DNA of 64,000 nucleotides from Mesostigma viride. Taxonomy: Eukaryota > Streptophyta > Mesostigmatophyceae > Mesostigmatales > Mesostigmataceae. The notes under the pieces are model-generated. The model was not told the DNA's origin. It saw only the letters and a program-made list of their open reading frames with translations, and made no database searches. The stretch lies in assembly GCA_009746045.1 (NCBI GenBank), contig RPFO01000165.1:432001-496000 (forward strand), read 5' to 3'. A program made the translations under genes and the position numbers. Numbering within the stretch: the stretch's first letter is position 1; every line of letters begins with the position of its first letter. Below are positions 1-64,000 of the stretch, in pieces.

Positions 1-1
1 C

Positions 2-553
2 TTCCTGGATCGCATGGGGCTGAGTGTGGATGGGAGAAATGCAGCTAGGATGTTTGCTGATCAGACAGATGGGACGTGGCCAGCCTTGCAAAAGGTTATT
101 TTCAATATCCGTCCATCTGACAATGCTGCTTGCAAGGCAATCCAGGTGACTGGTGCCCCTTCAGCCTCCGCTCATCAGGTCCATGGTGACGCCCCTGGGC
201 AGGGTGCTCAGGGAGAAACCAGACCTAGTAGGCGTCAGAGGGCTAACAGGCGCAGGCAGAATGGTAACCAGGGTGGCAAGGGCCAGCAGCAGGGATCCAA
301 AGGCAAGGGTCAGCAGCAGGCTGGTGGTCACCAGGGTGGTCAGCAGAACAAGGGTGGCCAAGGGCAAGGCAAGAGCCAGGGCCAGGGCACCCAGGCCAGT
401 CAGAGCAGCCAGAACCAGGGTGGCCTGAAGAAGGCTGCTGCTGGGAAGGATGACAAATGCTTTGGATGTGGCAGGACGGGTCATTGGCGACGTGACTGCC
501 CAGACCAGGCCAAGTCTGCTGGAGCAGGCTCTGGCCAGGTGGGTAAGCCATGA
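2..553 (+). CDS. Gag C-terminal part with CCHC zinc knuckle (element A)
   Basis: The frame is open from the first bases of the window, so the true start lies upstream. The protein has a long Gln/Gly/Lys/Ser-rich basic stretch, as in the nucleic-acid-binding tail of many Gag proteins, followed by one zinc knuckle of the form C-x2-C-x4-H-x4-C (CFGCGRTGHWRRDC, nt 467-508). It binds element RNA in the virus-like particle by family analogy. It ends in TGA at 551-553 followed by CTTGAATG; element B has the same TGA-CTTGA context at its gag stop. The integrase ORF begins 5 nt later in a different frame. Confidence 0.75.
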   Translation, partial: FLDRMGLSVDGRNAARMFADQTDGTWPALQKVIFNIRPSDNAACKAIQVTGAPSASAHQVHGDAPGQGAQGETRPSRRQRANRRRQNGNQGGKGQQQGSKGKGQQQAGGHQGGQQNKGGQGQGKSQGQGTQASQSSQNQGGLKKAAAGKDDKCFGCGRTGHWRRDCPDQAKSAGAGSGQVGKP

Positions 554-558
554 CTTGA

Positions 559-2064
559 ATGTTGTCCCCTGTAAATAGTCAATCACCCCTAGTGGGACGA
601 ACAGTTGTACATAGTAATGGGGGTGTCCCTCTTGTGCAGCAGCAAGGGGTTGGGAATGATGAGGTGCTTCCACTCAATGATTGCAATAACGCTGCTGCAG
701 CAGTGGAATTCCCTGTGCCTGTGGCAGGTGCAGGGTCTCCAGTTGTTGGGGTTGACTCTGGGAGTCAAGCCGCCAGACTGGAAGGACCTGCAGCTTCTGT
801 GGGAACCGGGGCTGGCTCTGGGAGCCGAGCTACCTTGGAGGAGGTCCCTGGAGCAAGAGAACAGCAGGTGGGTCGTGCTATCCCAAGCACACAGTCTTTG
901 TCACGTTCCTCTCTGTGCAGCCAGGCTGACAGGGGGTTGAGCTATGCTCAGGCTGGAAACACTCTACACCATATCTTTGGCCACTCTAAGCAGGCAGAGA
1001 TGTTTGCTTGGAAGATTGGCAAGGAGCCTTTGCTAGAGGCCTGCAGTGCAGCTGCTCAGAATTGTGTCTGTCAGGAGAATGCTGTTCGCCTCCCACAGTC
1101 CCATGCCAGAGAGCCTGCTAGAGAGCGGGGGGATATCCAGGTGGACATCCAACACATCAGGGGCATGTATCTGTTGGTGGGGGTGGATAGGTTTAGCAGA
1201 TATAGGTTGCTGACCATTCTTCCTGGAATGCAGGAGCATCAGCTGTTGATGGGTCTCCAGTCTTTGTTGCCAGGCTTTGGGGTGTACACCAAGGTGCAAG
1301 CTGACTTGCAGTTTGACTGCTTGATCAAGCTGGCTGACCAGCTTCCTTGTAAGTTGGTAGTGGTCCCTAGGGAATGCCATGGGCAGCAGGGAGCTGTAGA
1401 GAGATCTATACGTGAAGTAAAAACAGTGGTGCTAGCAGCTAGGAGTGTGCCTGTTGTGGCATCAGCTCTAGAGAAAGCAGCTTGGTGTAAGGGGATTGAG
1501 GAGCAGCTTAACCACAGGGTAACCTATTACTATGATGGTGTGGCAGTCTCTCCCCTGGCATTGCAGTTTGGTATGCTATCACAGGACGTGGTGGCAGCCT
1601 GCCTGAAGAAGGCAGACAGGGTGTTTTCCAGATTGAGACGTAAGGACAAGGGTTGGAAAATGCTGAGGCCCCAGGTGGGACTGAGGGTCAGGATGTGGAA
1701 GGAACCGTCATTACCAGGCAAGCGTGGCAAGTGGCAAGATGGGCAGGTAACCCATGTTGAGGAAGCTAACCATTCTTGTCTGGTGGCTTTGGAGAGTAAT
1801 CCCAAGCACGTGTACAGGCTATCCTGGGCTCACGTCAAGGAGAGAAGGCCAACTGCAATCTGGCCTGAAGACGGCCCTGATCCTCCCTTGGAGGGAGATG
1901 AGCAGGATGAGAGCCAGGCAGCAGATGCTAACCCACCATGCTTGGATTTTATGGTCTGTCCTGGATGGATGAGGGGGAGCAGGAGTCTGCTGAGACGTCT
2001 GTCACAAGGCCAGAGTGTCCATGTTACCAAGAAAAGTCCTTATTTTAGGACCAGTTTGAATTAA
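559..2064 (+). CDS. Copia-type integrase (element A), C-terminus overwritten by insertion
   Basis: This inserts the element cDNA into the genome. A Ser/Gly/Ala-rich stretch of about 130 residues precedes an HHCC-like zinc region (HHIFGH, then CVC), comparable to the GAG-pre-integrase motif of copia. The rve core follows, with acidic residues at QVDIQ (nt ~1138-1152), QADLQFD (~1297-1317) and the E of GAVERSI (~1391-1411). A conserved tail with WKEPSLPGKRGKW matches element B, where the same tail runs straight into the protease-like domain. The last residues, from about nt 2036 on, are encoded by the inserted DNA, so the natural junction to the downstream frame is lost. Start uncertain: 559 is the first ATG and directly follows a TGA. 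Confidence 0.8.
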   Translation: MLSPVNSQSPLVGRTVVHSNGGVPLVQQQGVGNDEVLPLNDCNNAAAAVEFPVPVAGAGSPVVGVDSGSQAARLEGPAASVGTGAGSGSRATLEEVPGAREQQVGRAIPSTQSLSRSSLCSQADRGLSYAQAGNTLHHIFGHSKQAEMFAWKIGKEPLLEACSAAAQNCVCQENAVRLPQSHAREPARERGDIQVDIQHIRGMYLLVGVDRFSRYRLLTILPGMQEHQLLMGLQSLLPGFGVYTKVQADLQFDCLIKLADQLPCKLVVVPRECHGQQGAVERSIREVKTVVLAARSVPVVASALEKAAWCKGIEEQLNHRVTYYYDGVAVSPLALQFGMLSQDVVAACLKKADRVFSRLRRKDKGWKMLRPQVGLRVRMWKEPSLPGKRGKWQDGQVTHVEEANHSCLVALESNPKHVYRLSWAHVKERRPTAIWPEDGPDPPLEGDEQDESQAADANPPCLDFMVCPGWMRGSRSLLRRLSQGQSVHVTKKSPYFRTSLN

Positions 2065-3763
2065 AAAATATATGTGCAAACATCAAATTTCGACCCTGGC
2101 ATTTTTACCACTGACAGATAACACACTTTTTGAATTTTGGACAAAAACCTGGGTTCAAATAATTACATTTAGTGCCTGAATGGACCCTGGCCCATGGCAG
2201 GCCTCAAACCGCGAATTTAGTCAAAATGAGAATTTAGGACCAATAGGACCAATTAGTGTCAACGCATGACCATGCTATCCACACGGTCCCTTGAGCATCT
2301 TACAAGCGCTAGGGGACCCTACGAGGCCTTGGGATGGCGGGGCAGCGTATAACAAGGCCATACCCTGCTGTGGCTGCCTCTATATATACGCGTGCTTAAC
2401 GGTGTCACAGATGGTGCAGGTAATGCAATATACGGTTGCATGGTTGCTGAGGTTGCCCGGCTTGAACATGGCCCACCCCTTGCGGTAAACTTTCTCTAAG
2501 CATATGCCAAACCTTCTTTGACATCACGGACATGCTGGCCACCACCCAGCGATGAAAAAACATTGCATTTGCATTGCAACTAACACATGAATGCAGCCAA
2601 ATCAAGTTACAGAACAACGTTGTGCTAACATGCAACGCTTTGTGAGTGAATTCAGGGTGCATGTAACACGTAAACCATACTGTATATACTGTCTGAGAAC
2701 ACCCTGAACGACTGCAGGCCATAGGACCATGGTTTATAACTAACACATGAGTAAAACTGCTCTTACGCATGTGTGTTTTAGCTGCAGCGGACGACGAAGA
2801 TAGAGACGTAAAAAATTGTATGACGTAAACCAACTATGTGTGACAGTTATGTGCACAGAGAGCGTCCCCTCTTTTTAGGCATAGCTGGCTGACTCAAAAC
2901 ACCACGACAGCGTTGCCAGTTACACTCATGATCTAGGGCACCCCGGCACGTACCTGCTACTTACGTCGCCTCATTCCAGATGGTTGCAAAAAAGTCGCTG
3001 AAATCCGCAGCGAGGTCAGCTTTCCGAGAGCTGAGCGCACCAAAGCTGGCCAACCGGTTCGAAAATGATATAAACCACGCTTGTGATGCGTTCTAGGTCC
3101 AAGAAATACCGAAAGTGAAGACTTATAAGGTGCGCTCGCTGCCCAGCCTGAACGTCCCTAAAACATGGTCGACAATGGAAATCGGGCAAGAATATCACAG
3201 CCCAGGCGCTCCCATGTCAAATACTCCGTTTCTAAACTCCAGACTATTATCAAAATCGTCCACAAAAATTTCCTGGCTTGATTCGCACCACCATTGCTAA
3301 TACACTAACATGTTTGTGCCAAAATCGACCCTCCGCGAGCAGGCGATCTGCGACCCAATTGTGATGTGCCGCTGTGCTACAGCGCTACACATAAAAACTT
3401 GCGCAGAAAATTTCACAGCCTAACTAACGACCTTTCGTTTTTGCTACTGGGCGCCCGAAATGATGAACGCACGTGAAAACGCCGGCCACGATTGTCAGGT
3501 CGCCATATCCACCTCAGATCATTCCCGCACCCACTTTTTCGCTCCAAAATCGGTTATATTTTTGGTCGAGGTACCTACTTTCCCGCCATTATACCCGGTA
3601 CCCGGGTACGGAATCCGGGTACCATGTGCCGGTACCACGGGTCGGGTACATCATGCCGGGTACGGTCCACATGGGGTACGGTCCATATAGTGACCCCCCC
3701 CCCCCGGTACCTCGGTTATAGTAAATTGGTCCTTAATTTAGGACTTTGTCCTAAATTAAGGAC
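2036..3763. mobile_element. ~1.7 kb non-coding insertion in element A with inverted hairpin ends
   Basis: Comparison with elements B and C shows that integrase and protease were once contiguous, so this AT-richer block is an insertion. The left end carries GTCCTTATTTTAGGAC (about 2036-2051). The right end is a near-identical 17-bp hairpin, GGTCCTTAATTTAGGAC plus its complement with a TTT loop (about 3727-3763). I see no coding frame of interest inside. A CTAA lies 9 nt past the right hairpin, which recalls Helitron 3' ends, but the A|T insertion context is not met. Possible degenerate 9-bp flank repeats (TACCAAGAA at ~2025, TAACAAGAG at ~3773) are weak. Class undecided. Confidence 0.6.
3590..3712. 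repeat. Cluster of GGTACC/GGGTAC-type short repeats
   Basis: About 120 bp contain repeated permutations of CCGGGTACC and CGGGTACGG in both orientations, giving a patch of overlapping short palindromes inside the insertion in element A. A C-run (CCCCCCCCCC) follows at about 3696. No coding or RNA function is apparent. Confidence 0.6.
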
Positions 3764-3783
3764 CGTGGTATGGCTAACAAGAG

Positions 3784-5916
3784 GTGGCCAGGGCTGCACC
3801 ACAGTCCAGGGGGCTGCTTATGGCGGACATCATTCGAGCTCTGCAGAACAGCAAGCGTGATCCCAAGGTATCTAAGCTCACGGGATGGGGGTCATGTGGG
3901 GCACCAGCACTAGAAGTGGATACCAACTCACAGGTGTCCATTCTAAGGGTAGAGGATGCTGCAGGCTTGCAGTGGTCATCCCCTAGCTGCCTAGCTGTGT
4001 CTGATTTCTCTGGGAATGTGTCCATGAAGATCTTGGGAGAAGTGAGTGTGCCTATCCTGGGGGTGCCCACCACGTTCAGTGTGGTTGAAGGGTATCAGGG
4101 GCCTGCCATTCTAGGTCAGAACTTCTTGTGCTTACCAGGGGTGAGGATATCCTCTGAGGAGCTAGCATTAGAGGGGCAGGGCCGCCTTCCCTTGCAGAGA
4201 TATCGCTACTCCCAGGGTCTTAGTGTGGCTGTAAGGGCTGTGAGGGGTCTAGAGGCAGAGGGTCCTGATTCAAAGGAGCCCATTGCTGGGGACCTGCTGA
4301 TCCTCCCTACTACGTTTGACCCACGTGAGTTGGGTGTGCAGAGGTACCAGATCCCAGGAACGAGTCCTGTACCTTGGCGCAAGCTAGTGGAGATGATGCA
4401 AAGCCCCAAGATGGCTAAGGCATGGACTCTTGGCTTTGTTGCTTCTGGGCATGAGTGGATAGTTGCCAACTGTGCAGAGCCTGTGGATGTCCTCCCTGAG
4501 GATCACCAGCTGCTCAGGTTGATGTTTGTCCTCAAGCTCAAGGAGGTAGATGGCGTGCAGGTGCCACATGTTAGACCAGTTGTGACTGAGTACCATGGCA
4601 CTGGACAGTTAGCAGATGAGGAGCTTTACACACCAGGGATGCTGCATGATACATGGAGGATTTTGTTGTGCATTTACTTGTCTTTTCTGCAGAAGGGGAT
4701 ACCCTATAGCTCTGTGTTGGTAGATTTCAAGAGGGCTTTTCTTAAGGGTGATCAGCAGGAAGCACAGGATACTTGGCGCACAATACCCCCTTTCTTTGTT
4801 AAAGTGCCTGCAGTGTGGAGGGCAGAGCTGAAGACGAGGTATTTGAGGATTCTCAAAGGCGTGGAAGGCCTTAGATCGAGTCCCATCATCTGGAGGAAGA
4901 GCTTGGAGAAGTACCTCAGGTCTGTCTGTGGTCTCTCAGTCTCTCCAGTTGATCCTTGTCTGTTTCAGGGTAGCTATGAGGGGCTGCCAGCGTTTGCCTC
5001 CCTGCATGGTGATGATCTGCATCTCCTGGGCCATCCCACTTGGCAAGAGTTGACTCTGGCCAGGATCCAGAAACGGTTTGAACTGGGTAAGATCCAGTAC
5101 ATGGTTGAGAATGAGCCCATGGTGTTTTGTGGAATGCAGGAGACCTTGGTCCATCAGCAGGGTACATGGTCCATCCAGCTGGAGGGTGGTAAGGATTATC
5201 CTCAGCAGATCATAGATGCCTTGCAGGAGCCCATCACCCAGGCCAGATGTGCAACAATACGAGGTATGTTGGCATGGCTGGCCAGCATTTGTGCTCCTGA
5301 CCTGTTGGTACTGAGTCGGTTGACCGATTCCCAACTGGTTGAGGTGGGTGCTGAGAGAGTGGTAGAGGCTGTTCGCATGTCTCCCCCTCTCATGCTGGGT
5401 CCTTTGGATTTGTACAGGCCTTTTGACATGATGCTCTATGTGGACAGTTCTATGGATAGTAGGAAGGTCACAGAGGTCAGGGGCCGTGCGGCAGCATTAA
5501 TATCCCTGGTGCAGGAACAGTCCTCTCTGGTCTGCTGGTACAGTCGGTTGCAAAACAGGGCAACTCCCAGCAGTGACATTGCTGAGTGCAGGGCAATCTG
5601 TGAAGGGCTTCATACTGCTCTTTACTTGAGGGAGCTATTTTACCAGCTATGTCAAGTGGCTTCCTGTCGGTTGCAGATGCACACACTGGTAAGAACTGAC
5701 AGCATGGGCATGGTGCAGTTTGTGCACAGGCAGCTGGCCAGGAGCAGGGACCTTGATTATTTGTTGCTCAAGGAAATGTCTTGCTTAGCTAACATTGAAC
5801 ATGTGGCTGGCGTGGACAACCCTGCAGATGCTCTCACCAAGCTGGAGGAGAAGGCTGAGCTGCAATACCCTTTGCTTCGTGGGCTCATGGCCTCCAAGGG
5901 GGGAGGGCCAGAGTAG
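3784..5916 (+). CDS. Protease-like / reverse transcriptase / RNase H polyprotein part (element A)
   Basis: This would copy the element RNA into DNA. At residues ~40-120 is a retropepsin-like fold signature: D46-T-N-S-Q-V-S, then VLGxN-type GQNFL, with the catalytic Gly of the DTG triad replaced by Asn. The RT follows: VLVDFKRAFLKG (copia motif A) and ASLHGDDLHLL with D410-D411, in which the usual YxDD reads HGDD. RNase H shows D554 (YVDSS), E601 (IAECRA), D639 (RTDSMG) and D682 (NPADALTK), the last inside the copia hallmark GVDNPADALTKL. The 710-residue frame has no stop. The ATG at 3784 only marks where the frame opens after the insertion; the original frame continued from integrase. Confidence 0.88.
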   Translation: MARAAPQSRGLLMADIIRALQNSKRDPKVSKLTGWGSCGAPALEVDTNSQVSILRVEDAAGLQWSSPSCLAVSDFSGNVSMKILGEVSVPILGVPTTFSVVEGYQGPAILGQNFLCLPGVRISSEELALEGQGRLPLQRYRYSQGLSVAVRAVRGLEAEGPDSKEPIAGDLLILPTTFDPRELGVQRYQIPGTSPVPWRKLVEMMQSPKMAKAWTLGFVASGHEWIVANCAEPVDVLPEDHQLLRLMFVLKLKEVDGVQVPHVRPVVTEYHGTGQLADEELYTPGMLHDTWRILLCIYLSFLQKGIPYSSVLVDFKRAFLKGDQQEAQDTWRTIPPFFVKVPAVWRAELKTRYLRILKGVEGLRSSPIIWRKSLEKYLRSVCGLSVSPVDPCLFQGSYEGLPAFASLHGDDLHLLGHPTWQELTLARIQKRFELGKIQYMVENEPMVFCGMQETLVHQQGTWSIQLEGGKDYPQQIIDALQEPITQARCATIRGMLAWLASICAPDLLVLSRLTDSQLVEVGAERVVEAVRMSPPLMLGPLDLYRPFDMMLYVDSSMDSRKVTEVRGRAAALISLVQEQSSLVCWYSRLQNRATPSSDIAECRAICEGLHTALYLRELFYQLCQVASCRLQMHTLVRTDSMGMVQFVHRQLARSRDLDYLLLKEMSCLANIEHVAGVDNPADALTKLEEKAELQYPLLRGLMASKGGGPE

Positions 5917-6630
5917 ACCAAACAGCCTTGCTCTAGGTGAGAGGCATCCCAGTGGGCTGGGCAGCCACATGGTGGCTGACAGCAGGTCCTTCAGAGTTCA
6001 GACACACTCTGCTGGACAGGGGTCAGGGTGGAGTCACTCCCCTGGCTGAGAATTTCGCCTGGCTCTGTCATGGAGCTGCAGAAGAGTCTTAAGGACTTTG
6101 TAATGGGCCTTGGGTCTTCATGGAATGGACCCTGCAAGGGCAGCCCAAGTGTTGGCTCTAACAGGTTGCTGTACATTTGTATATATTCTCTGTAACCAAC
6201 CTGTTGCATGCTAATAAAATCCCTGGTTGTGTGACCATGTTGGACGTGGTTGCCAGGGGCCTCACTATGGGTTATACTCCTTTATAATAAAACATAATCT
6301 TGTTATTGTCATGTCTTGTTGTTTGTGATGCTCAGTTCCAGGAGCTGATCCAAACCTGGAGAATATGGGGTGGGGTTCGATTCCCCAGCTGACCTCAGCC
6401 TGGCATGTATGAATCCTGAGTTTATCCCTCAGTGAGGACATGGGCTCCCCATGTGTTGGCTAACATTTGTCAGGGCTCTCTCAGTCTTTGGAAGGATTTA
6501 AAAGATAAAGGAGGCTCCGTGGCGGGCGCCATATGAACGGGCGCCTGTGATAACTGGATGACCAGGAACTCACAATAGTACGTTCATGGACTCCTCTATC
6601 CAAACTCCTCTGACTAAGTGAAGACCTAAC
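5917..6630 (+). other. 3' untranslated/LTR region of element A
   Basis: Homologous over its length to 60660-61375 after element C. Shared landmarks are AATAAAACATAATC (poly(A) signal-like, ~6286), a tRNA T-arm-like GGGGTTCGATTCCCC, and a GGGCGCC...GGGCGCC pair (~6525-6547) before GTGATAAC. A segment from AGTTCCAGG (6335) to CCAGGAACT (6570) has inverted ends like the AGTT...AACT LTRs of B and E, but A and C still resemble each other beyond it, so the LTR borders are unresolved. Confidence 0.55.
6372..6386 (+). other. tRNA T-arm/B-box-like hairpin in element A 3' region
   Basis: GGGGTTCGATTCCCC is a 4-bp stem with a TTCGATT loop and contains the Pol III B-box consensus GGTTCGANTCC. The same motif recurs at 57717 (B) and 61145 (C). 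No matching 5' tRNA half is seen upstream, so this is not a tRNA gene. Confidence 0.6.
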
Positions 6631-7356
6631 TTTAATCTACACCAGGTTCCCAAAGAAAGGGTTGGGATGTCATGTGGGTCAGAGGGCAACCTTTGAACCA
6701 ATGAGCAGGCCTAGCTAATATTTGGAGGCACCTCAGGTTCCAAAAGAAAAGGCAGGTCTGGTCTCTGGGAGGGATCAGATGTCTGAAGGCTTGTGGGGAC
6801 AGTGGCTGATAGGTTCTCAGGCTGGTCCAAGCTCCAAAACAAGAAAGGGTTGGAGTTAGCATATTGGGGCACCAATGTGCTAGATGGATGCAGGTTGAGG
6901 AGGCCTTTCCAACGCCGTGTCAACCGCCTAGAACAGACAAGGGACTAGAAAGTTATCAAGTCCCGAAGTACTGCCGACCGGTGGGCGAGGGCGGGGCACA
7001 CTCAGGGCATAGTGGACAGGACACGTGGCAGGCCGTGCCTGCACAGGCTTAGCCTGTACTCTCACGTGACTGGGACACAGTGTACTGAGGGCTCAACGGT
7101 ACTGTGGCTAGTAGAAGCCAGTAACCAGCCAGCAGGTCTGCAAGGATCGATGTAAGTCCTTGCAGGACTGTGGCAGGTCCTGTGCTGTCCTAGACACAGG
7201 ATAGCCAGAGATTCCTGTATGCTGCCTGCAACAAGGATGCAGGGCAGCGATACGAGGCTCTGGCAATGTAGCGTTGCCCAGCGTTTCTCATGACCGAGGA
7301 ACAAGGATGGAACGAGGTTGCATATAGCTCGAGGCTCAACGAGGCAACGAGCGTCT
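6631..7356. other. Intergenic, no recognisable feature
   Basis: Roughly 700 bp between element A and the acidic-protein frame. Only short uninformative ORFs are present. I see no LTR, TIR, tRNA or conserved motif here. Confidence 0.5.
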
Positions 7357-8506
7357 TCACACACGAACCTTGGTCGTCACGACGAGTGGCGAGCCTATCG
7401 AGGGTCGTAGGCCTGGTGTGAGGATAAAGGTTGCTAGCCAGCAGCCTAGGGTCATTCCAGCCGGCAAGGACCAGGAGCTCACAAGCTCTGCTGACGAGTT
7501 GCTGTGCAAATGGGGCAGGTGCTGCACCTTGGCTGGCCGGTTGCAGGGGTGCACGTCGATGGTCACGCCCTCTTCCTCGGCGCCCTTCTCGTCCCATTGA
7601 TCGCCTGTCTTGACGACCCAGTCTCGTGCATTGCTGGCCACTGTCGCCTCGTCCATCTCCGCCTGCAGCTCGGGATCCCCATACTCCGGCATGGTGTCTT
7701 CCTCACTAGACTCGTCATCGCTTGTGTCGGGTGCAGTGATTGCTGGCCAGGCCACCTTCGCTCGCTCCTCATTAGATTTGCGAGGGCGACCACGACGCCT
7801 TTTGCCACTGGAAGGAGGTGCGGTCGGCACGTCCTCCTCCTCCACCTCCTCCACCTCCTCCTCCTCCTCCACGTCCTCCACCTCCTCCTCCACCTCCTCC
7901 TCCTCCTCCACCAACTCCTGCTCCTCCTCCTCCTCCTCCTCCTCCTCCTCCTCCTCCTCCTCCTCCTCCTCCTCCTCCTCCTCCTCCTCCTCCTCCTCCT
8001 CCTCCTCCTCCTCCTCCTCCTCCTCCTCCTCCTCCTCCTCCTCCTCCTCCTCCTCCCCCTCCTCCTGGACATCATCGCCACCTCCATCCTCATCATCGCC
8101 ATGATTCCTCCTCATCACCATCCTCCTTGCCATCCCCACCTGAGCCCGTGCCGTCATCATCATCGCTGGCATTGCCAGTTCCGCATTCATTTTCTATCGC
8201 CTGAATCCGCTGCTGCACCTTGCGCTGCTCCTGCTCATTCTCAGTCTCTAACCACAGCAAGACCTGCCATTCCGTAAGCTTTTCCGTGCTCCTGTCAGCC
8301 GCGAAATAAACCTTCCACAAGTCCACATGCTGTCTACCCCTACCGGGCAGCAGCTTCTTGACGACGCCCGTCATCTTGTCTGTTTTGTACTTCTTCTGTG
8401 TTTTGGCGACATAGCCAGCGCCCCAATACGACGTGGGCACTCGTAAAGTACGTCCTAGCAAACACCTGTCCATAGCATTCACGTCGAACACCGTCTCTGA
8501 CCACAA
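7357..8506 (-). pseudogene. Acidic AT-hook protein, possibly a transposase N-terminus; frame broken
   Basis: Two overlapping minus frames form one coding-like region. The upstream part (8506 to ~8100) reads LLGRTLRVPTSYWGAG and then a Lys-rich and WQVLLWLE segment. This loosely resembles the start of the piggyBac-like frame at 63.7 kb (LLGKVVTV). It then enters a Gly/Asp/Glu tail. The downstream part (8190-7357) continues in another frame with a Glu run of more than 60 residues encoded by (GAG)n, an AT-hook (KRRRGRPRK) and Ser/Asp/Glu-rich sequence. A frame change is needed near 8100-8190, by mutation, slippage in the triplet tract, or splicing. AT-hook plus acidic stretches suggests nuclear DNA binding. 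Function unproven. Confidence 0.4.
7831..8068. repeat. (CTC/GAG)n triplet microsatellite
   Basis: An almost pure CTC repeat runs uninterrupted from 7921 to about 8056, with imperfect units on both sides. On the minus strand it encodes poly-Glu. Long artificial ORFs (poly-Leu, poly-Pro, poly-Arg, poly-Ser) in the other frames are shadows of it. Confidence 0.95.
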
Positions 8507-9240
8507 AATCTGGCGGGAACTGGCCAGATTAGGTTGCCGCCATCGCCGTCGTCTTCACGCGGTACCGTGCAAAACACCCAATTTCAGTGGTGCATTTCTG
8601 TGTACAGCTGTCACAAAAAAATTACAAAAAAAACAGGATTTTTTCTAGAATTCTATGAGATGTTTCTGACCTGTGTTGAAAGTTTCAGACCAAAAATCGC
8701 ATGTTTAATAGGTTTGCCAGTTGTCAGCTAGATCACAACGCGATACATCGTGTTCTAACCCTACAACGCGATGTATCGCGTTGTAAAAAAACACGGGTCA
8801 TGACGCAAGTGTAGACCAAGATTCAGTGTTGCTTCACATAGATTCTGCCAGACTGGCCTACGTGCTGTCAACTTAGAATGGTGGAGGAATCTTATCTTGA
8901 GATCTTGTGACTTGATTGATCCATTCGGGCTAACGTTGGAACATGCACGACGTGCATGTTGATATTAGGACGTTTGGGTCGCCATTGTTGGAACGTTGGT
9001 TGTGATCTTCCGAGTCATGGTATAATAACGTTAAGCTTTATTCATCCATCCTCAAGAGCCTTTGCTCAACGACATTATTCAGTACCCGTGGACTTTCCAT
9101 GATAGGCTAGGCATGAGCTGGTGGCCATGAGTTTGCTCAGTTGGCCAAGAGTTTGCTCACTTGACGGCCAGTATTCCAACTTTGTGTGAAATCAATAGAA
9201 TAATACCACCTACCTCCCCTCAAGTGTTCCCCAAAGCGCG
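8507..9240. other. Non-coding spacer with a 22-bp near-palindrome
   Basis: Contains ACAACGCGAT-GT-ATCGCGTTGT near 8764-8785 and an inverted partial copy about 25 bp upstream. The segment at ~9111-9170 (with two TTTGCTCA..TTG units) is an inverted relative of 19205-19275, indicating a shared dispersed repeat. No gene seen. Confidence 0.5.
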
Positions 9241-9298
<58 letters not shown>

Positions 9299-9304
9299 CC
9301 CCCC
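9241..9304. repeat. Homopolymer tract C55-T-C8
   Basis: Fifty-five consecutive C residues, one T, then eight C. On the other strand this is a G55 run. It produces the poly-Gly shadow ORFs nearby. The length may be imprecise because homopolymers are error-prone in sequencing. Confidence 0.9.
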
Positions 9305-9509
9305 TAGCCAGGTATGGTTTGTAGCCACTTGTGCACGAAGCTTTGACATGTTTAGTTTCCACAGAAAAACGATGCAAATTGTAGTCATGACATGCACCAT
9401 AATAATTATAAATCGTTAAGACGGCAGTTCCACTAAAAATCATGAAAGTTCAATAAGACGGCAGCTCCACCACGTTACTTTTTTGTCGTTACAATACCAA
9501 TGTCACAAT

Positions 9510-11681
9510 CTAACGAAGAACGCCCATGAGATGAAGCCCAACAAGGCGATTAAGGTTCAAGCTAGGCTCGGCTGTGCCTCCCATTCCGCCTATGCCCATG
9601 CCCATGCCCATGCCCATGCCACCACCCATGCCAGCCATGCCCATGCCGCCGCCCATGCCCATGCCACCACCGCCCATGCCCATGCCACCACCGCCCATGC
9701 CCATGCCACCACCGCCCATGCCCATGCCACCACCGCCCATGCCCATGCCACCACCGCCCATGCCCATGCCACCACCGCCCATGCCCATGCCACCACCGCC
9801 CATGCCCATGCCACCACCGCCCATGCCCATGCCACCACCGCCCATGCCCATGCCACCACCGCCCATGCCCATGCCACCACCGCCCATGCCCATGCCACCA
9901 CCCATGCCAGCCATGCCCATGCCCATCCCACCGCCGCCCATGCCAGCCATGCCCATGCCAGCGCCACCCATGCCAGCGCCACCCATGCCAGCCATGCCCA
10001 TGCCACCACCCATGCCCATGGCACCGCCCATGCCCATGCCCATGCCACCGCCCATGCCCATGCCCATGCCACCGCCCATGCCCATGCCCATGGCACCACC
10101 CATGCCCATGCCACCACCCATGCCCATGCCCATGCCCATGGCACCGCCCATGCCCATGCCCATGCCACCGCCCATGCCCATGCCACCACCCATGCCCATG
10201 GCACCGCCCATGCCCATGGCACCGCCCATGGCACCGCCCATGCCCATGCCCATGCCACCGCCCATGCCCATGCCACCGCCCATGCCCATGCCCATACCAC
10301 CGTCCATGCCCATGCCAACGCCGCCCGTGCCCGCGCCACCCATGGCAGCGCCGCCCATGCCAGCGCCACCCATGCCAGCGCCACCCATGGCAGCGCCGCC
10401 CATGCCAGCGCCACCCATGCCAGCGCCACCCATGGCAGCGCCGCCCATGCCAGCGCCACCCATGCCAGCGCCACCCATGGCACCGCCGCCCATGCCAGCG
10501 CCACCCATGCCAGCGCCACCCATGCAAGCGCCGCCCATGCCAGCGCCACCCATGCCAGCGCCACCCATGCCAGCGCCGCCCATGCCAGCACCACCCATGC
10601 CAGCGCCACCCATGCCACCGCCGCCCATGCCCGCGCCACCCATGCCAGCGCCGCCCATGCCAGCACCACCCATGCCAGCGCCACCCATGCTAGCGCCACC
10701 CATGCCACCGCCCATGCCTGTGGTGCATCCCTTGCCAGTGCCGTCTGTGTCACTGCTGGTGCCCATCCCATCGGCAACCATGTCTGCCGTGCCCATGTCC
10801 TTGTCGTTCCTGTGCTCGACCTTGGAGGCACTTGCACTCTTCAAGGCTAGTGCCGCCACAACTTGCTGGGCGACTTGCTGGGCTTGGTCTTTAAAAGCTA
10901 CAGATAGATTCTCAAGCGCGTCCAGAACCTTGCCGGTAACCATGTCCTCACATGGCCCGGCATGATTTCTCTGAACTGGGTGAACTTCCAGTTTGGGTTT
11001 CTTTGGCGCGGGCTTGACTTCTGGCACATCCTTTGGCACATTTGTGAGGTCTGCTAAGGCTGCCCTGGTTGATCTCTTGGAGGGAGTCTTCCCGCTAGAC
11101 GTGGGCGAGGGCCCCGCCAGCTGTGCAGTCTTCCGGGTCGACGTGGGCGTGGGCGGTGCCATCTTTTCAGGCAACAAGCTCGCCGTGGGCGAGGCCTTCC
11201 CGAAACGCGCCGACCCGCGCCTGGGTTGCTTGTCCTCCTCCTCGTCGTAAGGAAATGGAAGAAAGTCGGATCCCACCCGGCAGTAGGTCGCTGGGTACGC
11301 GGCGAAGGCATCCACCTGCAGTGGTGCCAAAAGTGGCGTTGCCACCGCCATCGTGGCCTGCCAGGATGGCCCCCGCAAGGTGTACGGGGAACCATTAGGC
11401 TCCATGAGTTGGTTGAATGGTTTGCCGATTGGCAATTTGGAAAACACTACCTGAGCAGAGCCATCGATGATAGGCTTATCGCTCCTGCGGACTCTGATGT
11501 TCTTGGCAAGGGCAAGGACAGTTTTTGCCATAAAGGCGCCCTTGCTTGGAATCACCGAGATTGCCACGAAGGTTGCGTGGGGCTTGCTCGTTGAAAAGAT
11601 GCAGCCCGGCTGCAAGGTCGGCGTTGACCCGGATGGAAGCGGCGGCTGGTTGATATTAGCCGGACGCCGTGCATTCCCCAT
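9510..11681 (-). CDS. Unrecognised protein with long Gly/Met-rich repeat tail
   Basis: The frame extends upstream to 11897, but that part is low-complexity; the first plausible Met ([16 protein letters not shown]) is at 11681. Residues ~1-180 have ordinary composition (for example [20 protein letters not shown]). A Ser/Pro/Lys/Arg-rich linker follows, and a helix-prone segment ([20 protein letters not shown]) precedes the tail. The last ~390 residues are repeats of GMGGA and GMGMGGG units encoded by minisatellite DNA. I do not recognise a family. The ordered N-terminus and single long frame support coding, yet repeat-driven frames can be fortuitous. The position downstream of the zinc-finger frame on the same strand suggests, without proof, one multi-exon gene. 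Confidence 0.4.
9592..9912. repeat. 21-bp minisatellite (ATGCCCATGCCACCACCGCCC)
   Basis: About a dozen nearly identical 21-bp units in tandem, at ~9660-9900, with variants on both sides. In the minus frame each unit encodes a seven-residue GGMGMGG repeat. Confidence 0.9.
10320..10712. repeat. 15/45-bp minisatellite (GCGCCACCCATGCCA type)
   Basis: Tandem 15-bp units alternating GCGCCACCCATGCCA, GCGCCGCCCATGCCA and GCGCCACCCATGGCA, arranged in part as a 45-bp higher-order unit between 10333 and 10470. In the minus frame it encodes [10 protein letters not shown] repeats. Confidence 0.85.
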
Positions 11682-11739
11682 CCCACTGCCGTGACTGCTG
11701 TGGCTACCATCCTTGCCTTCCGTGCCACCGTCGCCCCCG

Positions 11740-12125
11740 CTGGCCCCCCGCCGTCGCCCCCCCGCCATCGCCCCCGCTGTCGCCCTCGCCGTCGCCCCCC
11801 CCTCGCCCCCGCCGTCACCCCCGCCGTCACCCCCGCCGTCGCCCCGGCCGTCCCCCCGCCGTCGCCGCGGCACCCCCCCCGTTGTCGCCCCCGCCATCGC
11901 CGCGGCCCCCCCCCGGCTGTCGCCCCCGCCGTCGCCCCGCCGTCGCCCCCGCCCTCTCCCCCGCCGTCACCCACGCCGTTGCCCCCGCTGCCGCGCCCAC
12001 CGCCGCCCCCACCATCGCCATCGCCGTCGCCCCCGCCGTCGGTGTCGCTATCGCCATCGCCATGGCCATCGCCATCGCCATCGCCATCGCCATCGCCATC
12101 GCCATCGCCGTCGCCGTCGCTATAA
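11740..12125. repeat. GC-rich low-complexity block ending in (CGCCAT)n
   Basis: Degenerate CCCCCGCCGTCGC units pass into a CGCCAT hexamer array at ~12050-12110. All frames give biased Pro/Arg/Ala or Gly/Asp shadows. No gene supported. Confidence 0.8.
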
Positions 12126-12310
12126 CCATGGCGATGGCGATCAACTGGCGCCCCCCCAGCGCCCTCCTGCGTAAACATGTCGCGAAGCAGCAGCAAAATA
12201 TACCATGACGTGTTGTTAAACCACCAACCCTAATTTTGAGGGGGTTTATACAAACGCCGGACAACCCATGACACCCTAACTCCTTTTAGTAATGCAACGA
12301 CAAGAACTGT

Positions 12311-12415
12311 GCCTGGCAAGCCAAAAAAAAAAATTTCCCCTCGCGGGGGGCGCTGGAAAACGGCAAAGGCAAAGCGGAGCCCGCCGCCTTAATTTTTTTT
12401 TTTGGCTTGCCAGGC
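12311..12415. repeat. Small fold-back element
   Basis: GCCTGGCAAGCC followed by an A-run is mirrored by a T-run and GGCTTGCCAGGC about 80 bp later, giving a ~24-bp inverted repeat around a GC-rich loop. It ends exactly where a 67-bp tandem duplication begins. Confidence 0.75.
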
Positions 12416-12547
12416 GCTGTAGCGTTTCTCATACAGATTTCTCAAATCAGGGCAGCAATAAGATGATTTGCATCCCAAAGGCGCTGTAGCAATGCTCATA
12501 CAGATTTCTCAAAACAGGGCAGCGATAAGATGATTTGCATCCCCAAG
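12413..12547. repeat. 67-bp tandem duplication
   Basis: Two copies beginning GGCGCTGTAGC and ending GATGATTTGCATCCC (12413-12479 and 12480-12547) with a few substitutions. They overlap the 3' end of the zinc-finger frame. Confidence 0.8.
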
Positions 12548-12589
12548 GAGGAAGGGAAGAACAAGAGCATGTCATACAGTATTCCGTCC

Positions 12590-13055
12590 GCTTACCGACC
12601 TGCTTTTTGCCCGTGGCATCCATCACGTGCTTGCCGGTTCTGCCCGTCTTGCCTAACAAGTAGGCGTCTACATCGTCCAGGCCATCCCCTTCTAGTATGG
12701 CCTGCTCGCCGGCTAGGAGGGCCATGTCCTCAGCTTCCTCTTTGTCATCGTCTTTATCCTCATCACAGGCGGCTTTAGTGGGGCCCGCCGGCTGTGGCTT
12801 GTCCTGTTTTTTAGTCTCGCCCCCCTGCTGGCATTTCGTGCAGATCCTCACTTGGCCATACCCCTCTTCTCCCTGGCCGATGCCACAAATCCCGTGCATC
12901 CACACACCGCATGTGCACTTATGGGCAGCTCCTGTCAACTCAGGACAACCCCCACATAATTGCAGGGGAATGTCCTCCATGGAAACTAGCGTCCGCGATG
13001 TCTGTCGTGTGTGCGTCCGCGATGTCTGTCGTGTGTGCGCCTGTGCAGAGCCCAT
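12590..13055 (-). CDS. Zinc-binding domain protein, probable first exon of an unknown gene
   Basis: The open frame runs 13055-12447, but the part below ~12600 lies in repeats and is probably not coding. The likely start is Met-Glu-Asp at 12980, after two copies of a THTRQTSR repeat. A cysteine/histidine array follows: C-x2-C, then C-x-C-x4-H-x2-C, then C-x2-C (LCGGC...KCTCGVWMHGIC...ICTKC). This is a compact zinc-binding module with a PHD- or RING-like ligand order. The rest is acidic (DEDKDDDKEEAEDMALL). A GT (GGTAAGC) near 12600 could be a splice donor. Family not identified; such modules occur at the N-terminus of algal transposases. Confidence 0.4.
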
Positions 13056-13273
13056 TGCTGTCTATAGCCGTGTCGAAATTTAAATGACGCGCGCGTCTCT
13101 GGCTGTGTGCGCCTGGTAGCCGGCCGGTAGGGCTGGCAGGCACGTGTCTATAGCCAGGTCGTAGCCCAGCCATTTTCTGTTTAGCGCCAAAATGTCCAAG
13201 TCCAGGTCGATCATCTATGCTACAGAGAGGCTACCGGTATGCGCTATAGCCAGGCTACCGACCAGGCCATTCT

Positions 13274-13593
13274 GTAGCCGGGCTATAGCCAGGCTACCGA
13301 CCAGGCTATAGCCTGCTCTTGCCCAAGCCATTTTCCCTGGTTATTGTACGGTGCTGAGCTATGATTGGGCTACGAACGGTTACAAAAAAGGGTGCTTAGC
13401 TACGATTGGGCTACGAACGGTTACAAAGTTCAGGTCTCTAGTGTAACCGTTCGTAGCCCAATCATAGCTCAGCACCCTTTTTTGTAACCGTTCGTAGCCC
13501 AATCATAGCTCAGCACCGTACAATAACCAGAGAAAATGGCTTGGGCAAGAGCAGGCTATAGCCTGGTCGGTAGCCTGGCTATAGCCCGGCTAC
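13274..13593. repeat. Fold-back element F1
   Basis: Begins GTAGCCGGGCTATAGCC and ends GGCTATAGCCCGGCTAC. The inner part, 13351-13516, starts GTGCTGAGCTATGATTGGGC and ends in its complement, with a second nested copy of the CTACGAACGGTTAC motif in each arm and a short unpaired TTCAGGTCTCTAGTG centre. Confidence 0.9.
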
Positions 13594-13614
13594 GAACGGT
13601 TACAAAAGAGGTGC

Positions 13615-13822
13615 TAGTTACGTTAAATAGTGCCGGAACCTTTTGCCGCCTGAGGCAAATCGGTCCGTAACACTATTTTGCCCGGAATAACCACTTCCGA
13701 GCACCCAAGTTAATTCGGCCGAATTAACTTGGGTGCTCGGAAGTGGTTATTCCGGGCAAAATAGTGTTACGGACCGATTTGCCTCAGGCGGCAAAAGGTT
13801 CCGGCACTATTTAACGTAACTA
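13615..13822. repeat. 208-bp perfect palindrome P1
   Basis: Symmetric about 13718/13719 (TTCGGCCGAA). Both arms match without a mismatch from the terminal TAGTTACGTTAAATAG outward-in. Copies P2 and P3 have the same sequence. Confidence 0.97.
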
Positions 13823-13951
13823 AAACCTGGCCTCGTGGAGGGGGACGAAGAGCCCGAGACATCCGCCTAGGCCGCTGAGCACGCACCACTAAATGCGCCG
13901 GAGCTGCCTCAGTGAGGATTCGAACCCCTGACCTCCAAGGTGCACAGGTTT
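13823..13951. repeat. Spacer S between palindromes P1 and P2
   Basis: A ~130-bp spacer with AAAACCTG/CAGGTTTT ends. It is the reverse complement of spacer S' (14160-14289) except for one base in a G-run. It holds GGATTCGAACC, a B-box on the minus strand. Confidence 0.95.
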
Positions 13952-14159
13952 TAGTTACGTTAAATAGTGCCGGAACCTTTTGCCGCCTGAGGCAAATCGG
14001 TCCGTAACACTATTTTGCCCGGAATAACCACTTCCGAGCACCCAAGTTAATTCGGCCGAATTAACTTGGGTGCTCGGAAGTGGTTATTCCGGGCAAAATA
14101 GTGTTACGGACCGATTTGCCTCAGGCGGCAAAAGGTTCCGGCACTATTTAACGTAACTA
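13952..14159. repeat. 208-bp perfect palindrome P2 (centre of the array)
   Basis: Identical to P1, centred at 14055/14056. Because S and S' are inverted copies, the whole ~883-bp P1-S-P2-S'-P3 block is itself one palindrome about this centre. Confidence 0.97.
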
Positions 14160-14289
14160 AAACCTGTGCACCTTGGAGGTCAGGGGTTCGAATCCTCACT
14201 GAGGCAGCTCCGGCGCATTTAGTGGTGCGTGCTCAGCGGCCTAGGCGGATGTCTCGGGCTCTTCGTCCCCCCTCCACGAGGCCAGGTTT
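14160..14289. repeat. Spacer S' with tRNA T-arm-like motif
   Basis: Inverted copy of spacer S. It carries GGAGGTCAGGGGTTCGAATC, containing a perfect Pol III B-box (GGTTCGAATCC, 14185-14195) as in a tRNA 3' half. No 5' tRNA half or A-box is visible, so it is tRNA-derived at most. Confidence 0.9.
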
Positions 14290-14497
14290 TAGTTACGTTA
14301 AATAGTGCCGGAACCTTTTGCCGCCTGAGGCAAATCGGTCCGTAACACTATTTTGCCCGGAATAACCACTTCCGAGCACCCAAGTTAATTCGGCCGAATT
14401 AACTTGGGTGCTCGGAAGTGGTTATTCCGGGCAAAATAGTGTTACGGACCGATTTGCCTCAGGCGGCAAAAGGTTCCGGCACTATTTAACGTAACTG
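14290..14497. repeat. 208-bp perfect palindrome P3
   Basis: Third copy, centred at 14393/14394. It abuts the partial second copy of the F1 fold-back on its right. Confidence 0.97.
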
Positions 14498-14706
14498 TGC
14501 TGAGCTATGATTGGGCTACGAACGGTTACAAAAAAGGGTGCTTAGCTACGATTGGGCTACGAACGGTTACAAAGTTCAGGTCTCTAGTGTAACCGTTCGT
14601 AGCCCAATCATAGCTCAGCACCGTACAATAACCAGGGAAAATGGCTTGGGCAAGAGCAGGCTATAGCCTGGTCGGTAGCCTGGCTATAGCCCGGCTACAG
14701 AATGGG
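14497..14706. repeat. Partial second copy of fold-back F1
   Basis: Repeats the F1 interior (GTGCTGAGCTATGATTGGGC...) and its right arm up to CCCGGCTACAGAATGG, but lacks the F1 left outer arm. It pairs instead with the arm at 13267-13350. Confidence 0.9.
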
Positions 14707-14849
14707 CTACGAGCCTGCGACCTGGCGGCTGGCTACGACCTTCATAGCCGGGGAACCCGGCCTCAGCAGCCTGCATGCGGCACAGCCGATCCAGATCAAG
14801 GAGACAGCCAGCGCAGGCCAGAAAGGATTCGTCGCCACCATGAGCAAGG

Positions 14850-14885
14850 GCACGCCGCGGTTGCCGCCTTGCAACCGCGGCGTGC
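14850..14885. repeat. Perfect 15-bp hairpin
   Basis: GCACGCCGCGGTTGC, a CGCCTT loop, then the exact complement. Very GC-rich and stable. It lies 3' of the fold-back region; no T-run follows, so a terminator role is not indicated. Confidence 0.85.
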
Positions 14886-14889
14886 TCAG

Positions 14890-15600
14890 TATTTATTTCG
14901 ATAATGAATGGCATCCTCATCAGGCATCATAAGCAACTATCATGGATGAATCAGCCCAGAATCTTCGTGCTGCAAAGCCCGGAAGGCGCTCAGCATTGGT
15001 CACATACGCATCTCGTATTGACCCAAGATCTATCAATGAAGATCTATCCATAGATTGCAAGTGTAGTGCAAGGTGCTTGCGAGATCCCCGGCATGCCATT
15101 AGACTAGTGTCGGTTCCGCCTGCGGCTAGGCAACTATTCTGGCTAGCACACAACCAGAGCTTGCGTCAAGACTTCGTGACGTCGCTGCTTCAAAGGGCAG
15201 GGGTTCAGCATATCGTAATAAAGGAACCAGGTTCGTTCTTTTTTCGTTATGTTGTAAACTGGTACCCTAGTTATAGACATCCGCGCCCCTAGTAGCTGGG
15301 CCATGGAAGACCCTGATCCTATGGCTTTGAATCTTGCATTGTTCCAGGTGTCCAGTAAATTAGAACGCCATTTTCTGCGTATGTCAAGCATGTTCTTGCA
15401 TTGATTTTCTTTGCAATGCTTCCAATCTGTGAAAGGCCACTACTCCGAGCACGAACGCCATCCGGCTTTTTCAGCCCTTACACGTTTTTCTAGGCGTCGT
15501 AATGGCGAAATTTTCTGTTTTGCTGGGACGTTTCGTTGTTACGGCTGAGTAGTAAGTAAAAGAGACCTAAATAACTAGTACACATGCTGTTATGGCTAGT
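14890..15600. other. Spacer upstream of the DUF7869-like gene
   Basis: No gene or repeat recognised. It could contain an upstream exon or promoter of the gene that follows; nothing specific is visible. Confidence 0.4.
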
Positions 15601-15676
15601 AAGGGTGCCAGCTAACTAGGGGCCAAGCTATCATGTCGGTACGTGTTATGTTGAATAACATGTTTTCCGCTTTGCT

Positions 15677-18470
15677 TTGGGGGTGCTTGTTGGTTGGACT
15701 TTTGCAGCTCCCGGGGGGAGCCAAAAATCCTATGACGTCAACGTGCCACTTATTCTGGACGTGCCTGTGGGGAACGACATCATCGAGGTCAAATGCTGTC
15801 ATCGGGCCATGCGGCAGCTGTTGGGCATTCAGCATTCGGTTTGGCGCACTTACCTTGCACAGGCGGCGGCCAGTTTCTCCATGCCGGTGGATGGGGATGT
15901 CTTGGATTATCATGGGCTCACTGAGGAGGACCTGGCCGATGTCGCCAAGCATCCGGGCGGCTCTTCGGCGAAGGAGTGGTGTGCAGCGTGGCAGATGGAC
16001 TTCGCAAAGGAATGTGGGGACTACGACCCTGCGAGAGCGGCCAACGAGATTCTCTTGGGTGACTTGAATATGAAGCAATGCTGGGAACACGAGTACAAGG
16101 AGGACCTCAGGTTAGAATGCGGGGAAGATGAGGCCCTGTTCAAGTCTCTATGTCTCAGCTACAGTCCCTTTATGAAATGCTGGAAGCAAGTAGCCCTTGG
16201 AAACTATTGGCCAGGTAGTCCTAAGATTCGCATGCTGGAGTACACGAGGAATGTGGGTGTCTGCCAGACGTGCGTTCTTTTGCGGACGCTGCGCCGAGGT
16301 GCCGGTTCTGGAGAGCGGCGAAAACGCTATGACCTGGAGCGCCGGAAGCACATGGCTTTGGTCCGCCGCGAAAGACGTGAGTACGCGAGGCTGTGCCGCC
16401 TGGCGATCAAGGGGCTAATCTTGCTTTTCTGCTTAGACAAGATTGACAGCACCAAGACCTTGTCACCCCTGGTAGCTAATGCACCTAAGGGCTGGGAGCA
16501 GAATCGGGCTAAATGCCTTGAATTCAGTTTGTATTGCGGCATCATATTGGGTGGCACCTCGACGTTTTTTCCCGTGTGGCCATGGGTGGAGGTACATGGG
16601 CAGTCTGGCAGCGTGACGTGCACGATGCTAGAGTGCATGTTGGCTGACTGGGAGGCGGCCAAGTCGTGGGAGGCTGCCAGCCAGCCTCGTCCAACGGAAG
16701 CCCATTTTCAGCTGGACGGAGGGAGCGAGAACAGGAATGACACCGTATTGCTCTGGGCAGCCAAGTTGGTGGAGGATGGCCGCTTCGACAAGGTTCACAT
16801 CCACAGGTTGATGCGTGGGCATTCTCACGTTGATCCTGACCAGCGCTTCGGCCACTTGTGGGCAACGGTGGCCAAGAGTGGACGTGGCAAGGACGTGGTT
16901 GTCTACGGTGCGCCTGACGACTTCTTTGATGCCATCTTGAGCGCTTTTGAGCATGCGGACGTGGTGGCAGCTGAAGACATGAGCGCCAAGACTCCAGCTG
17001 GGACCCGGGTGAAGGTTTTAGGCTGCGTGTATGATGTCGCGGCCTGGCTGCTGCACCGGAAGGAACCAAACTTAGCTGGCTGGAGCATGGCACTAGACTA
17101 CATGCCTCCAAGCGCTGACTCTGAAGATGGTCTCCCTACGCGGACTGGCAAGGCTGCTCGCTGCCACCACACCTCATTTCGGAAAGTGCAAGGCAACCCA
17201 GAGGTGTGGATGAGCTACCAGTGCTACATCGTCACGCAGCCGCGGCCAGATGGTGTACTCTCAGGGCGTGTTCTCGCCTATGATCAGCAGGGGCGTCCCC
17301 TGTATGGCATTCGCGTGTTTGATCCGGACATTCCTTGCGCGACCGCAGGGCCCCTGCTGGCTGGTCTCAACCTGCGATACCTGGAGGTGAGTAATTTGAA
17401 CCATGGTGAAGCTGTAAGCATTTGCTACCAAGTTTGCTTTCATTACTCGTCATACCTCTTGGTTATTTGATGTATTCTTTGTCCATTGGTGCAACCTTAT
17501 CTAAATTTGGCCTCGGATATGCTCGACTTAAGTACTCCTTGTCCATGTCGCACTGCTCTGCCCATGCATGCAGGAGAACATCCCAAGAATCAAGCTATTC
17601 GTGGGCGGGCTGCATGGTACCGTGTGGGCTCAGTATTTCGTCGACGCGAAGACAAAGGTGAACCGGTTGATCCGGTGGGCAGAATTTTGGCCAAAGGTCC
17701 CCAAGGGCATTGACACTGTCCCCGCGGAGTGGAGGCCTCCTGAATGGCCCCGCCCTTCCCCGCGCAGTGCGCCGACGCCTCTGCCAGCAGCAACATACGA
17801 GGAGGAGGAACTGGCTTTGGCCATCGGGGCTGCTGTAGAGCCGTTGGTGCCTTCTGTACGACATGCGGGCTTTACGCAGGCGCAGTGGGATGAGGCGAAT
17901 AGGGCCATAGCCTTCGACATAGCTGCAGCCCAAGCGTCTGTAGGCCTTGAAGAGGGGCACCCAGTTATTGTAGCCCATCCTTGTTTGGCTGAAGGCAACA
18001 CCAAGTTTACGTGGACACCTGCTCTGTACGGTGTAGTCCACAAGACGCCTGCGCCAGGGGACACGACCGTCTTGGTAGAATGTTTTCATGCTGATCACTA
18101 CGCTGCCAAGTGGCTCAGGTGGCATCCATCATCTGCCGGCGTACCGGTGTCATCATCATTGCCCGTCCATGTGTATGCGGTGCCCAAGGGGGACGTGCTC
18201 CTTTCGTCGTGGCCAGGGCCCACCAAGGCGAAGCCAAACACCGTAAAGCTTACAAAGGGGGGGTGCCTGGCTGCAGCCACTGTAGATGCCCTGCAACAAG
18301 TAGTGAAGGATGACAGACTTTGTTTTGCAGAGTACAAGAATGCAGCAGCTGCTAGGGCTAGGAACAGCGAGGCTTGGGAGAAGCGGGTAGCGGATGGTAT
18401 CATGGTGTCCACTCCCATCTGTAGATGGTATGCTGTGGGAGCTGGCAAAAAAGATTTCACGGTAGGGTAA
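15677..18470 (+). CDS. DUF7869-like protein (RNase H-fold, transposase-associated), two exons
   Basis: Exon 1 runs 15677-17386 and exon 2 17574-18470, joined in phase 0 across a GT-AG intron. Family marks are the Cys-containing start (IEVKCCHRAMRQLLGI), a CQTC motif with basic region, LDKIDSTKTLSPL, QLDGGSENRND with D~347, and RGHSHVDPDQRFG (H~382), the local form of the GHTHEDIDQ-type signature. DUF7869 proteins are abundant in repeat-rich eukaryotes and behave like mobile-element proteins; the reaction is unproven. The start is uncertain: TTTTGCAG at 15700-15707 looks like an acceptor, so the ATG at 15677 may lie in an intron. A frameshift in an A-run near 18450 cuts the C-terminus. Confidence 0.65.
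17387..17573 (+). other. Intron of the DUF7869-like gene
   Basis: A 187-bp intron with donor GAG|GTGAGT and acceptor CATGCATGCAG|GAG. It joins CTGGAG to GAGAACATCC in phase 0 and removes in-frame stops, so the two exons form one open frame. Confidence 0.75.
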
Positions 18471-18694
18471 CAGCAATAGACGCGGGCTCTCGCTTGGCCG
18501 CCGTGCTGTGGGATGACGGTGAGAAGGACGTGCTTCCGTATGATGATCTACAAGCAGTCCTTTGTTCTTGCCCAGGTGCTGTGCTGCCCGAGCTTCTAGC
18601 CACGGACCACAATGCCGGGCAGGAGCTCTTGAGTAATACAGCTAGAGACGAGCGTGTGGCCCCTCCAGCCCCCCTGAGCGTAGGCAGCAGCTAA
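18454..18694 (+). pseudogene. Frameshifted C-terminal tail of the DUF7869-like protein
   Basis: In the neighbouring frame the sequence reads FHGRVTAIDAGSRLAAVLWD and then DDGEKDVLPYDDL, a Tudor/chromo-barrel-like strand pattern (F-G-V...V-DDGE..L) often found near the end of transposon-linked proteins. One extra A in the preceding A6 run would rejoin it to the upstream frame, so it is read here as the broken end of the same protein. Confidence 0.45.
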
Positions 18695-18699
18695 CTAGG

Positions 18700-19407
18700 G
18701 GGTGCCGCCGTAGCGCGCCCGTCGATTCCCCGGGCAGCGATCAGGCAAGTGAGGGGGAAGAGTCTGAGGATGAGGAGCCCAGTGCTGAGGACAGTGCCAC
18801 ATCTGAATCTGATACGTCTGTGGACTAGTCTAGTGAACCAAATGGTCACGGTTTAAGTTCCATCTGTGGGTTGCATCACTTGGTTGGCATAAGTGATCTG
18901 TTTTTGTCAAATATGTTATTGCAGTGTGGGAAGAAATTCAACAATTTGTTGTTTATCGATTATCTTTGGTGTTTATGCATAATATAAGCCTTAACTAATG
19001 ATAAACCTAACTAGAATAAAACATGCACTTTCATGTCCACATGGTGTGACTGTGCAAATTGCATGATTTATGGGGCTTTAGTGGGTCTCTATAGTCAAGG
19101 GGTGTGTTTCCAACCCCCACTAGGTACCAAACTCCGCCACAATGCATGACAACCCATAAAATAACCCAAGACATGTATAAATTGACACGTAGGACGCAAA
19201 ATGTGCATACTTTGAGTTTGCTCACTTGACAGACATGGCCAACTGAGCAAACTCATGGCCACCAGCTCCATGGACATGTGACGAGCTATGAGCCACGAGC
19301 CACGAGGAAGCCATGGCTGACGGCGGAGCTCATGACTTTCACGTTTGGGCACCAAATTTGGCCGTGAATATCACAATCGCTTCGTCTTAATTCTAAGACG
19401 CACACGC
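18700..19407. other. Spacer between the DUF7869-like gene and the non-LTR insertion
   Basis: Short acidic tail-like sequence to about 18830, then AT-rich DNA. 19205-19275 is the inverted relative of 9111-9170. The stretch up to 19421 directly adjoined the gypsy leader before the non-LTR element inserted, so a gypsy 5' LTR could lie here, but I find no sequence matching the presumed 3' LTR at 27204. Confidence 0.4.
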
Positions 19408-19421
19408 ATATATATTTTCCC
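19408..19421. repeat. 14-bp target-site duplication of non-LTR copy 1, left
   Basis: ATATATATTTTCCC, identical to 20055-20068 on the other side of the insertion. Confidence 0.85.
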
Positions 19422-20054
19422 ATCCAATAAAAAAAAAAAAAAAAAAAGTGAACATCCGGTCCGAGGATGCGGATGGCGCTGCCTTCTATTCCCCCAACCA
19501 CCGGCCTGACATCGTGGTGCTGGACTTTGAGGGGGGTGGCCGGCATCTGCTTATTGACGTTTCGGTGGCGCGGCCCTTGGCTCTTAGCCACGTGGCTGGG
19601 GCCTCCCTCACGGCAGGTTACACGGCGGACCGGGCGGAGCGGGCCAAGCTCCTGGCCTACGGCGACGTCGGGCACCATCGTGTGGTGCCCTTTGTCCTGG
19701 AGGAGTTTGGGGCCATGGGGCCCCTGACCTCCGCCTTCTTCAAGGAGTGTTGCCGGCTCCGGGAGGACCGGCTGGACCTGGAGGGCCAGCGGGCCCCATG
19801 GTCGGCGCGGACCTGGACGTCATATTGGCGTCAGCGCTTGTCGGTGGCGCTGACTCGGGCCATGGCTGACATCATGCTCCGCCGTACGCGGGCTGATTTT
19901 GCGGTGCAGCAGGGCTATTAGGTTCCTCCCGTTAGGCGTTTCCATTGGTCTTATCGTAGTATCGAGCTTTGACATGGCTCTGTATATAGGTTTATAGCTG
20001 GGCGTTTGCTTTGGTTTGAGTGATTTCACTCTGCTGTAAGTAATTATATTTTTA
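19422..20054 (+). mobile_element. 5'-truncated non-LTR retrotransposon (REL-endonuclease type), copy 1
   Basis: Bounded by a 14-bp duplication. Its 3' end GTAATTATATTTTTA is identical to copy 2 (50407). The 5' end carries ATCCAATA plus an A-run of about 20 before the truncated coding part, an unusual position for poly(A) in a sense-oriented copy. Confidence 0.8.
19448..19921 (+). pseudogene. C-terminal restriction-like endonuclease of a non-LTR element (truncated)
   Basis: 157 codons nearly identical to the end of the copy-2 protein. RPDIVVLDFEGGG...LLIDVSV gives the PD-(D/E)xK-like pattern of REL endonucleases (R2/R4/NeSL-like lineages), which nick target DNA for target-primed reverse transcription. 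A downstream E-R-A-K...Y motif fits too. RT and the zinc knuckle are missing through 5' truncation, so this copy cannot move on its own. The ATG at the 5' end is supplied by flanking sequence. Confidence 0.7.
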
Positions 20055-20068
20055 ATATATATTTTCCC
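20055..20068. repeat. 14-bp target-site duplication of non-LTR copy 1, right
   Basis: ATATATATTTTCCC, partner of 19408-19421. Confidence 0.85.
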
Positions 20069-20086
20069 GAAGCAAACACGCAATAT

Positions 20087-20410
20087 ATGGCGAGCAAACG
20101 CTCCTCCGCACAACGCAGCCTGATGGCTGCGCTAAGCCCTGAAAATACGTCTGCAGCTCCGGCTGCAGCTTTGCCCTCCGGCCCCGAAGGCAGCGGCGCC
20201 ACTAGCCAAGCCCTAGTGGTCGCCCAGCCCCCCGAGCCCCCCTCGCCCGCAGCGTCGCCTGAGCCCAAGCGCAGTCGCCCTGCCGAGCCGAACTGGGACG
20301 AGTTCGACTTTGACGCCAGCCAGCCCGGCTTTGTTGACAAGCTCACCCACGACCGCCTCCTGGCCTGCGTGTTTTTTGGATCGCACGCCTCGCTTATTGA
20401 ACTCAACTGC
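20087..20410 (+). CDS. Gag N-terminus (gypsy element), before a frameshift
   Basis: Starts MASKRSSAQRSLMAALSP and is Ala/Pro/Ser-rich with a basic PKRSRPAEP patch. The frame is good until about LLACVFFGSHASLI, after which a frameshift near 20400 sends it into noise. In the neighbouring frame the protein continues (LEYPVEHVKAIAEWNGAF) into the long ORF. The ATG lies where an LTR element leader would end. Gag forms the particle; this N-terminal part has no specific motif. Confidence 0.6.
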
Positions 20411-20412
20411 GG

Positions 20413-23400
20413 CTGGAGTACCCAGTTGAGCACGTCAAGGCCATCGCGGAATGGAATGGAGCGTTCACCGTCGCCGAGGGTGAGGATCCGGCTTTCTCCC
20501 TTGACCGGCTTCTCGCGTTTGCGGGCAAAGTGCCTGATTATACGCAGACCAAGGCTTGCCGGTTATGGCGGAGTGCAGTGCCCCTGCTGGCCATCGATCT
20601 TCCGGAGCCGCCCGGTGGGGAGTGGACTTTGGTGACTCTCTGTGCAGCATTCAAGCGGCTGCTCAGGAAGCGTGCGGAAGGCGAGAAGGGTATCTCGTCT
20701 GAGCTGGCTGAGATGCGCAAGAAGATGGCTGAGATGGAGAAGGCCATCGCGGTCAAGGGTGGCCAGCGGCTGCCTGGTGCGGGGCGCGGTGAATATGTCG
20801 GCACTCAGGGTGGTGGCAACGCCGGTCACGGGGGCAGCGGCGGTGGCGGTCAGGGTGGCAGCGGCGGTGGCGGTCAGGGTGGCAGCGGCGGTGTCAGTCG
20901 TGGTGGCGGCGGCAGTGGCTACGGTGGTCGGGGTCGCGGTGGTGGTCGAGGCGGAGGCGGTCGTCCGCCGTCATCGGATGGGACTCAGGAGGCGCAGGGC
21001 GTGCAAGGCGCGCTGGGCGCACCCACCCCGTCACGCGGTAAATGTTACCTTTGCGACAAGGATGGGCACCTTAGTCGCGAGTGTCCAAGCCGCTGCACGA
21101 AGCCGCATGGGGCAGACACGAAGTGGCACCTGATGAACAAGTGTCCAGCCGCGGGCATCAAGACGGTCCACTTCGCCGAGATGGCGGGCAAGACCGACTC
21201 GATGGAAGCCCAGGTGGCTGCCATCAAGCATGGTGAGGAGGCGACGGCGCCCCCCAACCAATTCGCGACGGTGTACCGGGAGGACCCATTCTGGGCGCCC
21301 ATGCCGGGTGACGTCGAGATCAACGCTGCGGAGGCTACCAAAGGCAAGCAGGCACGCAGCCCGCTTTCTTTTCAGCAGGCACCCATGTTGCCTGCCGGGC
21401 AGTTGCCCGCGTCCTTTTCCATGCCGCTGGCTGGGGTGCAATCTGCTTTTGAGCATGCGAACCCTGCTGGGCTGGAGCAGCGTAGGCGATTGGCGCCTGT
21501 GTACCCAATGCCGTTCATTGTGGACGTACCCATGTTTTCAGCACGGCAGGTGGTCGACACCTTCGGGCAGAAGGGGGTTGAGTGGCTGGGGTCGGTTGTG
21601 TCCGAGATCCAGTTGTTCGCAGATGGGCATGATGTGCGCACCTTGCGCAATTCTGAGTCCGTCACCTACGGGCGTCAGCCGGTAGAAGCCGCAGTGCCCG
21701 TGGTGCAAGCGGGAGTGGTCAGCACAAGTAGCCAGCAGCGCACTAGTGCAGTTCCCCAGGTTCCCACGGTGGTTCCATACCCCAATGGTGAGCCGTCCAT
21801 AGCGTTCCAAGCAGTTGGAGCCTGTGGAGATGTATGGAGCGACATGGTGACATGTCCGTTGGTTGGCGCAGTCAAGCTTGATAGCGGTGCTCAGCCGCTA
21901 GTCATCAGCACAGACTTGGCCACCATGCTGAACCTGACCTACGAGAACGGTGGCTTAGTAGAAAGCCCCGTGTCTGTGTCAGGTTGGCAGGGTCCGGCTA
22001 GTAAGCCGTACGCTATGACGGCGGTTAAAGTCAACGTGATTTTCAATCCGTTGCGCGCCTCTAGCATGACCACCGTGTCCGCGTATGCGCTGGTGGTCAA
22101 CAAGTGTGGATATTCCGCACTACTCGGGGTGGATGTCCTTGCTCGCGCCATGGTTCAGGTGGACTATAGGGCGGAGGAGGCATCTTACATCCCTGATTGG
22201 GATGGGGCTGGCCTGAAGCGGGCCAGTGTGCCGGTCTCATGCTTCAGTTCTTCAGCCGGGGCTGCACGCCTCAACCCTTCCGCGGCTGCGGGCGTGGTGG
22301 AGGTCAGCATGGTGGAGGTACGGGCGGCGGGCTCATCGGCGTGGGACAAGCATCGGACGGTGCTGCCTCAGCCAACGGCGAGCATTGCCAAGATGCGCAC
22401 GCAGTGGTCGCTGGATGCTGTGACGTCCACGCGGCAGCTGGCTATGCGCAAGCGGGTGACTGAAGCCGTCGTCACCGTTCCTCAGATGGCCAGCCATGGC
22501 CTCACTTTGGTGCAACCGGGTGTCTCGGAGGCCCAAGGTAATTTTTCTGCTGCAATCTTACCGCAGGCCCCTGATTTTGCCAAGGGTGCGGTAGTGTTGG
22601 AACTGTTTGCGGGGATCGGAGGGGGCATTGCAGGCTTTTTGGCCGCAGGCGGCGTGTGCCGTAAACTCATCGCGGTAGAGCCATCGCACAAGGCGCGTCA
22701 GGTGTACTTCAGTCACTGTGGCGTGTTGTCGCGAGAGTATCCCGCGCAGTTTCCGCCATCAGCATGGCGTGACCCGTTTGGGGAATGTCCTCAAGATATC
22801 CGAGCCATCGGTGAGGTGCAGGTGCAGCAGTTGTTGCGCAGGCATCATGCCATCGACTTGGTAATCGCGGGTTGGGAGTGCCAGGGCCTGAGCCAGGCAG
22901 GGCAAGGGCGGGGGCTAGCCGATCCGCGTAGCGCGCTGTTCTGGGAACTGTTGCGTGTGGTGGGACTGTTGCAGTCGCGTCAGCCCCATCCGCCTGCGTA
23001 TCTGTTTGAGAACGTTGTGGCGGGTGACAGCCCACATCAGGCGGTGCGGGAGGACTGGGCTACAATCGTGGCACTCCTGGGGGAGCCCATCGTGTGTGAC
23101 AACGCAGGGCTGGGTGGGCTCACGCATCGTTTGCGTGCCTATTGGACCAACGTGGCGTGTGCGACCGGTGTGCAGGCGGTCTTGGGGGCCGTAGCAAGGC
23201 AGCATCCGAGTGTGTCTGCGGAGGTAGCATTGCCTTCCCACCTAGTCACGCAGAAGGTGGATAGCGAGGATCGCCCACCGTATGCACGCGTCAACCGGGT
23301 CGGGAGCCCCATGTGTGCACTGCCGACCCTGGTCAGTTACCAAGGGTCGACAGCATACCGTGATCGGGGTAAGGGTCTCGTTTGGGACACTACCACCGGT

Positions 23401-24408
23401 CTGTTGGTGCAGCCACCCGCAGAATTTCGTGAGGCCAGCATGGGTTTTCATGTCGGGGCCTCGGCGCTGCCGGGCGTGCTCGAGAGTGAGCGCTGGTCTT
23501 TGATAGGCCAGGCTATGTCGGTGTTGCAGGTCGGGTATGTGCTGCTTGCATCGGTTGCCGTGCGCCAGTCTGGGGGGGCGTCCCCAGCCAATCCGCCTCA
23601 GCAGGTTGAGGCGCGTGCAGCCAAACTGAAGCGCCCTGCAGCGACGGGGACTTCATCAGCATGGGGGTGGCGTCTGCGACAGGTGTGGACTATCATTCTC
23701 ATGACCGCCCTGCTGACCAGCACCGTGCTGGCCGGCGAGCCCACGCTGCATCGGGTAATACACCGTGCGGCACGCGAGGCTCCGGCGGTGGGTGTCACAC
23801 CAGGTGTGGCAGCCTTTTCCTTGTTCCACGACGATGCGGCTAGGGCGCCGCATCTTGAGGCACATGCGGTAGCTGTGGGTGATCCCGCGGATACGCACCC
23901 CTGGGCTATTGGCGAACACCTTTCTGATGCGCAGCGCTCAGCCATGCTAAAGTGGCTAGGCACTGCAAGGGGGGCCTTCGCTTTCACAAGTGATGAACTG
24001 GGGTGTTTCAATGGTGGGACCATGCGTGTTCCATTGGACACTGACACTCCTTTGTTCCGACGCCAGCATCGCCTGAGTCAGGCCGAGTTGGATTTTGTAG
24101 CCGAGCAATGCAAGGAGTTAGAGGATGCCGGTATCATCAGGCAATCTTCCTCCAGCTATGCTGCTGCCGTTGTCGTTGCGCCCAAGAAGGACGCTATCAC
24201 CGGGGCATGGACGGGTATGCGCATGGCCACCGATCTGCGGTTGCTGAATGCACACACACCCGTGGACCGTTACCCCATGCCACGTGTGGATGATGTCCTG
24301 GATAAGATATCTCCTCATGTGAAGTTTGTGTCCTCGCTGGACCTGCGTAGCGGCTTTCATCAGATCGCAGTTGCGCCGGAGGATCAGCGGAAGCTTGCAT
24401 TCTGGGGG
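20413..24408 (+). CDS. Gag-protease-methyltransferase-RT polyprotein (gypsy element)
   Basis: Counted from the first in-frame ATG (20530), about 1,290 residues before a 1-base deletion in a G-run. Helical Gag; coiled-coil-like ELAEMRKKMAEMEKAI (~59-74); Gly-rich linker; knuckle C172-x2-C175-x4-H180-x4-C185; retropepsin with D451-S-G-A and LLGVDVL; C5-methyltransferase at ~686-1010; a hydrophobic segment near 1050 (IILMTALLTSTVLA); then RT from ~1130 (LSQAELDFVAEQCKELEDAG; catalytic Asp of SLDLRSGFHQI at D1271). RT continues in the next frame at 24417. The methyltransferase sits between protease and RT without breaking the frame, so it is co-translated. Confidence 0.85.
22587..23560 (+). other. 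C5-cytosine DNA methyltransferase domain within the gypsy polyprotein
   Basis: Transfers methyl groups from S-adenosylmethionine to cytosine C5. Motif I LELFAGIGGG (~689-698) binds AdoMet. Motif IV is GWECQGLSQAG with catalytic Cys784, preceded by Glu where most family members have Pro (PCQ). Motif VI is FENV (Glu827). Motif VIII is HRLRAYWTN (866-874), closest to the HRxRxxW form of DNMT3-type enzymes. Motif X-like GFHVGASALP...SLIGQAMSVLQVGYV closes the domain. All catalytic residues are present and no stop interrupts it, so the domain looks intact though its host element is damaged. Captured methyltransferases in algal retroelements have been reported; the precise clade needs a tree. Confidence 0.88.
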
Positions 24409-24416
24409 GCGGCAAT

Positions 24417-26640
24417 TTGTATGAGTGGGTGCGCATGCCCTTTGGGCACCGCAACGCTAGTGCTGTTTTCCAACGAGCTATGGACAAAGTGCTTGCAGGT
24501 CTTCCTTTCGCCGCTTGTTACATTGATGATGTAATCGTCTTTAGCGCGACATTTGAGGAGCACCTGGCGCACTTGGAGCAGGTTCGCTTGGCTCTCGAGG
24601 AGCATAATATGCGGCTGCACCCTGAGAAGTGCAAGTTCGCCCAGCGGACCCTCTCATTCCTTGGTCATCAGATTGTGCCGGGTGGCCGGACGCCTGATGC
24701 CGCCAAGGTCGAATCCATTGCGCAGGCCGCCGTACCCACGGATGTCTCAGGGGTGCGGGCGTATTTGGGTTTGGCTGGCTATTACCGAGGTTACATTGAG
24801 AACTTCAGCAGCAAGGTGAAGCCCTTGACCGAGTTACTCAAGAAGGGGTGCGTGTGGGCGTGGGGTCCCGCACAGCAACGCGCCATCGAGACAATCAAGC
24901 AGGAGCTCACGTCGGCACCGATTCTGCGCGCCCCTGACTATGCTTTGCCATTTGTGTTATATACCGACTGGTCCAAGGTAGGACTGGGTGCGGTCTTGGC
25001 GCAAAAGGATGGTGATGGGCGCGAGCACGTTATTGCTTATGCTAGTCGCAGCAACAACCCAGCGGAGAGCCGGTATTCTTCCTATGAGGGGGAGGCACTG
25101 GCTGTGGTGTGGGCCATCAAGCACTTTCGCCCGTATTTAGTTGGGCGCGTGTTTACTCTGGTGACAGACCACCAGCCGCTTCAGTGGCTAATGACCAACA
25201 CCAACCTGACGGGTAAGCTCGCCCGATGGGCCATGATTATCCAGGAGTACCACATGACCATTGTGCATCGGGCCGGCAAGGACCATGTCAACGCCGATGT
25301 GCTATCCCGATACGCCATGCCTACCACTGTTGACCACACTGGAGCCCGGGCCATGGGTGCCGAGGGCTCGTCGGGTTCTGTGGTCTTTGTGAACGCTGCT
25401 GGGTATGCGGCCGACGATGAGGAGGAGGCGTGGTGGCGCAGTGTCGAGTACTCTGTGGCGGACTTCGGCATCAGCGACGACCCGGTGCGGCCGTCGCCAT
25501 TCACGCCATCCAAAGCTGTGTGCGCTATGGAAGAGGGTAGGTCTCTGTCCTTTGACATTGATCCTTCTCTGCAGCAGCTGATCGCTGTGCAGGCTCTCTT
25601 AGCGCGTAGCTCTCTTGCTGATTGCTACACCGCTGATATCTGGCTAGATGGTCGAGTTTTGGAGCAAGTGCAGGGTGCTGTCTTGACTCCTACTCCAGTC
25701 GATTGGACTCCTGCTCAGAAGGCGACGGAGTTGAACAGGGTGCAGCACAGGGCTGCAACCTATGGTTGGGAAGATGGGGTTTTGTACAAGCTGTTGGGCA
25801 AGCGTAGGGTGGTCGTCCCACCGCCTGACAAGCGCGTTGCTATAGTGCAGGCGTACCACGAGCGGTATGGTCACTTGGGTGGCAATCGCACGCTCAGCCT
25901 CGTACGGACCAGCTATTGGTGGAATAACATGCGACACACAGTGGCCCAGGTAGTGGCCAGCTGTGTCCCGTGTGCTCGAACCAAGGCTAACTTTAGCGCA
26001 GATCATGGTGCCAAGGAGCTGATGTCGCTTCCCATCAAGGGCTTGTTTTATCGCTGGCACGTCGATCTGTGCGGGCCGTTTCAGGAGAGCCCTGACGGCA
26101 ACCTCTATGTCATGGTATGCGTGGAGAGCTTTAGCAAATGGGTTGAGTTGATCCCCATTGCTGACAAGCATGCCGCTACCACAGCGAAGCATTTTGCAGA
26201 CATCATCACCAGGTTTGGGGCTCCCGCGGAGGTAGTCACGGACCAGGGTGGTGAGTTCAGGGGTGAGTTCCAGGAGTTGCTGGATGGATGTCTTATTGAT
26301 CACCGTCGCACTTCTCGGGAGCATCCTCAGGCCAATGGTTTGGCTGAGAGATTGGTGCAGACCGTCAAGCAGGCGCTGCGCAAGTGGAGCCTGCAGGTGC
26401 CGGAGTCGGCCAGGTGGGATCGCGAGTTGGCATGGATTGCCATGGGTTATCGCATGTCTCCCCAGGAGTCTCTCGCTACCTTCTCCCCGTATTTCCTTCT
26501 GTTCGGGCGTAATCCTCTTTTGCCTATACGGAGGCACAGGTTGCGCACCACGAACCCATGGCCTTCGACAACGCTCAGCAATTTTTGGTTGAGGTGCTGG
26601 CCAGGGCAGAGACTTTTAAGAAAGTCATGCCCATCGCGAT
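24417..26640 (+). CDS. RT (C-terminal half)-RNase H-integrase (gypsy element)
   Basis: Continues the polyprotein after the G-run deletion. RT: RMPFGHRNASAVFQ and the catalytic YIDD at residues 35-38. RNase H: LYTDWS, YEGEALAVV, TDHQPLQWL. Integrase zinc domain: YHERYGHLGGNRT...CVPC (HHCC). Integrase core: HVDLCGP, VVTDQGGEF and the E of NGLAERLV. All catalytic residues are present. The last ~35 residues, after LFGRNPLLPI (near 26525), are out of frame because of another single-base loss; the true frame reads on through a TAG at 26648 to the next entry. Confidence 0.87.
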
Positions 26641-26707
26641 GAACAACTAGTTCATTGCTCAGCACAGGGATTCCCTGCGCTACGCTCAGCGCCGGGGGGG
26701 CACATAC

Positions 26708-27172
26708 ATGGCTCGCCAGCTGCGGTTTAGGCCAGGGCAGTATGTTTTCCTGCGCACTCAGCTGAAGCACACTTTGGATGTGGAGGCGGGGCCCACCATT
26801 TTGCGCATTGTGGCTATCAAACCATCGGGAGCTGCAATTTTGGAGGGCGCCGACGGGAGCCGTACGACTGACAACCTCAGCAATCTCAGTCCCTGCTCGC
26901 TGCCCAATTTGGTCCACGACCTCCAACCGCACACGTCTCGCCGAGTCAAGGACGCCCAGTGTCAGGTTTGTCACCGGGTCGATCAGGCGGAGTCCATGTT
27001 ATTGTGTGATCAGTGTAACTGTGGTTGGCACATGCAGTGCTTGCAGCCAGTGGTCACCAGCATTCCGGAGGGGGATTGGTTTTGTCCAGTGTGCACCGCT
27101 GCGCAGTTTACCTCCCGCAGCTTGACTGCGGTCACCGCTGCCCTTGTCTTGGTACGATCGCTGTCTTCGTGA
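26708..27172 (+). CDS. Integrase C-terminal domain with PHD finger (gypsy element)
   Basis: RFRPGQYVFLR is the GPY/F-like strand found at the end of gypsy integrases. Where many gypsy elements carry a chromodomain, this one has a PHD finger of C4HC3 type: C85-x2-C88, C100-x2-C103, H108-x2-C111, C126-x2-C129. PHD fingers read histone H3 tails; here it probably tethers the integration complex to chromatin of a given state. The Met at 26708 is only the first ATG after a stop; the domain belongs to the upstream polyprotein. The frame ends with a short Ser/Thr/Val-rich tail. Confidence 0.85.
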   Translation: MARQLRFRPGQYVFLRTQLKHTLDVEAGPTILRIVAIKPSGAAILEGADGSRTTDNLSNLSPCSLPNLVHDLQPHTSRRVKDAQCQVCHRVDQAESMLLCDQCNCGWHMQCLQPVVTSIPEGDWFCPVCTAAQFTSRSLTAVTAALVLVRSLSS

Positions 27173-27199
27173 TGGGGCCGGTCGCCAGCGAGGGGGGGA

Positions 27200-27280
27200 A
27201 TCATGGGACAGGTCCTCGCCCACCCCACAGGGCATGCAGTCAGCTCAGCTCATTTGGGTTTTACCAAATTAAGCTGAGTG
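27200..27280 (+). repeat. Duplicated segment, copy 1 left part (presumed gypsy LTR start)
   Basis: Starts ATCATGGGACAGG right after the purine tract and matches 29369-29461. It includes an imperfect hairpin (CTCAGCT...AGCTGAG). Copy 1 continues at 28064-28112 after the TIR element. Copy 1 lacks 14 bp (TTAAGGCAGGCACG) present in copy 2. Confidence 0.75.
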
Positions 27281-28063
27281 CATTACAATTCGTTCAAGTG
27301 GCCCGCCGGAGCGGCTGTACAATTTTTCCCAGTGAGCGCGCTGCCAAGTGTACTTGTGGGCAAATTTTTAGGTGCCCCGTCACTTCGAGGTACTAAAAAT
27401 TAGGCTACGGTACGAATTCAGCGAATTTCAGCGAATTTTCAGTCGAACCAAAGGAAGTGACGGCAACTACCAAAAAGTTTCCGTTACGAATTTTCAGCCC
27501 AACACTCGCGCAAAATGAAGTGACGGCAACTACCAAAAAGTTTCCGTTACGAATTTTCACTCCCACACGTTTGCACAAGAGGAAGTGACGGCAACTACCA
27601 AAAAGTTTCCGTTACGAATTTTCAGTCCCACACTTTGCGCAAATTTTAGTAGGGCTGCACGCAAGCTACCGTTCAAAATTTTGCGCTAGTATGGAACGCA
27701 TTTCATTCGTCTGGAGGAACGCTGCCCGCCAACTACCCCCGTTCAGAATGTTCCGCCGAAATTTACTTGAGATTTGGAAATCTGAACGTGCGCGCAAATT
27801 TTAGTAGGGCTGCACGCAAGCTACCTTTCAAAATTTTGCGCAAGTATGGAACGCAATTCATTCGTCCGGAGGAATGCTGCTCGTCAACTGCCCCCGTTCA
27901 GAAAGTTGCGCCGAACTTTACTTGAGATTTGGAAATCTGAACGTGCGGTTGGAGTTTCGCGGGGAAACCCAAGTTCCCGAGTAATTCACCAATGACGCGC
28001 TTCGAACACTTGCCCGCTAAAACCTAAGCAGCCGCTCCGGCTGGCCACTTAAACGAAACGGGA
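27281..28063. mobile_element. 783-bp non-autonomous TIR element with known empty site
   Basis: 29-bp near-perfect TIRs (TTCGTTYAAGTGGCC...) lie at 27289-27317 and 28029-28057. Copy 2 of the host repeat (29460/29461) has the uninterrupted sequence CTGAGTGGCCAGCC, so the insertion borders and a likely 2-bp TG duplication can be read directly. No coding capacity; the inside is mostly tandem repeats. Confidence 0.8.
27453..27945. repeat. Two tandem repeat sets inside the TIR element
   Basis: First, three ~64-bp units with GAAGTGACGGCAACTACCAA and GTTTCCGTTACGAATTTTCA. Second, two ~155-bp units beginning GCGCAAATTTTAGTAGGGCT and ending GAGATTTGGAAATCTGAACG. Confidence 0.85.
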
Positions 28064-28112
28064 TGGCCAGCCGCCATGGTGGCGCCGGAGATTGTGGCAC
28101 GCAGACGCGACA
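28064..28112 (+). repeat. Duplicated segment, copy 1 right part
   Basis: TGGCCAGCCGCCATGGTGGC... to GACGCGACA, matching 29461-29509 in copy 2. Confidence 0.8.
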
Positions 28113-29368
28113 GCTGTCACGGACGCGAGCTATGTCATCCGGGCGGCGCCCACTATGCACAAGACCGGTGACGTGCGCAAGGAATTTGTTTTCTACGCAT
28201 TTTCGACAAAGGCTAGTGACCGGGGGGGGGACACTAGCACTTGCAGCATAAGAGCGGACGAAAGTGCACGTGCACGCGCGCCGGGCCAGGCACAGCTGGG
28301 CGCGCAGCACTGACTTGAACGGACGGCAGCACAAGTGCGCAGCGTCGAGAGGATCATACGCGTGTTAGTGGACAGCTGGAGCTGAAGCTGGACTGCTGGA
28401 CTTCAACAGCGCCGAGGCTATTGACAGGCCAGGTGTCTTTGTGGTGTAGAATAGCGGGTCAACGTTATGAGGACTGGACAGAAAATGGAAAAGGACCATT
28501 TGCGGTGCGGAGCCAGATCGCTGGAAGGAATGCGAAATCGCTGGCAGCCCTACAAAGGGATTTCTTCTAGAAAGGAAAGATTAGACGCAATGTTTGCTGG
28601 GCCACTCACACGCAAGGTGTGAGCGTGCAGATTGTCTGAAGGATATTATGCTTCGACCTTGGTGGACGTGACTCAATGCCGGACATTCCCAGGGACAGAA
28701 ATGCCGGAGCCTCTAGGAGATGAGATCGGCAACAGGGTAGCAATTTAGGTTTGTCGGGATGCCTTCCTGCTTTTGTTGGCATGTGTGGTAGAAAGCCAGG
28801 ACGGCAACTGGAATGCGGTTTCTATTTGCATGGTTCAGGCAGCAAGATAGTTTTGGCATTCCTGGCTGGACTGACAAGTGTGGCGTGTGGCATGCGTGTG
28901 GCATGACGAATGGTTTGGTTCATAGTCGAAGAGGACTCTCACGCAACGTGTAGTCTCTTCGAGTCTCTCGTTAGTGGCCTTCGTGTTTCTCCCTTTCCTT
29001 GGGAGCAAGGCCGGTAGCATGTCATGGAGCGCTGCCTAACTGCGGGCTCGTGAGCATGGAGTGCATCGATATTGAGACTATCAACGTGTTGTAATTGTAT
29101 TAACTTTCTCAATAAATTCCGCATGTGCGGCTTCATCATCAGACTGTGCAAAGTGTGTGTTGTGAAAGCATTGTTCTATAGCAGGGGAGGCAAAAGCATC
29201 CTCTTGCACCATCATATTGTCGCAATTAGAGTAGTTGGAGCGTCTAGCTAACGCCCCAGCAAGAATAGTCAAACGCGGCACGCGACGGTACACAAGGGGA
29301 TCAATAAGGTGGTCATCAGGCACGAGGGACAGTTCCTTGTCCTCGGCTGAGAGCCCTCTTTTCATTGA
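28113..29368. other. Unassigned DNA between the two copies of the duplicated segment
   Basis: Probably the rest of a gypsy LTR or flanking repeat. The only frame of note is minus 29365-29081 (95 codons, ending ...AHAEFIEKVNTITTR), which I do not recognise; its start abuts the duplicated segment. No tRNA or LTR partner found. Confidence 0.4.
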
Positions 29369-29509
29369 TCATGGGACAGGTCCTCGCCCACCCCACAGGG
29401 CATGCAGTTAAGGCAGGCACGTCAGCTCAGCTCATTTGGGTTTTACCAAATTAAGCTGAGTGGCCAGCCGCCTTGGTGGCGCCGGAGATTGTGGCACGCA
29501 GACGCGACA
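29369..29509 (+). repeat. Duplicated segment, copy 2 (empty site of the TIR element)
   Basis: Uninterrupted version of 27200-27280 plus 28064-28112. It runs straight into LINE RT sequence. Confidence 0.8.
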
Positions 29510-30419
29510 CATTTATGCCGACGACATCACGCTCATCGAGAAGCCGGAGTCTGCCCAACTCTGGCTGGACTGCCTGGCGCTCGAGGCTCGGGCGGTTGGT
29601 CTAGAAATCAGCCCCAAAACGGAGGCCCTGGCCCTCGGCATGGCAGGGCCCCCACCCACACTCCGCCTCTTAGACGATGCCGAGGTCAACTACCCTCCTT
29701 CAGGCCGCTTCAAGCTGCTCGGCAGTTGGCTTCCCGACTGCGAGGACGACATGACGACACGGATCGGCATGGCGTGGGCGCACCTCCATGACCACCGCCG
29801 CTGGTGGAGCAACCCCGCCCTACCCCGGATCGTCAAGCGTGACCTCTTCAAGGTCGTCATTCTGACGATCCTGACCTACGGCGCCGAGACATGGACACTG
29901 ACGCAGGAGCTGGAGCAACGACTCGACGGCGCCGTCACCAAGATGCTGCGCAAGGCCCTTAACATCCCCTGTGGTTTGCACATTAGTAATGAGGATTTGT
30001 ACGCTGATTTGCCCTATGTTTCCCACATTATTATTAGGCACAGGCGCCTGGGCCTAGCCGGGCACCTTGCCCGCACAGATCAGGTAGATACATCAGATAG
30101 ACTAGCTGGCACCAAGCCCGCCCAGCCTGGGCGATATGTCCTCACCTGGCGTGCCCCCGGCCGCGCGCGGCAGGGCCGCCACCCGTGGACTTTTCGTGAT
30201 AGACTCGGCATGGACATGTGCTACACTAGACGTGACGGGCTCACCCCCGGGCAGCCTCCTGGTTTGTCTGTAATATGGAGGCAGATGGTGCGCAAGGATA
30301 GATGGCAAGTAGTGATGAAGGAGACCAACCCCAAGCCTGTGGGGGCTCCGCGTGTGACCAATTATGGCATTCATAGCGATTCGGGCCGCGGTGCCCACAC
30401 CCCTGTAACTAGGACCTAG
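29510..30419 (+). pseudogene. 5'-truncated LINE reverse transcriptase, C-terminal part
   Basis: The open frame extends upstream through the duplicated segment, but RT homology starts at HIYADDITLIEKPES, where YADD is the catalytic motif of non-LTR RTs. Further marks are FKLLGSWL, ILTYGAETWTL and a terminal RHRRLGLAGHLARTD region typical of the LINE thumb and C-terminus. No endonuclease domain is visible upstream, and no REL domain like the 19.4 and 49.3 kb copies, so this is a different LINE. The RT fingers and most of the palm are missing. Confidence 0.75.
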
Positions 30420-30929
30420 ATAGCTTATACCATCCATTCCATCCCATGTTCCCCTCCCACTGAGGACTTATGCTCACGTGACGCAGTCACGTGTCTATTA
30501 ATTAAGGGGAGGGGACATGCCTGAAGGGCACTTTTCTGGAAACCATACCTATGCATGTGCAAAAAATCCAATGATGATTGGGGACCATAAATATGATTTT
30601 TAAAAAAATTTCCAGCCACTTGGGGGGGGTACTAGCCCCCACCATACACCGGTAACGCGCTAAAAATAGAAAAAGACGCTATTGTAGTCACATTTTCCCT
30701 AGGACAATGGGCAAACATATTGGGACCAAATCATATATTCCCGCATAGTTCCCCCACTTTCGAGAAATTCTACCTTATTGGGACCAAGAAATAAGAATGT
30801 TTACTCACGTTGATGATTTCCCGCAAAACAGGTACTTTTTTAATAAAAAAAAAAAATCAAATCATAAACACATCATATCATGCTCCACCATATATTCCCA
30901 AATATTACAGGTGGGGGGACATGCAGCCC
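30420..30929. other. AT-rich non-coding spacer
   Basis: May include the LINE 3' UTR. Short A- and T-runs and a GGGGGGG stretch near 30620. No gene or repeat with a partner in this window recognised. Confidence 0.4.
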
Positions 30930-31600
30930 CAAAATTTCAGGTCATTCTGACGAGCGCAGCTCTAGTTGATGGATTTCCTAGGTAGCCACCTGTGACGAAG
31001 CTAAGGGAGGTTTTTGAGTGTATCTTACACCATAAACACCCCTTTATCCATCCAAACCATGCAAAAACTGGCCAAACCACATGCTGCCAACCTCTGCACA
31101 TACGGGACCACCTATGTTCAAGGTTTGACGCCATTCTGACAAGAACTGCCCAAGTTACAACCATTCCAAGACGGCCACCCATGTAGACTCTACAAGGAAA
31201 TTAGAGTAACCATTCAGCCACACTAGCACCTCCTTCGTCATCAAGGACATCTGCAAACTGACCAAAGCACACATAATTAAATCTTGCACGCTGACGGCAA
31301 CGCATGCTCAACGTGGGGGGTCATTGTGACAAGAACTACTCAAGTTGATGGGTTTCCTATATGACCACCTGACAAGGCGCTAAGGACCACTCAGTAAGTT
31401 AGTAACCCCACAGTGCCACTTCATATGCCATCCAACATGCACCAAAACCATGCTGAGTATGTTTACAATGTACGAAGGGGTGGCCACGCACCTCATATGT
31501 CTTCATCATCCCTCCAGCATGGCCAGCCTTGTAAATATGTTCATAGCCTTGACGATGGTAGCCCTAATATGCCTAAGCATGCATTTCCTATGTTTCTCCT
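30930..31600. repeat. Diverged ~190-bp tandem repeats
   Basis: Landmarks recur at ~190-bp spacing: GTCATTCTGACGAGCGCAGC (30942), GCCATTCTGACAAGAACTGC (31131) and GTCATTGTGACAAGAACTAC (31320). Each is followed by a related ...GTTGATGGRTTTCCTA...CCACC block and a CATCCAAxCATGCA box. At least three old copies. Confidence 0.6.
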
Positions 31601-32262
31601 AGGTTAGAGTGTAAGGTTGATGCCAACCAAGCTAATCAACTCAACAACACCTCCTAAACTGTCCTCCCCGGCATGGATGACAAACTGGGACTATGGAGGG
31701 CAAGGAACCAAGTAGGAACATGGTATATATAGCTTGCATGCAGTCATGCATGTCAACCATGGTTGGCTCAGCACATTGTAGTCTTGTCACATCATCATAA
31801 CAAAGGAAAGCTCAAACAACCATTGGTGACAGCTATCTACATGCAGTCACACAAATGCAATATCTCCAACATCATCATCACTAAAACACTTCCATCCCTG
31901 CACGATAAAATTCAAAGAAACCATTGGCGGCCCTTCAGCGCATGAGCGCTGTGATGCCGCTGCGAAGAGAGGGTGCGTCACTCTCACACAACAAGAAGCG
32001 TCCATACGCACAACATCCTTGCCGGAACACGTTTTATGAAATGCCTTATACCTTCCCGAAGAGCTATAGGCTGCGACTGAAGCGGCCCTGATCACGACAT
32101 CAACGAAAACAATCTAAAGCTGCCAGGTATTCGACAAGACAACGGCAAGCGACGGCGAGATAGCTGGCGGAAACTGCCCAAAAAGAACGCAAAAAACCTC
32201 GAACGATGAGCTCATAGAAGAAAGCACTGATAGCAGATAACATTCGCGACAAATCTGTACCT
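31601..32262. other. Non-coding spacer left of element E1
   Basis: No frame, repeat or RNA gene recognised. The last bases form the left copy of the E1 target duplication (CGCCC, 32263-32267). Confidence 0.4.
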
Positions 32263-32267
32263 CGCCC

Positions 32268-32730
32268 AGTTAGATGAGATGCTTAGGCTGACACACGGAT
32301 TTCCGGCCTGCGCGCCGCGTATTGCCTACCGCGGCTGAGCGGGACACCTCAGTACAGTACGGCAGGGTGTACGGTACTGAGGTGTCATGTGGACCGATGT
32401 GCGGTTAGTGCCAGACTGTGCCTAGACTCTAGCTCGACCCGCCAGACCCGGGTTATCCGGTTCTGGACGGGCCGAGTGTAGTTGATGCTAGTGACGTGGT
32501 CGCATGGCATTGCAGTGTACAGTTGTCCACTGGTGAGGTGCTGCAGGTAGCACCGCCATAGGCATATTATTAGGCGTAGCACTGGGGAGTGCCGCAGCAC
32601 CCGAGTTTGCCCAGACGTTCCATTCTGAGCCCTCAGCTTCCATTGCTCTCTCATTGTATTATTGCTAATACAATCATCATTCGCTTTCAGCTTCAGCAGT
32701 TGTCTATCGTCGTTTCGACTCCATCCAACT
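32268..32730 (+). repeat. LTR of E1 (left)
   Basis: 463 bp, AGTTAGATGAG...CCATCCAACT. Contains an inverted repeat, GACACCTCAGTAC to GTACTGAGGTGTC (32343-32386). Nearly identical to 48248-48706; one small indel (TATTATTAGG against TATAGG). Confidence 0.9.
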
Positions 32731-33579
32731 TGGACTGAAAAAGATGGGCCCCAGAACTCGTGCAATACTTGTGATGGCATCACGTTTAGCTCAACATGCC
32801 CGGGGAGTTCCTCCTCCTCGCGAGCTCACAAGGGAGATAGCTATGCCTGTCTGCCTATCCAGGGAGTGCATCACCAGCCAAGAGAGCCATTGTAAAAAAA
32901 TGCCAAGGTAACCGTTTAAGAGGTTCCATGTTGTTCCATCATCATCGCCCACTCAGAGAAAAAAAATACCCAGCCAGGCTGGGTCAACTGAGCTCAGGTT
33001 ACCTGCAACCTGAGGGGTGACAGTAGACAGGTTTATTGCACCCTGCACTGTCCATGTTGTACCTGCACAACATGTGAGGACCAGCCACCCCTGCCCTGCA
33101 CAGAGGGGGCTGAAGTCCTAGTGACAGGTGACAGGAATATTTCATCCTGCACCTGTGCTGAGCACATTGTACTATACAACATGACAGCACCCATGCCTTT
33201 ACTGCCACTGAACAGTGAGGCCAGGTGGCCCAGGAGCTCCACAGTGAACTGTGGTCCTGGGTAACCACCTGTCAAGGGAGCTTTGACCCTCCACTTGAAT
33301 GGGAGGCACCTGAGCCACTGAGCTCAAGGCCAATCCACCAAGGCATACACCCTAGTGGAGAAAGAAGGTGAGATACATCCCCTGCCCACCTAGGAAGGTG
33401 GGCAGAACGAAATTCCATGGTGTTGAGAAAATCAAAACAGATTTTATTGGGCATAGGGCACGCAGATGTATGAAAAACAGACTCCAAACCAACCCCCCTT
33501 GCTGGAAGCCACAACCTACCCCTTGGACCTGCCCAAGGGGTACTGGGTTACCTAGGCGGCCCTGGTGAACAGGACCCTG
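32731..33579 (-). other. 3' untranslated region of E1 gag-pol
   Basis: Non-coding end of the cassette, starting at TGGACTGAAAA. A stem CTGCCCACCT...AGGTGGGCAG lies near 33380 and is also present in E2 (~39010). A ~55-codon frame on the plus strand (from 32744) occurs in both copies but has no independent support. Confidence 0.6.
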
Positions 33580-35118
33580 CTAGGCGTCCCCCCTATGGGG
33601 CAGGGTTGCCTGCTTGCCATAGGGGTTCATCAAGTGGTACAACAGCTGGTATTGGTCAGCTGCCTGCTGAGGCACTTTAGTGAGTGCATCAGCAGCGTTG
33701 TGTTTGTCCTCCACGTGACGGGTGGACTCCCAGTAGGTGGACTCCTGTTTAAGGACCACCCAGTCAAGATCAGTGTGCACAGCATAGGGGTTAGCAAGGA
33801 AACTGAGGACTGACTGACTGTCAGTGAGCAAGTGTGCCACCACCCCAGCATTGCTGCCTGCTTGCATCTGCAACCAAACCAGCACATGATTCAAGTACCT
33901 GGCATGAAGCACTGCTGACACCACTGCCCTGCACTCAGCAGCATTGCTGCTGACAGCCTTGCGTCTATGCAACCGGCTGTACCATGAAATGAGAGACAAG
34001 GGTGCATCATCATTCTGCACAAAATACAAGCCTGACTCCCTTGCCTGCAACTTGGTAATCTGCCTGGACTCCATGGAACTATCCATCATAGCTTGGATGT
34101 GAATGGTTTTGTGGAGATCCAAAGAATGCAAGATAAGGGGAGGGCCTTCCTGGAGAGTTTTGGTGATGGCTTTGTGACCTACTTGCATCAAGACATCATC
34201 ATCAACTCTGCTAACCACAGCCAGGTGAGGTGCACACGTTGAGCACAACCACCCCAGCTTGCCTCTAATGGTAGGACAGGCTCCAGGTTTGATTTTTGTT
34301 TGCAAAACCTCCAAGCAGCTGTGCATGTAATCATTGGGAGAATAGAGTGCACACACCCACTGGTTTTGATGCTGCTGGAGTTGTAACATTGTGCCACAAA
34401 ATTTTATGGCAGTGGTGCCCAGCTCTACTTGCTTGCCAATCTCAAAATGCTGTGACACTTGTTGAATAAAATCATCTACAGCACGCCTTGGCCCAGCAAT
34501 CAGCTGATCATCCCCATGCCACACAAAGGTGAGTATGCCATGAGGGTGTGGGACCACAAAGAAGCAAGGGTCTATGTCATCATATCTAGCCCCTAGCTTT
34601 TCAAACACAGCCTGAGCTGACATCCTGAAAATTCGAGGAGCTGATTGCAGCCCTTCAACACCTATGTTAGCTTTCAGGTACTGCTGAGGGATGTGTTTTG
34701 CCCAAACTCTGGGAGTGGAGACTACATACACCTGACCATGCCACACTTGTTGTGCTATCTCAGGTGAGCCTTTCAGGAAAGCCCTTTTAATGTCTGTAGC
34801 CTTACATACATAGTCATCCCCATCATTGAGATGACCCACAAAGACAGACAGCAAGATTTTGAGGGATGTTTGCTGAATGCCTGGCGTGTACAGCTCTGCC
34901 TCTGTCAGATCAGTGGTGCCCTTGAACTCTGTCACACAAGGTCTAGCATGGAAAATGACTGACCCGTCTGCTGCTGGCTTATGTTTACACACAAACTTCA
35001 GGCGCAAGTGCTTGCACCCTGCAGGCTTTTTGTCAATAGGTGTGACAGGTGGAGTATGAGAGGGGCTAAGAGGATCTGGCACTACCCATTCTTCCCTGGC
35101 CTTGTTGAAGGCCTCCAC
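33580..35118 (-). CDS. Reverse transcriptase and RNase H (E1)
   Basis: Continues the polyprotein from the next entry. RT motif TDIKRAFLKG; active-site region FVWHGDDQLIAG with HGDD instead of YxDD, as in families A, B and C. RNase H: MMDSS, AECRA, LTDSQS and DKHNAADALTK, all acidic residues present, ending with a normal copia C-terminus. Separated from the upstream frame only by a TAA at 35119-35121, where E2 has AAA (Lys); so this copy is intact except for one nonsense change. The ATG at 35118 is incidental. Confidence 0.87.
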   Translation of the reverse strand: MEAFNKAREEWVVPDPLSPSHTPPVTPIDKKPAGCKHLRLKFVCKHKPAADGSVIFHARPCVTEFKGTTDLTEAELYTPGIQQTSLKILLSVFVGHLNDGDDYVCKATDIKRAFLKGSPEIAQQVWHGQVYVVSTPRVWAKHIPQQYLKANIGVEGLQSAPRIFRMSAQAVFEKLGARYDDIDPCFFVVPHPHGILTFVWHGDDQLIAGPRRAVDDFIQQVSQHFEIGKQVELGTTAIKFCGTMLQLQQHQNQWVCALYSPNDYMHSCLEVLQTKIKPGACPTIRGKLGWLCSTCAPHLAVVSRVDDDVLMQVGHKAITKTLQEGPPLILHSLDLHKTIHIQAMMDSSMESRQITKLQARESGLYFVQNDDAPLSLISWYSRLHRRKAVSSNAAECRAVVSAVLHARYLNHVLVWLQMQAGSNAGVVAHLLTDSQSVLSFLANPYAVHTDLDWVVLKQESTYWESTRHVEDKHNAADALTKVPQQAADQYQLLYHLMNPYGKQATLPHRGDA

Positions 35119-35121
35119 CCA

Positions 35122-37324
35122 TTATAGGAATCCTATGTGTGTGCGACAGTCTTGCTCTATCTGTTCATAATAAGAAAGAGGGGACATTTTAGCCACATCA
35201 TGCTTGCCCAAGCCAAATGAGGTGGGATGAAGTTTTTGGTTGTGAACCAAGTCTGCCACACAGGGTTCTTGCCCTGGGGCATACTTGGGGGTAGCAAATT
35301 TTACAGAAGCAATGTTGGTGTTAAGCAGTTTTTCAAGAGAAATTTTGAAATGATTCAAATCAACACCACCCAGGTCCTGGATGGAGAGTCTATCACTGGA
35401 GATAATGACACCAGGGTAACAGAGAAAAGGATCCCCCAACAAAGCATTCCCTTTATAACCTTCCAATACCTGAAAAGGAGTGGGGATACCGAGTATAGTC
35501 AACATGACCTGACCTAATACTTTGAGGGATGACTGCCCTGAGAAATCAGCCACATGGTGCCAGGGTGAAGGTTCCAAAGGCATATGGGGCACTGCCAGGG
35601 CACTGATAATGCTGACCTGGGCTTGTGTGTCCACGGCAACCATGAATGGGCTATTGTCATTCTGCCCAACCTTCCCCACCTTAGCTGATCCTGCAGCAGT
35701 TTGAGCTTTAGCTCTATGAGCTGCTTGTAAAATGCGAACAGCGTCTGCTAGGCTGCGTTTGGACGGTGCAGCTAGTGGCTGAGCTGTGTTCACACTTGAA
35801 GAGGTGATAGGTTGCTGATCACCTGTTTTGCCAATGTGACCCTCTGCTGCAGGGGGCCAAGCCTGCAGTGACTGCCTACAATCATCAAGGGTGACCTGGG
35901 TGTCACAGTGTGTGTGGCTCTCACACTCACCAGTGGGTGTTCCAAACAACCACTCACTGGGCAACGCTGGGATGCCAGGCAACTGTACAGGGCTGTCGGC
36001 CAACAGCTCTTCCTCCTCTGCCACGTCTGACACAGTTGGAAAATACAATTTCATCCTGTGAGGTGAACACCTGTGAATCTTGCCCGTGTCATTGTGTATA
36101 ACTAACACTGTCCTGCCAGTGGTGTTAAATTTTAGGATGGTGGCTGGCCCATGCCAGGTACCCACCTTGCCTAGTCCCGACTCCTTGTAGAATAGGACCT
36201 GATCCCCTTCTTTGAAGGTGGGACGTGGATGCTTTGCATCCTTGACAGCTAACCTGCTAGCTGTCTGTGCTCGCTGTGCGTTGTATAGGGCTAATACCTC
36301 AGGGGGATAAATGCCTGCATGCAATCCATCTGGTGTAATGATCACCCCTTGTGGGGTTTTCATGAGTGGCCTCCTGTTGAGGACTTGGCACAACCTGGTG
36401 GACCACAGAGCTCTGTCAGCATATGACCCACTGTCAGCCAGCAGATTTCCATCTTCTTTGGCTACAAGGGTTTTAATGGACCTGATGGCCCTTTCAATAA
36501 TGCCTTGCCTCTCATGATCTTCTAGCCCAGCCAGATCAATAGCCTCACACCCTGGTTCATTGGCAAGACACGTGAACTGCTGATCCAGTAACAATGCCTC
36601 CACAGGGTAGTACCTGGCCTGAGCAATCAAGAGAGCCCTGAGCAACTGTGTCTTGTCCATTCCAGGTAATGGTTCAATGGTTGTGTACCTTGACCATGCA
36701 TCTTTAAGTGCCAAGTAAGATTGTCCTTTGATATGAAAGACATCTCCTACCACCCTGCCCTTGCACTTAGGTGGGGTAGCTACATGCCACTTAGGGGGTT
36801 TGGGTGCATTGAACTGACAATGCTGGCAGTGGGATCTGACCACCTGGCATGCACGTCTGAGTGCTGCCCCCCCTATTGCTGCTGCCACCACCTCTGCACT
36901 CACTTCATGCCCATAAAGGAAATGCAACTGCAAAGCAAGCTCCTGAAAACTGATCTGAGCATCCTCTGCTGGGGACACTCTGCACACCTTGGGAACCATA
37001 GATGTGAAGGTTGGTTTAGAGACATAATCTTCTGAAACCAGCTGTAGCACCTTTCCAGAACTGCTCACTGCTCTGACAGTGGGGCATGCAGATGAAAAAG
37101 GTGAAGCAGGCACACTCAAGCCAGCATGAGAGGGAGACTCACACTTCTTGCCGTAAGGAGGCCGCTTGCAGTCCTTGGGGTCACCGTGGGGCGGCCCGTG
37201 GCACTTGTGGCACAGGACGTCCAAATGCCCCAGCTCGTCCACGTTCTTGCGGCAGGTGGGCCGCAGGTGGTACTTCATGCCACAGCGGGTGCACCGCTGA
37301 GAAGACTTGTCCTCCTTGTCCTGC

Positions 37325-37362
<38 letters not shown>

Positions 37363-37778
37363 GGTGTTGTTGTTATTGTTGCTGTTGCTGTTGTTGTTGT
37401 TGTTGCTGGAGCTGCCCCCCTTGGAGGGAGACTGCCCCTTACCCTTGCCCTTGCCCCAGCCCCTGCCCTTGCCCTTGCCCTTGCCCTTGCCCTTTCCCTT
37501 AAACATTTGTCCCAGCAGGGACTTCACTTCTGCCATGGTGACAGGCCTCTTGCTCCTGTCTTCCCTCTCCCTATCCTCCTCCTCCCTCTCTTCCCCCCTG
37601 ACCCTCTTTACAGAGGTGCCCATGGCCCCCTGGCTAAGGGGAGCCAAGGCCAGCTTGATATAATCCAATGCCTCCTTCATGTCCTCCCAGTACTTTGCCA
37701 TTCCTGTTGCAAGCATAGCGTACGTGTTTTTGTCAAGTTTGAGTTTCTCAAGGAAGGAACGCAGCAAGAACTTGTGAT
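35122..37778 (-). CDS. Gag C-terminal half, integrase and protease-like domain (E1)
   Basis: Cut at its N-terminal side by E2; the first residues of the longer open frame (to 37851) are LTR-encoded. Gag ends in a GKGKGKG basic run, a poly-Asn tract from (TTG)n, and two knuckles (CTRCGMKYHLRPTC and CHKCHGPPHGDPKDC). Integrase: LHFLYGHE...CQHC zinc region, core with DVFHIKG, LLLDQQF and GIIERAIRS. Then, after the integrase, a retropepsin-like domain: VDTQAQVSII with DTQ in place of DTG, and LLGDPFLCYPG. Frame open throughout, ending at the TAA shared with the next entry. One extra Tyr codon near the end compared with E2. Confidence 0.87.
37321..37408. repeat. (TTG/CAA)n tract encoding poly-Asn (E1)
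   Basis: Imperfect trinucleotide repeat in gag, with GTG, ATT and CTG interruptions. The E2 tract at 42561-42651 is longer and purer. Confidence 0.85.
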
Positions 37779-37783
37779 CTAGC

Positions 37784-38241
37784 AGTTGGATGGAGACTAG
37801 GGACGACGAACAACTGCTAAAGCTGAAAGCGAATGATGATTGTATTAGCAATAATACAATGAGAGAGCAATGGAAGCTGAGGGCTCAGAATGGAACGTCT
37901 GGGCAAACTCGGGTGCTGCGGCACTCCCCAGTGCTACGCCTATATGCCTATGGCGGTGCTACCTGCAGCACCTCACCAGTGTACAACTGTACACTGCAAT
38001 GCCATGCGACCACGTCACTAGCATCAACTACACTCGGCCCGTCCAGAACCGGATAACCCGGGTCTGGCGGGTCGAGCTAGAGTCTAGGCACAGTCTGGCA
38101 CTAACCGCACATCGGTCCACATGACACCTCAGTACCGTACACCCTGCCGTACTGTACTGAGGTGTCCCGCTCAGCCGCGGTAGGCAATACGCGGCGCGCA
38201 GGCCGGAAATCCGTGTGTCAGCCTAAGTATCTCATCTAACT
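37784..38241 (-). repeat. LTR of E2 (3' LTR in coding direction)
   Basis: 458 bp; plus strand AGTTGGATGGAGAC...CATCTAACT, inverted relative to the E1 LTRs. Very similar to 45336-45793. Confidence 0.92.
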
Positions 38242-38360
38242 CCCATTATGTTTTCCTTTCAGGTTGAAGGCTAGCGACTTCAAGCCTGACCCTGCCCAGC
38301 TAGGAGACGGACTCCAAGCTGACTGAGGTGCTGAGCAACTGACACCCATACTGCAACATC
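38242..38360 (-). promoter_or_regulatory. Purine tract and pre-LTR leader of E2
   Basis: On the minus strand this ends GAAAGGAAAACATAATGGG directly before the LTR AGTT, a good polypurine tract for plus-strand priming. The same ~119-bp block lies next to the right LTR of E1 (48128-48247). Confidence 0.65.
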
Positions 38361-38980
38361 TGGACTGAAAAAGATGGGCCCCAGAACTCGTGCAATACTT
38401 GTGATGGCATCACGTTTAGCTCAACAGGCCCGGGGAGTTCCTCCTCCTCGCGAGCTCACAAGGGAGATAGCTATGCCTGTCTGCCTATCCAGGGAGTGCA
38501 TCACCAGCCAAGAGAGCCATTGTAAAAAAATGCCAAGGTAACCGTTTAAGAGGTTCCATGTTGTTCCATCATCATCGCCCACTCAGAGACAAAAATACCC
38601 AGCCAGGCTGGGTCAACTGAGCTCAGGTTACCTGCAACCTGAGTGGTGACAGTAGACAGGTTTATTGCACCCGGTACTGTCCATGCTGTACCTGCACAAC
38701 ATGTGAGGACCAGCCACCCCTGCCCTGCACAGAGGGGGCTGAAGTCCTAGTGACAGGTGACAGGAATGTTTCATCCTGCACCTGTGCTGAGCACGTTGTA
38801 CTAGACAACGGGACAGCACCCATGCCTTTACTGCCACTGAACAGTGAGGCCAGGTGGCCCAGGAGAACCACAGTGAACTGTGGTCCTGGGTAACCACCTG
38901 TCAAGGGAGCTTTGACCCTCCACTTGAATGGGAGGCACCTGAGCCACTGAGCTCAAGGCCAATCCACCAAGGCATACACC

Positions 38981-40612
38981 CTAGTGGAGAAAGAAGGTGA
39001 GATACATCCCCTGCCCACCTATGCAGGTGGGCAGAACGAAATTCCATGGTGTTGAGAAAATCAAAACAGATTTTATTGGGCATAGGGCACGCAGATGTAT
39101 GAAAACACTGTGCAACCAAACCAGCACATGATTCAAGTACCTGGCATGAAGCACTGCTGACACCACTGCCCTGCACTCAGCAGCGTTGCTGCTGACAGCC
39201 TTGCGTCTATGCAACCGGCTGTACCATGAAATGAGAGACAAGGGTGCATCATCATTCTGCACAAAATACAAGCCTGACTCCCTTGCCTGCAACTTAGTAA
39301 TCTGCCTGGACTCCATGGAACTATCCATCATAGCTTGGATGTGAATGGTTTTGTGGAGATCCAAAGAGTGCAAGATAAGGGGAGGGCCTTCCTGGAGAGT
39401 TTTGGTGATGGCTTTGTGACCTACTTGCATCAAGACATCATCATCAACTCTGCTAACCACAGCCAGGTGAGGCGCACACGTTGAGCACAACCACCCCAGC
39501 TTGCCTCTAATGGTAGGACAGGCTCCAGGTTTAATTTTTGTTTGCAAAACCTCCAAGCAGCTGTGCATGTAATCATTGGGAGAGTAGAGTGCACACACCC
39601 ACTGGTTTTGATGCTGCTGGAGTTGTAACATTGTGCCACAAAATTTTATGGCAGTGGTGCCCAGCTCTACTTGCTTGCCAATCTCAAAATGCTGTGACAC
39701 TTGTTGAATAAAATCATCTACAGCACGCCTTGGCCCAGCAATCAGCTGATCATCCCCATGCCACACAAAGGTGAGAATGCCATGAGGGTGTGGTACCACA
39801 AAGAAGCAAGGGTCTATATCATCATATCTAGCCCCTAGCTTTTCAAACACAGCCTGAGCTGACATCCTGAAAATGCGAGGAGCTGATTGCAGCCCTTCAA
39901 CACCTATGTTAGCTTTCAGGTACTGCTGAGGGATGTGTTTTGCCCAAACTCTGGGAGTGGAGACTACGTACACCTGACCATGCCACACTTGTTGTGCTAT
40001 CTCAGGTGAGCCTTTCAGGAAAGCCCTTTTAATGTCTGTAGCCTTACATACATAGTCATCCCCATCATTGAGATGACCCACAAAGACAGACAGCAAGATT
40101 TTTAGGGATGTTTGCTGAATGCCTGGCGTGTACAACTCTGCCTCTGTCAGATCAGTGGTGCCCTTGAACTCTGTCACACAAGGTCTAGCATGAAAGATGA
40201 CTGACCCATCTGCTGCTGGCTTATGTTTACACACAAACTTCAGGCGCAAGTGCTTGCACCCTGCAGGCTTTTTGTCAATAGGTGTGACAGGTGGAGTATG
40301 AGAAGGACTAAGAGGATCTGGCACTACCCATTCTTCCCTGGCCTTGTTAAAGGCCTCCACCCATTTTAGGAATCCTATGTGTGTGCGACAGTCTTGCTCT
40401 ATCTGTTCATAAGAAAGAGGAGACATTTTAGCCACATCATGCTTGCCCAATCCAAATGAGTTGGGATGAAGTTTTTGGTTGTGAACCAAGTCTGCCACAC
40501 AGGGTTCTTGCCCTGGGGCATACTTGGGTGTAGCAAATTTTACAGAAGCAATGTTGGTGTTAAGAAGTTTTTCAAGAGAAATTTTGAAATGATTCAGATC
40601 AACACCACCCAT
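38981..40612 (-). CDS. Reverse transcriptase and truncated RNase H (E2)
   Basis: Same protein as 33580-35118 and its upstream neighbour, in one frame here (Lys at the E1 stop position). RT active site WHGDD; RNase H begins normally (MMDSS, AECRA) but after HVLVWL the frame runs into unrelated sequence because about 370 bp are deleted compared with E1, removing the TDSQS and NAADALTK motifs. RNase H is therefore expected to be inactive. The frame begins downstream of a 1-bp indel near 40640 that separates it from the protease-like part. Confidence 0.85.
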   Translation of the reverse strand: MGGVDLNHFKISLEKLLNTNIASVKFATPKYAPGQEPCVADLVHNQKLHPNSFGLGKHDVAKMSPLSYEQIEQDCRTHIGFLKWVEAFNKAREEWVVPDPLSPSHTPPVTPIDKKPAGCKHLRLKFVCKHKPAADGSVIFHARPCVTEFKGTTDLTEAELYTPGIQQTSLKILLSVFVGHLNDGDDYVCKATDIKRAFLKGSPEIAQQVWHGQVYVVSTPRVWAKHIPQQYLKANIGVEGLQSAPRIFRMSAQAVFEKLGARYDDIDPCFFVVPHPHGILTFVWHGDDQLIAGPRRAVDDFIQQVSQHFEIGKQVELGTTAIKFCGTMLQLQQHQNQWVCALYSPNDYMHSCLEVLQTKIKPGACPTIRGKLGWLCSTCAPHLAVVSRVDDDVLMQVGHKAITKTLQEGPPLILHSLDLHKTIHIQAMMDSSMESRQITKLQARESGLYFVQNDDAPLSLISWYSRLHRRKAVSSNAAECRAVVSAVLHARYLNHVLVWLHSVFIHLRALCPIKSVLIFSTPWNFVLPTCIGGQGMYLTFFLH

Positions 40613-41292
40613 GTCCTGGATGGATAGTCTATCACTGGAGATATGACACCAGGGTAACAGAGAAAAGGATCCCCCAACAAAGCATTCCCTTTATAACCTT
40701 CCAATACCTGAAAAGGAGTGGGGATACCGAGTATAGTCAACATGACCTGACCTAATACCTTGAGGGATGACTGCCCTGAGAAATCAGCCACATGGTGCCA
40801 GGGTGAAGGTTCCAAAGGCAAATGGGGCACAGCCAGGGCACTGATAATGCTGACCTGGGCTTGTGTGTCCACTGCAACCATAAATGGGCTATTGTCATTC
40901 TGCCCAACCTTCCCCACCTTAGCTGATCCTGCAGCAGTTTGAGCTTTGGCTCTATGAGCTGCTTGTAAAATGCGAACAGCGTCTGCTAGGCTGCGTTTGG
41001 AAGGTGCAGCTAGTGGCTGAGCTATGTTCACACTTGAAGAGGTGATAGGTTGCTGATCACCTGTTTTGCCAATGTGACCCTCTGCTGCAGGGGGCCAAGC
41101 CTGCAGTGACTGCCTGCAATCATCAAGGGTGACCTGGGTGTCACAGTGGGTGTGGCTCTCACACTCACCAGTGGGTGTTCCAAACAACCACTCACTGGGC
41201 AACGCTGGGATGCCAGGCAACTGTACAGGGCTGTCGGCCAACAGCTCTTCCTCCTCTGCCACGTCTGACACAGTTGGAAAATACAATTTCAT
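40594..41292 (-). CDS. Integrase tail and protease-like domain (E2)
   Basis: Begins with MKLYFPTVSDVAEEEELL, the segment after the integrase C-terminal fold, then a linker, then VDTQAQVSIISALAV (DTQ motif) and LLGDPFLCYPG. A single-base loss close to 40641 (GAGATATGACAC against GAGATAATGACAC in E1) ends the frame early, before RT. Confidence 0.8.
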   Translation of the reverse strand: MKLYFPTVSDVAEEEELLADSPVQLPGIPALPSEWLFGTPTGECESHTHCDTQVTLDDCRQSLQAWPPAAEGHIGKTGDQQPITSSSVNIAQPLAAPSKRSLADAVRILQAAHRAKAQTAAGSAKVGKVGQNDNSPFMVAVDTQAQVSIISALAVPHLPLEPSPWHHVADFSGQSSLKVLGQVMLTILGIPTPFQVLEGYKGNALLGDPFLCYPGVISPVIDYPSRTWVVLI

Positions 41293-41338
41293 CCTGTGAG
41301 GTGAACACCTGTGAATCTTCCCGTGTCATTGTGTTTAA

Positions 41339-42560
41339 CTAACACTGTCCTGCCAGTGGTGTTAAATTTAGGATGGTGGCTGGCCCATGCCAGGTACCCA
41401 CCTTGCCTAGTCCCGACTCCTTGTAGAATAGGACCTGATCCCCTTCTTTGAAGGTGGGACGTGGATGCTTTGCATCCTTGACAGCTAACCTGCTAGCTGT
41501 CTGTGCTCGCTGTGCGTTGTAGAGGGCTAGTACCTCAGGTGGATAAATGCCTGCATGCAATCCATCTGGTGTAATGACCACCCCTTGTGGGGTTTTCATG
41601 AGTGGCCTCCTGTTGAGGACTTGGCACAACCTGGTGGACCACAGAGCTCTGTCAGCATATGACCCACTGTCAGCCAGCAGATTGCCATCTTCTTTGGCTA
41701 CAAGGGTTTTAATGGACCTGATGGCCCTTTCAATAATGCCTTGCCTCTCATGATCTTCTAGCCCAGCCAGATCAATAGCCTCACACCCTGGTTCATTGGC
41801 AAGACACGTGAACTGCTGATCCAGTAACAATGCCTCCACAGGGTAGTACCTGGCCTGAGCAATCAAGAGAGCCCTGAGCAACTGTGTCTTGTCCATTCCA
41901 GGTAATGGTTCAATGGTTGTGTACCTTGACCATGCATCTTTAAGTGCCAAGTAAGATTGTCCTTTGATATGAAAGACATCTCCTACCACCCTGCCCTTGC
42001 ACTTAGGTGGGGTAGCTACATGCCACTTAGGGGGTTTGGGTGCATTGAACTGACAATGCTGGCAGTGGGATCTGACCACCTGGCATGCACGTCTGAGTGC
42101 TGCCCCCCCTATTGCTGCTGCCACCACCTCTGCACTCACTTCATGCCCATAAAGGAAATGCAACTGCAAAGCAAGCTCCTGAAAACTGATCTGAGCATCC
42201 TCTGCTGGGGACACTCTGCACACCTTGGGAACCATAGATGTGAAGGTTGGTTTAGAGACATAATCTTCTGAAACCAGCTGTAGCACCTTTCCAGAACTGC
42301 TCACTGCTCTGACAGTGGGGCATGCAGAAGAAGAAGGTGAAGCAGGCACACTCAAGCCAGCATGAGAGGGAGACTCACACTTCTTGCCGTAAGGAGGCCG
42401 CTTGCAGTCCTTGGGGTCACCGTGGGGCGGCCCGTGGCACTTGTGGCACAGGACGTCCAAATGCCCCAGCTCGTCCACGTTCTTGCGGCAGGTGGGCCGC
42501 AGGTGGTACTTCATGCCACAGCGGGTGCACCGCTGAGAAGACTTGTCCTCCTTGTCCTGC

Positions 42561-42631
<71 letters not shown>

Positions 42632-43687
42632 GCTGTTGTTGTTGTTGTTGCTGGAGCTGCCCCCCTTGGAGGGAGACTGCCCCTTACCCTTGCCCTTGCC
42701 CCAGCCCCTGCCCTTGCCCTTGCCCTTGCCCTTGCCCTTGCCCTTAAACATTTGTCCCAGCAGGGACTTGACTTCTGCCATAGTGACAGGTCTCTTGCTC
42801 CTGTCTTCCCTCTCCCTATCCTCCTCCTCCCTCTCTTCCCCCCTGACCCTCTTTACAGAGGTGCCCATGGCCCCCTGGCTAAGGGGAGCCAAGGCCAGCT
42901 TGATATAATCCAATGCCTCCTTCATGTCCTCCCAGTACTTTGCCATTCCTGTTGCAAGCATAGCGTAGGTGTTTTTGTCAAGTTTGAGTTTCTCAAGGAA
43001 GGAACGCAGCAAGAACTTGTGATCTAGCTGCTGGACATCAGGACGTGCTTTGATGGCTAGCTCATATTTCTTTGTCTCAGCCACATAGTCCACTGATGTG
43101 ACCCTGTATTCCTCTACCCACCTGAATGCCCCATATATGTCCACAGATGAGGGGGTGGAGAGGAGGTCAGTTAGCTCCTTCATGAAAGCCTCCCAAACTG
43201 CCCTAGCCTGCGTGTCCTGCCACTTGGGATACCTACGCTGGAAGACAAGAATGAGATTCTGAATCTGAGAGGAGGACTGATGGTAAAAATCCCCCTGCAT
43301 GAGAGATCCAAACCAATTCTTGACATTCAGTTCCTCCCTAGCCAGCTGAAGAGAGAGAAGTGCATGATTCCCCTGCTCCCTAGTATACCCCTCAGGCAGC
43401 CCCCTGACATTAATCCTATCCACAGGACGGTTTTCATTGTAAGTGGGCAACCTAGAGGGGGATGCAGGGGGAGAGGGAGAAGATGGTGTTGCTGCTGCAG
43501 CATTCACAGGAGAGACATGCTGAGAGGGAAGTGCTACTTGAGTGAGCTGAGCAGGATGGGCAAACATGGGCTGTGTAGGAGGGTTAGACAACATAGGGGT
43601 GGGCTGGGTGGGGGTGTGAGTGTGTGTCACTTCCCGCCTCCTGCTGCGGGCCTCCTCCCAATCATGGAAGGTGGGAGAGAGGGACAC
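41339..43687 (-). CDS. Gag capsid, zinc knuckles and integrase (E2)
   Basis: 782 codons. Starts with the Pro-rich linker of Gag (MSLSPTFHDWEEAR), then the capsid-like helical region (REELNVKNWFGSL; FLEKLKLDKNTYAMLATGMA), a GKG-basic run, poly-Asn, two CCHC knuckles (C-x2-C-x4-H-x4-C and C-x2-C-x4-H-x5-C), and the integrase with HHCC zinc region and D-D-E core (DVFHIKG, LDQQFTC, GIIERAIRS). A 1-bp loss near 41369 shifts the frame after TWHGPATIL. The ATG is internal to Gag; the frame joins the upstream Gag part through small indels. Confidence 0.85.
42561..42651. repeat. (TTG/CAA)n tract encoding poly-Asn (E2)
   Basis: About 30 triplets, nearly pure. Length differs from E1, as expected of a replication-slippage tract. 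Confidence 0.9.
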
Positions 43688-43699
43688 TTCATCGTCAGT

Positions 43700-44050
43700 A
43701 GGGTTAGTAAATCATGATGCAGCCAGGTAGGCAACCACCTACCCGCCCCTCAGGATGGCGTTGTGCAGGAGCTCCAGGAGTCGCACCAGCGCACCCTGCT
43801 GCCCTGCACCCTCCTCCCTGAGAGGAGAGCCTGCAGGGCAGGCAGCAGGTCGTCGCACACCCTGCGTGTGCCTCTTGGAGGTTGGGCAAGCCCAGGATGT
43901 GCGTGATGATCGCACACACCAGGCTGCCCGCCTCCGCGACGTGCATCTGCTGGCTCCTGTCGGCCAGCCCACGGAAGGAGGCTGTGGCTGTCTGTATGGC
44001 ACGCCACACGGCCTCATCACCAGGGTGATGAAGTCCGACCTTCCAGGTCG
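43700..44050 (-). pseudogene. Gag middle segment (E2), scrambled by indels
   Basis: Reads GDEAVWRAIQTATASFRGLA and AEAGSLVCAIITHILGLPNL as in E1, but at least three small indels relative to E1 (including lost C residues near 43880 and 44035) throw it between frames. In E1 the same segment is open (46450-46830). Confidence 0.7.
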
Positions 44051-45294
44051 CCCTCCAGCAGTGCTGGTTGCTGCCCAGCTGCGGTGGGACCCTGAGGCCC
44101 CTCCGGCCCTGCCAGGGCCTTGTCCTTGTTGCGGCTAGAGGGGGCCTGCCCCCCAGAGCCGCTGGAGGTGCCCGTGACACCCTCCATGGGGGCTGCATCC
44201 CCCGCCAGCGCCGGAGGCGCCGGCGTCGCTGCCGGGGTCCCTGCGACCCCGGGCGCTTGTGTCGCCGCCGGGGTCCCTGCGACCCCGGTGGCCTCCTCAG
44301 CCACCTGGCCCCCCACGCTGGGCGGGGGAGCCCGCGGCTGAGGTTGGACCCTCTGACCTGCCAGAGGGTCCTGGGTGGCTTCACCACCCATGGGCGTGTT
44401 GGGGGCGTCTGCCGCCCCGCGCTCCGTCGCAGGCGGCATCGCAGCCGCCTCACGCCTCTCCGGGCCCCAGCCAACTGGCGTGACTTGGGGCCACGGCCCC
44501 AACGGAGTCAGCGTGATCTCCTGTCGGGCGACCACGCGCAGCGCCTCTCTCTGACGCTGCCTGGACGCCCACTGATCAACAGTGCCGGGATTGCGCCTCG
44601 GCCGATTGGCGAAACAGTACAGCCAAACTGCTACCTGAACCAAGGGAAACTGCATCCTCAAACGCCCCTCGATCTGCGTGTGCACCCGATGAACCTCTAT
44701 CGCATGTATCGGCTCATCTGCAAGAAGCTGAAAACGTTGATGTATGATCCAGCCGTTCACCGAAATGAACGCTGGGATGTCGTCCTCCCCAATGGGGAGA
44801 AAATGGGGTGGGCGCCCGAACGCGACCGGGGGCGGAACATGTTCCCCATACCGGTCAATGTCCATGACGGCCATCTGTCGGCCCACGGACAGGTTGCCAG
44901 ACGTCGCAGGTGTCTGCGACGAAAGCTCGAGCGAAGGCCGAGGCCTCGCAGGCTGCACCTCCCCATCCTCCTCGGAGGAATCACTCCGTTCACGACCCCC
45001 GTCACCTGCGACGGGGGAATTGCGTGCCCGGGGGACCTGCCCATCAGGTGCCATGGCGGACGAACCGCCGATGGCAAACGGACGACCGCTCGCCATCCCC
45101 CGGGCGCCTGGCCCCACCTGCGGGGTCCGACGCCTGGGGTGGTCAGCGACCACCGTGCGGAAGGTGACGTTGGGCGTCACCCTCGCAGCATCGTGGGTGG
45201 AGGGCGTGCCCTCCGGCGAGAGGCGGGGTGAGGTGCGCCTGGCAGGTGCCTTCCCCTTGTTGTTGTTGTTGTTGTCGCCGTTGTTGGAAGCCAT
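44017..45294 (-). CDS. Gag N-terminal domain (E2)
   Basis: Starts MASNNGDNNNNNKGKAPARR 42 bases inside the 5' LTR, a natural Gag start. Basic/Pro-rich N-terminus, acidic SSEEDGE, then an ordered domain (DDIPAFISVNGWIIHQRFQL; LRMQFPLVQVAVWLYCF; NPGTVDQWASRQRQREAL) and an Ala/Pro/Gly-rich linker with repeated GVAGTPAAT. A 1-bp loss near 44035 ends it after DLEG. I do not recognise the fold; position and E1 conservation mark it as Gag. Confidence 0.75.
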   Translation of the reverse strand: MASNNGDNNNNNKGKAPARRTSPRLSPEGTPSTHDAARVTPNVTFRTVVADHPRRRTPQVGPGARGMASGRPFAIGGSSAMAPDGQVPRARNSPVAGDGGRERSDSSEEDGEVQPARPRPSLELSSQTPATSGNLSVGRQMAVMDIDRYGEHVPPPVAFGRPPHFLPIGEDDIPAFISVNGWIIHQRFQLLADEPIHAIEVHRVHTQIEGRLRMQFPLVQVAVWLYCFANRPRRNPGTVDQWASRQRQREALRVVARQEITLTPLGPWPQVTPVGWGPERREAAAMPPATERGAADAPNTPMGGEATQDPLAGQRVQPQPRAPPPSVGGQVAEEATGVAGTPAATQAPGVAGTPAATPAPPALAGDAAPMEGVTGTSSGSGGQAPSSRNKDKALAGPEGPQGPTAAGQQPALLEGDLEGRTSSPW

Positions 45295-45323
45295 TTTTTT
45301 TTTATTTGCGAAAAAAAATAAAA

Positions 45324-45335
45324 CTTTTCAGTCCA
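45324..45335 (-). promoter_or_regulatory. Primer-binding-site-like sequence of E2
   Basis: Minus strand TGGACTGAAAAG begins exactly at the inner edge of the 5' LTR. A start with TGG, complementary to a tRNA CCA end, is what a primer site requires. The matching tRNA is not known to me. Its inverted copy lies at 38361-38371. Confidence 0.6.
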
Positions 45336-45793
45336 AGTTGGATGGAGACTAGGGACGACGAACAACTGCTGAAGCTGAAAGCGAATGATGATTGTATTAG
45401 CAATAATACAATGAGAGAGCAATGGAAGCTGAGGGCTCAGAATGGAACGTCTGGGCAAACTCGGGTGCTGCGGCACTCCCCAGTGCTACGCCTATATGCC
45501 TATGGCGGTGCTACCTGCAGCACCTCACCAGTGTACAACTGTACACTGCAATGCCATGCGACCACGTCACTAGCATCAACTACACTCGGCCCGTCCAGAA
45601 CCGGATAACCCGGGTCTGGCGGGTCGAGCTAGAGTCTAGGCACAGTCTGGCACTAACCGCACATCGGTCCACATGACACCTCAGTACCGTACACCCTGCC
45701 GTACTGTACTGAGGTGTCCCGCTCAGCCGCGGTAGGCAATACGCGGCGCGCAGGCCGGAAATCCGTGTGTCAGCCTAAGCATCTCATCTAACT
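45336..45793 (-). repeat. LTR of E2 (5' LTR in coding direction)
   Basis: 458 bp, partner of 37784-38241. The right edge abuts the target duplication CTAGC. Confidence 0.92.
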
Positions 45794-45798
45794 CTAGC

Positions 45799-46437
45799 TG
45801 CTGGACATCTGGACGTGCTTTGATGGCTAGCTCATATTTCTTTGTCTCAGCCACATAGTCCACTGATGTGACCCTGTATTCCTCTACCCACCTGAATGCC
45901 CCATATATGTCCACAGATGAGGGGGTGGAGAGGAGGTCAGTTAGCTCCTTCATGAAAGCCTCCCAAACTGCCCTAGCCTGCGTGTCCTGCCACTTGGGAT
46001 ACCTACGCTGGAAGACAAGGATGAGATTTTGAATCTGTGAGGAGGACTGATGGTAAAAATCCCCCTGCATGAGAGATCCAAACCAATTCTTGACATTCAG
46101 TTCCTCCCTAGCCAGCTGAAGAGAGAGAAGTGCATGATTCCCCTGCTCCCTAGTGTACCCCTCAGGCAGCCCCCTGACGTTGATCCTATCCACAGGACGG
46201 TTTTCATTGTAAGTGGGCAACCTAGAGGGGGATGCAGGGGGAGAGGGAGAAGATGGGGTTGCTGCTGCAGCATTCACAGGAGCAACATGCTGAGAGGGAA
46301 ATGCTACTTGAGTGAGCTGAGCAGGAGGGGCAAGCATGGGCTGTGTAGGAGGGTTAGGCAACATAGGGGTGGGCTGGGTGGGGGTGTGAGTGTGTGTCAC
46401 TTCCCGCCTCCTGCTGCGGGCCTCCTCCCAATCATGG
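45799..46437 (-). CDS. Gag capsid segment (E1, right-hand part)
   Basis: Encodes SPTFHDWEEARSRRREVTHT through AIKARPDVQQL, after which E2 interrupts the protein; the sequence resumes at 37778 (LDHKFLLRSF). This fixes E1 as one element split by E2. A 4-bp insertion near 46446, compared with E2, separates this frame from the preceding Gag segment. Confidence 0.8.
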
Positions 46438-46449
46438 AAGGTGGGACTC

Positions 46450-47090
46450 AGAGAGGGACACTTCATCGTCAGTAGGGTTAGTAAAATCATAATGCAGCCA
46501 GGTAGGCAACCACCTACCCGCCCCTGACAGGATGGCATTGTGCAGGAGCTCCAGGAGTCGCACCAGGCGAACCCTGTTGCCCTGCACTCTCCTCCCTGAG
46601 AGGAGAGCCTGCAGGGCAGGCAGCAGGTCGTCGCACACCCTGCGTGTGCCCTCTTGGAGGTTGGGCAAGCCCAGGATGTGCGTGATAATCGCACACACCA
46701 GGCTGCCCGCCTCCGCGACGTGCATCTGCTGGCTCCGGTCGGCCAGCCCACGGAAGGAGGCTGTGGCTGCCTGTATGGCACGCCACACGGCCTCATCACC
46801 CAGGGTGATGAAGTCCCGACCTTCCAGGTCGCCTTCCAGCTGTGCTGGCTGCTGCCCAGCCCTGGTGGGACCCTGAGGCCCCTCCGGCCCTGCCAGGGAC
46901 TTGTCCTTGTTGCGGCTAGAGGGGGCCTGCCCCCCAGAGCCGCTGGAGGTGCCCGTGACACCCTCCATGGGGGCTGCATCCCCCGCCAGCGCCGGAGGCG
47001 CCGGCGTCGCTGCCGGGGTCCCTGCGACCCCGGGAGCTTGCGTCGCCGCCGGGGTCCCTGCGACCCCGGTGGCCTCCTCAGCCACCTGAC
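46450..47090 (-). CDS. Gag middle segment (E1)
   Basis: Open frame from VAEEATGVAGTPAATQAP through the Ala/Pro linker to a helical domain (EAVWRAIQAATASFRGLADR; SLVCAIITHILGLPNLQEGT; LLPALQALLSG) and LHYDFTNPTDDEVSLS. It is bounded by two 4-bp insertions relative to E2 (near 47090 and 46446). The helical part is probably a capsid-like region; no database family recalled. Confidence 0.7.
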
Positions 47091-48082
47091 TGACCCCCCA
47101 CGCTGGGCGGGGGAGCCCGCGGCTGAGGTTGGACCCTCTGACCTGCCAGAGGGTCCTGGGTGGTTTCACCACCCGCGGGCGTGGTAGGGGCGACTGCCGC
47201 CCCGCGCTCCGTCGCAGGCGGCATCGCAGCCGCCTCACGCCTCTCCGGGCCCCAGCCAACTGGCGTGACTTGGGGCCACGGCCCCAACGGAGTCAGCGCG
47301 ATCTCCTGAGTGGCGACCACGCGCAGCGCCTCTCTCTGACGCTGTCTGGACGCCCACTGATCCACAGTGCCGGGGTTTCGCCGCGGCCTATTGGTGTAAC
47401 ACCACAGCCAAACTGCCACCTGAATCAGTGGAAACTGCATCCGCAAACGACTCTCGATCATCGTCTGCGTCCGATGAACCTCTATCGCATGTATCGGCTC
47501 ATCTGCAAGCAACTGGAACCGTTGCCGAATGATCCAGCCGTTCACCGAAATGAACGCTGGGATGTCGTCCTCCCCAATGGGGAGATAATGGGGTGCGCGC
47601 CCGAACGCGACCGGGGGCGGAACATGTTCCCCATACCGGTCAATGTCCATGATGGCCATCTGTCGGCCCACGGACAGGTTGCCAGACGTCGCAGGTGTCT
47701 GCGACGAAAGCTCGAGCGAAGGCCGAGGCCTCGCAGGCTGCACCTCCCCATCCTCCTCGGAGGAGTCACTCCGTTCACGACCCCCGTCACCTGCGACGGG
47801 GGAATTGCGTGCCCGGGGGACCTGCCCCCCAGGTGCCATGGCGGACGAACCGCCGATGGCAAACGGACGACCGCTCGCCATCCCCCGGGCGCCTGGCCCC
47901 ACCTGCGGGGTCCGACGCCTGGGGTGGTCGGCGACCACCGTGCGGAAGGTGACGTTGGGCGTCACCCTCGCGGCATCGTTGGTGGAGGGCGTGCCCTCCG
48001 GCGTGAGGCGGGGTGAGGTGCGCCTGGCAGGCGCCTTCCCCTTGTTGTTGTTGTTGTTGTTGTCGCCGTTGTTGGAAGCCAT
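47078..48082 (-). CDS. Gag N-terminal domain (E1)
   Basis: Same start as E2 (MASNNGDNNNNNNKGKAPAR), preceded by a T/A-rich leader and the TGGACTGAAAAG box. Same ordered domain with substitutions (VAVWLWCYTNRPRRNPGTVD). Ends in PSVGGQSGG because of a 4-bp insertion (an extra TGAC) near 47090; the protein continues in the frame of the previous entry. Confidence 0.75.
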   Translation of the reverse strand: MASNNGDNNNNNNKGKAPARRTSPRLTPEGTPSTNDAARVTPNVTFRTVVADHPRRRTPQVGPGARGMASGRPFAIGGSSAMAPGGQVPRARNSPVAGDGGRERSDSSEEDGEVQPARPRPSLELSSQTPATSGNLSVGRQMAIMDIDRYGEHVPPPVAFGRAPHYLPIGEDDIPAFISVNGWIIRQRFQLLADEPIHAIEVHRTQTMIESRLRMQFPLIQVAVWLWCYTNRPRRNPGTVDQWASRQRQREALRVVATQEIALTPLGPWPQVTPVGWGPERREAAAMPPATERGAAVAPTTPAGGETTQDPLAGQRVQPQPRAPPPSVGGQSGG

Positions 48083-48127
48083 TTTTTTTTTTTATTTGCG
48101 AAAAAAAAAAAAAAACTTTTCAGTCCA

Positions 48128-48247
48128 AGATGTTGCAGTATGGGTGTCAGTTGCTCAGCACCTCAGTCAGCTTGGAGTCAGTCTCCTAGCTGGGCAGGGT
48201 CAGGCTTGAAGTCGCTAGCCTTCAACCTGAAAGGAAAACATAATGGG
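48128..48247 (-). promoter_or_regulatory. Pre-LTR leader and purine tract block next to the right LTR of E1
   Basis: Same block as 38242-38360. In E1 it sits beside the Gag start rather than the RNase H end, which is the main evidence for the internal inversion. Confidence 0.65.
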
Positions 48248-48706
48248 AGTTAGATGAGATGCTTAGGCTGACACACGGATTTCCGGCCTGCGCGCCGCGT
48301 ATTGCCTACCGCGGCTGAGCGGGACACCTCAGTACAGTACGGCAGGGTGTACGGTACTGAGGTGTCATGTGGACCGATGTGCGGTTAGTGCCAGACTGTG
48401 CCTAGACTCTAGCTCGACCCGCCAGACCCGGGTTATCCGGTTCTGGACGGGCCGAGTGTAGTTGATGCTAGTGACGTGGTCGCATGGCATTGCAGTGTAC
48501 AGTTGTCCACTGGTGAGGTGCTGCAGGTAGCACCGCCATAGGCATATAGGCGTAGCACTGGGGAGTGCCGCAGCACCCGAGTTTGCCCAGACGTTCCATT
48601 CTGAGCCCTCAGCTTCCATTGCTCTCTCATTGTATTATTGCTAATACAATCATCATTCGCTTTCAGCTTCAGCAGTTGTCTATCGTCGTTTCGACTCCAT
48701 CCAACT
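48248..48706 (+). repeat. LTR of E1 (right)
   Basis: 459 bp, AGTTAGATGAG...CCATCCAACT, followed by the target duplication CGCCC (48707-48711). Confidence 0.9.
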
Positions 48707-48711
48707 CGCCC

Positions 48712-49278
48712 TCGTAAATCCCTCGCCCAGGCGCGCAACAACCGCCGTTCTTCCATGGACAGGTCAGACACGCACTGCGCAGGTCTGAACAATTACTTAC
48801 CGATTATGGCCGAAAATCTGGCAAAAAGCACCAGCTCGGTTTAGAATTCGATGCAAAGGGTATTAACGCCTGCTTCACGGTCAAAACAACCCTAAAAACC
48901 GCGATTTTACTGCCGCTATCATGAATTCTATTTTATTCCGCGCGACCAAAAAATTCAGATTACCCCCCATGCCGATGGCATTAAAAAACAACAGCGATAT
49001 TGTAAACCAGCTGATTTCCGCCACAAACTAACATCATAAACTCATCGTCTTTTAGATTCGAGTAAAATTTTTGCATTTCGCCTGCCCTAGTGTGGTAGTT
49101 TCGCCTGAACGCAGTCGCCATGGCCACTTGCGCAAGGGGTGCGCGCACCGTGCACGTGAAATTTATGACCTTCGGTTCCGGCGCGAATTTTTTGGCGCCA
49201 AAAAATTCGGGCATGTCCCGTCCCCTTAATAATTATTGGAAGCTTGCTGAAAGGTGCACTAGAAAGCTCGTCCGCTGC
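48712..49278. other. Spacer between E1 and non-LTR copy 2
   Basis: No gene recognised. Holds a 24-bp perfect palindrome (49185-49208, GAATTTTTTGGC and complement). The last 11 bp before the insertion are its target duplication. Confidence 0.5.
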
Positions 49279-49289
49279 AAATATAATGC
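49279..49289. repeat. 11-bp target-site duplication of non-LTR copy 2, left
   Basis: AAATATAATGC, repeated at 50408-50418. Confidence 0.8.
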
Positions 49290-50274
49290 TGAGATCCAGC
49301 AGGCCTGTTCTCCCGTCCGTGCCGCTCAGGCGGTACAGCGCCACCTCCCTCGCGGCACTCCCTCGGTCGCCTCCGTTCAATCTCCCACCGCATTCCCTGC
49401 TCGCGTCATCGATAAACACCAGAAAACCTACGCGGGTATTCTGCACACGGCTGATTGGATTGCTCTTTTCGCGGACCTCAACGCCCAGGGACGTGCGTGG
49501 CTGTTCTCGCTTTCCTTGCGGAGTGTGGGCTCGATCGGCGTACCTTCGTGCTCTTCCCATGGCCCCCCATTCGCCTTGGCTCCCAGCCACTACTCGGTGG
49601 CGCTCCGGCACCAGCTATTTGCCCCGCAGCCTCTTGTTCCGGCCGGGCGGCCTTGTGGTAGCTGTGGGCAGCCGCTGGATCCCACGGGGACTCACTACCT
49701 TGCCTGCATGGGGGGCCAACAGAATCAGAATTGGTATTTGTATTTGCACACTGTCCTCCTGACGGTGGTGCTCGCCATGATTCGGTCGGTTTTCCCCCAC
49801 GCGAACATCCGGTCCGAGGATGCGGATGGCGCTGCCTTCTATTCCCCCCACCACCGGCCTGACATCGTGGTGCTGGACTTTGAGGGGGGTGGCCGGCCTC
49901 TGCTTATTGACGTTTCGGTGGCGCGGCCCTTGGCTCTTAGCCACGTGGCTGGGGCCTCCCTCACGGCAGGTTACACGGCGGACCGGGCGGAGCGGGCCAA
50001 GCTCCTGGCCTACGGCGACGTCGGGCACCATCGTGTGGTGCCCTTTGTCCTGGAGGAGTTTGGGGCCATGGGGCCCCTGACCTCCGCCTTCTTCAAGGAG
50101 TGTTGCCGGCTCCGGGAGGACCGGCTGGACCTGGAGGGCCAGCGGGCCCCATGGTCGGCGCGGACCTGGACGTCATATTGGCGTCAGCGCTTGTCGGTGG
50201 CGCTGACTCGGGCCATGGCGGACATCATGCTCCGCCGTACGCGGGCTGATTTTGCGGTGCAGCAGGGCTATTAG
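49290..50274 (+). CDS. C-terminal region of a non-LTR element protein: CCHC knuckle and REL endonuclease
   Basis: The open frame begins at 49120 in flanking DNA; element sequence starts at 49290. Knuckle: CGSCGQPLDPTGTHYLAC (C-x2-C-x9-H-x3-C), as found just before the endonuclease in R2-like elements. REL endonuclease: RPDIVVLDFEGGGRPLLIDV, then AERAKLLAYGDV. This domain nicks the target for reverse transcription. The variable target duplications (14 and 11 bp, unrelated sites) argue against strict site specificity. The RT domain is absent through truncation. Confidence 0.72.
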
Positions 50275-50407
50275 GTTCCTCCCGTTAGGCGTTTCCATTG
50301 GTCTTATCGTAGTATAGAGCTTTGACATGGCTCTGTATATAGGTTTATAGCTGGGCGTTTGCTTTGGTTCGAGTGATTTCACTCTGCTGTAAGTAATTAT
50401 ATTTTTA
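49290..50407 (+). mobile_element. 5'-truncated non-LTR retrotransposon (REL-endonuclease type), copy 2
   Basis: Longer copy of the family at 19.4 kb; almost identical where they overlap (49803-50407). The 3' end GTAATTATATTTTTA is the same, without a poly(A) tail. 11-bp target duplication. It landed next to element C remnants. Confidence 0.82.
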
Positions 50408-50418
50408 AAATATAATGC
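50408..50418. repeat. 11-bp target-site duplication of non-LTR copy 2, right
   Basis: AAATATAATGC, partner of 49279-49289. Confidence 0.8.
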
Positions 50419-50527
50419 ATGGGAGACGTATTCCGCTGCAAAGGACGCTGCAAAGGAGGAGGCTGCTGAAGCAACTGTCACAAGGCCAGAGGGGACGGGG
50501 CAGCCACCTAAGGCCCGGGGGCCTCTC

Positions 50528-50943
50528 ATGGCGGACGTCATCCGAGCACTCGTGCGCAGCAAACATGATCCCAAGGTATCCAAGCTCACGGGGTGGGGGT
50601 CGTGCTGGGCAGCTACAATGGAGGTAGATACCAACTCACAGGTGTCTGTCATCAGGGAAGAGGATGCTGTAGGCTTACAGATGTCCCATCCCAGTTGCCT
50701 TGCTGTGTCTGATTTCTCAGGAAAGGTGTCCATGAAGATCCTTGGGGAAGTGAGTGTGCCTATCTTAGGGGTGCCCACCACGTTCTGTGTGGTAGAGGGC
50801 TATCAGGGGCCTGCCATTCTGGGTCAGAACTTCTTGTGCATGCCAGGGGTTACTTTGACCTCTGATGAGTTGGCACTAGAAGGCAGGGGCAGCCTCCCCC
50901 TTGAAAGATATCACTATTCCCAGGGTCTTGCAGTGGCGGTGAA
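50528..50943 (+). CDS. Protease-like domain (element C), interrupted by element B
   Basis: MADVIRALVRSKHDPKVSKL, then VDTNSQVSVI (DTN in place of DTG), VLGVPTTF-type strands and ILGQNFLCMPG, about 80% like element A by eye. The frame runs into the B LTR at 50944 (the continuing open frame to 51094 is LTR sequence). It resumes at 58976. Confidence 0.82.
50939..50943. repeat. 5-bp target-site duplication of element B, left
   Basis: GTGAA, repeated at 58971-58975. Joining the flanks at this point restores the element A reading. Confidence 0.85.
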
Positions 50944-51640
50944 AGTTAACGCCAAGCGCATTGGCGTGATCCTGATTCGGCATATCTCTGCGATTCCAGC
51001 GGCACCGGAACGAGTTCATTCCGACAAGTATCAAGAAAGTTATGGCGTTCCGACTTCCCGGTCGCGCGCGAGCGCGAGCCGGCTGTTCTTCTAAGCCGGA
51101 CGTGAATCTTTGCCGACGACATATGGGGTCGACAGTAATTCCTGGGCTGACAGGAATTAGGTGCTGTACCTACGACGGTATTGGATTAATACGTCGTACG
51201 CAGGAAATAGGAACCTTAACCTGTGGTCTGTTGGTACCGCAGGCTTAGTCCTGGGCTTCTAGGTGCAGATGCAATAGTCACTGTGGACTGTGCTCTGTGG
51301 TCACTGTGCCTGTATGGCAGACCTACTGTATAGGAGCTGGGCGCTGTACAGGTAGTGAATACTGTACCGGGGGTGTTATTACTGAGCAGGCCTCCTAGGC
51401 TGCTCAGGACTAGCAAGCACAGTGCACAAGTATATAAACAATAGGCCAGTGCCAAATGGGCATCTCTTGCGAGCCCGCCTCACGTGTTGTGCCTTGACTT
51501 GGCAAGCGCGTGTACAAGCCTCAAGTGTGTGAGCGCTGTAAACATTATCCGATTTTAACAAAGCTCCGTTTCCAACCATATTCACACATTGCTGCATTGC
51601 AACCATATCCTTCACATTGCGTGTGCTAAGAACGTTAACT
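50944..51640 (+). repeat. 5' LTR of element B
   Basis: Starts AGTTAACGCCAAGCGC and ends AAGAACGTTAACT. Contains a TATA box at 51431. No TGG primer-site start follows it (next bases CAAATTACAACCAG). Confidence 0.93.
51431..51438 (+). promoter_or_regulatory. TATA box in the element B 5' LTR
   Basis: TATATAAA about 210 bp before the LTR end, a suitable position for the U3/R promoter. The copy in the 3' LTR is at 58762-58769. Confidence 0.6.
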
Positions 51641-51733
51641 CAAATTACAACCAGTCTCAGCGGAACGGCCAGGAGGGTCGTTGCCGGTTGCGGTGTGCAG
51701 CGTTGACGACGAGAGGAGCTCGTCCGGTGGTGA

Positions 51734-52108
51734 ATGGTGCAGGAGGAACAACGGCAGCAGGATTTCCGGTTTCGGCAGTCTGCTGGGGGTTCGATTTCTC
51801 CTGAATTACGCCGTGTCGTTCGGGATCTATCTTTATTGCTTGCAGATCGTCCGCCTGTAAATCGCAGCTTCGTGCAATTCGTCGACGACCAGGTCGAAGA
51901 TTGGGAGCGAATTCTGCGACACGTACAAACCATCGTCATTCCGGAGCACCGGAGCATCGACGACCTTGAGCAGGAGCTTCACGGGTTGGTCGGCATCCAG
52001 ACGGTGATTACTGCAGTAGCAGAGCGAGTGCGGACGGAGTTGGCGGCAAGGCGAGGCGAGGTTGCGGAGCAGCTGGCGCAGGGCGACACGAGTTTGTACC
52101 GACAGTAG
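51734..52108 (+). CDS. Small ORF upstream of gag (element B), unknown
   Basis: 124 codons, Arg/Glu/Gln-rich, helix-prone (ELRRVVRDLSLLLADR; QVEDWERILRHVQTIV; ELAARRGEVAEQLAQ). The same frame after its TAG still reads as coiled-coil-like sequence for ~25 codons, so it may be the N-terminal part of Gag interrupted by stops. No motif recognised. Position between LTR and Gag is where E-family elements carry their Gag N-terminal domain. Confidence 0.4.
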   Translation: MVQEEQRQQDFRFRQSAGGSISPELRRVVRDLSLLLADRPPVNRSFVQFVDDQVEDWERILRHVQTIVIPEHRSIDDLEQELHGLVGIQTVITAVAERVRTELAARRGEVAEQLAQGDTSLYRQ

Positions 52109-52673
52109 CGGGCGCGGGAGTACCACGTGCTTTCGCAGGCGGCATCGGCGACGAGGGTGTTGCAGCGGGCCAGTTAGGCGTGAACGACGCGGAGCGGAGC
52201 ATACAGGCGGCTTGCAGAGGTCGGGGCGACAGCGGAAGCCATCGCCGGAGGACAGCGCGCGACAAGAGTCGGCAGGTTTCCAGAGCGAGTAAGAGTTCCT
52301 TTTCAGGAGCTGCCCCGCCCCTTCGCGTTCGTGTGACGCGTTGGGAGAGTTTGCACCTCTTGGGTACGATAGTGACCTTGAGGTAGGAGCAGGGGGTGTC
52401 GCTGGGCTAGGCGACGAGACACTTGGCGACCACGAGGTGCCAAGTACAATCCGCGGGTGCCAACGACGGGTTGTCACCTGTCTACTTTACCAACGGTGAC
52501 GATTCAGTCATCGCGGGCCGACAGCGGGTCGACGACGGCGCAGCAGGTAGCAGGGTACCAGAGCTGATTGTGGTGAGCGACAGCGACGACGACAGCGACA
52601 AGGAGAACCAGGACGCGCCTGGGGCCAGCCGTGGTGGTCTTGCCTGAGTGGTAACACTTGGCACTTTCCTTTC
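52109..52673 (+). other. Leader or decayed Gag N-terminal region of element B
   Basis: No long frame. Fragments such as ELIVVSDSDDDSDKENQD (near 52560-52610) look like acidic coding remnants. A TTGTTCAG at ~52674 could be a splice acceptor. Confidence 0.4.
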
Positions 52674-53936
52674 TTGTTCAGTAGCTTATATTGCTTTAAT
52701 TGCTGCTTGGCCACTTGGCTGGCTGTAGCAGATCTGAACAGAGGCCATCATGGAGGATGGAGCTATCAACCAACAAGCGGGCTTTATGGGCTTCGGCGGC
52801 GCGGCGCTGGGATGGATGGACGAGATGGACGCGATGGACGCGGTGGACGCGATGGACGCGGGGACGGCCAGGCGCTGGGAGACCAGGCTGAGGTGCCAGA
52901 TAATCAGAGCCAAGGATCGCAGGGCGGGCAGCACGCGCCAGCCGCAGATCAAGCGGCGCCTAAGCGACCAACCGTTGCTGAGGGGTACGCGGTGCTAGGC
53001 CAGTTTCAGTCCATCAAGGACAATTGGCAGCCCCGGGATGCTGAGAGGATGTTAGAGGACATGAACTTGTACACGGAGATATACAACGGTGACAAGCTTC
53101 GCATCCTGGCGTCTAGTGCCTACATACGGCAGTCGGCGAGGCGGCTGTTCAAGTTTGTTCGGGAGCGACACGCGGCGGGGGACACCTGGACGGCGTTTAT
53201 GACGCGACTCAGGTCGTTCCTGAGTGACAAGAGGACCATAGATGGGTCCCACCTGAAGCAAGAATACCTGGACTACAAGCCCATCAAGGGGCAACTAGTG
53301 GTCCACGCCTTTGAAGACTTCGTCAAGCTGAGGGAGGACGCCATGGCCAAGGGCTTCTTCGTCGCAGATCGGATGGCCATGGGCGACTTTCTCAAGTCGC
53401 TGCAGCTGGATCCGGTCACCATGGATAATGTGACCATCCACATGCGACAGGTCCATGGCTGGGCAGCCATGACGGACCAGTTGTATGAGTGTTTCAGCGG
53501 CAAGTACGTGGGTGGTAAGCGCCCTCGTCAGGGTGATGAGGAGGCCACTGAACCCACGGTTAAGTCCATGAGGGGATCGGGCCACGGGGGCCCAGCGCCC
53601 TCGAGAGGGCCTGAGACCTCTTCAAGGGGTCGAGGAAGGTCCAGGAGGGGGCGTGACAGAAGGGCTGGACGGGGGACCCCGCCGAAGTCGGGACATCCAC
53701 AGTCCCAGTTTGACTTCAAGAGGGTGGGTGGTCCTCCCAAGGCTGGGCCCAGCAGTGGGACCTCACGGGACATCAGTCAGGTGGAATGTTATTTCTGCCA
53801 GGGGAAGGGTCACTTCAGGAATGAGTGTCCCTCGTACCTGAGGCAGGAAGGTCAGAGCAAGCCAGCTCAGGGTGGCAGCAAGGACAAGGCTGGTCCATCC
53901 CAGGACAAGGGCAAGGGCAAGGCTGCTGATCATTGA
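52674..53936 (+). CDS. Gag with CCHC knuckle (element B)
   Basis: 420 codons from 52674. An alternative start is ATG 52750 (MEDGAINQQAGFMGFGGAAL) in the neighbouring frame, which would need a +1 shift near 52860. Capsid-like helical domain: VAEGYAVLGQFQSIKDNWQP, RRLFKFVRERHAAGDTWTAF, HAFEDFVKLREDAM and DQLYECFSGKYV, with the spacing of copia Gag (UBN2-like). A basic RGRGRSRRGRDRR stretch and one knuckle CYFCQGKGHFRNEC follow. Ends in TGA (53934-53936) with context CATTGACTTGAG; the pol frame continues directly after in the same phase. Confidence 0.82.
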   Translation: MFSSLYCFNCCLATWLAVADLNRGHHGGWSYQPTSGLYGLRRRGAGMDGRDGRDGRGGRDGRGDGQALGDQAEVPDNQSQGSQGGQHAPAADQAAPKRPTVAEGYAVLGQFQSIKDNWQPRDAERMLEDMNLYTEIYNGDKLRILASSAYIRQSARRLFKFVRERHAAGDTWTAFMTRLRSFLSDKRTIDGSHLKQEYLDYKPIKGQLVVHAFEDFVKLREDAMAKGFFVADRMAMGDFLKSLQLDPVTMDNVTIHMRQVHGWAAMTDQLYECFSGKYVGGKRPRQGDEEATEPTVKSMRGSGHGGPAPSRGPETSSRGRGRSRRGRDRRAGRGTPPKSGHPQSQFDFKRVGGPPKAGPSSGTSRDISQVECYFCQGKGHFRNECPSYLRQEGQSKPAQGGSKDKAGPSQDKGKGKAADH

Positions 53937-56900
53937 CTTGAGCCTGCACACATCCCTGAACCCTGGAGGGTGCCCCCAGGGGTGTGTAATGAAGCTGCTA
54001 GTGACAGCAGTGAGGGGCAGCCCCATGCTCTAGTGAAAGAGCCTATTGGACACGATGGGGCAAGCTTGGTTACCACAGAGAGTATGCCAGCTGTAGCTGC
54101 AGTGGTTACTCGCCAACGTGCCCGCCATGGCGGTGCTGAGCCTGAGGTAGGACCTGGTGATGTGGACCCAGGTGGATCTCAGAAGCATTCTGACCGTGCA
54201 GGACTGGCACAGGATGGTCAGGATGAGGATAGGGCTGGAGACAGTCTGACAGGCACGACCCTGGTGCCTCCTGTACATAAGGGATCTGTACATACCTTGA
54301 GTGCTAATAATGACAATAAAAGGTTTTCTCTCTTGTATGACATTGCCTCAAGGTTGCATACCATGTTTGGCCATGCAGCTCAGTCTTTGCAAGTTGCTAG
54401 ACGGCTGGGAGGAAGTGAGTTGTACTCCATCTGCCAACAGGTTGCTCAAGCTTGCAAGTGCAGGCTAGTTGCTAGAAAGCCCAAGCAGTCTCATGCCAGG
54501 ACTCCTATTTTGCAGCCAGGCCATGTGCAGGTAGATATTCAGAGAATCAGGGGTTTGAAGCTGCTGGTGGCAGTGGACAGATATACCAAGTACAAGACCC
54601 TAGAGATCCTGCCTGACATGGAGAAGCCTACATTGATTGCTGCTCTGAAGTTGACAAGGAGCAGGTACCCTGGGTTGGAGTTGTTGCAGTGTGACATTCA
54701 GTTTGAGTGCTGTGAGAACCTGCCAGAGTTTCCAGAGTTGCTGATTACACCCAGGGAGAGCCACGGCCAGCAAGGGGTGGTGGAGAGAGCCATCCAAGAG
54801 ATCAAGACTGTGCTGCTGGTGGAGAGGATTCCAAGGACGTCATCTGCCATTGTGACATCTGCATGGCTACGTTCTGTGGAGGACAGGCTGAACCTGAGGA
54901 CTCCCATGTTCTTTGGTGACATTGCCATCAATCCTCTTATGCTGCATACCAGGATGCTGCCAGCTGATGCTGAGCAGGCATGGAAGGAGAAGCTAGAGGC
55001 CAAGTTCCTCAAGCTGAGGCAGAAAGACAAGGGCTGGAGTGTCCTAGAACCTAACGTTGGACAACAGGTTGTTGTGTGGAAGGAACCAAGCTTTCCAGGG
55101 AAACGTGGCAGCTGGCATGATGGGGTGGTGACCCGAGTAGAAGCCGCTGGCCATAAGTGCTGGGTGGCCATTGATGGCTCCCAAGCAGTGCACCGTCTGT
55201 CCTGGTCAAAGATCCGTCCCCGGGGAGGTAATCAAGGAGACCTCTTCCAGGTGCCCGCTGGTGTACAAGGCGGGGGTGACGTGGAGCTTCCTGATCAGGG
55301 TGCTACAGCTGTATCGAGCCCTCAGGGTGACCCTGGCCCGGCCCCTGGGGTACCTTCACATACGGTGGTTGGGCAAGCAGGCGGACAGGCTGCACCTCCG
55401 GAACGGCCCGACACCAGGCCTAGGGGTGTGCGTCTATCAGATATTGTACAGGCTTTGCAAAGAGCCAAGAAGGAGCCTAAGGTGTCCAAGCTTGTCCAGT
55501 TGGATGAACCTGAGGTAGCTGCCATGGAGATAGATACCAATGCACAGGTTTCTGTCATGGGACCTCAGCATACAGGAGAACTGCTGGTCGGAGAACCAAG
55601 TTGCCCCTGGGTGTCTGATTTCAGTGGTAGGACGCATCTAAGGGTGTTGGGAGAGGTTACTGCCCCTGTCATGGGTGTGGATGTGACCTTCCTTGTCCTA
55701 GAGGACTATGATGGCCCTGTGATTTTGGGTCAGAATTTTCTGGGCAATCCTGGGATTTCTATCAGAGCTACAGCTCTGAGAAGAGATGGCTGGGGGATGA
55801 TTCCCCTAGAAAATTTCAGGACAACATTTCCAGTCAGGTGCAGGGCCAAGCCGGTCAAGGGTGTAAAATGGGATGAAGGGGAGGTGCCCCCAGCGGCCAG
55901 TTTGGTGATTCCAGCTGTGTTGCACCCCAGCAGTATTGGCATAACTCACAGGAGCCTTGCTGCACACTCTCCTTTGACATATGACCAGCTGGTCCAAGAG
56001 ATGAGCTCGCCTACTTTGTTTGAGGCTTGGAAGCTCGCCTTCTCCAAGGCATTGGAGGAGTGGTTGCAGTTTGAGTGTGCTGCACCAACAGACAGACGTC
56101 CCCCAGCATCAAGGAAGCTTGCTTTGAGATTTGTGCTGAAGAGGAAGGTTGTGGATGAGGTATCAGTGCCCCATGTCAGGCCTGTCCTGAATGAGTATCA
56201 CGGCACGGGGAGTCTGCCAGGAGAGGAGCTATACACGCCAGGGATGCTACACGACACATGGAGAATTTTGCTATGTCTCTACGTGGGGTTGCTGAACAGG
56301 GGAGCAGCTATGTCATCAGTGCTGCTGGACTTCAAGAGGGCATTTTTAAAATCTGATCCAGAAGTGGCCAGGAGGGTGTGGAAGCAGGATGAGCCTTACT
56401 GTGTTGAGGTGCCTGCCATCTGGAAGCTGGAGCTGCATCAACAATTCCTGGTTATTCTGAAGGGCCTGGAAGGACTCAGGTCGAGCCCAATCATCTGGAG
56501 ACTCACGCTGCAGGAAGCTCTGATCAGTGAGTGTGGCTTGAGAGTGTCTTCAGTTGATCCCTGTTTGCTGCTGGCCCAATGGGAGGGTCTGCCAGTGTAT
56601 GCTAGTTTGCATGGAGATGATCTGCATTTGCTAGCCCCCACGACCTGGCTGAAGAAGTTTATTCCTGTCATCAGTGGCAAGTTTTCACTGGGCAAGGAGC
56701 TGTGGCAGGAGCCCAACAAGCCTGTAGTGTTCTGTGGAATGCAGGCTACCCTGTTCAGGAGGGACGGGGAGTGGAGTATCAGGCTTCAGGCTGGAGGAGA
56801 TTATAAACAGACCATTGTGAAGGCCTTGCCAGAGAAGATCACCCAGGCTGCAGGACCTGAGTTGAGAGGCATGTGGGCCTGGTTTGCCAGCATCTGTGGT

Positions 56901-57010
56901 CCGTCTTTGATGGTCCATAGCAGAATGCCTGATGAGGTGCTTGAGGATGAGAAGCCTCGAGTCATAGCCCGGTTGGTGGAGAGTACCCCTGATCTGATTT
57001 GTCTGGGATT
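53937..57010 (+). CDS. Integrase - protease-like - reverse transcriptase polyprotein (element B)
   Basis: Open directly from the gag TGA in the same frame (the first ATG-type start reported by frame finders is a GTG at 53970). HHCC region LHTMFGHAA...CKC; integrase core with QVDIQRI, LLQCDIQFEC and GVVERAIQE; conserved WKEPSFPGKRGSW tail. After it the retropepsin-like domain: GAT-ACC-AAT-GCA (D-T-N-A, 55533-55544) and VILGQNFLGNPG. RT: LLDFKRAFLKSD and YASLHGDDLHLLA. The frame is lost near 57000 through a single missing T; RNase H continues in the next entry. Integration, processing and copying of the element RNA are the expected roles. Confidence 0.9.
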
Positions 57011-57526
57011 GACTTTGCCCAGCCTATCACCTTGGAGATCTTTGTTGACAGTTCCATGGATGCTCGCCAGGTTACCAAGGTCAGGGGGAGATCTGCTGCT
57101 CTGTTTGCTTTTTATCAGAGCAGGGCAAGTTTGTTCAGCTGGTACAGCAGACTGCAGAAGAGGGTCTGTATCAGTTCAGATGTGGCAGAATGCAGGGCCA
57201 TATGCGAGGGGATCCAGTCCAGCCTGTACATAAAGGAGTTAATGCTGGAGCTGGCTTCAGTTACCCCTTGGACCTTGCAGATGGAGACGTTGTTGCTAAC
57301 AGACAGCATGGGTATGGTCCAGTTTGTTCACAAGCAGCTGGCCAGGAGCCGGGACCTGGATTATTTGTTGCTGAAGGAGTTGGCCAGTTTGGTTGACTTG
57401 AAGCATATCCCTGGCGAGGAGAACCCTGCTGATGCATTGACAAAGCTGCCACACAAGGCCCCAGCCCAGTACAATGTACTGAGGAAGCTCATGAATGCTG
57501 ACTGTCAAGTCGGTCTATCTGTCTAA
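56999..57526 (+). CDS. RNase H C-terminal part of element B polyprotein
   Basis: SGIDFAQPITLEIFVDSSMD then VAECRAICEG, LLTDSMGMVQFV and GEENPADALTKLPHKAP: all four acidic positions and the copia C-terminal hallmark are present. It belongs to the upstream protein; one T restored in the run near 57000 would join them. Confidence 0.85.
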   Translation: MSGIDFAQPITLEIFVDSSMDARQVTKVRGRSAALFAFYQSRASLFSWYSRLQKRVCISSDVAECRAICEGIQSSLYIKELMLELASVTPWTLQMETLLLTDSMGMVQFVHKQLARSRDLDYLLLKELASLVDLKHIPGEENPADALTKLPHKAPAQYNVLRKLMNADCQVGLSV

Positions 57527-58275
57527 AAGCTGAGAGCTGGGTGCTTAAGTCTCTGGATATCAGGCTGGGAGCTTGATTGTACATAATCCTGAGCACACCT
57601 TGAGGGGTGAGACATGTCTCTGGTGTGGGAATGTCTGACATTGTCTCTGATGGAGAGATGTCTATCTGGGGTTTTCATCTCAGTCTGAGGTTTCCCCAGA
57701 TCTGTGGTTTGTGGGCGGGGTTCGATTCCCTGGTGCCGTCTTAAGGCGGAGTTTCACGGACTGGCTGACCCATCCACCATGCTGGTGAGGTGGCGACAGG
57801 TCCCCTGATTTTCCACGGTTGGAACGAGTATGGGAGCTTGTGTTTTGCATGTGCTTCGCGTAGATGTTGTGTCTGGTTCGATAAGGGGCAGCAGACCGGC
57901 GCCGACTCCCGTCTGGGGGTCAGCAATGTTTTCTGATGAGCTGTTGTGGGTGATCTGTGGGGTTTCGCCTAAGGTCCTGAAGGTTGTACATACTTCTCAA
58001 GTTCTTAACTGAACACCTATGGGCTGCCACAGTTGGCCAACCTCTTGTACATGGGTAACACAACGAGCCTCCCGTGAAGGGATAGGGACTCATTGTAATT
58101 TGTTTGTGCTCCTGAGCCAGTATGGGTGCTATGTACATATAATAAGGAATCCAAGCTGACTGTCATGCCCAGCGGGTTGTGACTTGTAGTCTGGGGAGGA
58201 TATCCAGTACCCATTGTGTGTGTTTGTATGTAGACTTGTGTGAGCTGCTACAGCTCAAGAAAAGAAAGGATTGGA
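57527..58275 (+). other. 3' untranslated region of element B with T-arm hairpin and purine tract
   Basis: No coding. GGGGTTCGATTCCC at 57717-57730 matches the motif in A and C. It ends CTCAAGAAAAGAAAGGATTGG immediately before the 3' LTR, a polypurine tract. Repeated GTACAT steps (57580, 57987, 58049) are unexplained. Confidence 0.65.
57717..57730 (+). other. tRNA T-arm/B-box-like motif in element B 3' UTR
   Basis: GGGGTTCGATTCCC, same as in A (6372) and C (61145), lying ~545 bp before the 3' LTR. Confidence 0.6.
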
Positions 58276-58970
58276 GTTAACGCCAAGCGCATTGGCGTGA
58301 TCCTGATTCGGCATATCTCTGCGATTCCAGCGGCACCGGAACGAGTTCATTCCGACAAGTATCAAGAAAGTTATGGCGTTCCGACTTCCCGGTCGCGCGC
58401 GAGCGCGAGCCGGCTGTTCTTCTAAGTCGGACGTGAATATTTGCCGACGACATATGGGGTCGACAGTAATTCCTGGGCTGACAGGAATTAGGTGCTGTAC
58501 CTACGACGGTATTGGATTAATACGTCGTACGCAGGAAATAGGAACCTTAACCTGTGGTCTGTTGGTACCGCAGGCTTAGTCCTGGGCTTCTAGGTGCAGA
58601 TGCAATAGTCACTGTGGACTGTGCTCTGTGGTCACTGTGCCTGTATGGCAGACCTACTGTATAGGAGCTGGGCGCTGTACAGGTAGTGAATACTGTACCG
58701 GGGGTATTATTACTGAGCAGGCCTCCTAGGCTGCTCAGGACTAGCAAGCACAGTACACAAGTATATAAACAATAGGCCAGTGCCAAATGGGCATCTCTTG
58801 CGAGCCCGCCTCACGTGTTGTGCCTTGACTTGGCAAGCGCGTGTACAAGCCTCAAGTGTGTGAGCGCTGTAAACATTATCCGATTTTAACAAAGCTCCGT
58901 TTCCAACCATATCACACATTGCTGCATTGCAACCATATCCTTCACATTGCGTGTGCTAAGAACGTTAACT
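58276..58970 (+). repeat. 3' LTR of element B
   Basis: 695 bp, AGTTAACGCC...AACGTTAACT. Differs from the 5' LTR at a handful of positions (for example TAAGTCGG against TAAGCCGG). Confidence 0.93.
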
Positions 58971-58975
58971 GTGAA
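58971..58975. repeat. 5-bp target-site duplication of element B, right
   Basis: GTGAA, partner of 50939-50943. Confidence 0.85.
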
Positions 58976-59633
58976 GGCTGTTAAGAGTCAGCCAGCTGAG
59001 GGTCCTCAAGGTCAGGAGCCCATAGCTGAGGACCTGTTGATCATCCCAACCACCTTTGATCCACGGCAGTTAGGGGTAAACAGGTACCAGATAGCTGCTC
59101 ACAGTCCTATTCCCTGGCGCCAGCTAGTCGAGATGATGCAAAGCCCCAAGATGGCTAAGGCATGGACTCTTGGCTTTGTTGCTTCTGGGCATGAATGGAT
59201 AGTTTCCAACTGTGCAGAACCTGTGGATGAGCTGCCAGAAGTTCACCAGCTGCTCAGATTGATGTTTGTCCTCAAGCTCAAGGAGGTAGATGGTGTCCAG
59301 GTGCCACATGTCAGACCAGTTGTAACCGAGTATCATGGCACTGGCCAGTTGTTAGATGAGGAGCTCTATACTCCAGGGATGCTGCATGACACGTGGAGGA
59401 TTCTGCTGTGTATATTTCTGTCTTTTCTGGTTAAGGGTGTGCCCTATAGCTCTGTGCTGATTGATTTCAAGAGGGCTTTTCTCAAGGGTGACCAAGATCA
59501 GGCTAGGCAGACTTGGAGAGATATCCCTCCTTTCTTTGTGACTGTACCTGCTGTATGGAGAGCAGAGATAAAGGCCAGGTACCTGAGAATTCTGAAAGGG
59601 TTGGAAGGTCTCAGGTCCAGTCCCATTATCTAG
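58976..59633 (+). CDS. RT N-terminal half (element C)
   Basis: Resumes after element B: GPQGQEPIAEDLLIIPTTFD, VLKLKEVDGVQVPHVRPVVT, LIDFKRAFLKGD and GLRSSPII. A TAG at 59631-59633 replaces the Trp codon found in element A (SSPIIWR), so translation would stop in mid-RT. Codons upstream of 58971 in the open frame are B LTR sequence. Confidence 0.83.
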
Positions 59634-60659
59634 AGAAAGAGCCTAGAGAAATTCTTGAAGAACACTTGTGGGTTTTCTGTGTCTCCAGTGGATCCCTGTT
59701 TGTTCCAAGGGTCCCATAATGGCCTTCCTGTCTTTGCCTCACTGCATGGTGATGACCTGCATCTCATAGGTCCACCAGACTGGGTTGAGGCTGTTTTGGC
59801 TATAAGATCCAGAAGCGGTTTGAGCTGGGTAAGATACAGCACATCATTGGTGGAGAATGAGCCTATGGTCTTCTGTGGCATGCAGGCTACGTTGTTCCAA
59901 GCCAAGGGCTTGTGGTTCATCAGGATGGAGGGTGGTAAGGACTACCCACAGCAGATTGTAGATGCATTGCAGGAGCCCATCACGCAGGCTAGGTGTGCTA
60001 CCATCAGGGGCATGCTGGCATGGCTTGCAAGTATATGTGCCCCTGACTTGCTGGTTTTGAGTCGACTTACTGATTCCCAGCTGGTTGAGGTGGGTGCTGA
60101 GAGTGTGGTGCAGGCTGTCATGATGTCTCCCCCTCTTATACTGGGTCCTGTGGATTTGTACAAGCCCCTTGACATGGTTCTCTATGTGGACAGTTCTATG
60201 GATAATAGGAAGGTCACGGAGGTCAGGGGCAGGGCAGCAGCATTAGTTACCCTGGAGCAAGATCACACCTCACTTGTTACCTGGTACAGTCGGTTGCAGA
60301 ACAGGGTTACACCCAGCAGTGATATTGCTGAGTGCAGGGCAATCTGTGAAGGGCTGCATACTGCTCTTTACTTGAGGGAGCTCTTCTACCAGCTATGTCA
60401 AGTGGCTTCCTGTAGGTTGCAGCTGCACACACTGGTGAGGACTGATAGCATGGGCATGGTGCAATTTGTGCACAGGCAGCTGGCCAGAAGCAGGGACCTT
60501 GACTACTTGTTGCTCAAGGAGATGTCCTACCTAGCTCACATTGCACACGTGCCTGGTGTGGACAACCCTGCAGATGCCCTCACCAAGCTGGAGGAGAAGG
60601 CGGAGAGGCAGTACCCCCTGCTCCGTGGGCTCATGGACCCCTTACACGGGCGGCCATAG
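59634..60659 (+). CDS. RT C-terminal half and RNase H (element C)
   Basis: Same frame as the previous entry after the TAG. VSPVDPCLFQ, FASLHGDDLHLIG (HGDD), then a ~17-codon patch out of frame between two compensating indels (AIRSRSGLSWVRYSTSL in place of the element A ARIQKRFELGKIQYM), then VENEPMVFCGMQ. RNase H: LYVDSSMD, IAECRAICEG, RTDSMGMVQF, GVDNPADALTKLEEKAERQ. Inactive as it stands because of the stop, yet otherwise well preserved. Confidence 0.83.
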   Translation, partial: RKSLEKFLKNTCGFSVSPVDPCLFQGSHNGLPVFASLHGDDLHLIGPPDWVEAVLAIRSRSGLSWVRYSTSLVENEPMVFCGMQATLFQAKGLWFIRMEGGKDYPQQIVDALQEPITQARCATIRGMLAWLASICAPDLLVLSRLTDSQLVEVGAESVVQAVMMSPPLILGPVDLYKPLDMVLYVDSSMDNRKVTEVRGRAAALVTLEQDHTSLVTWYSRLQNRVTPSSDIAECRAICEGLHTALYLRELFYQLCQVASCRLQLHTLVRTDSMGMVQFVHRQLARSRDLDYLLLKEMSYLAHIAHVPGVDNPADALTKLEEKAERQYPLLRGLMDPLHGRP

Positions 60660-61375
60660 AGACCAGGCCTTGCTTCAGCTTGGGTGCCCCAGTGGGCTGA
60701 TTGACCAAAGTACCAAGTGGTGACTGGTGCTTACTGGTTGACAGCCGGTCCTTCAGGGTTAGGTACACCCTCCTGGACAGGAGTTGGTGTGGAATGTCAC
60801 TCCTACCAGCTGAGAATCATGCCTGGCCCTCCACATGGGGTTCAGAAGAGTCGCCAGGACTTAAGTCGACGCCTTTGGCCTCAAACAGTTAGGCCATGCA
60901 AGGGCAACCCGAATGCTGGTTCTTACAGGTTGCTGTATATATGTCTTCTAGTGCTTGTTTTCCAACCTGTTGCTAATTAAGAACCTGGTTGTGTGACCAT
61001 GTGGAACATGGTTGCCAGGGAGCCACATTCTGGGTTATATAATGCTTGAATAAAACATAATCATGTCTCTCTCATGTTGTTTTCATGGTTGTAATGTATC
61101 TCTTGTGTGAAGTTCCAGGTCATCTATAAACCTGGAGATTGGGGGGGGTTCGATTCCCCAGCAAAGCCACAGCCTGGCATGAGTGATTCCTGGGCTTAAC
61201 ACCCAGTGAAGACATGGGCTCCCCAATAAGGCAGTATTTGCATAAGGTGCTACCTGAGTCTCTTTGAGCATAAAAGGGAAAGGCTGGCCAAGGCGGGCGC
61301 CATAAGAACGGGCGCCTGTGATAACTGTGAAAGATCAGGAACTCACAATAATACGTTCTTGGCATCCTTTAACCC
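60660..61375 (+). other. 3' untranslated/LTR region of element C
   Basis: Counterpart of 5917-6630. Shares CAGTGGGCTG, GTCCTTCAG, TGGTTGTGTGACCATGT, AATAAAACATAATCATG (61051), the T-arm motif and GGGCGCC...GGGCGCC before GTGATAAC. The AGTTCCAGG (61111) to CAGGAACT (61343) span is the candidate LTR, with unresolved right border. Confidence 0.55.
61145..61159 (+). other. tRNA T-arm/B-box-like hairpin in element C 3' region
   Basis: GGGGTTCGATTCCCC, identical to element A. Confidence 0.6.
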
Positions 61376-62200
61376 CTCAACCGTCTTTGACTCGTGACTA
61401 AAATGAGTCACAAGTTGCACAGTATGCCACAGGTGCCCCCATTCAGCCTAATTTTTTTTTCTAGACCATACTAGGAACCAAGCATAACCATATTAGGGCC
61501 CACCTGGGGGTATAGTGGGTGGTCCCAGTGCTAGCCCCCCCTGCTCTATAAATAGCCCCCCCCTCAGGGGGGGACGGTGAGTGTGCGCGGTGACACCCTT
61601 ATAATGGATGATAGACCCCTTTCCTCACTCAATGAGTTGACCCTGGGGTTGGTTTTGTAGATAGATTTTTTAGTTAGGATGGGATACAAACACAAAAAAT
61701 AGTAACTCCCCCAGGGACCCATCAGCTGGTGCTAAAAATAACTGGTGACTATTTTGAGTCGCGAGTTTTTGGGGGGCTAAAATAGGCATCCTAGTGCAGT
61801 TTTGAACATGGAAACGATAGGTAAGCATGGAGTATGGGCAAACATGCATGCTAACACTTATTCCAACCTGTGTGCCACCAATACCTGCCATAACCACTGC
61901 AGGTCCCTGCCGGATATGATTGGAGACGACTACGCGCGGGCCGCGAGTACGGGGTTCACAACCTTATCATGCATGATGGAGCACGTATACCTTGGATTTC
62001 ACCCTAGTATTTCAGGGGGGACTGCAACTGTACCCAAGCACTACATCCAAACACTTACATGTCTTGTTTCACCCAGGGACCCACAAGATAATGCTAAAAA
62101 TAGCTGGTGACTATTTTGAGTCACCAGTTTGGGGGGGCTAGAATAAACATCCTAGTGCAGTTTTGAACATGGAAATGATAGGTAAGCATGAAACATGCAT
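61376..62200. repeat. Diverged ~361-bp direct repeats and AT-rich spacer
   Basis: Two copies, ~61711-61833 and ~62072-62192, share CCAGGGACCCA, GCTAAAAATARCTGGTGACT, ATTTTGAGTC and CATCCTAGTGCAGTTTTGAA. A partial third (GACTCGTGACTAAAATGAGTC) is near 61390. A TATA-like CTCTATAAATAGCC flanked by C-runs lies at ~61543. No gene. Confidence 0.65.
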
Positions 62201-62478
62201 GATTATGTTTATTCCAGCCTATGTGGCACAAATATATGCCACAATAAGCGTAAATGCTTGCAGACCCGCTGATACTGTGGTACTTATTTTTACATGCATG
62301 ATGGACCTTGCACACAAAGTCAAAACATCCCAGCACTCCTAGATAAATTAGTGACCAAGGGACCATGCATGCAGTAACACTGAAAATTGCCAACTAGAAA
62401 TAGGTGGCACTGTGACCATCACGGAGCAGATTTTCAAACTGCACAAGTTATGCATAAACATGAAAGCTAATAAGACAT

Positions 62479-62621
62479 GACCATGAAACAATAACCCATG
62501 CAGGCTAACAACATGAAACCAAATAACACATGCACAGGTGGGACCATGAAACAATAACCCAGGCTAACAACATGAAACCAAATAACACATGCACAGGTGG
62601 GTCCATGAAACAATAACACAC
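62479..62621. repeat. ~60-bp tandem repeat (2.4 copies)
   Basis: Units of CCATGAAACAATAACCC-AGGCTAACAACATGAAACCAAATAACACATGCACAGGTGGG, separated by 59-63 bp. Confidence 0.9.
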
Positions 62622-62719
62622 ACTTCAAACCATGCCGGCCCATGGTGATACACGGCGCGCATGAGCGCGGGCAGGAAAGGCCAAATGCCATGCCACGTAG
62701 GCAACAAATGCTAGCATTC

Positions 62720-63777
62720 TTAGTCAGCCTCCGTAGGACTATATCCCAGGCGGACATGCTCCGCCCTGAGATGGCGGCGCCGCGCCACCCCCTTGAGCTT
62801 CCGGGTGGTGGCTGCTGCCCCCCTCGTGGTAGTGGCGCCCTTGAAATTCTTGGCGCATTCGCCACGCTGGGAGAGGCGCTGCCATACCCGCTGCTTCGTC
62901 ACGTTGAAGTCCAGCCCCTCCACCTGCCCGGAGTGGAAGAGGCCGAAGCAGTTCCGCTCGCTGTTGCTGCAGAACGCCATGTCACAGTGCTCGCACATGA
63001 CCGAGGTCTTGTGCTTCCTGCCTTGCGCGCAGCACAGGTGGCACAGCACCTGCTCCACCCAGAAATTTGCCCATCTCATGCATTGTTAAGGGGTGCCACT
63101 CACGCTCACCTGGCTTGCCCGCCCCCTTGAGCTCAGCATAGTCGTTGGTCTCCTTGACAATCTTGGCCACGACATCACGTTGGGACCAGAAAAGGGAGAA
63201 CAGCCCGAGGGGCCCAAACTTGAGCTGGGCAGGGGAAAGGTTTTGATAGCAGGCGGTACCCGTCATCGGCGACAGCACCGGAGTATCGAGAAAAGGAAAC
63301 ACACCTGGCATCGAGCTCAGCCTCACCGCTCGGCACCGGACCCTCCGCACCCTTCTGGTAAACAAAGTCGTCATCGGAAGCGTCCGAGACAACGCTCTCG
63401 CTGGCCGCCGCCTTGGTCTGACGGCGCCTTTTCGGGGCGTGGCTGATGGCTGGGTTCTTCTTCGGGTTGCCGACAGCGCGCTTCCCCGGCTCGCGTCGCT
63501 TGACCGGTGTGGGCAGCTCGATATCCTCGGATTTGTCGTCGTCGTCCTCGCCGGCGTCAGAATCGCTATCCTGGCCCTGCTCGCTATCATCGTCACTGCT
63601 ACCTGCCGTTGGGACCTTCCTGGCTGCGCATTCTTTCACTAGAGCTTCGTACTCATCTGAGCTGCACGAATATATGAAAATCTGCTCACGGGTGAATGGG
63701 TACGTGAGCTTGTCGTCCGGGAAATAGCACCGTGCACCATCTCCGGACCTGTTCACTGTCACTACCTTGCCCAGCAA
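62720..63777 (-). pseudogene. PiggyBac-like transposase, catalytic core deleted
   Basis: N-terminal frame (63777-63175): LGKVVTVNRSGDGARCYFPD, then acidic Ser/Asp stretches and a basic PKRRRQTK signal. In another frame (~63210-63080) LGLFSLFWSQRDVVAKIVKE, TNDYAEL and EWHPLTMHEMGKFLG match the opening of the DDE_Tnp_1_7 (piggyBac) domain. In a third frame from 63079, VEQVLCHLCC...TSVMCEHCDMAFC...CFGLFH matches the C-terminal Cys-rich zinc domain (C-x2-C, C-x2-C, C, C, H). The DDD core that should lie between them is missing at ~63080, so this is a deletion derivative, further frame-disrupted or requiring splicing. It cannot catalyse cut-and-paste. Confidence 0.6.
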
Positions 63778-63827
63778 ACGTACCTCGCTGTATTTTTCCC
63801 CATACTGCTCAGTGTGAGATCATACGC

Positions 63828-63956
63828 CGTATAATACGGTATAATACGGTATAATACGTAATACGCTGGCTTTTTGCGTATAATTTTTCATACGTAATAC
63901 GTTTTAGCGCATAATGACGTATAATACCGTATAATACCGTATAATGCCGTGTTTTC
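63828..63956. repeat. Degenerate inverted array of GTATAATAC units
   Basis: CGGTATAATACGGTATAATA on the left is mirrored by ACCGTATAATACCGTATAAT on the right about 70 bp later, around further CGTAATACG and GCGTATAA variants. Upstream of the piggyBac-like frame, so possibly its subterminal or promoter repeat. A terminal repeat is not proven because the window ends. Confidence 0.7.
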
Positions 63957-64000
63957 CGCGTTTTTTTTACGTTTTGCGCGGCTAGGATGCCAGAACGACA

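What the first reader, a model, noticed from the sequence alone, without database searches (positions are those of the whole stretch)
20069..27203. Gypsy retrotransposon carrying both a DNA methyltransferase and a PHD finger
Seen: one polyprotein encodes a C5-cytosine methyltransferase (motifs I, IV, VI, VIII, X) between retropepsin and RT, and a C4HC3 PHD finger after the integrase. Known: retroelement capture of C5-methyltransferases has been reported in some algae and dinoflagellates, and chromodomains or PHD fingers occur at gypsy integrase ends. Inference: the element may write CpG methylation on its own copies (self-silencing or masking) and read histone marks for targeting. The writer-plus-reader pairing in one element is the most striking system in the window.
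Basis: partly seen in the sequence, partly recalled or inferred. Interest (0 to 1): 0.9.

Follow-up and report, generated by a model that had tools for sequence, protein, structure and literature searches.

The report
Algal retrotransposon with DNA methyltransferase and PHD
A jumping element in a freshwater green alga carries a DNA-methylating enzyme of the Dnmt3 type and a histone-reading PHD finger; it is of the same kind as one element already described in another alga, with the PHD finger as the new twist.

Summary
The window lies in a 440-Mb assembly matching Mesostigma viride. A Ty3/gypsy-type pol carries a full C5-methyltransferase domain (22576-23562) between protease and RT, and a PHD finger (26960-27094) after the integrase. 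The window copy is not intact: truncated at 20404, frame broken twice, a 783-bp element in its 3' repeat, end at 29509. Other copies are intact: of rows listed, 3 of 21 (window's family) and 6 of 28 (sister family) have the whole pol open, and these are nearly identical, so recent. The enzyme is Dnmt3-type by profile and fold and more conserved between the families than the linkers. The PHD is closest to BAZ2A/B, readers of unmodified H3. Ends are unusual: split direct repeats as in DIRS, yet a DDE integrase, TGTC..GACA ends and exact 4-bp duplications in 8 of 8 copies readable at both ends. Closest known: KnitGypsy-Dnmt3 of Klebsormidium (PMC5890265), so the capture itself is published. New here, as far as searched: the PHD pairing, also in three environmental relatives, and the 4-bp duplications. 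Catalysis, histone binding and methylation of copies are untested.

The parts
20404..29509 (+). 5'-truncated copy of a Dnmt3- and PHD-bearing gypsy-type retrotransposon (family 1); includes a 783-bp foreign insert
   Evidence: main stretch 99.1-99.4% identical to copies L035-L040 over 20404/21048/21146 to about 27136-27280; 3' part 97-99% to L035, L036, L039
20530..24534 (+). open frame: zinc knuckle, protease, methyltransferase, N-terminal part of RT
   Evidence: the ORF listing, Pfam
21043..21087 (+). CCHC zinc knuckle
   Evidence: PF00098 1.7e-4; position
21877..22140 (+). aspartic protease core (LDSGA ... LLGVDVL)
   Evidence: PF13650 0.058, below cut-off; motif positions
22576..23562 (+). 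C5-methyltransferase domain, Dnmt3 type; motif I 22591, IV (ECQ) 22870, VI (EN) about 23008, VIII (HRLR) 23122, IX 23425, X 23503
   Evidence: PF00145 4.1e-11; DNMT3A best in PDB by profile 2e-19 and by fold 1.2e-10; positions
24181..24674 (+). reverse transcriptase, frame broken in the region 24417-24534
   Evidence: PF00078 in two frames; ORFs overlap 24417-24534
24861..25250 (+). RNase H
   Evidence: PF17917 6.3e-39, PF17919 3.7e-36
25818..26327 (+). integrase: H2C2 zinc domain and DDE core
   Evidence: PF17921 2.5e-17, PF00665 2.6e-11
26708..26940 (+). integrase C-terminal (GPY/F-like) module, in another frame than the integrase core in this copy
   Evidence: ORF 26708-27172; AGPTILRIV at 26786-26812; module name recalled
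26960..27094 (+). PHD finger, C4HC3, BAZ2-like; Glu codon 26990-26992 aligns with the BAZ2A acidic-wall position
   Evidence: PF00628 4e-10; BAZ2B 2.6e-16; acidic wall
27199..28112 (+). 3' repeat B1 (27199-27280 plus 28064-28112), split by the insert
   Evidence: segment mapping
27281..28063 (+). 783-bp insert of another repeat element (holds tandem repeats); L034 holds a 99% copy
28113..29366 (+). repeat A2 (the counterpart of the missing 5' A1)
   Evidence: A1 absent upstream
29368..29509 (+). 3' repeat B2, ends ..CGCGACA, element 3' terminus

Best explanation
It is a copy of a young, multicopy gypsy-type retrotransposon whose Pol is protease - Dnmt3-type methyltransferase - RT - RNase H - integrase - PHD. 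Shown: domain make-up, intact copies, constraint between families, Dnmt3 kinship, DDE-type insertion with 4-bp duplications, split direct repeats. Inferred, the most likely mechanism: the methyltransferase is packaged with RT and methylates CpGs of the new double-stranded cDNA, so that it enters a CG-methylated host genome looking like host DNA; the PHD at the integrase end then holds the integration complex on nucleosomes with unmodified H3K4, that is, away from active promoters. Writer and reader act one after the other in one life cycle, cDNA first, target chromatin second. The confidence given is for identity plus cDNA methylation; with PHD targeting as well it is about 0.3.
For: Domains of the window; the same in other copies by alignment and reading (those copies were not scanned with Pfam). 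Whole pol open in 3 of 6 fetched family-1 copies (2074 aa) and 6 of 13 fetched family-2 copies (1642 aa), copies chosen partly for long frames; over all rows listed these are 3 of 21 and 6 of 28. Intact copies differ from a reference copy by 3-4 of 6222 or 0-2 of 4926 bases. Between families pN is 0.23 for the methyltransferase and 0.17 for the PHD, against RT 0.15, RNase H 0.09, IN 0.18, linkers 0.38-0.51. Dnmt3 type: DNMT3A 72.8 bits, 4onj (a DRM, recalled) 54.1, DRM2 44.1, HhaI 38.7, DNMT2-type 24.5-35.7, DNMT1 13.3; all 50 Foldseek rows listed are from entries titled DNMT3A, 3B or 3C (model pTM 0.82). PHD: BAZ2B, BAZ2A best, a class that binds unmodified H3 through an acidic wall (PMC5415848, passages); the Glu is kept in both families. 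Host: 5mC by LC-MS/MS, CG the main site by bisulfite (PMC6947507 section 14). Precedent: Dnmt3 domains of SymbioDIRS methylate CG de novo in yeast (PMC5890265 section 10). Insertion: 8 of 8. Methyltransferase plus PHD also in P0005, P0008, P0009.
Against: No activity, expression, histone-binding or methylation data for this element. The closest published element, KnitGypsy-Dnmt3, showed no activity in yeast, judged inconclusive by its authors. Motif IV has Glu for the usual Pro. CpG o/e of the element is high (0.78-0.83), not depleted. Within family 1 the few changes in the methyltransferase are mostly amino-acid changes (4 of 5 counted in four copies, partly shared). The acidic-wall Glu is not kept in P0005 and P0008 and not evident in P0009 (read by eye), and P0009's PHD is below Pfam's cut-off (17 of 24 bits). 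A Trp stands one residue from where K4-methyl readers have theirs (recalled), so the reading class is uncertain. The chromatin of insertion sites was not examined.
Confidence: 0.5

Rival explanations
1. After integration: the methyltransferase marks the inserted copies in the chromosome, lowering host damage (self-restraint) or hiding them in methylated chromatin, and the PHD recruits the enzyme to them.
For: Dnmt3 plus a reader of unmodified H3K4 is the logic of animal DNMT3A with its ADD domain (recalled; a DNMT3A-DNMT3L complex with histone H3, 4u7t, is among the rows). In Klebsormidium, CHH and CHG methylation lies on silent elements, KnitGypsy-Dnmt3 copies among them (PMC5890265 section 9).
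Against: The methyltransferase sits next to protease and RT, the PHD next to the integrase: after proteolytic maturation they need not stay together. Recent multiplication speaks against strong self-silencing. High CpG o/e gives no support.
Confidence: 0.2
2. The methyltransferase fold is kept for a non-catalytic or RNA-directed job (nucleic-acid binding, packaging, RNA methylation), and the PHD is only a structural end of the integrase.
For: ECQ at motif IV; the published KnitGypsy domain showed no activity in yeast; relatives show E, P or S at that position.
Against: Catalytic Cys, the EN of motif VI and the R-x-R of motif VIII are invariant in the 7-sequence alignment; the modelled fold covers the whole domain, though the loop after the Cys is poorly modelled.
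Confidence: 0.2
3. Passenger capture: the domains are host cargo picked up by chance and drifting.
For: The window copy itself is broken. Within family 1 the few methyltransferase changes are mostly amino-acid changes.
Against: Constraint between two families whose synonymous sites are saturated; intact domains in other copies; methyltransferase plus PHD in environmental relatives at 29-34% identity.
Confidence: 0.04

Closest known systems
KnitGypsy-Dnmt3, Klebsormidium nitens (de Mendoza et al. 2018, PMC5890265; abstract, parts 1-2 of 7 of the text and sections 9, 10, 11 read, one word search)
   Same: Charophyte alga; Dnmt3 domain in the Pol frame of a Gypsy-type element; repeat structure described in the legend of Fig. 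4 as that of a DIRS element; purifying selection on the domain.
   Different: No PHD is mentioned in its main text (0 occurrences; figures and supplements not seen); no target-site duplication for it in what I read; sequence not held here, so kinship could not be tested. Mesostigma does not occur in the parts I read.
SymbioDIRS-Dnmt3 and SymbioLINE-Dnmt of Symbiodinium (same paper)
   Same: Retrotransposon Pol with Dnmt3 (DIRS); order of domains within Pol differs between lineages, as in types I and II here.
   Different: Tyrosine recombinase or LINE machinery instead of DDE integrase. P0010, a metagenome protein that looks DIRS-like to me, falls outside the gypsy group in the tree.
Chromoviruses (gypsy elements with a chromodomain at the integrase end; recalled)
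   Same: Histone-reading domain after the integrase GPY/F module.
   Different: PHD instead of chromodomain; no methyltransferase.
Ginger1 DNA transposons (PMC2836005, passages)
   Same: Gypsy-like integrase with GPY/F motif and, in some members, a C-terminal PHD.
   Different: DNA transposons; other C-terminal domains are OTU or Ulp1 proteases; no methyltransferase in what I saw.
Animal DNMT3A/B with ADD domain (recalled)
   Same: Dnmt3-type catalytic domain paired with a zinc-finger reader of unmodified H3K4.

Membership tests
Ty3/gypsy LTR retrotransposons | Pol order protease-RT-RNase H-integrase | tested here: met
   (protease weak)
Ty3/gypsy LTR retrotransposons | H2C2 plus DDE integrase, TG..CA ends, short target duplication | tested here: met
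   PF17921, PF00665; TGTC..GACA and exact 4-bp duplication in 8 of 8 copies with both ends readable, of 11 examined
Ty3/gypsy LTR retrotransposons | Simple long terminal repeats at both ends | tested here: not met
   A-ORFs-B-A-B in L021, L023, L031, L029, L039 and A-ORFs-B in L027, L028, L037; one permuted copy, L036, reads B-A-ORFs-B-A, which would look like simple repeats
Ty3/gypsy LTR retrotransposons | tRNA primer-binding site | not tested
   not searched
DIRS elements | Split direct repeats | tested here: met
DIRS elements | Tyrosine recombinase, no target duplication | tested here: not met
   rve integrase and no tyrosine recombinase found by Pfam in the four window frames scanned; 4-bp duplications
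KnitGypsy-Dnmt3 type | Dnmt3 within gypsy Pol plus DIRS-like repeat layout | tested here: met
   compared with the text
KnitGypsy-Dnmt3 type | Shared descent in sequence | not testable with these tools
   no protein named as Klebsormidium among the hits; sequence not held
Dnmt3 methyltransferases | Closest to DNMT3 by profile and fold, motifs in unrearranged order | tested here: met
Dnmt3 methyltransferases | Motif IV Pro-Cys | tested here: not met
   ECQ in window, family 2 and P0002, P0003, P0004, P0008; ECR in P0009; PCQ in P0005, SCQ in P0006
Dnmt3 methyltransferases | De novo CpG methylation activity | not testable with these tools
   needs assay
Plant DRM | Permuted motif order | tested here: not met
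   window motifs run I to X in order; in DRM chains the stretch matching the window's N-terminal part lies at the C-terminus
BAZ2-type PHD fingers | C4HC3 with acidic-wall Glu | tested here: met
   alignment, gapless; paper passages; that the aligned Glu is E1689 is inferred from the construct's numbering (recalled)
BAZ2-type PHD fingers | Binding to unmodified H3 | not testable with these tools
   needs binding assay

The most novel reading that the evidence does not exclude
A widespread clade of DDE-integrating, split-repeat retrotransposons has rebuilt from separate parts the two-step logic of DNMT3A - a Dnmt3 writer and a reader of unmodified H3K4 - and uses it to deliver pre-methylated cDNA to inactive chromatin. 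It would be, as far as I know, the first element shown to bring its own methylation state to a chosen chromatin state.
Probability: 0.25. Interest if true: 0.85.

Novelty: new variant of a known kind. Interest (0 to 1): 0.6.

Why it matters
Elements silenced by DNA methylation would normally be expected to avoid it; why some carry a Dnmt3 enzyme is called unclear in PMC5890265 (discussion). These families offer a tractable case: a unicellular streptophyte with a published bisulfite methylome, near-identical intact copies, exact insertion boundaries and a PHD whose class predicts a target. Insertion sites against H3K4 state and methylation of young copies could be checked with standard kinds of data. 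The split repeats combined with a DDE integrase and target duplications also weaken the use of split repeats as a mark of tyrosine-recombinase elements.

Tried and rejected
Rejected: (1) that the methyltransferase is bacterial-type or contamination: profile and fold put it with DNMT3 and it sits in other copies of the genome. (2) Plant DRM: the best single-sequence PDB hit (4onj, a DRM by recall), but its motif order is permuted and the profile prefers DNMT3A by about 19 bits. (3) A single chimeric copy: refuted. (4) Ordinary LTRs: not supported by the layout. (5) DIRS: integrase and duplications disagree.

Led nowhere: the whole-genome protein search did not complete, so copy numbers rest on the Pfam search (127 matches, 123 of 415 candidates scored, window copy itself not listed: lower bounds). 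A first search for target duplications used fuzzy matching that misplaced the 5' boundary and gave 0-2 bp; one search repeated it with the exact start of repeat A, the 3' ends being those. IMG/VR scan gave 25 loci; I looked at the reading frame of 11 of 25 and they look by eye like phage-type enzymes (160-455 aa); the other 14 were not looked at. Prokaryote contigs: 17 stretches matched a pattern, none encodes a relative. Search with the integrase C-terminus plus PHD found 2 proteins at E 1e-6 or better (a PHD protein labelled Anopheles christyi and a metagenome PHD protein), neither with retroelement domains. The model of the extra C-terminal domain of relatives has pLDDT 42, unusable. Substitutions within family 1 are too few and shared: methyltransferase 5 (1 synonymous) and integrase C-terminus plus PHD 27 (22 synonymous) summed over four copies. 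Slippery site: a G run lies in the ORF1/ORF2 overlap of both families, in the right phase for -1 slippage only in family 2; inconclusive. Rfam on the window: none. Paper searches for PHD in gypsy elements, DNMT with retrotransposons and split repeats with integrase gave no report of this combination in the held library; listings were read by title and start of abstract. Of the papers opened by passages, PMC9998398 and PMC5408684 add nothing on it; the latter only cites a paper on PHD domains in CR1-like elements.
Full report
Where the window lies. The assembly has 439,911,974 bases in 2,243 contigs. A gene model whose source name is jgi/Mesvir1 is 100% identical over 77% of the queried methyltransferase part, and the published Mesostigma viride NIES-296 genome has 441,847,188 bp (PMC6947507, passage). 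I take it as Mesostigma viride, a unicellular charophyte (that Mesvir1 stands for this species is recalled). The same paper reports 5mC by mass spectrometry and CG as the main methylated site by bisulfite sequencing (section 14).

The observation. Frames and Pfam matches confirm zinc knuckle, methyltransferase, RT, RNase H, integrase and PHD in the order given; the protease match is under the cut-off. The window copy is broken: RT is split over two frames (overlap 24417-24534), and the integrase C-terminus with the PHD is in a third frame. Homology with fetched copies starts at 20404; two other copies (L038, L040) stay alike upstream of that point, the window does not share it. No 5' repeat is present upstream. 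The 3' end is at 29509, and a 783-bp foreign repeat sits at 27281-28063.

Copies. The PF00145 search of the assembly gave 127 matches, with 123 of 415 candidates scored. I count 21 rows in the class to which the fetched copies of the window's family belong (35.2-35.4 bits, profile 61-111) and 28 in the class of a sister family (43.4-45.1 bits); another 9 rows (37.4-39.2 bits) I could not assign. I fetched 6 of the 21 and 14 of the 28, chosen partly for long open frames, so fractions among them are not a fair sample. All 6 are 99.1-99.4% identical to the window over the main stretch. Of the 14, 13 are family 2 (ORF2 98.7% or more to copy L021; about 67-74% to the window) and one, L034, is a further lineage. 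Pol is open from end to end in 3 of 6 (L035-L037, 2074 aa) and 6 of 13 (L021, L022, L023, L025, L026, L027, 1642 aa); among all listed rows, 3 of 21 and 6 of 28 show these frame lengths (C58 shows a longer frame, 3371 aa, but in L038 the pol is split over two frames). These intact copies differ from a reference copy by 3-4 of 6222 and 0-2 of 4926 bases, so both families multiplied recently. ORF1 and ORF2 overlap by 184 and 187 bases in the -1 frame. By reading, in family 2 the protease-like part is in ORF1 and ORF2 begins about 100 residues before the methyltransferase; in family 1 both are in ORF2 (these copies were not scanned with Pfam).

Constraint. Between the two families synonymous sites are saturated (pS 0.71-0.85), so ratios are not reliable, but pN is informative: methyltransferase 0.23, PHD 0.17, RT 0.15, RNase H 0.09, integrase 0.18, integrase C-terminus 0.17, against 0.51, 0.43 and 0.38 in the three linkers (the protease row had only 4 aligned codons and is dropped). 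The methyltransferase is the least conserved of the enzymatic domains compared but far from free. Within family 1, four copies against L036 give 5 changes in the methyltransferase (4 amino-acid changes) and 27 in integrase C-terminus plus PHD (5 amino-acid changes); changes are partly shared between copies, so these are not independent counts.

What the methyltransferase is. A profile of 7 retrotransposon methyltransferases matches DNMT3A at 72.8 bits, 4onj (a DRM, recalled) at 54.1, DRM2 at 44.1, HhaI at 38.7, DNMT2-type enzymes at 24.5-35.7 and DNMT1 at 13.3. The AlphaFold model (pLDDT 77, pTM 0.82; the other four models 57-68; residues 103-118 after the catalytic Cys are poorly modelled) gives 50 listed Foldseek rows, all from entries titled DNMT3A, 3B or 3C (E from 1.2e-10, TM 0.54-0.65 by query length). 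The motifs are not permuted, unlike DRM. Cys, EN and RxR are invariant in the 7 sequences. ECQ is shared by family 2, P0002, P0003, P0004 and P0008; others have ECR, PCQ or SCQ. In the tree 14 domains form one group (bootstrap 84, SH-aLRT 94, marked open by the program: suggestive); 11 of them come from proteins with other retroelement domains, 3 (P0012, P0014, P0016) are of unknown context. Outside lie P0010, which looks DIRS-like, P0018 and eight bacterial-type enzymes. Four proteins with the methyltransferase between RNase H and integrase or directly before the integrase (type II: P0005, P0006, P0008, P0013) group, with two of unknown context, at 92/98, also marked open. P0009, P0010 and P0022 have long branches. 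No named DNMT3 was in that tree, so its root and the number of captures stay open.

What the PHD is. Its best solved relatives are BAZ2B (2.6e-16) and BAZ2A (2.4e-14), then Lid and WSTF. BAZ2A/B PHDs bind unmodified H3 in a helical form with an acidic-wall Glu that rarely occurs together with the K4-methyl-reading Trp (PMC5415848, passages). The Glu is present in the window and in family 2. It is not present at that column in P0005 and P0008 and not evident in P0009, as far as I can read by eye.

Relatives elsewhere. Ten proteins were found with the methyltransferase part (only the 7988 candidates sharing most words were scored). Three of them reach beyond the integrase (P0005, P0008, P0009) and 3 of 3 have a PHD, one (P0009) under Pfam's cut-off; P0001, P0002, P0003, P0004, P0006 and P0007 end earlier, and P0010 has another RNase H and no gypsy integrase in its Pfam list. 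Apart from P0001 they carry no species names. P0019, from a eukaryote transcriptome assembly, has by eye a protease and the start of the methyltransferase, so a relative seems to be transcribed in some other eukaryote.

Ends and insertion. Family 2 copy L021 reads A1-ORF1-ORF2-B1-A2-B2, with A of about 1.13 kb and B of 136 bp; family 1 has B of 143 bp. The outer ends are TGTCGCG/TGTCACG and CGCGACA; the inner B1-A2 junction is GACA-GC-TGTC. I looked for both ends in 11 copies: in 8 both were readable and 8 of 8 have an exact 4-bp duplication (about 1 in 256 each by chance); in L022 and L026 no A start lay in the 301 bases fetched; L025 has no complete 3' end. Five of the 8 are A-ORFs-B-A-B and 3 are A-ORFs-B, which B1-B2 recombination would give. 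L035 has the end of another unit directly upstream (tandem) and L036 reads B-A-ORFs-B-A; both lie on contigs of about 40 kb, and I did not resolve them.

How it most likely works. See Best explanation. Shown: structure, recent multiplication, insertion of the DDE type. Inferred: methylation of cDNA before integration, and tethering by the PHD. Confidence in the identity is about 0.95, in cDNA methylation about 0.5, in targeting by PHD about 0.5, in both together about 0.3.

Comparison. The Klebsormidium element KnitGypsy-Dnmt3 (PMC5890265) is of the same kind: Dnmt3 in the Pol of a Gypsy element, with a repeat layout like DIRS (section 9 and legend of Fig. 4). The paper's main text has no mention of PHD; figures and supplements were not seen, so I cannot exclude that its drawing shows one. 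A 2025 survey of eukaryotic DNMTs repeats that some DNMT3 are embedded in retrotransposons of streptophytes and dinoflagellates and has no occurrence of Mesostigma in its main text (PMC12344493, section 5 and passages). PHDs next to gypsy-like integrases are known from Ginger1 DNA transposons. So the capture is known; the pairing with a PHD and the exact 4-bp duplications were not found described in the held library (searches named in Tried and rejected).

Score. New variant of a known kind, interest 0.6: the core surprise was published in 2018; the writer-reader pairing recurs, is testable and adds a real question.

Noticed in passing
P0005 (last ~212 aa), P0008, P0009 C-termini: Relatives carry a further alignable ~210-aa domain after the PHD (29-34% identity), with motifs that look by eye like a Rossmann adenine-type methyltransferase (DPWCGxG; (S/A)P(P/H/W)(F/L)); the Mesostigma ORF2s end soon after the PHD. 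Model unusable, Pfam silent.
   Followed up: partly
L002-L007, L009, L011, L013, L018, L019 and similar rows: Many near-identical single-domain bacterial- or virus-like C5-methyltransferase ORFs (304-364 aa), several on contigs of about 30-45 kb; possibly an endogenous virus or another mobile element.
   Followed up: partly
window, 2-kb steps: CpG o/e is strongly mosaic: 0.13-0.32 in 34-44 kb and some other stretches against 0.8-0.95 elsewhere, as expected of a CG-methylated genome with young repeats.
   Followed up: partly
27281-28063; L034 7094-7878: A 783-bp repeat element with internal tandem repeats, 99% copy elsewhere, inserted in the 3' repeat.
   Followed up: partly
29510-30419 and 19448-19921: Flanks look by eye like non-LTR reverse transcriptase fragments (YADDI motif; C-terminal part), so this copy lies among other retroelements.
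   Followed up: no
15677-17470: 597-aa open frame of unknown kind with DGGSEN..., resembling an integrase-like region by eye.
   Followed up: no
C111, C133 (L035, L036, L041, L042): Tandem or permuted element copies on contigs of about 40 kb, perhaps arrays, circles or assembly products.
   Followed up: partly
P0005, P0006, P0008, P0013 against window, family 2, P0002, P0009: The methyltransferase occupies two different places in Pol (before RT, or between RNase H and integrase), as if shuffled within the clade.
   Followed up: partly
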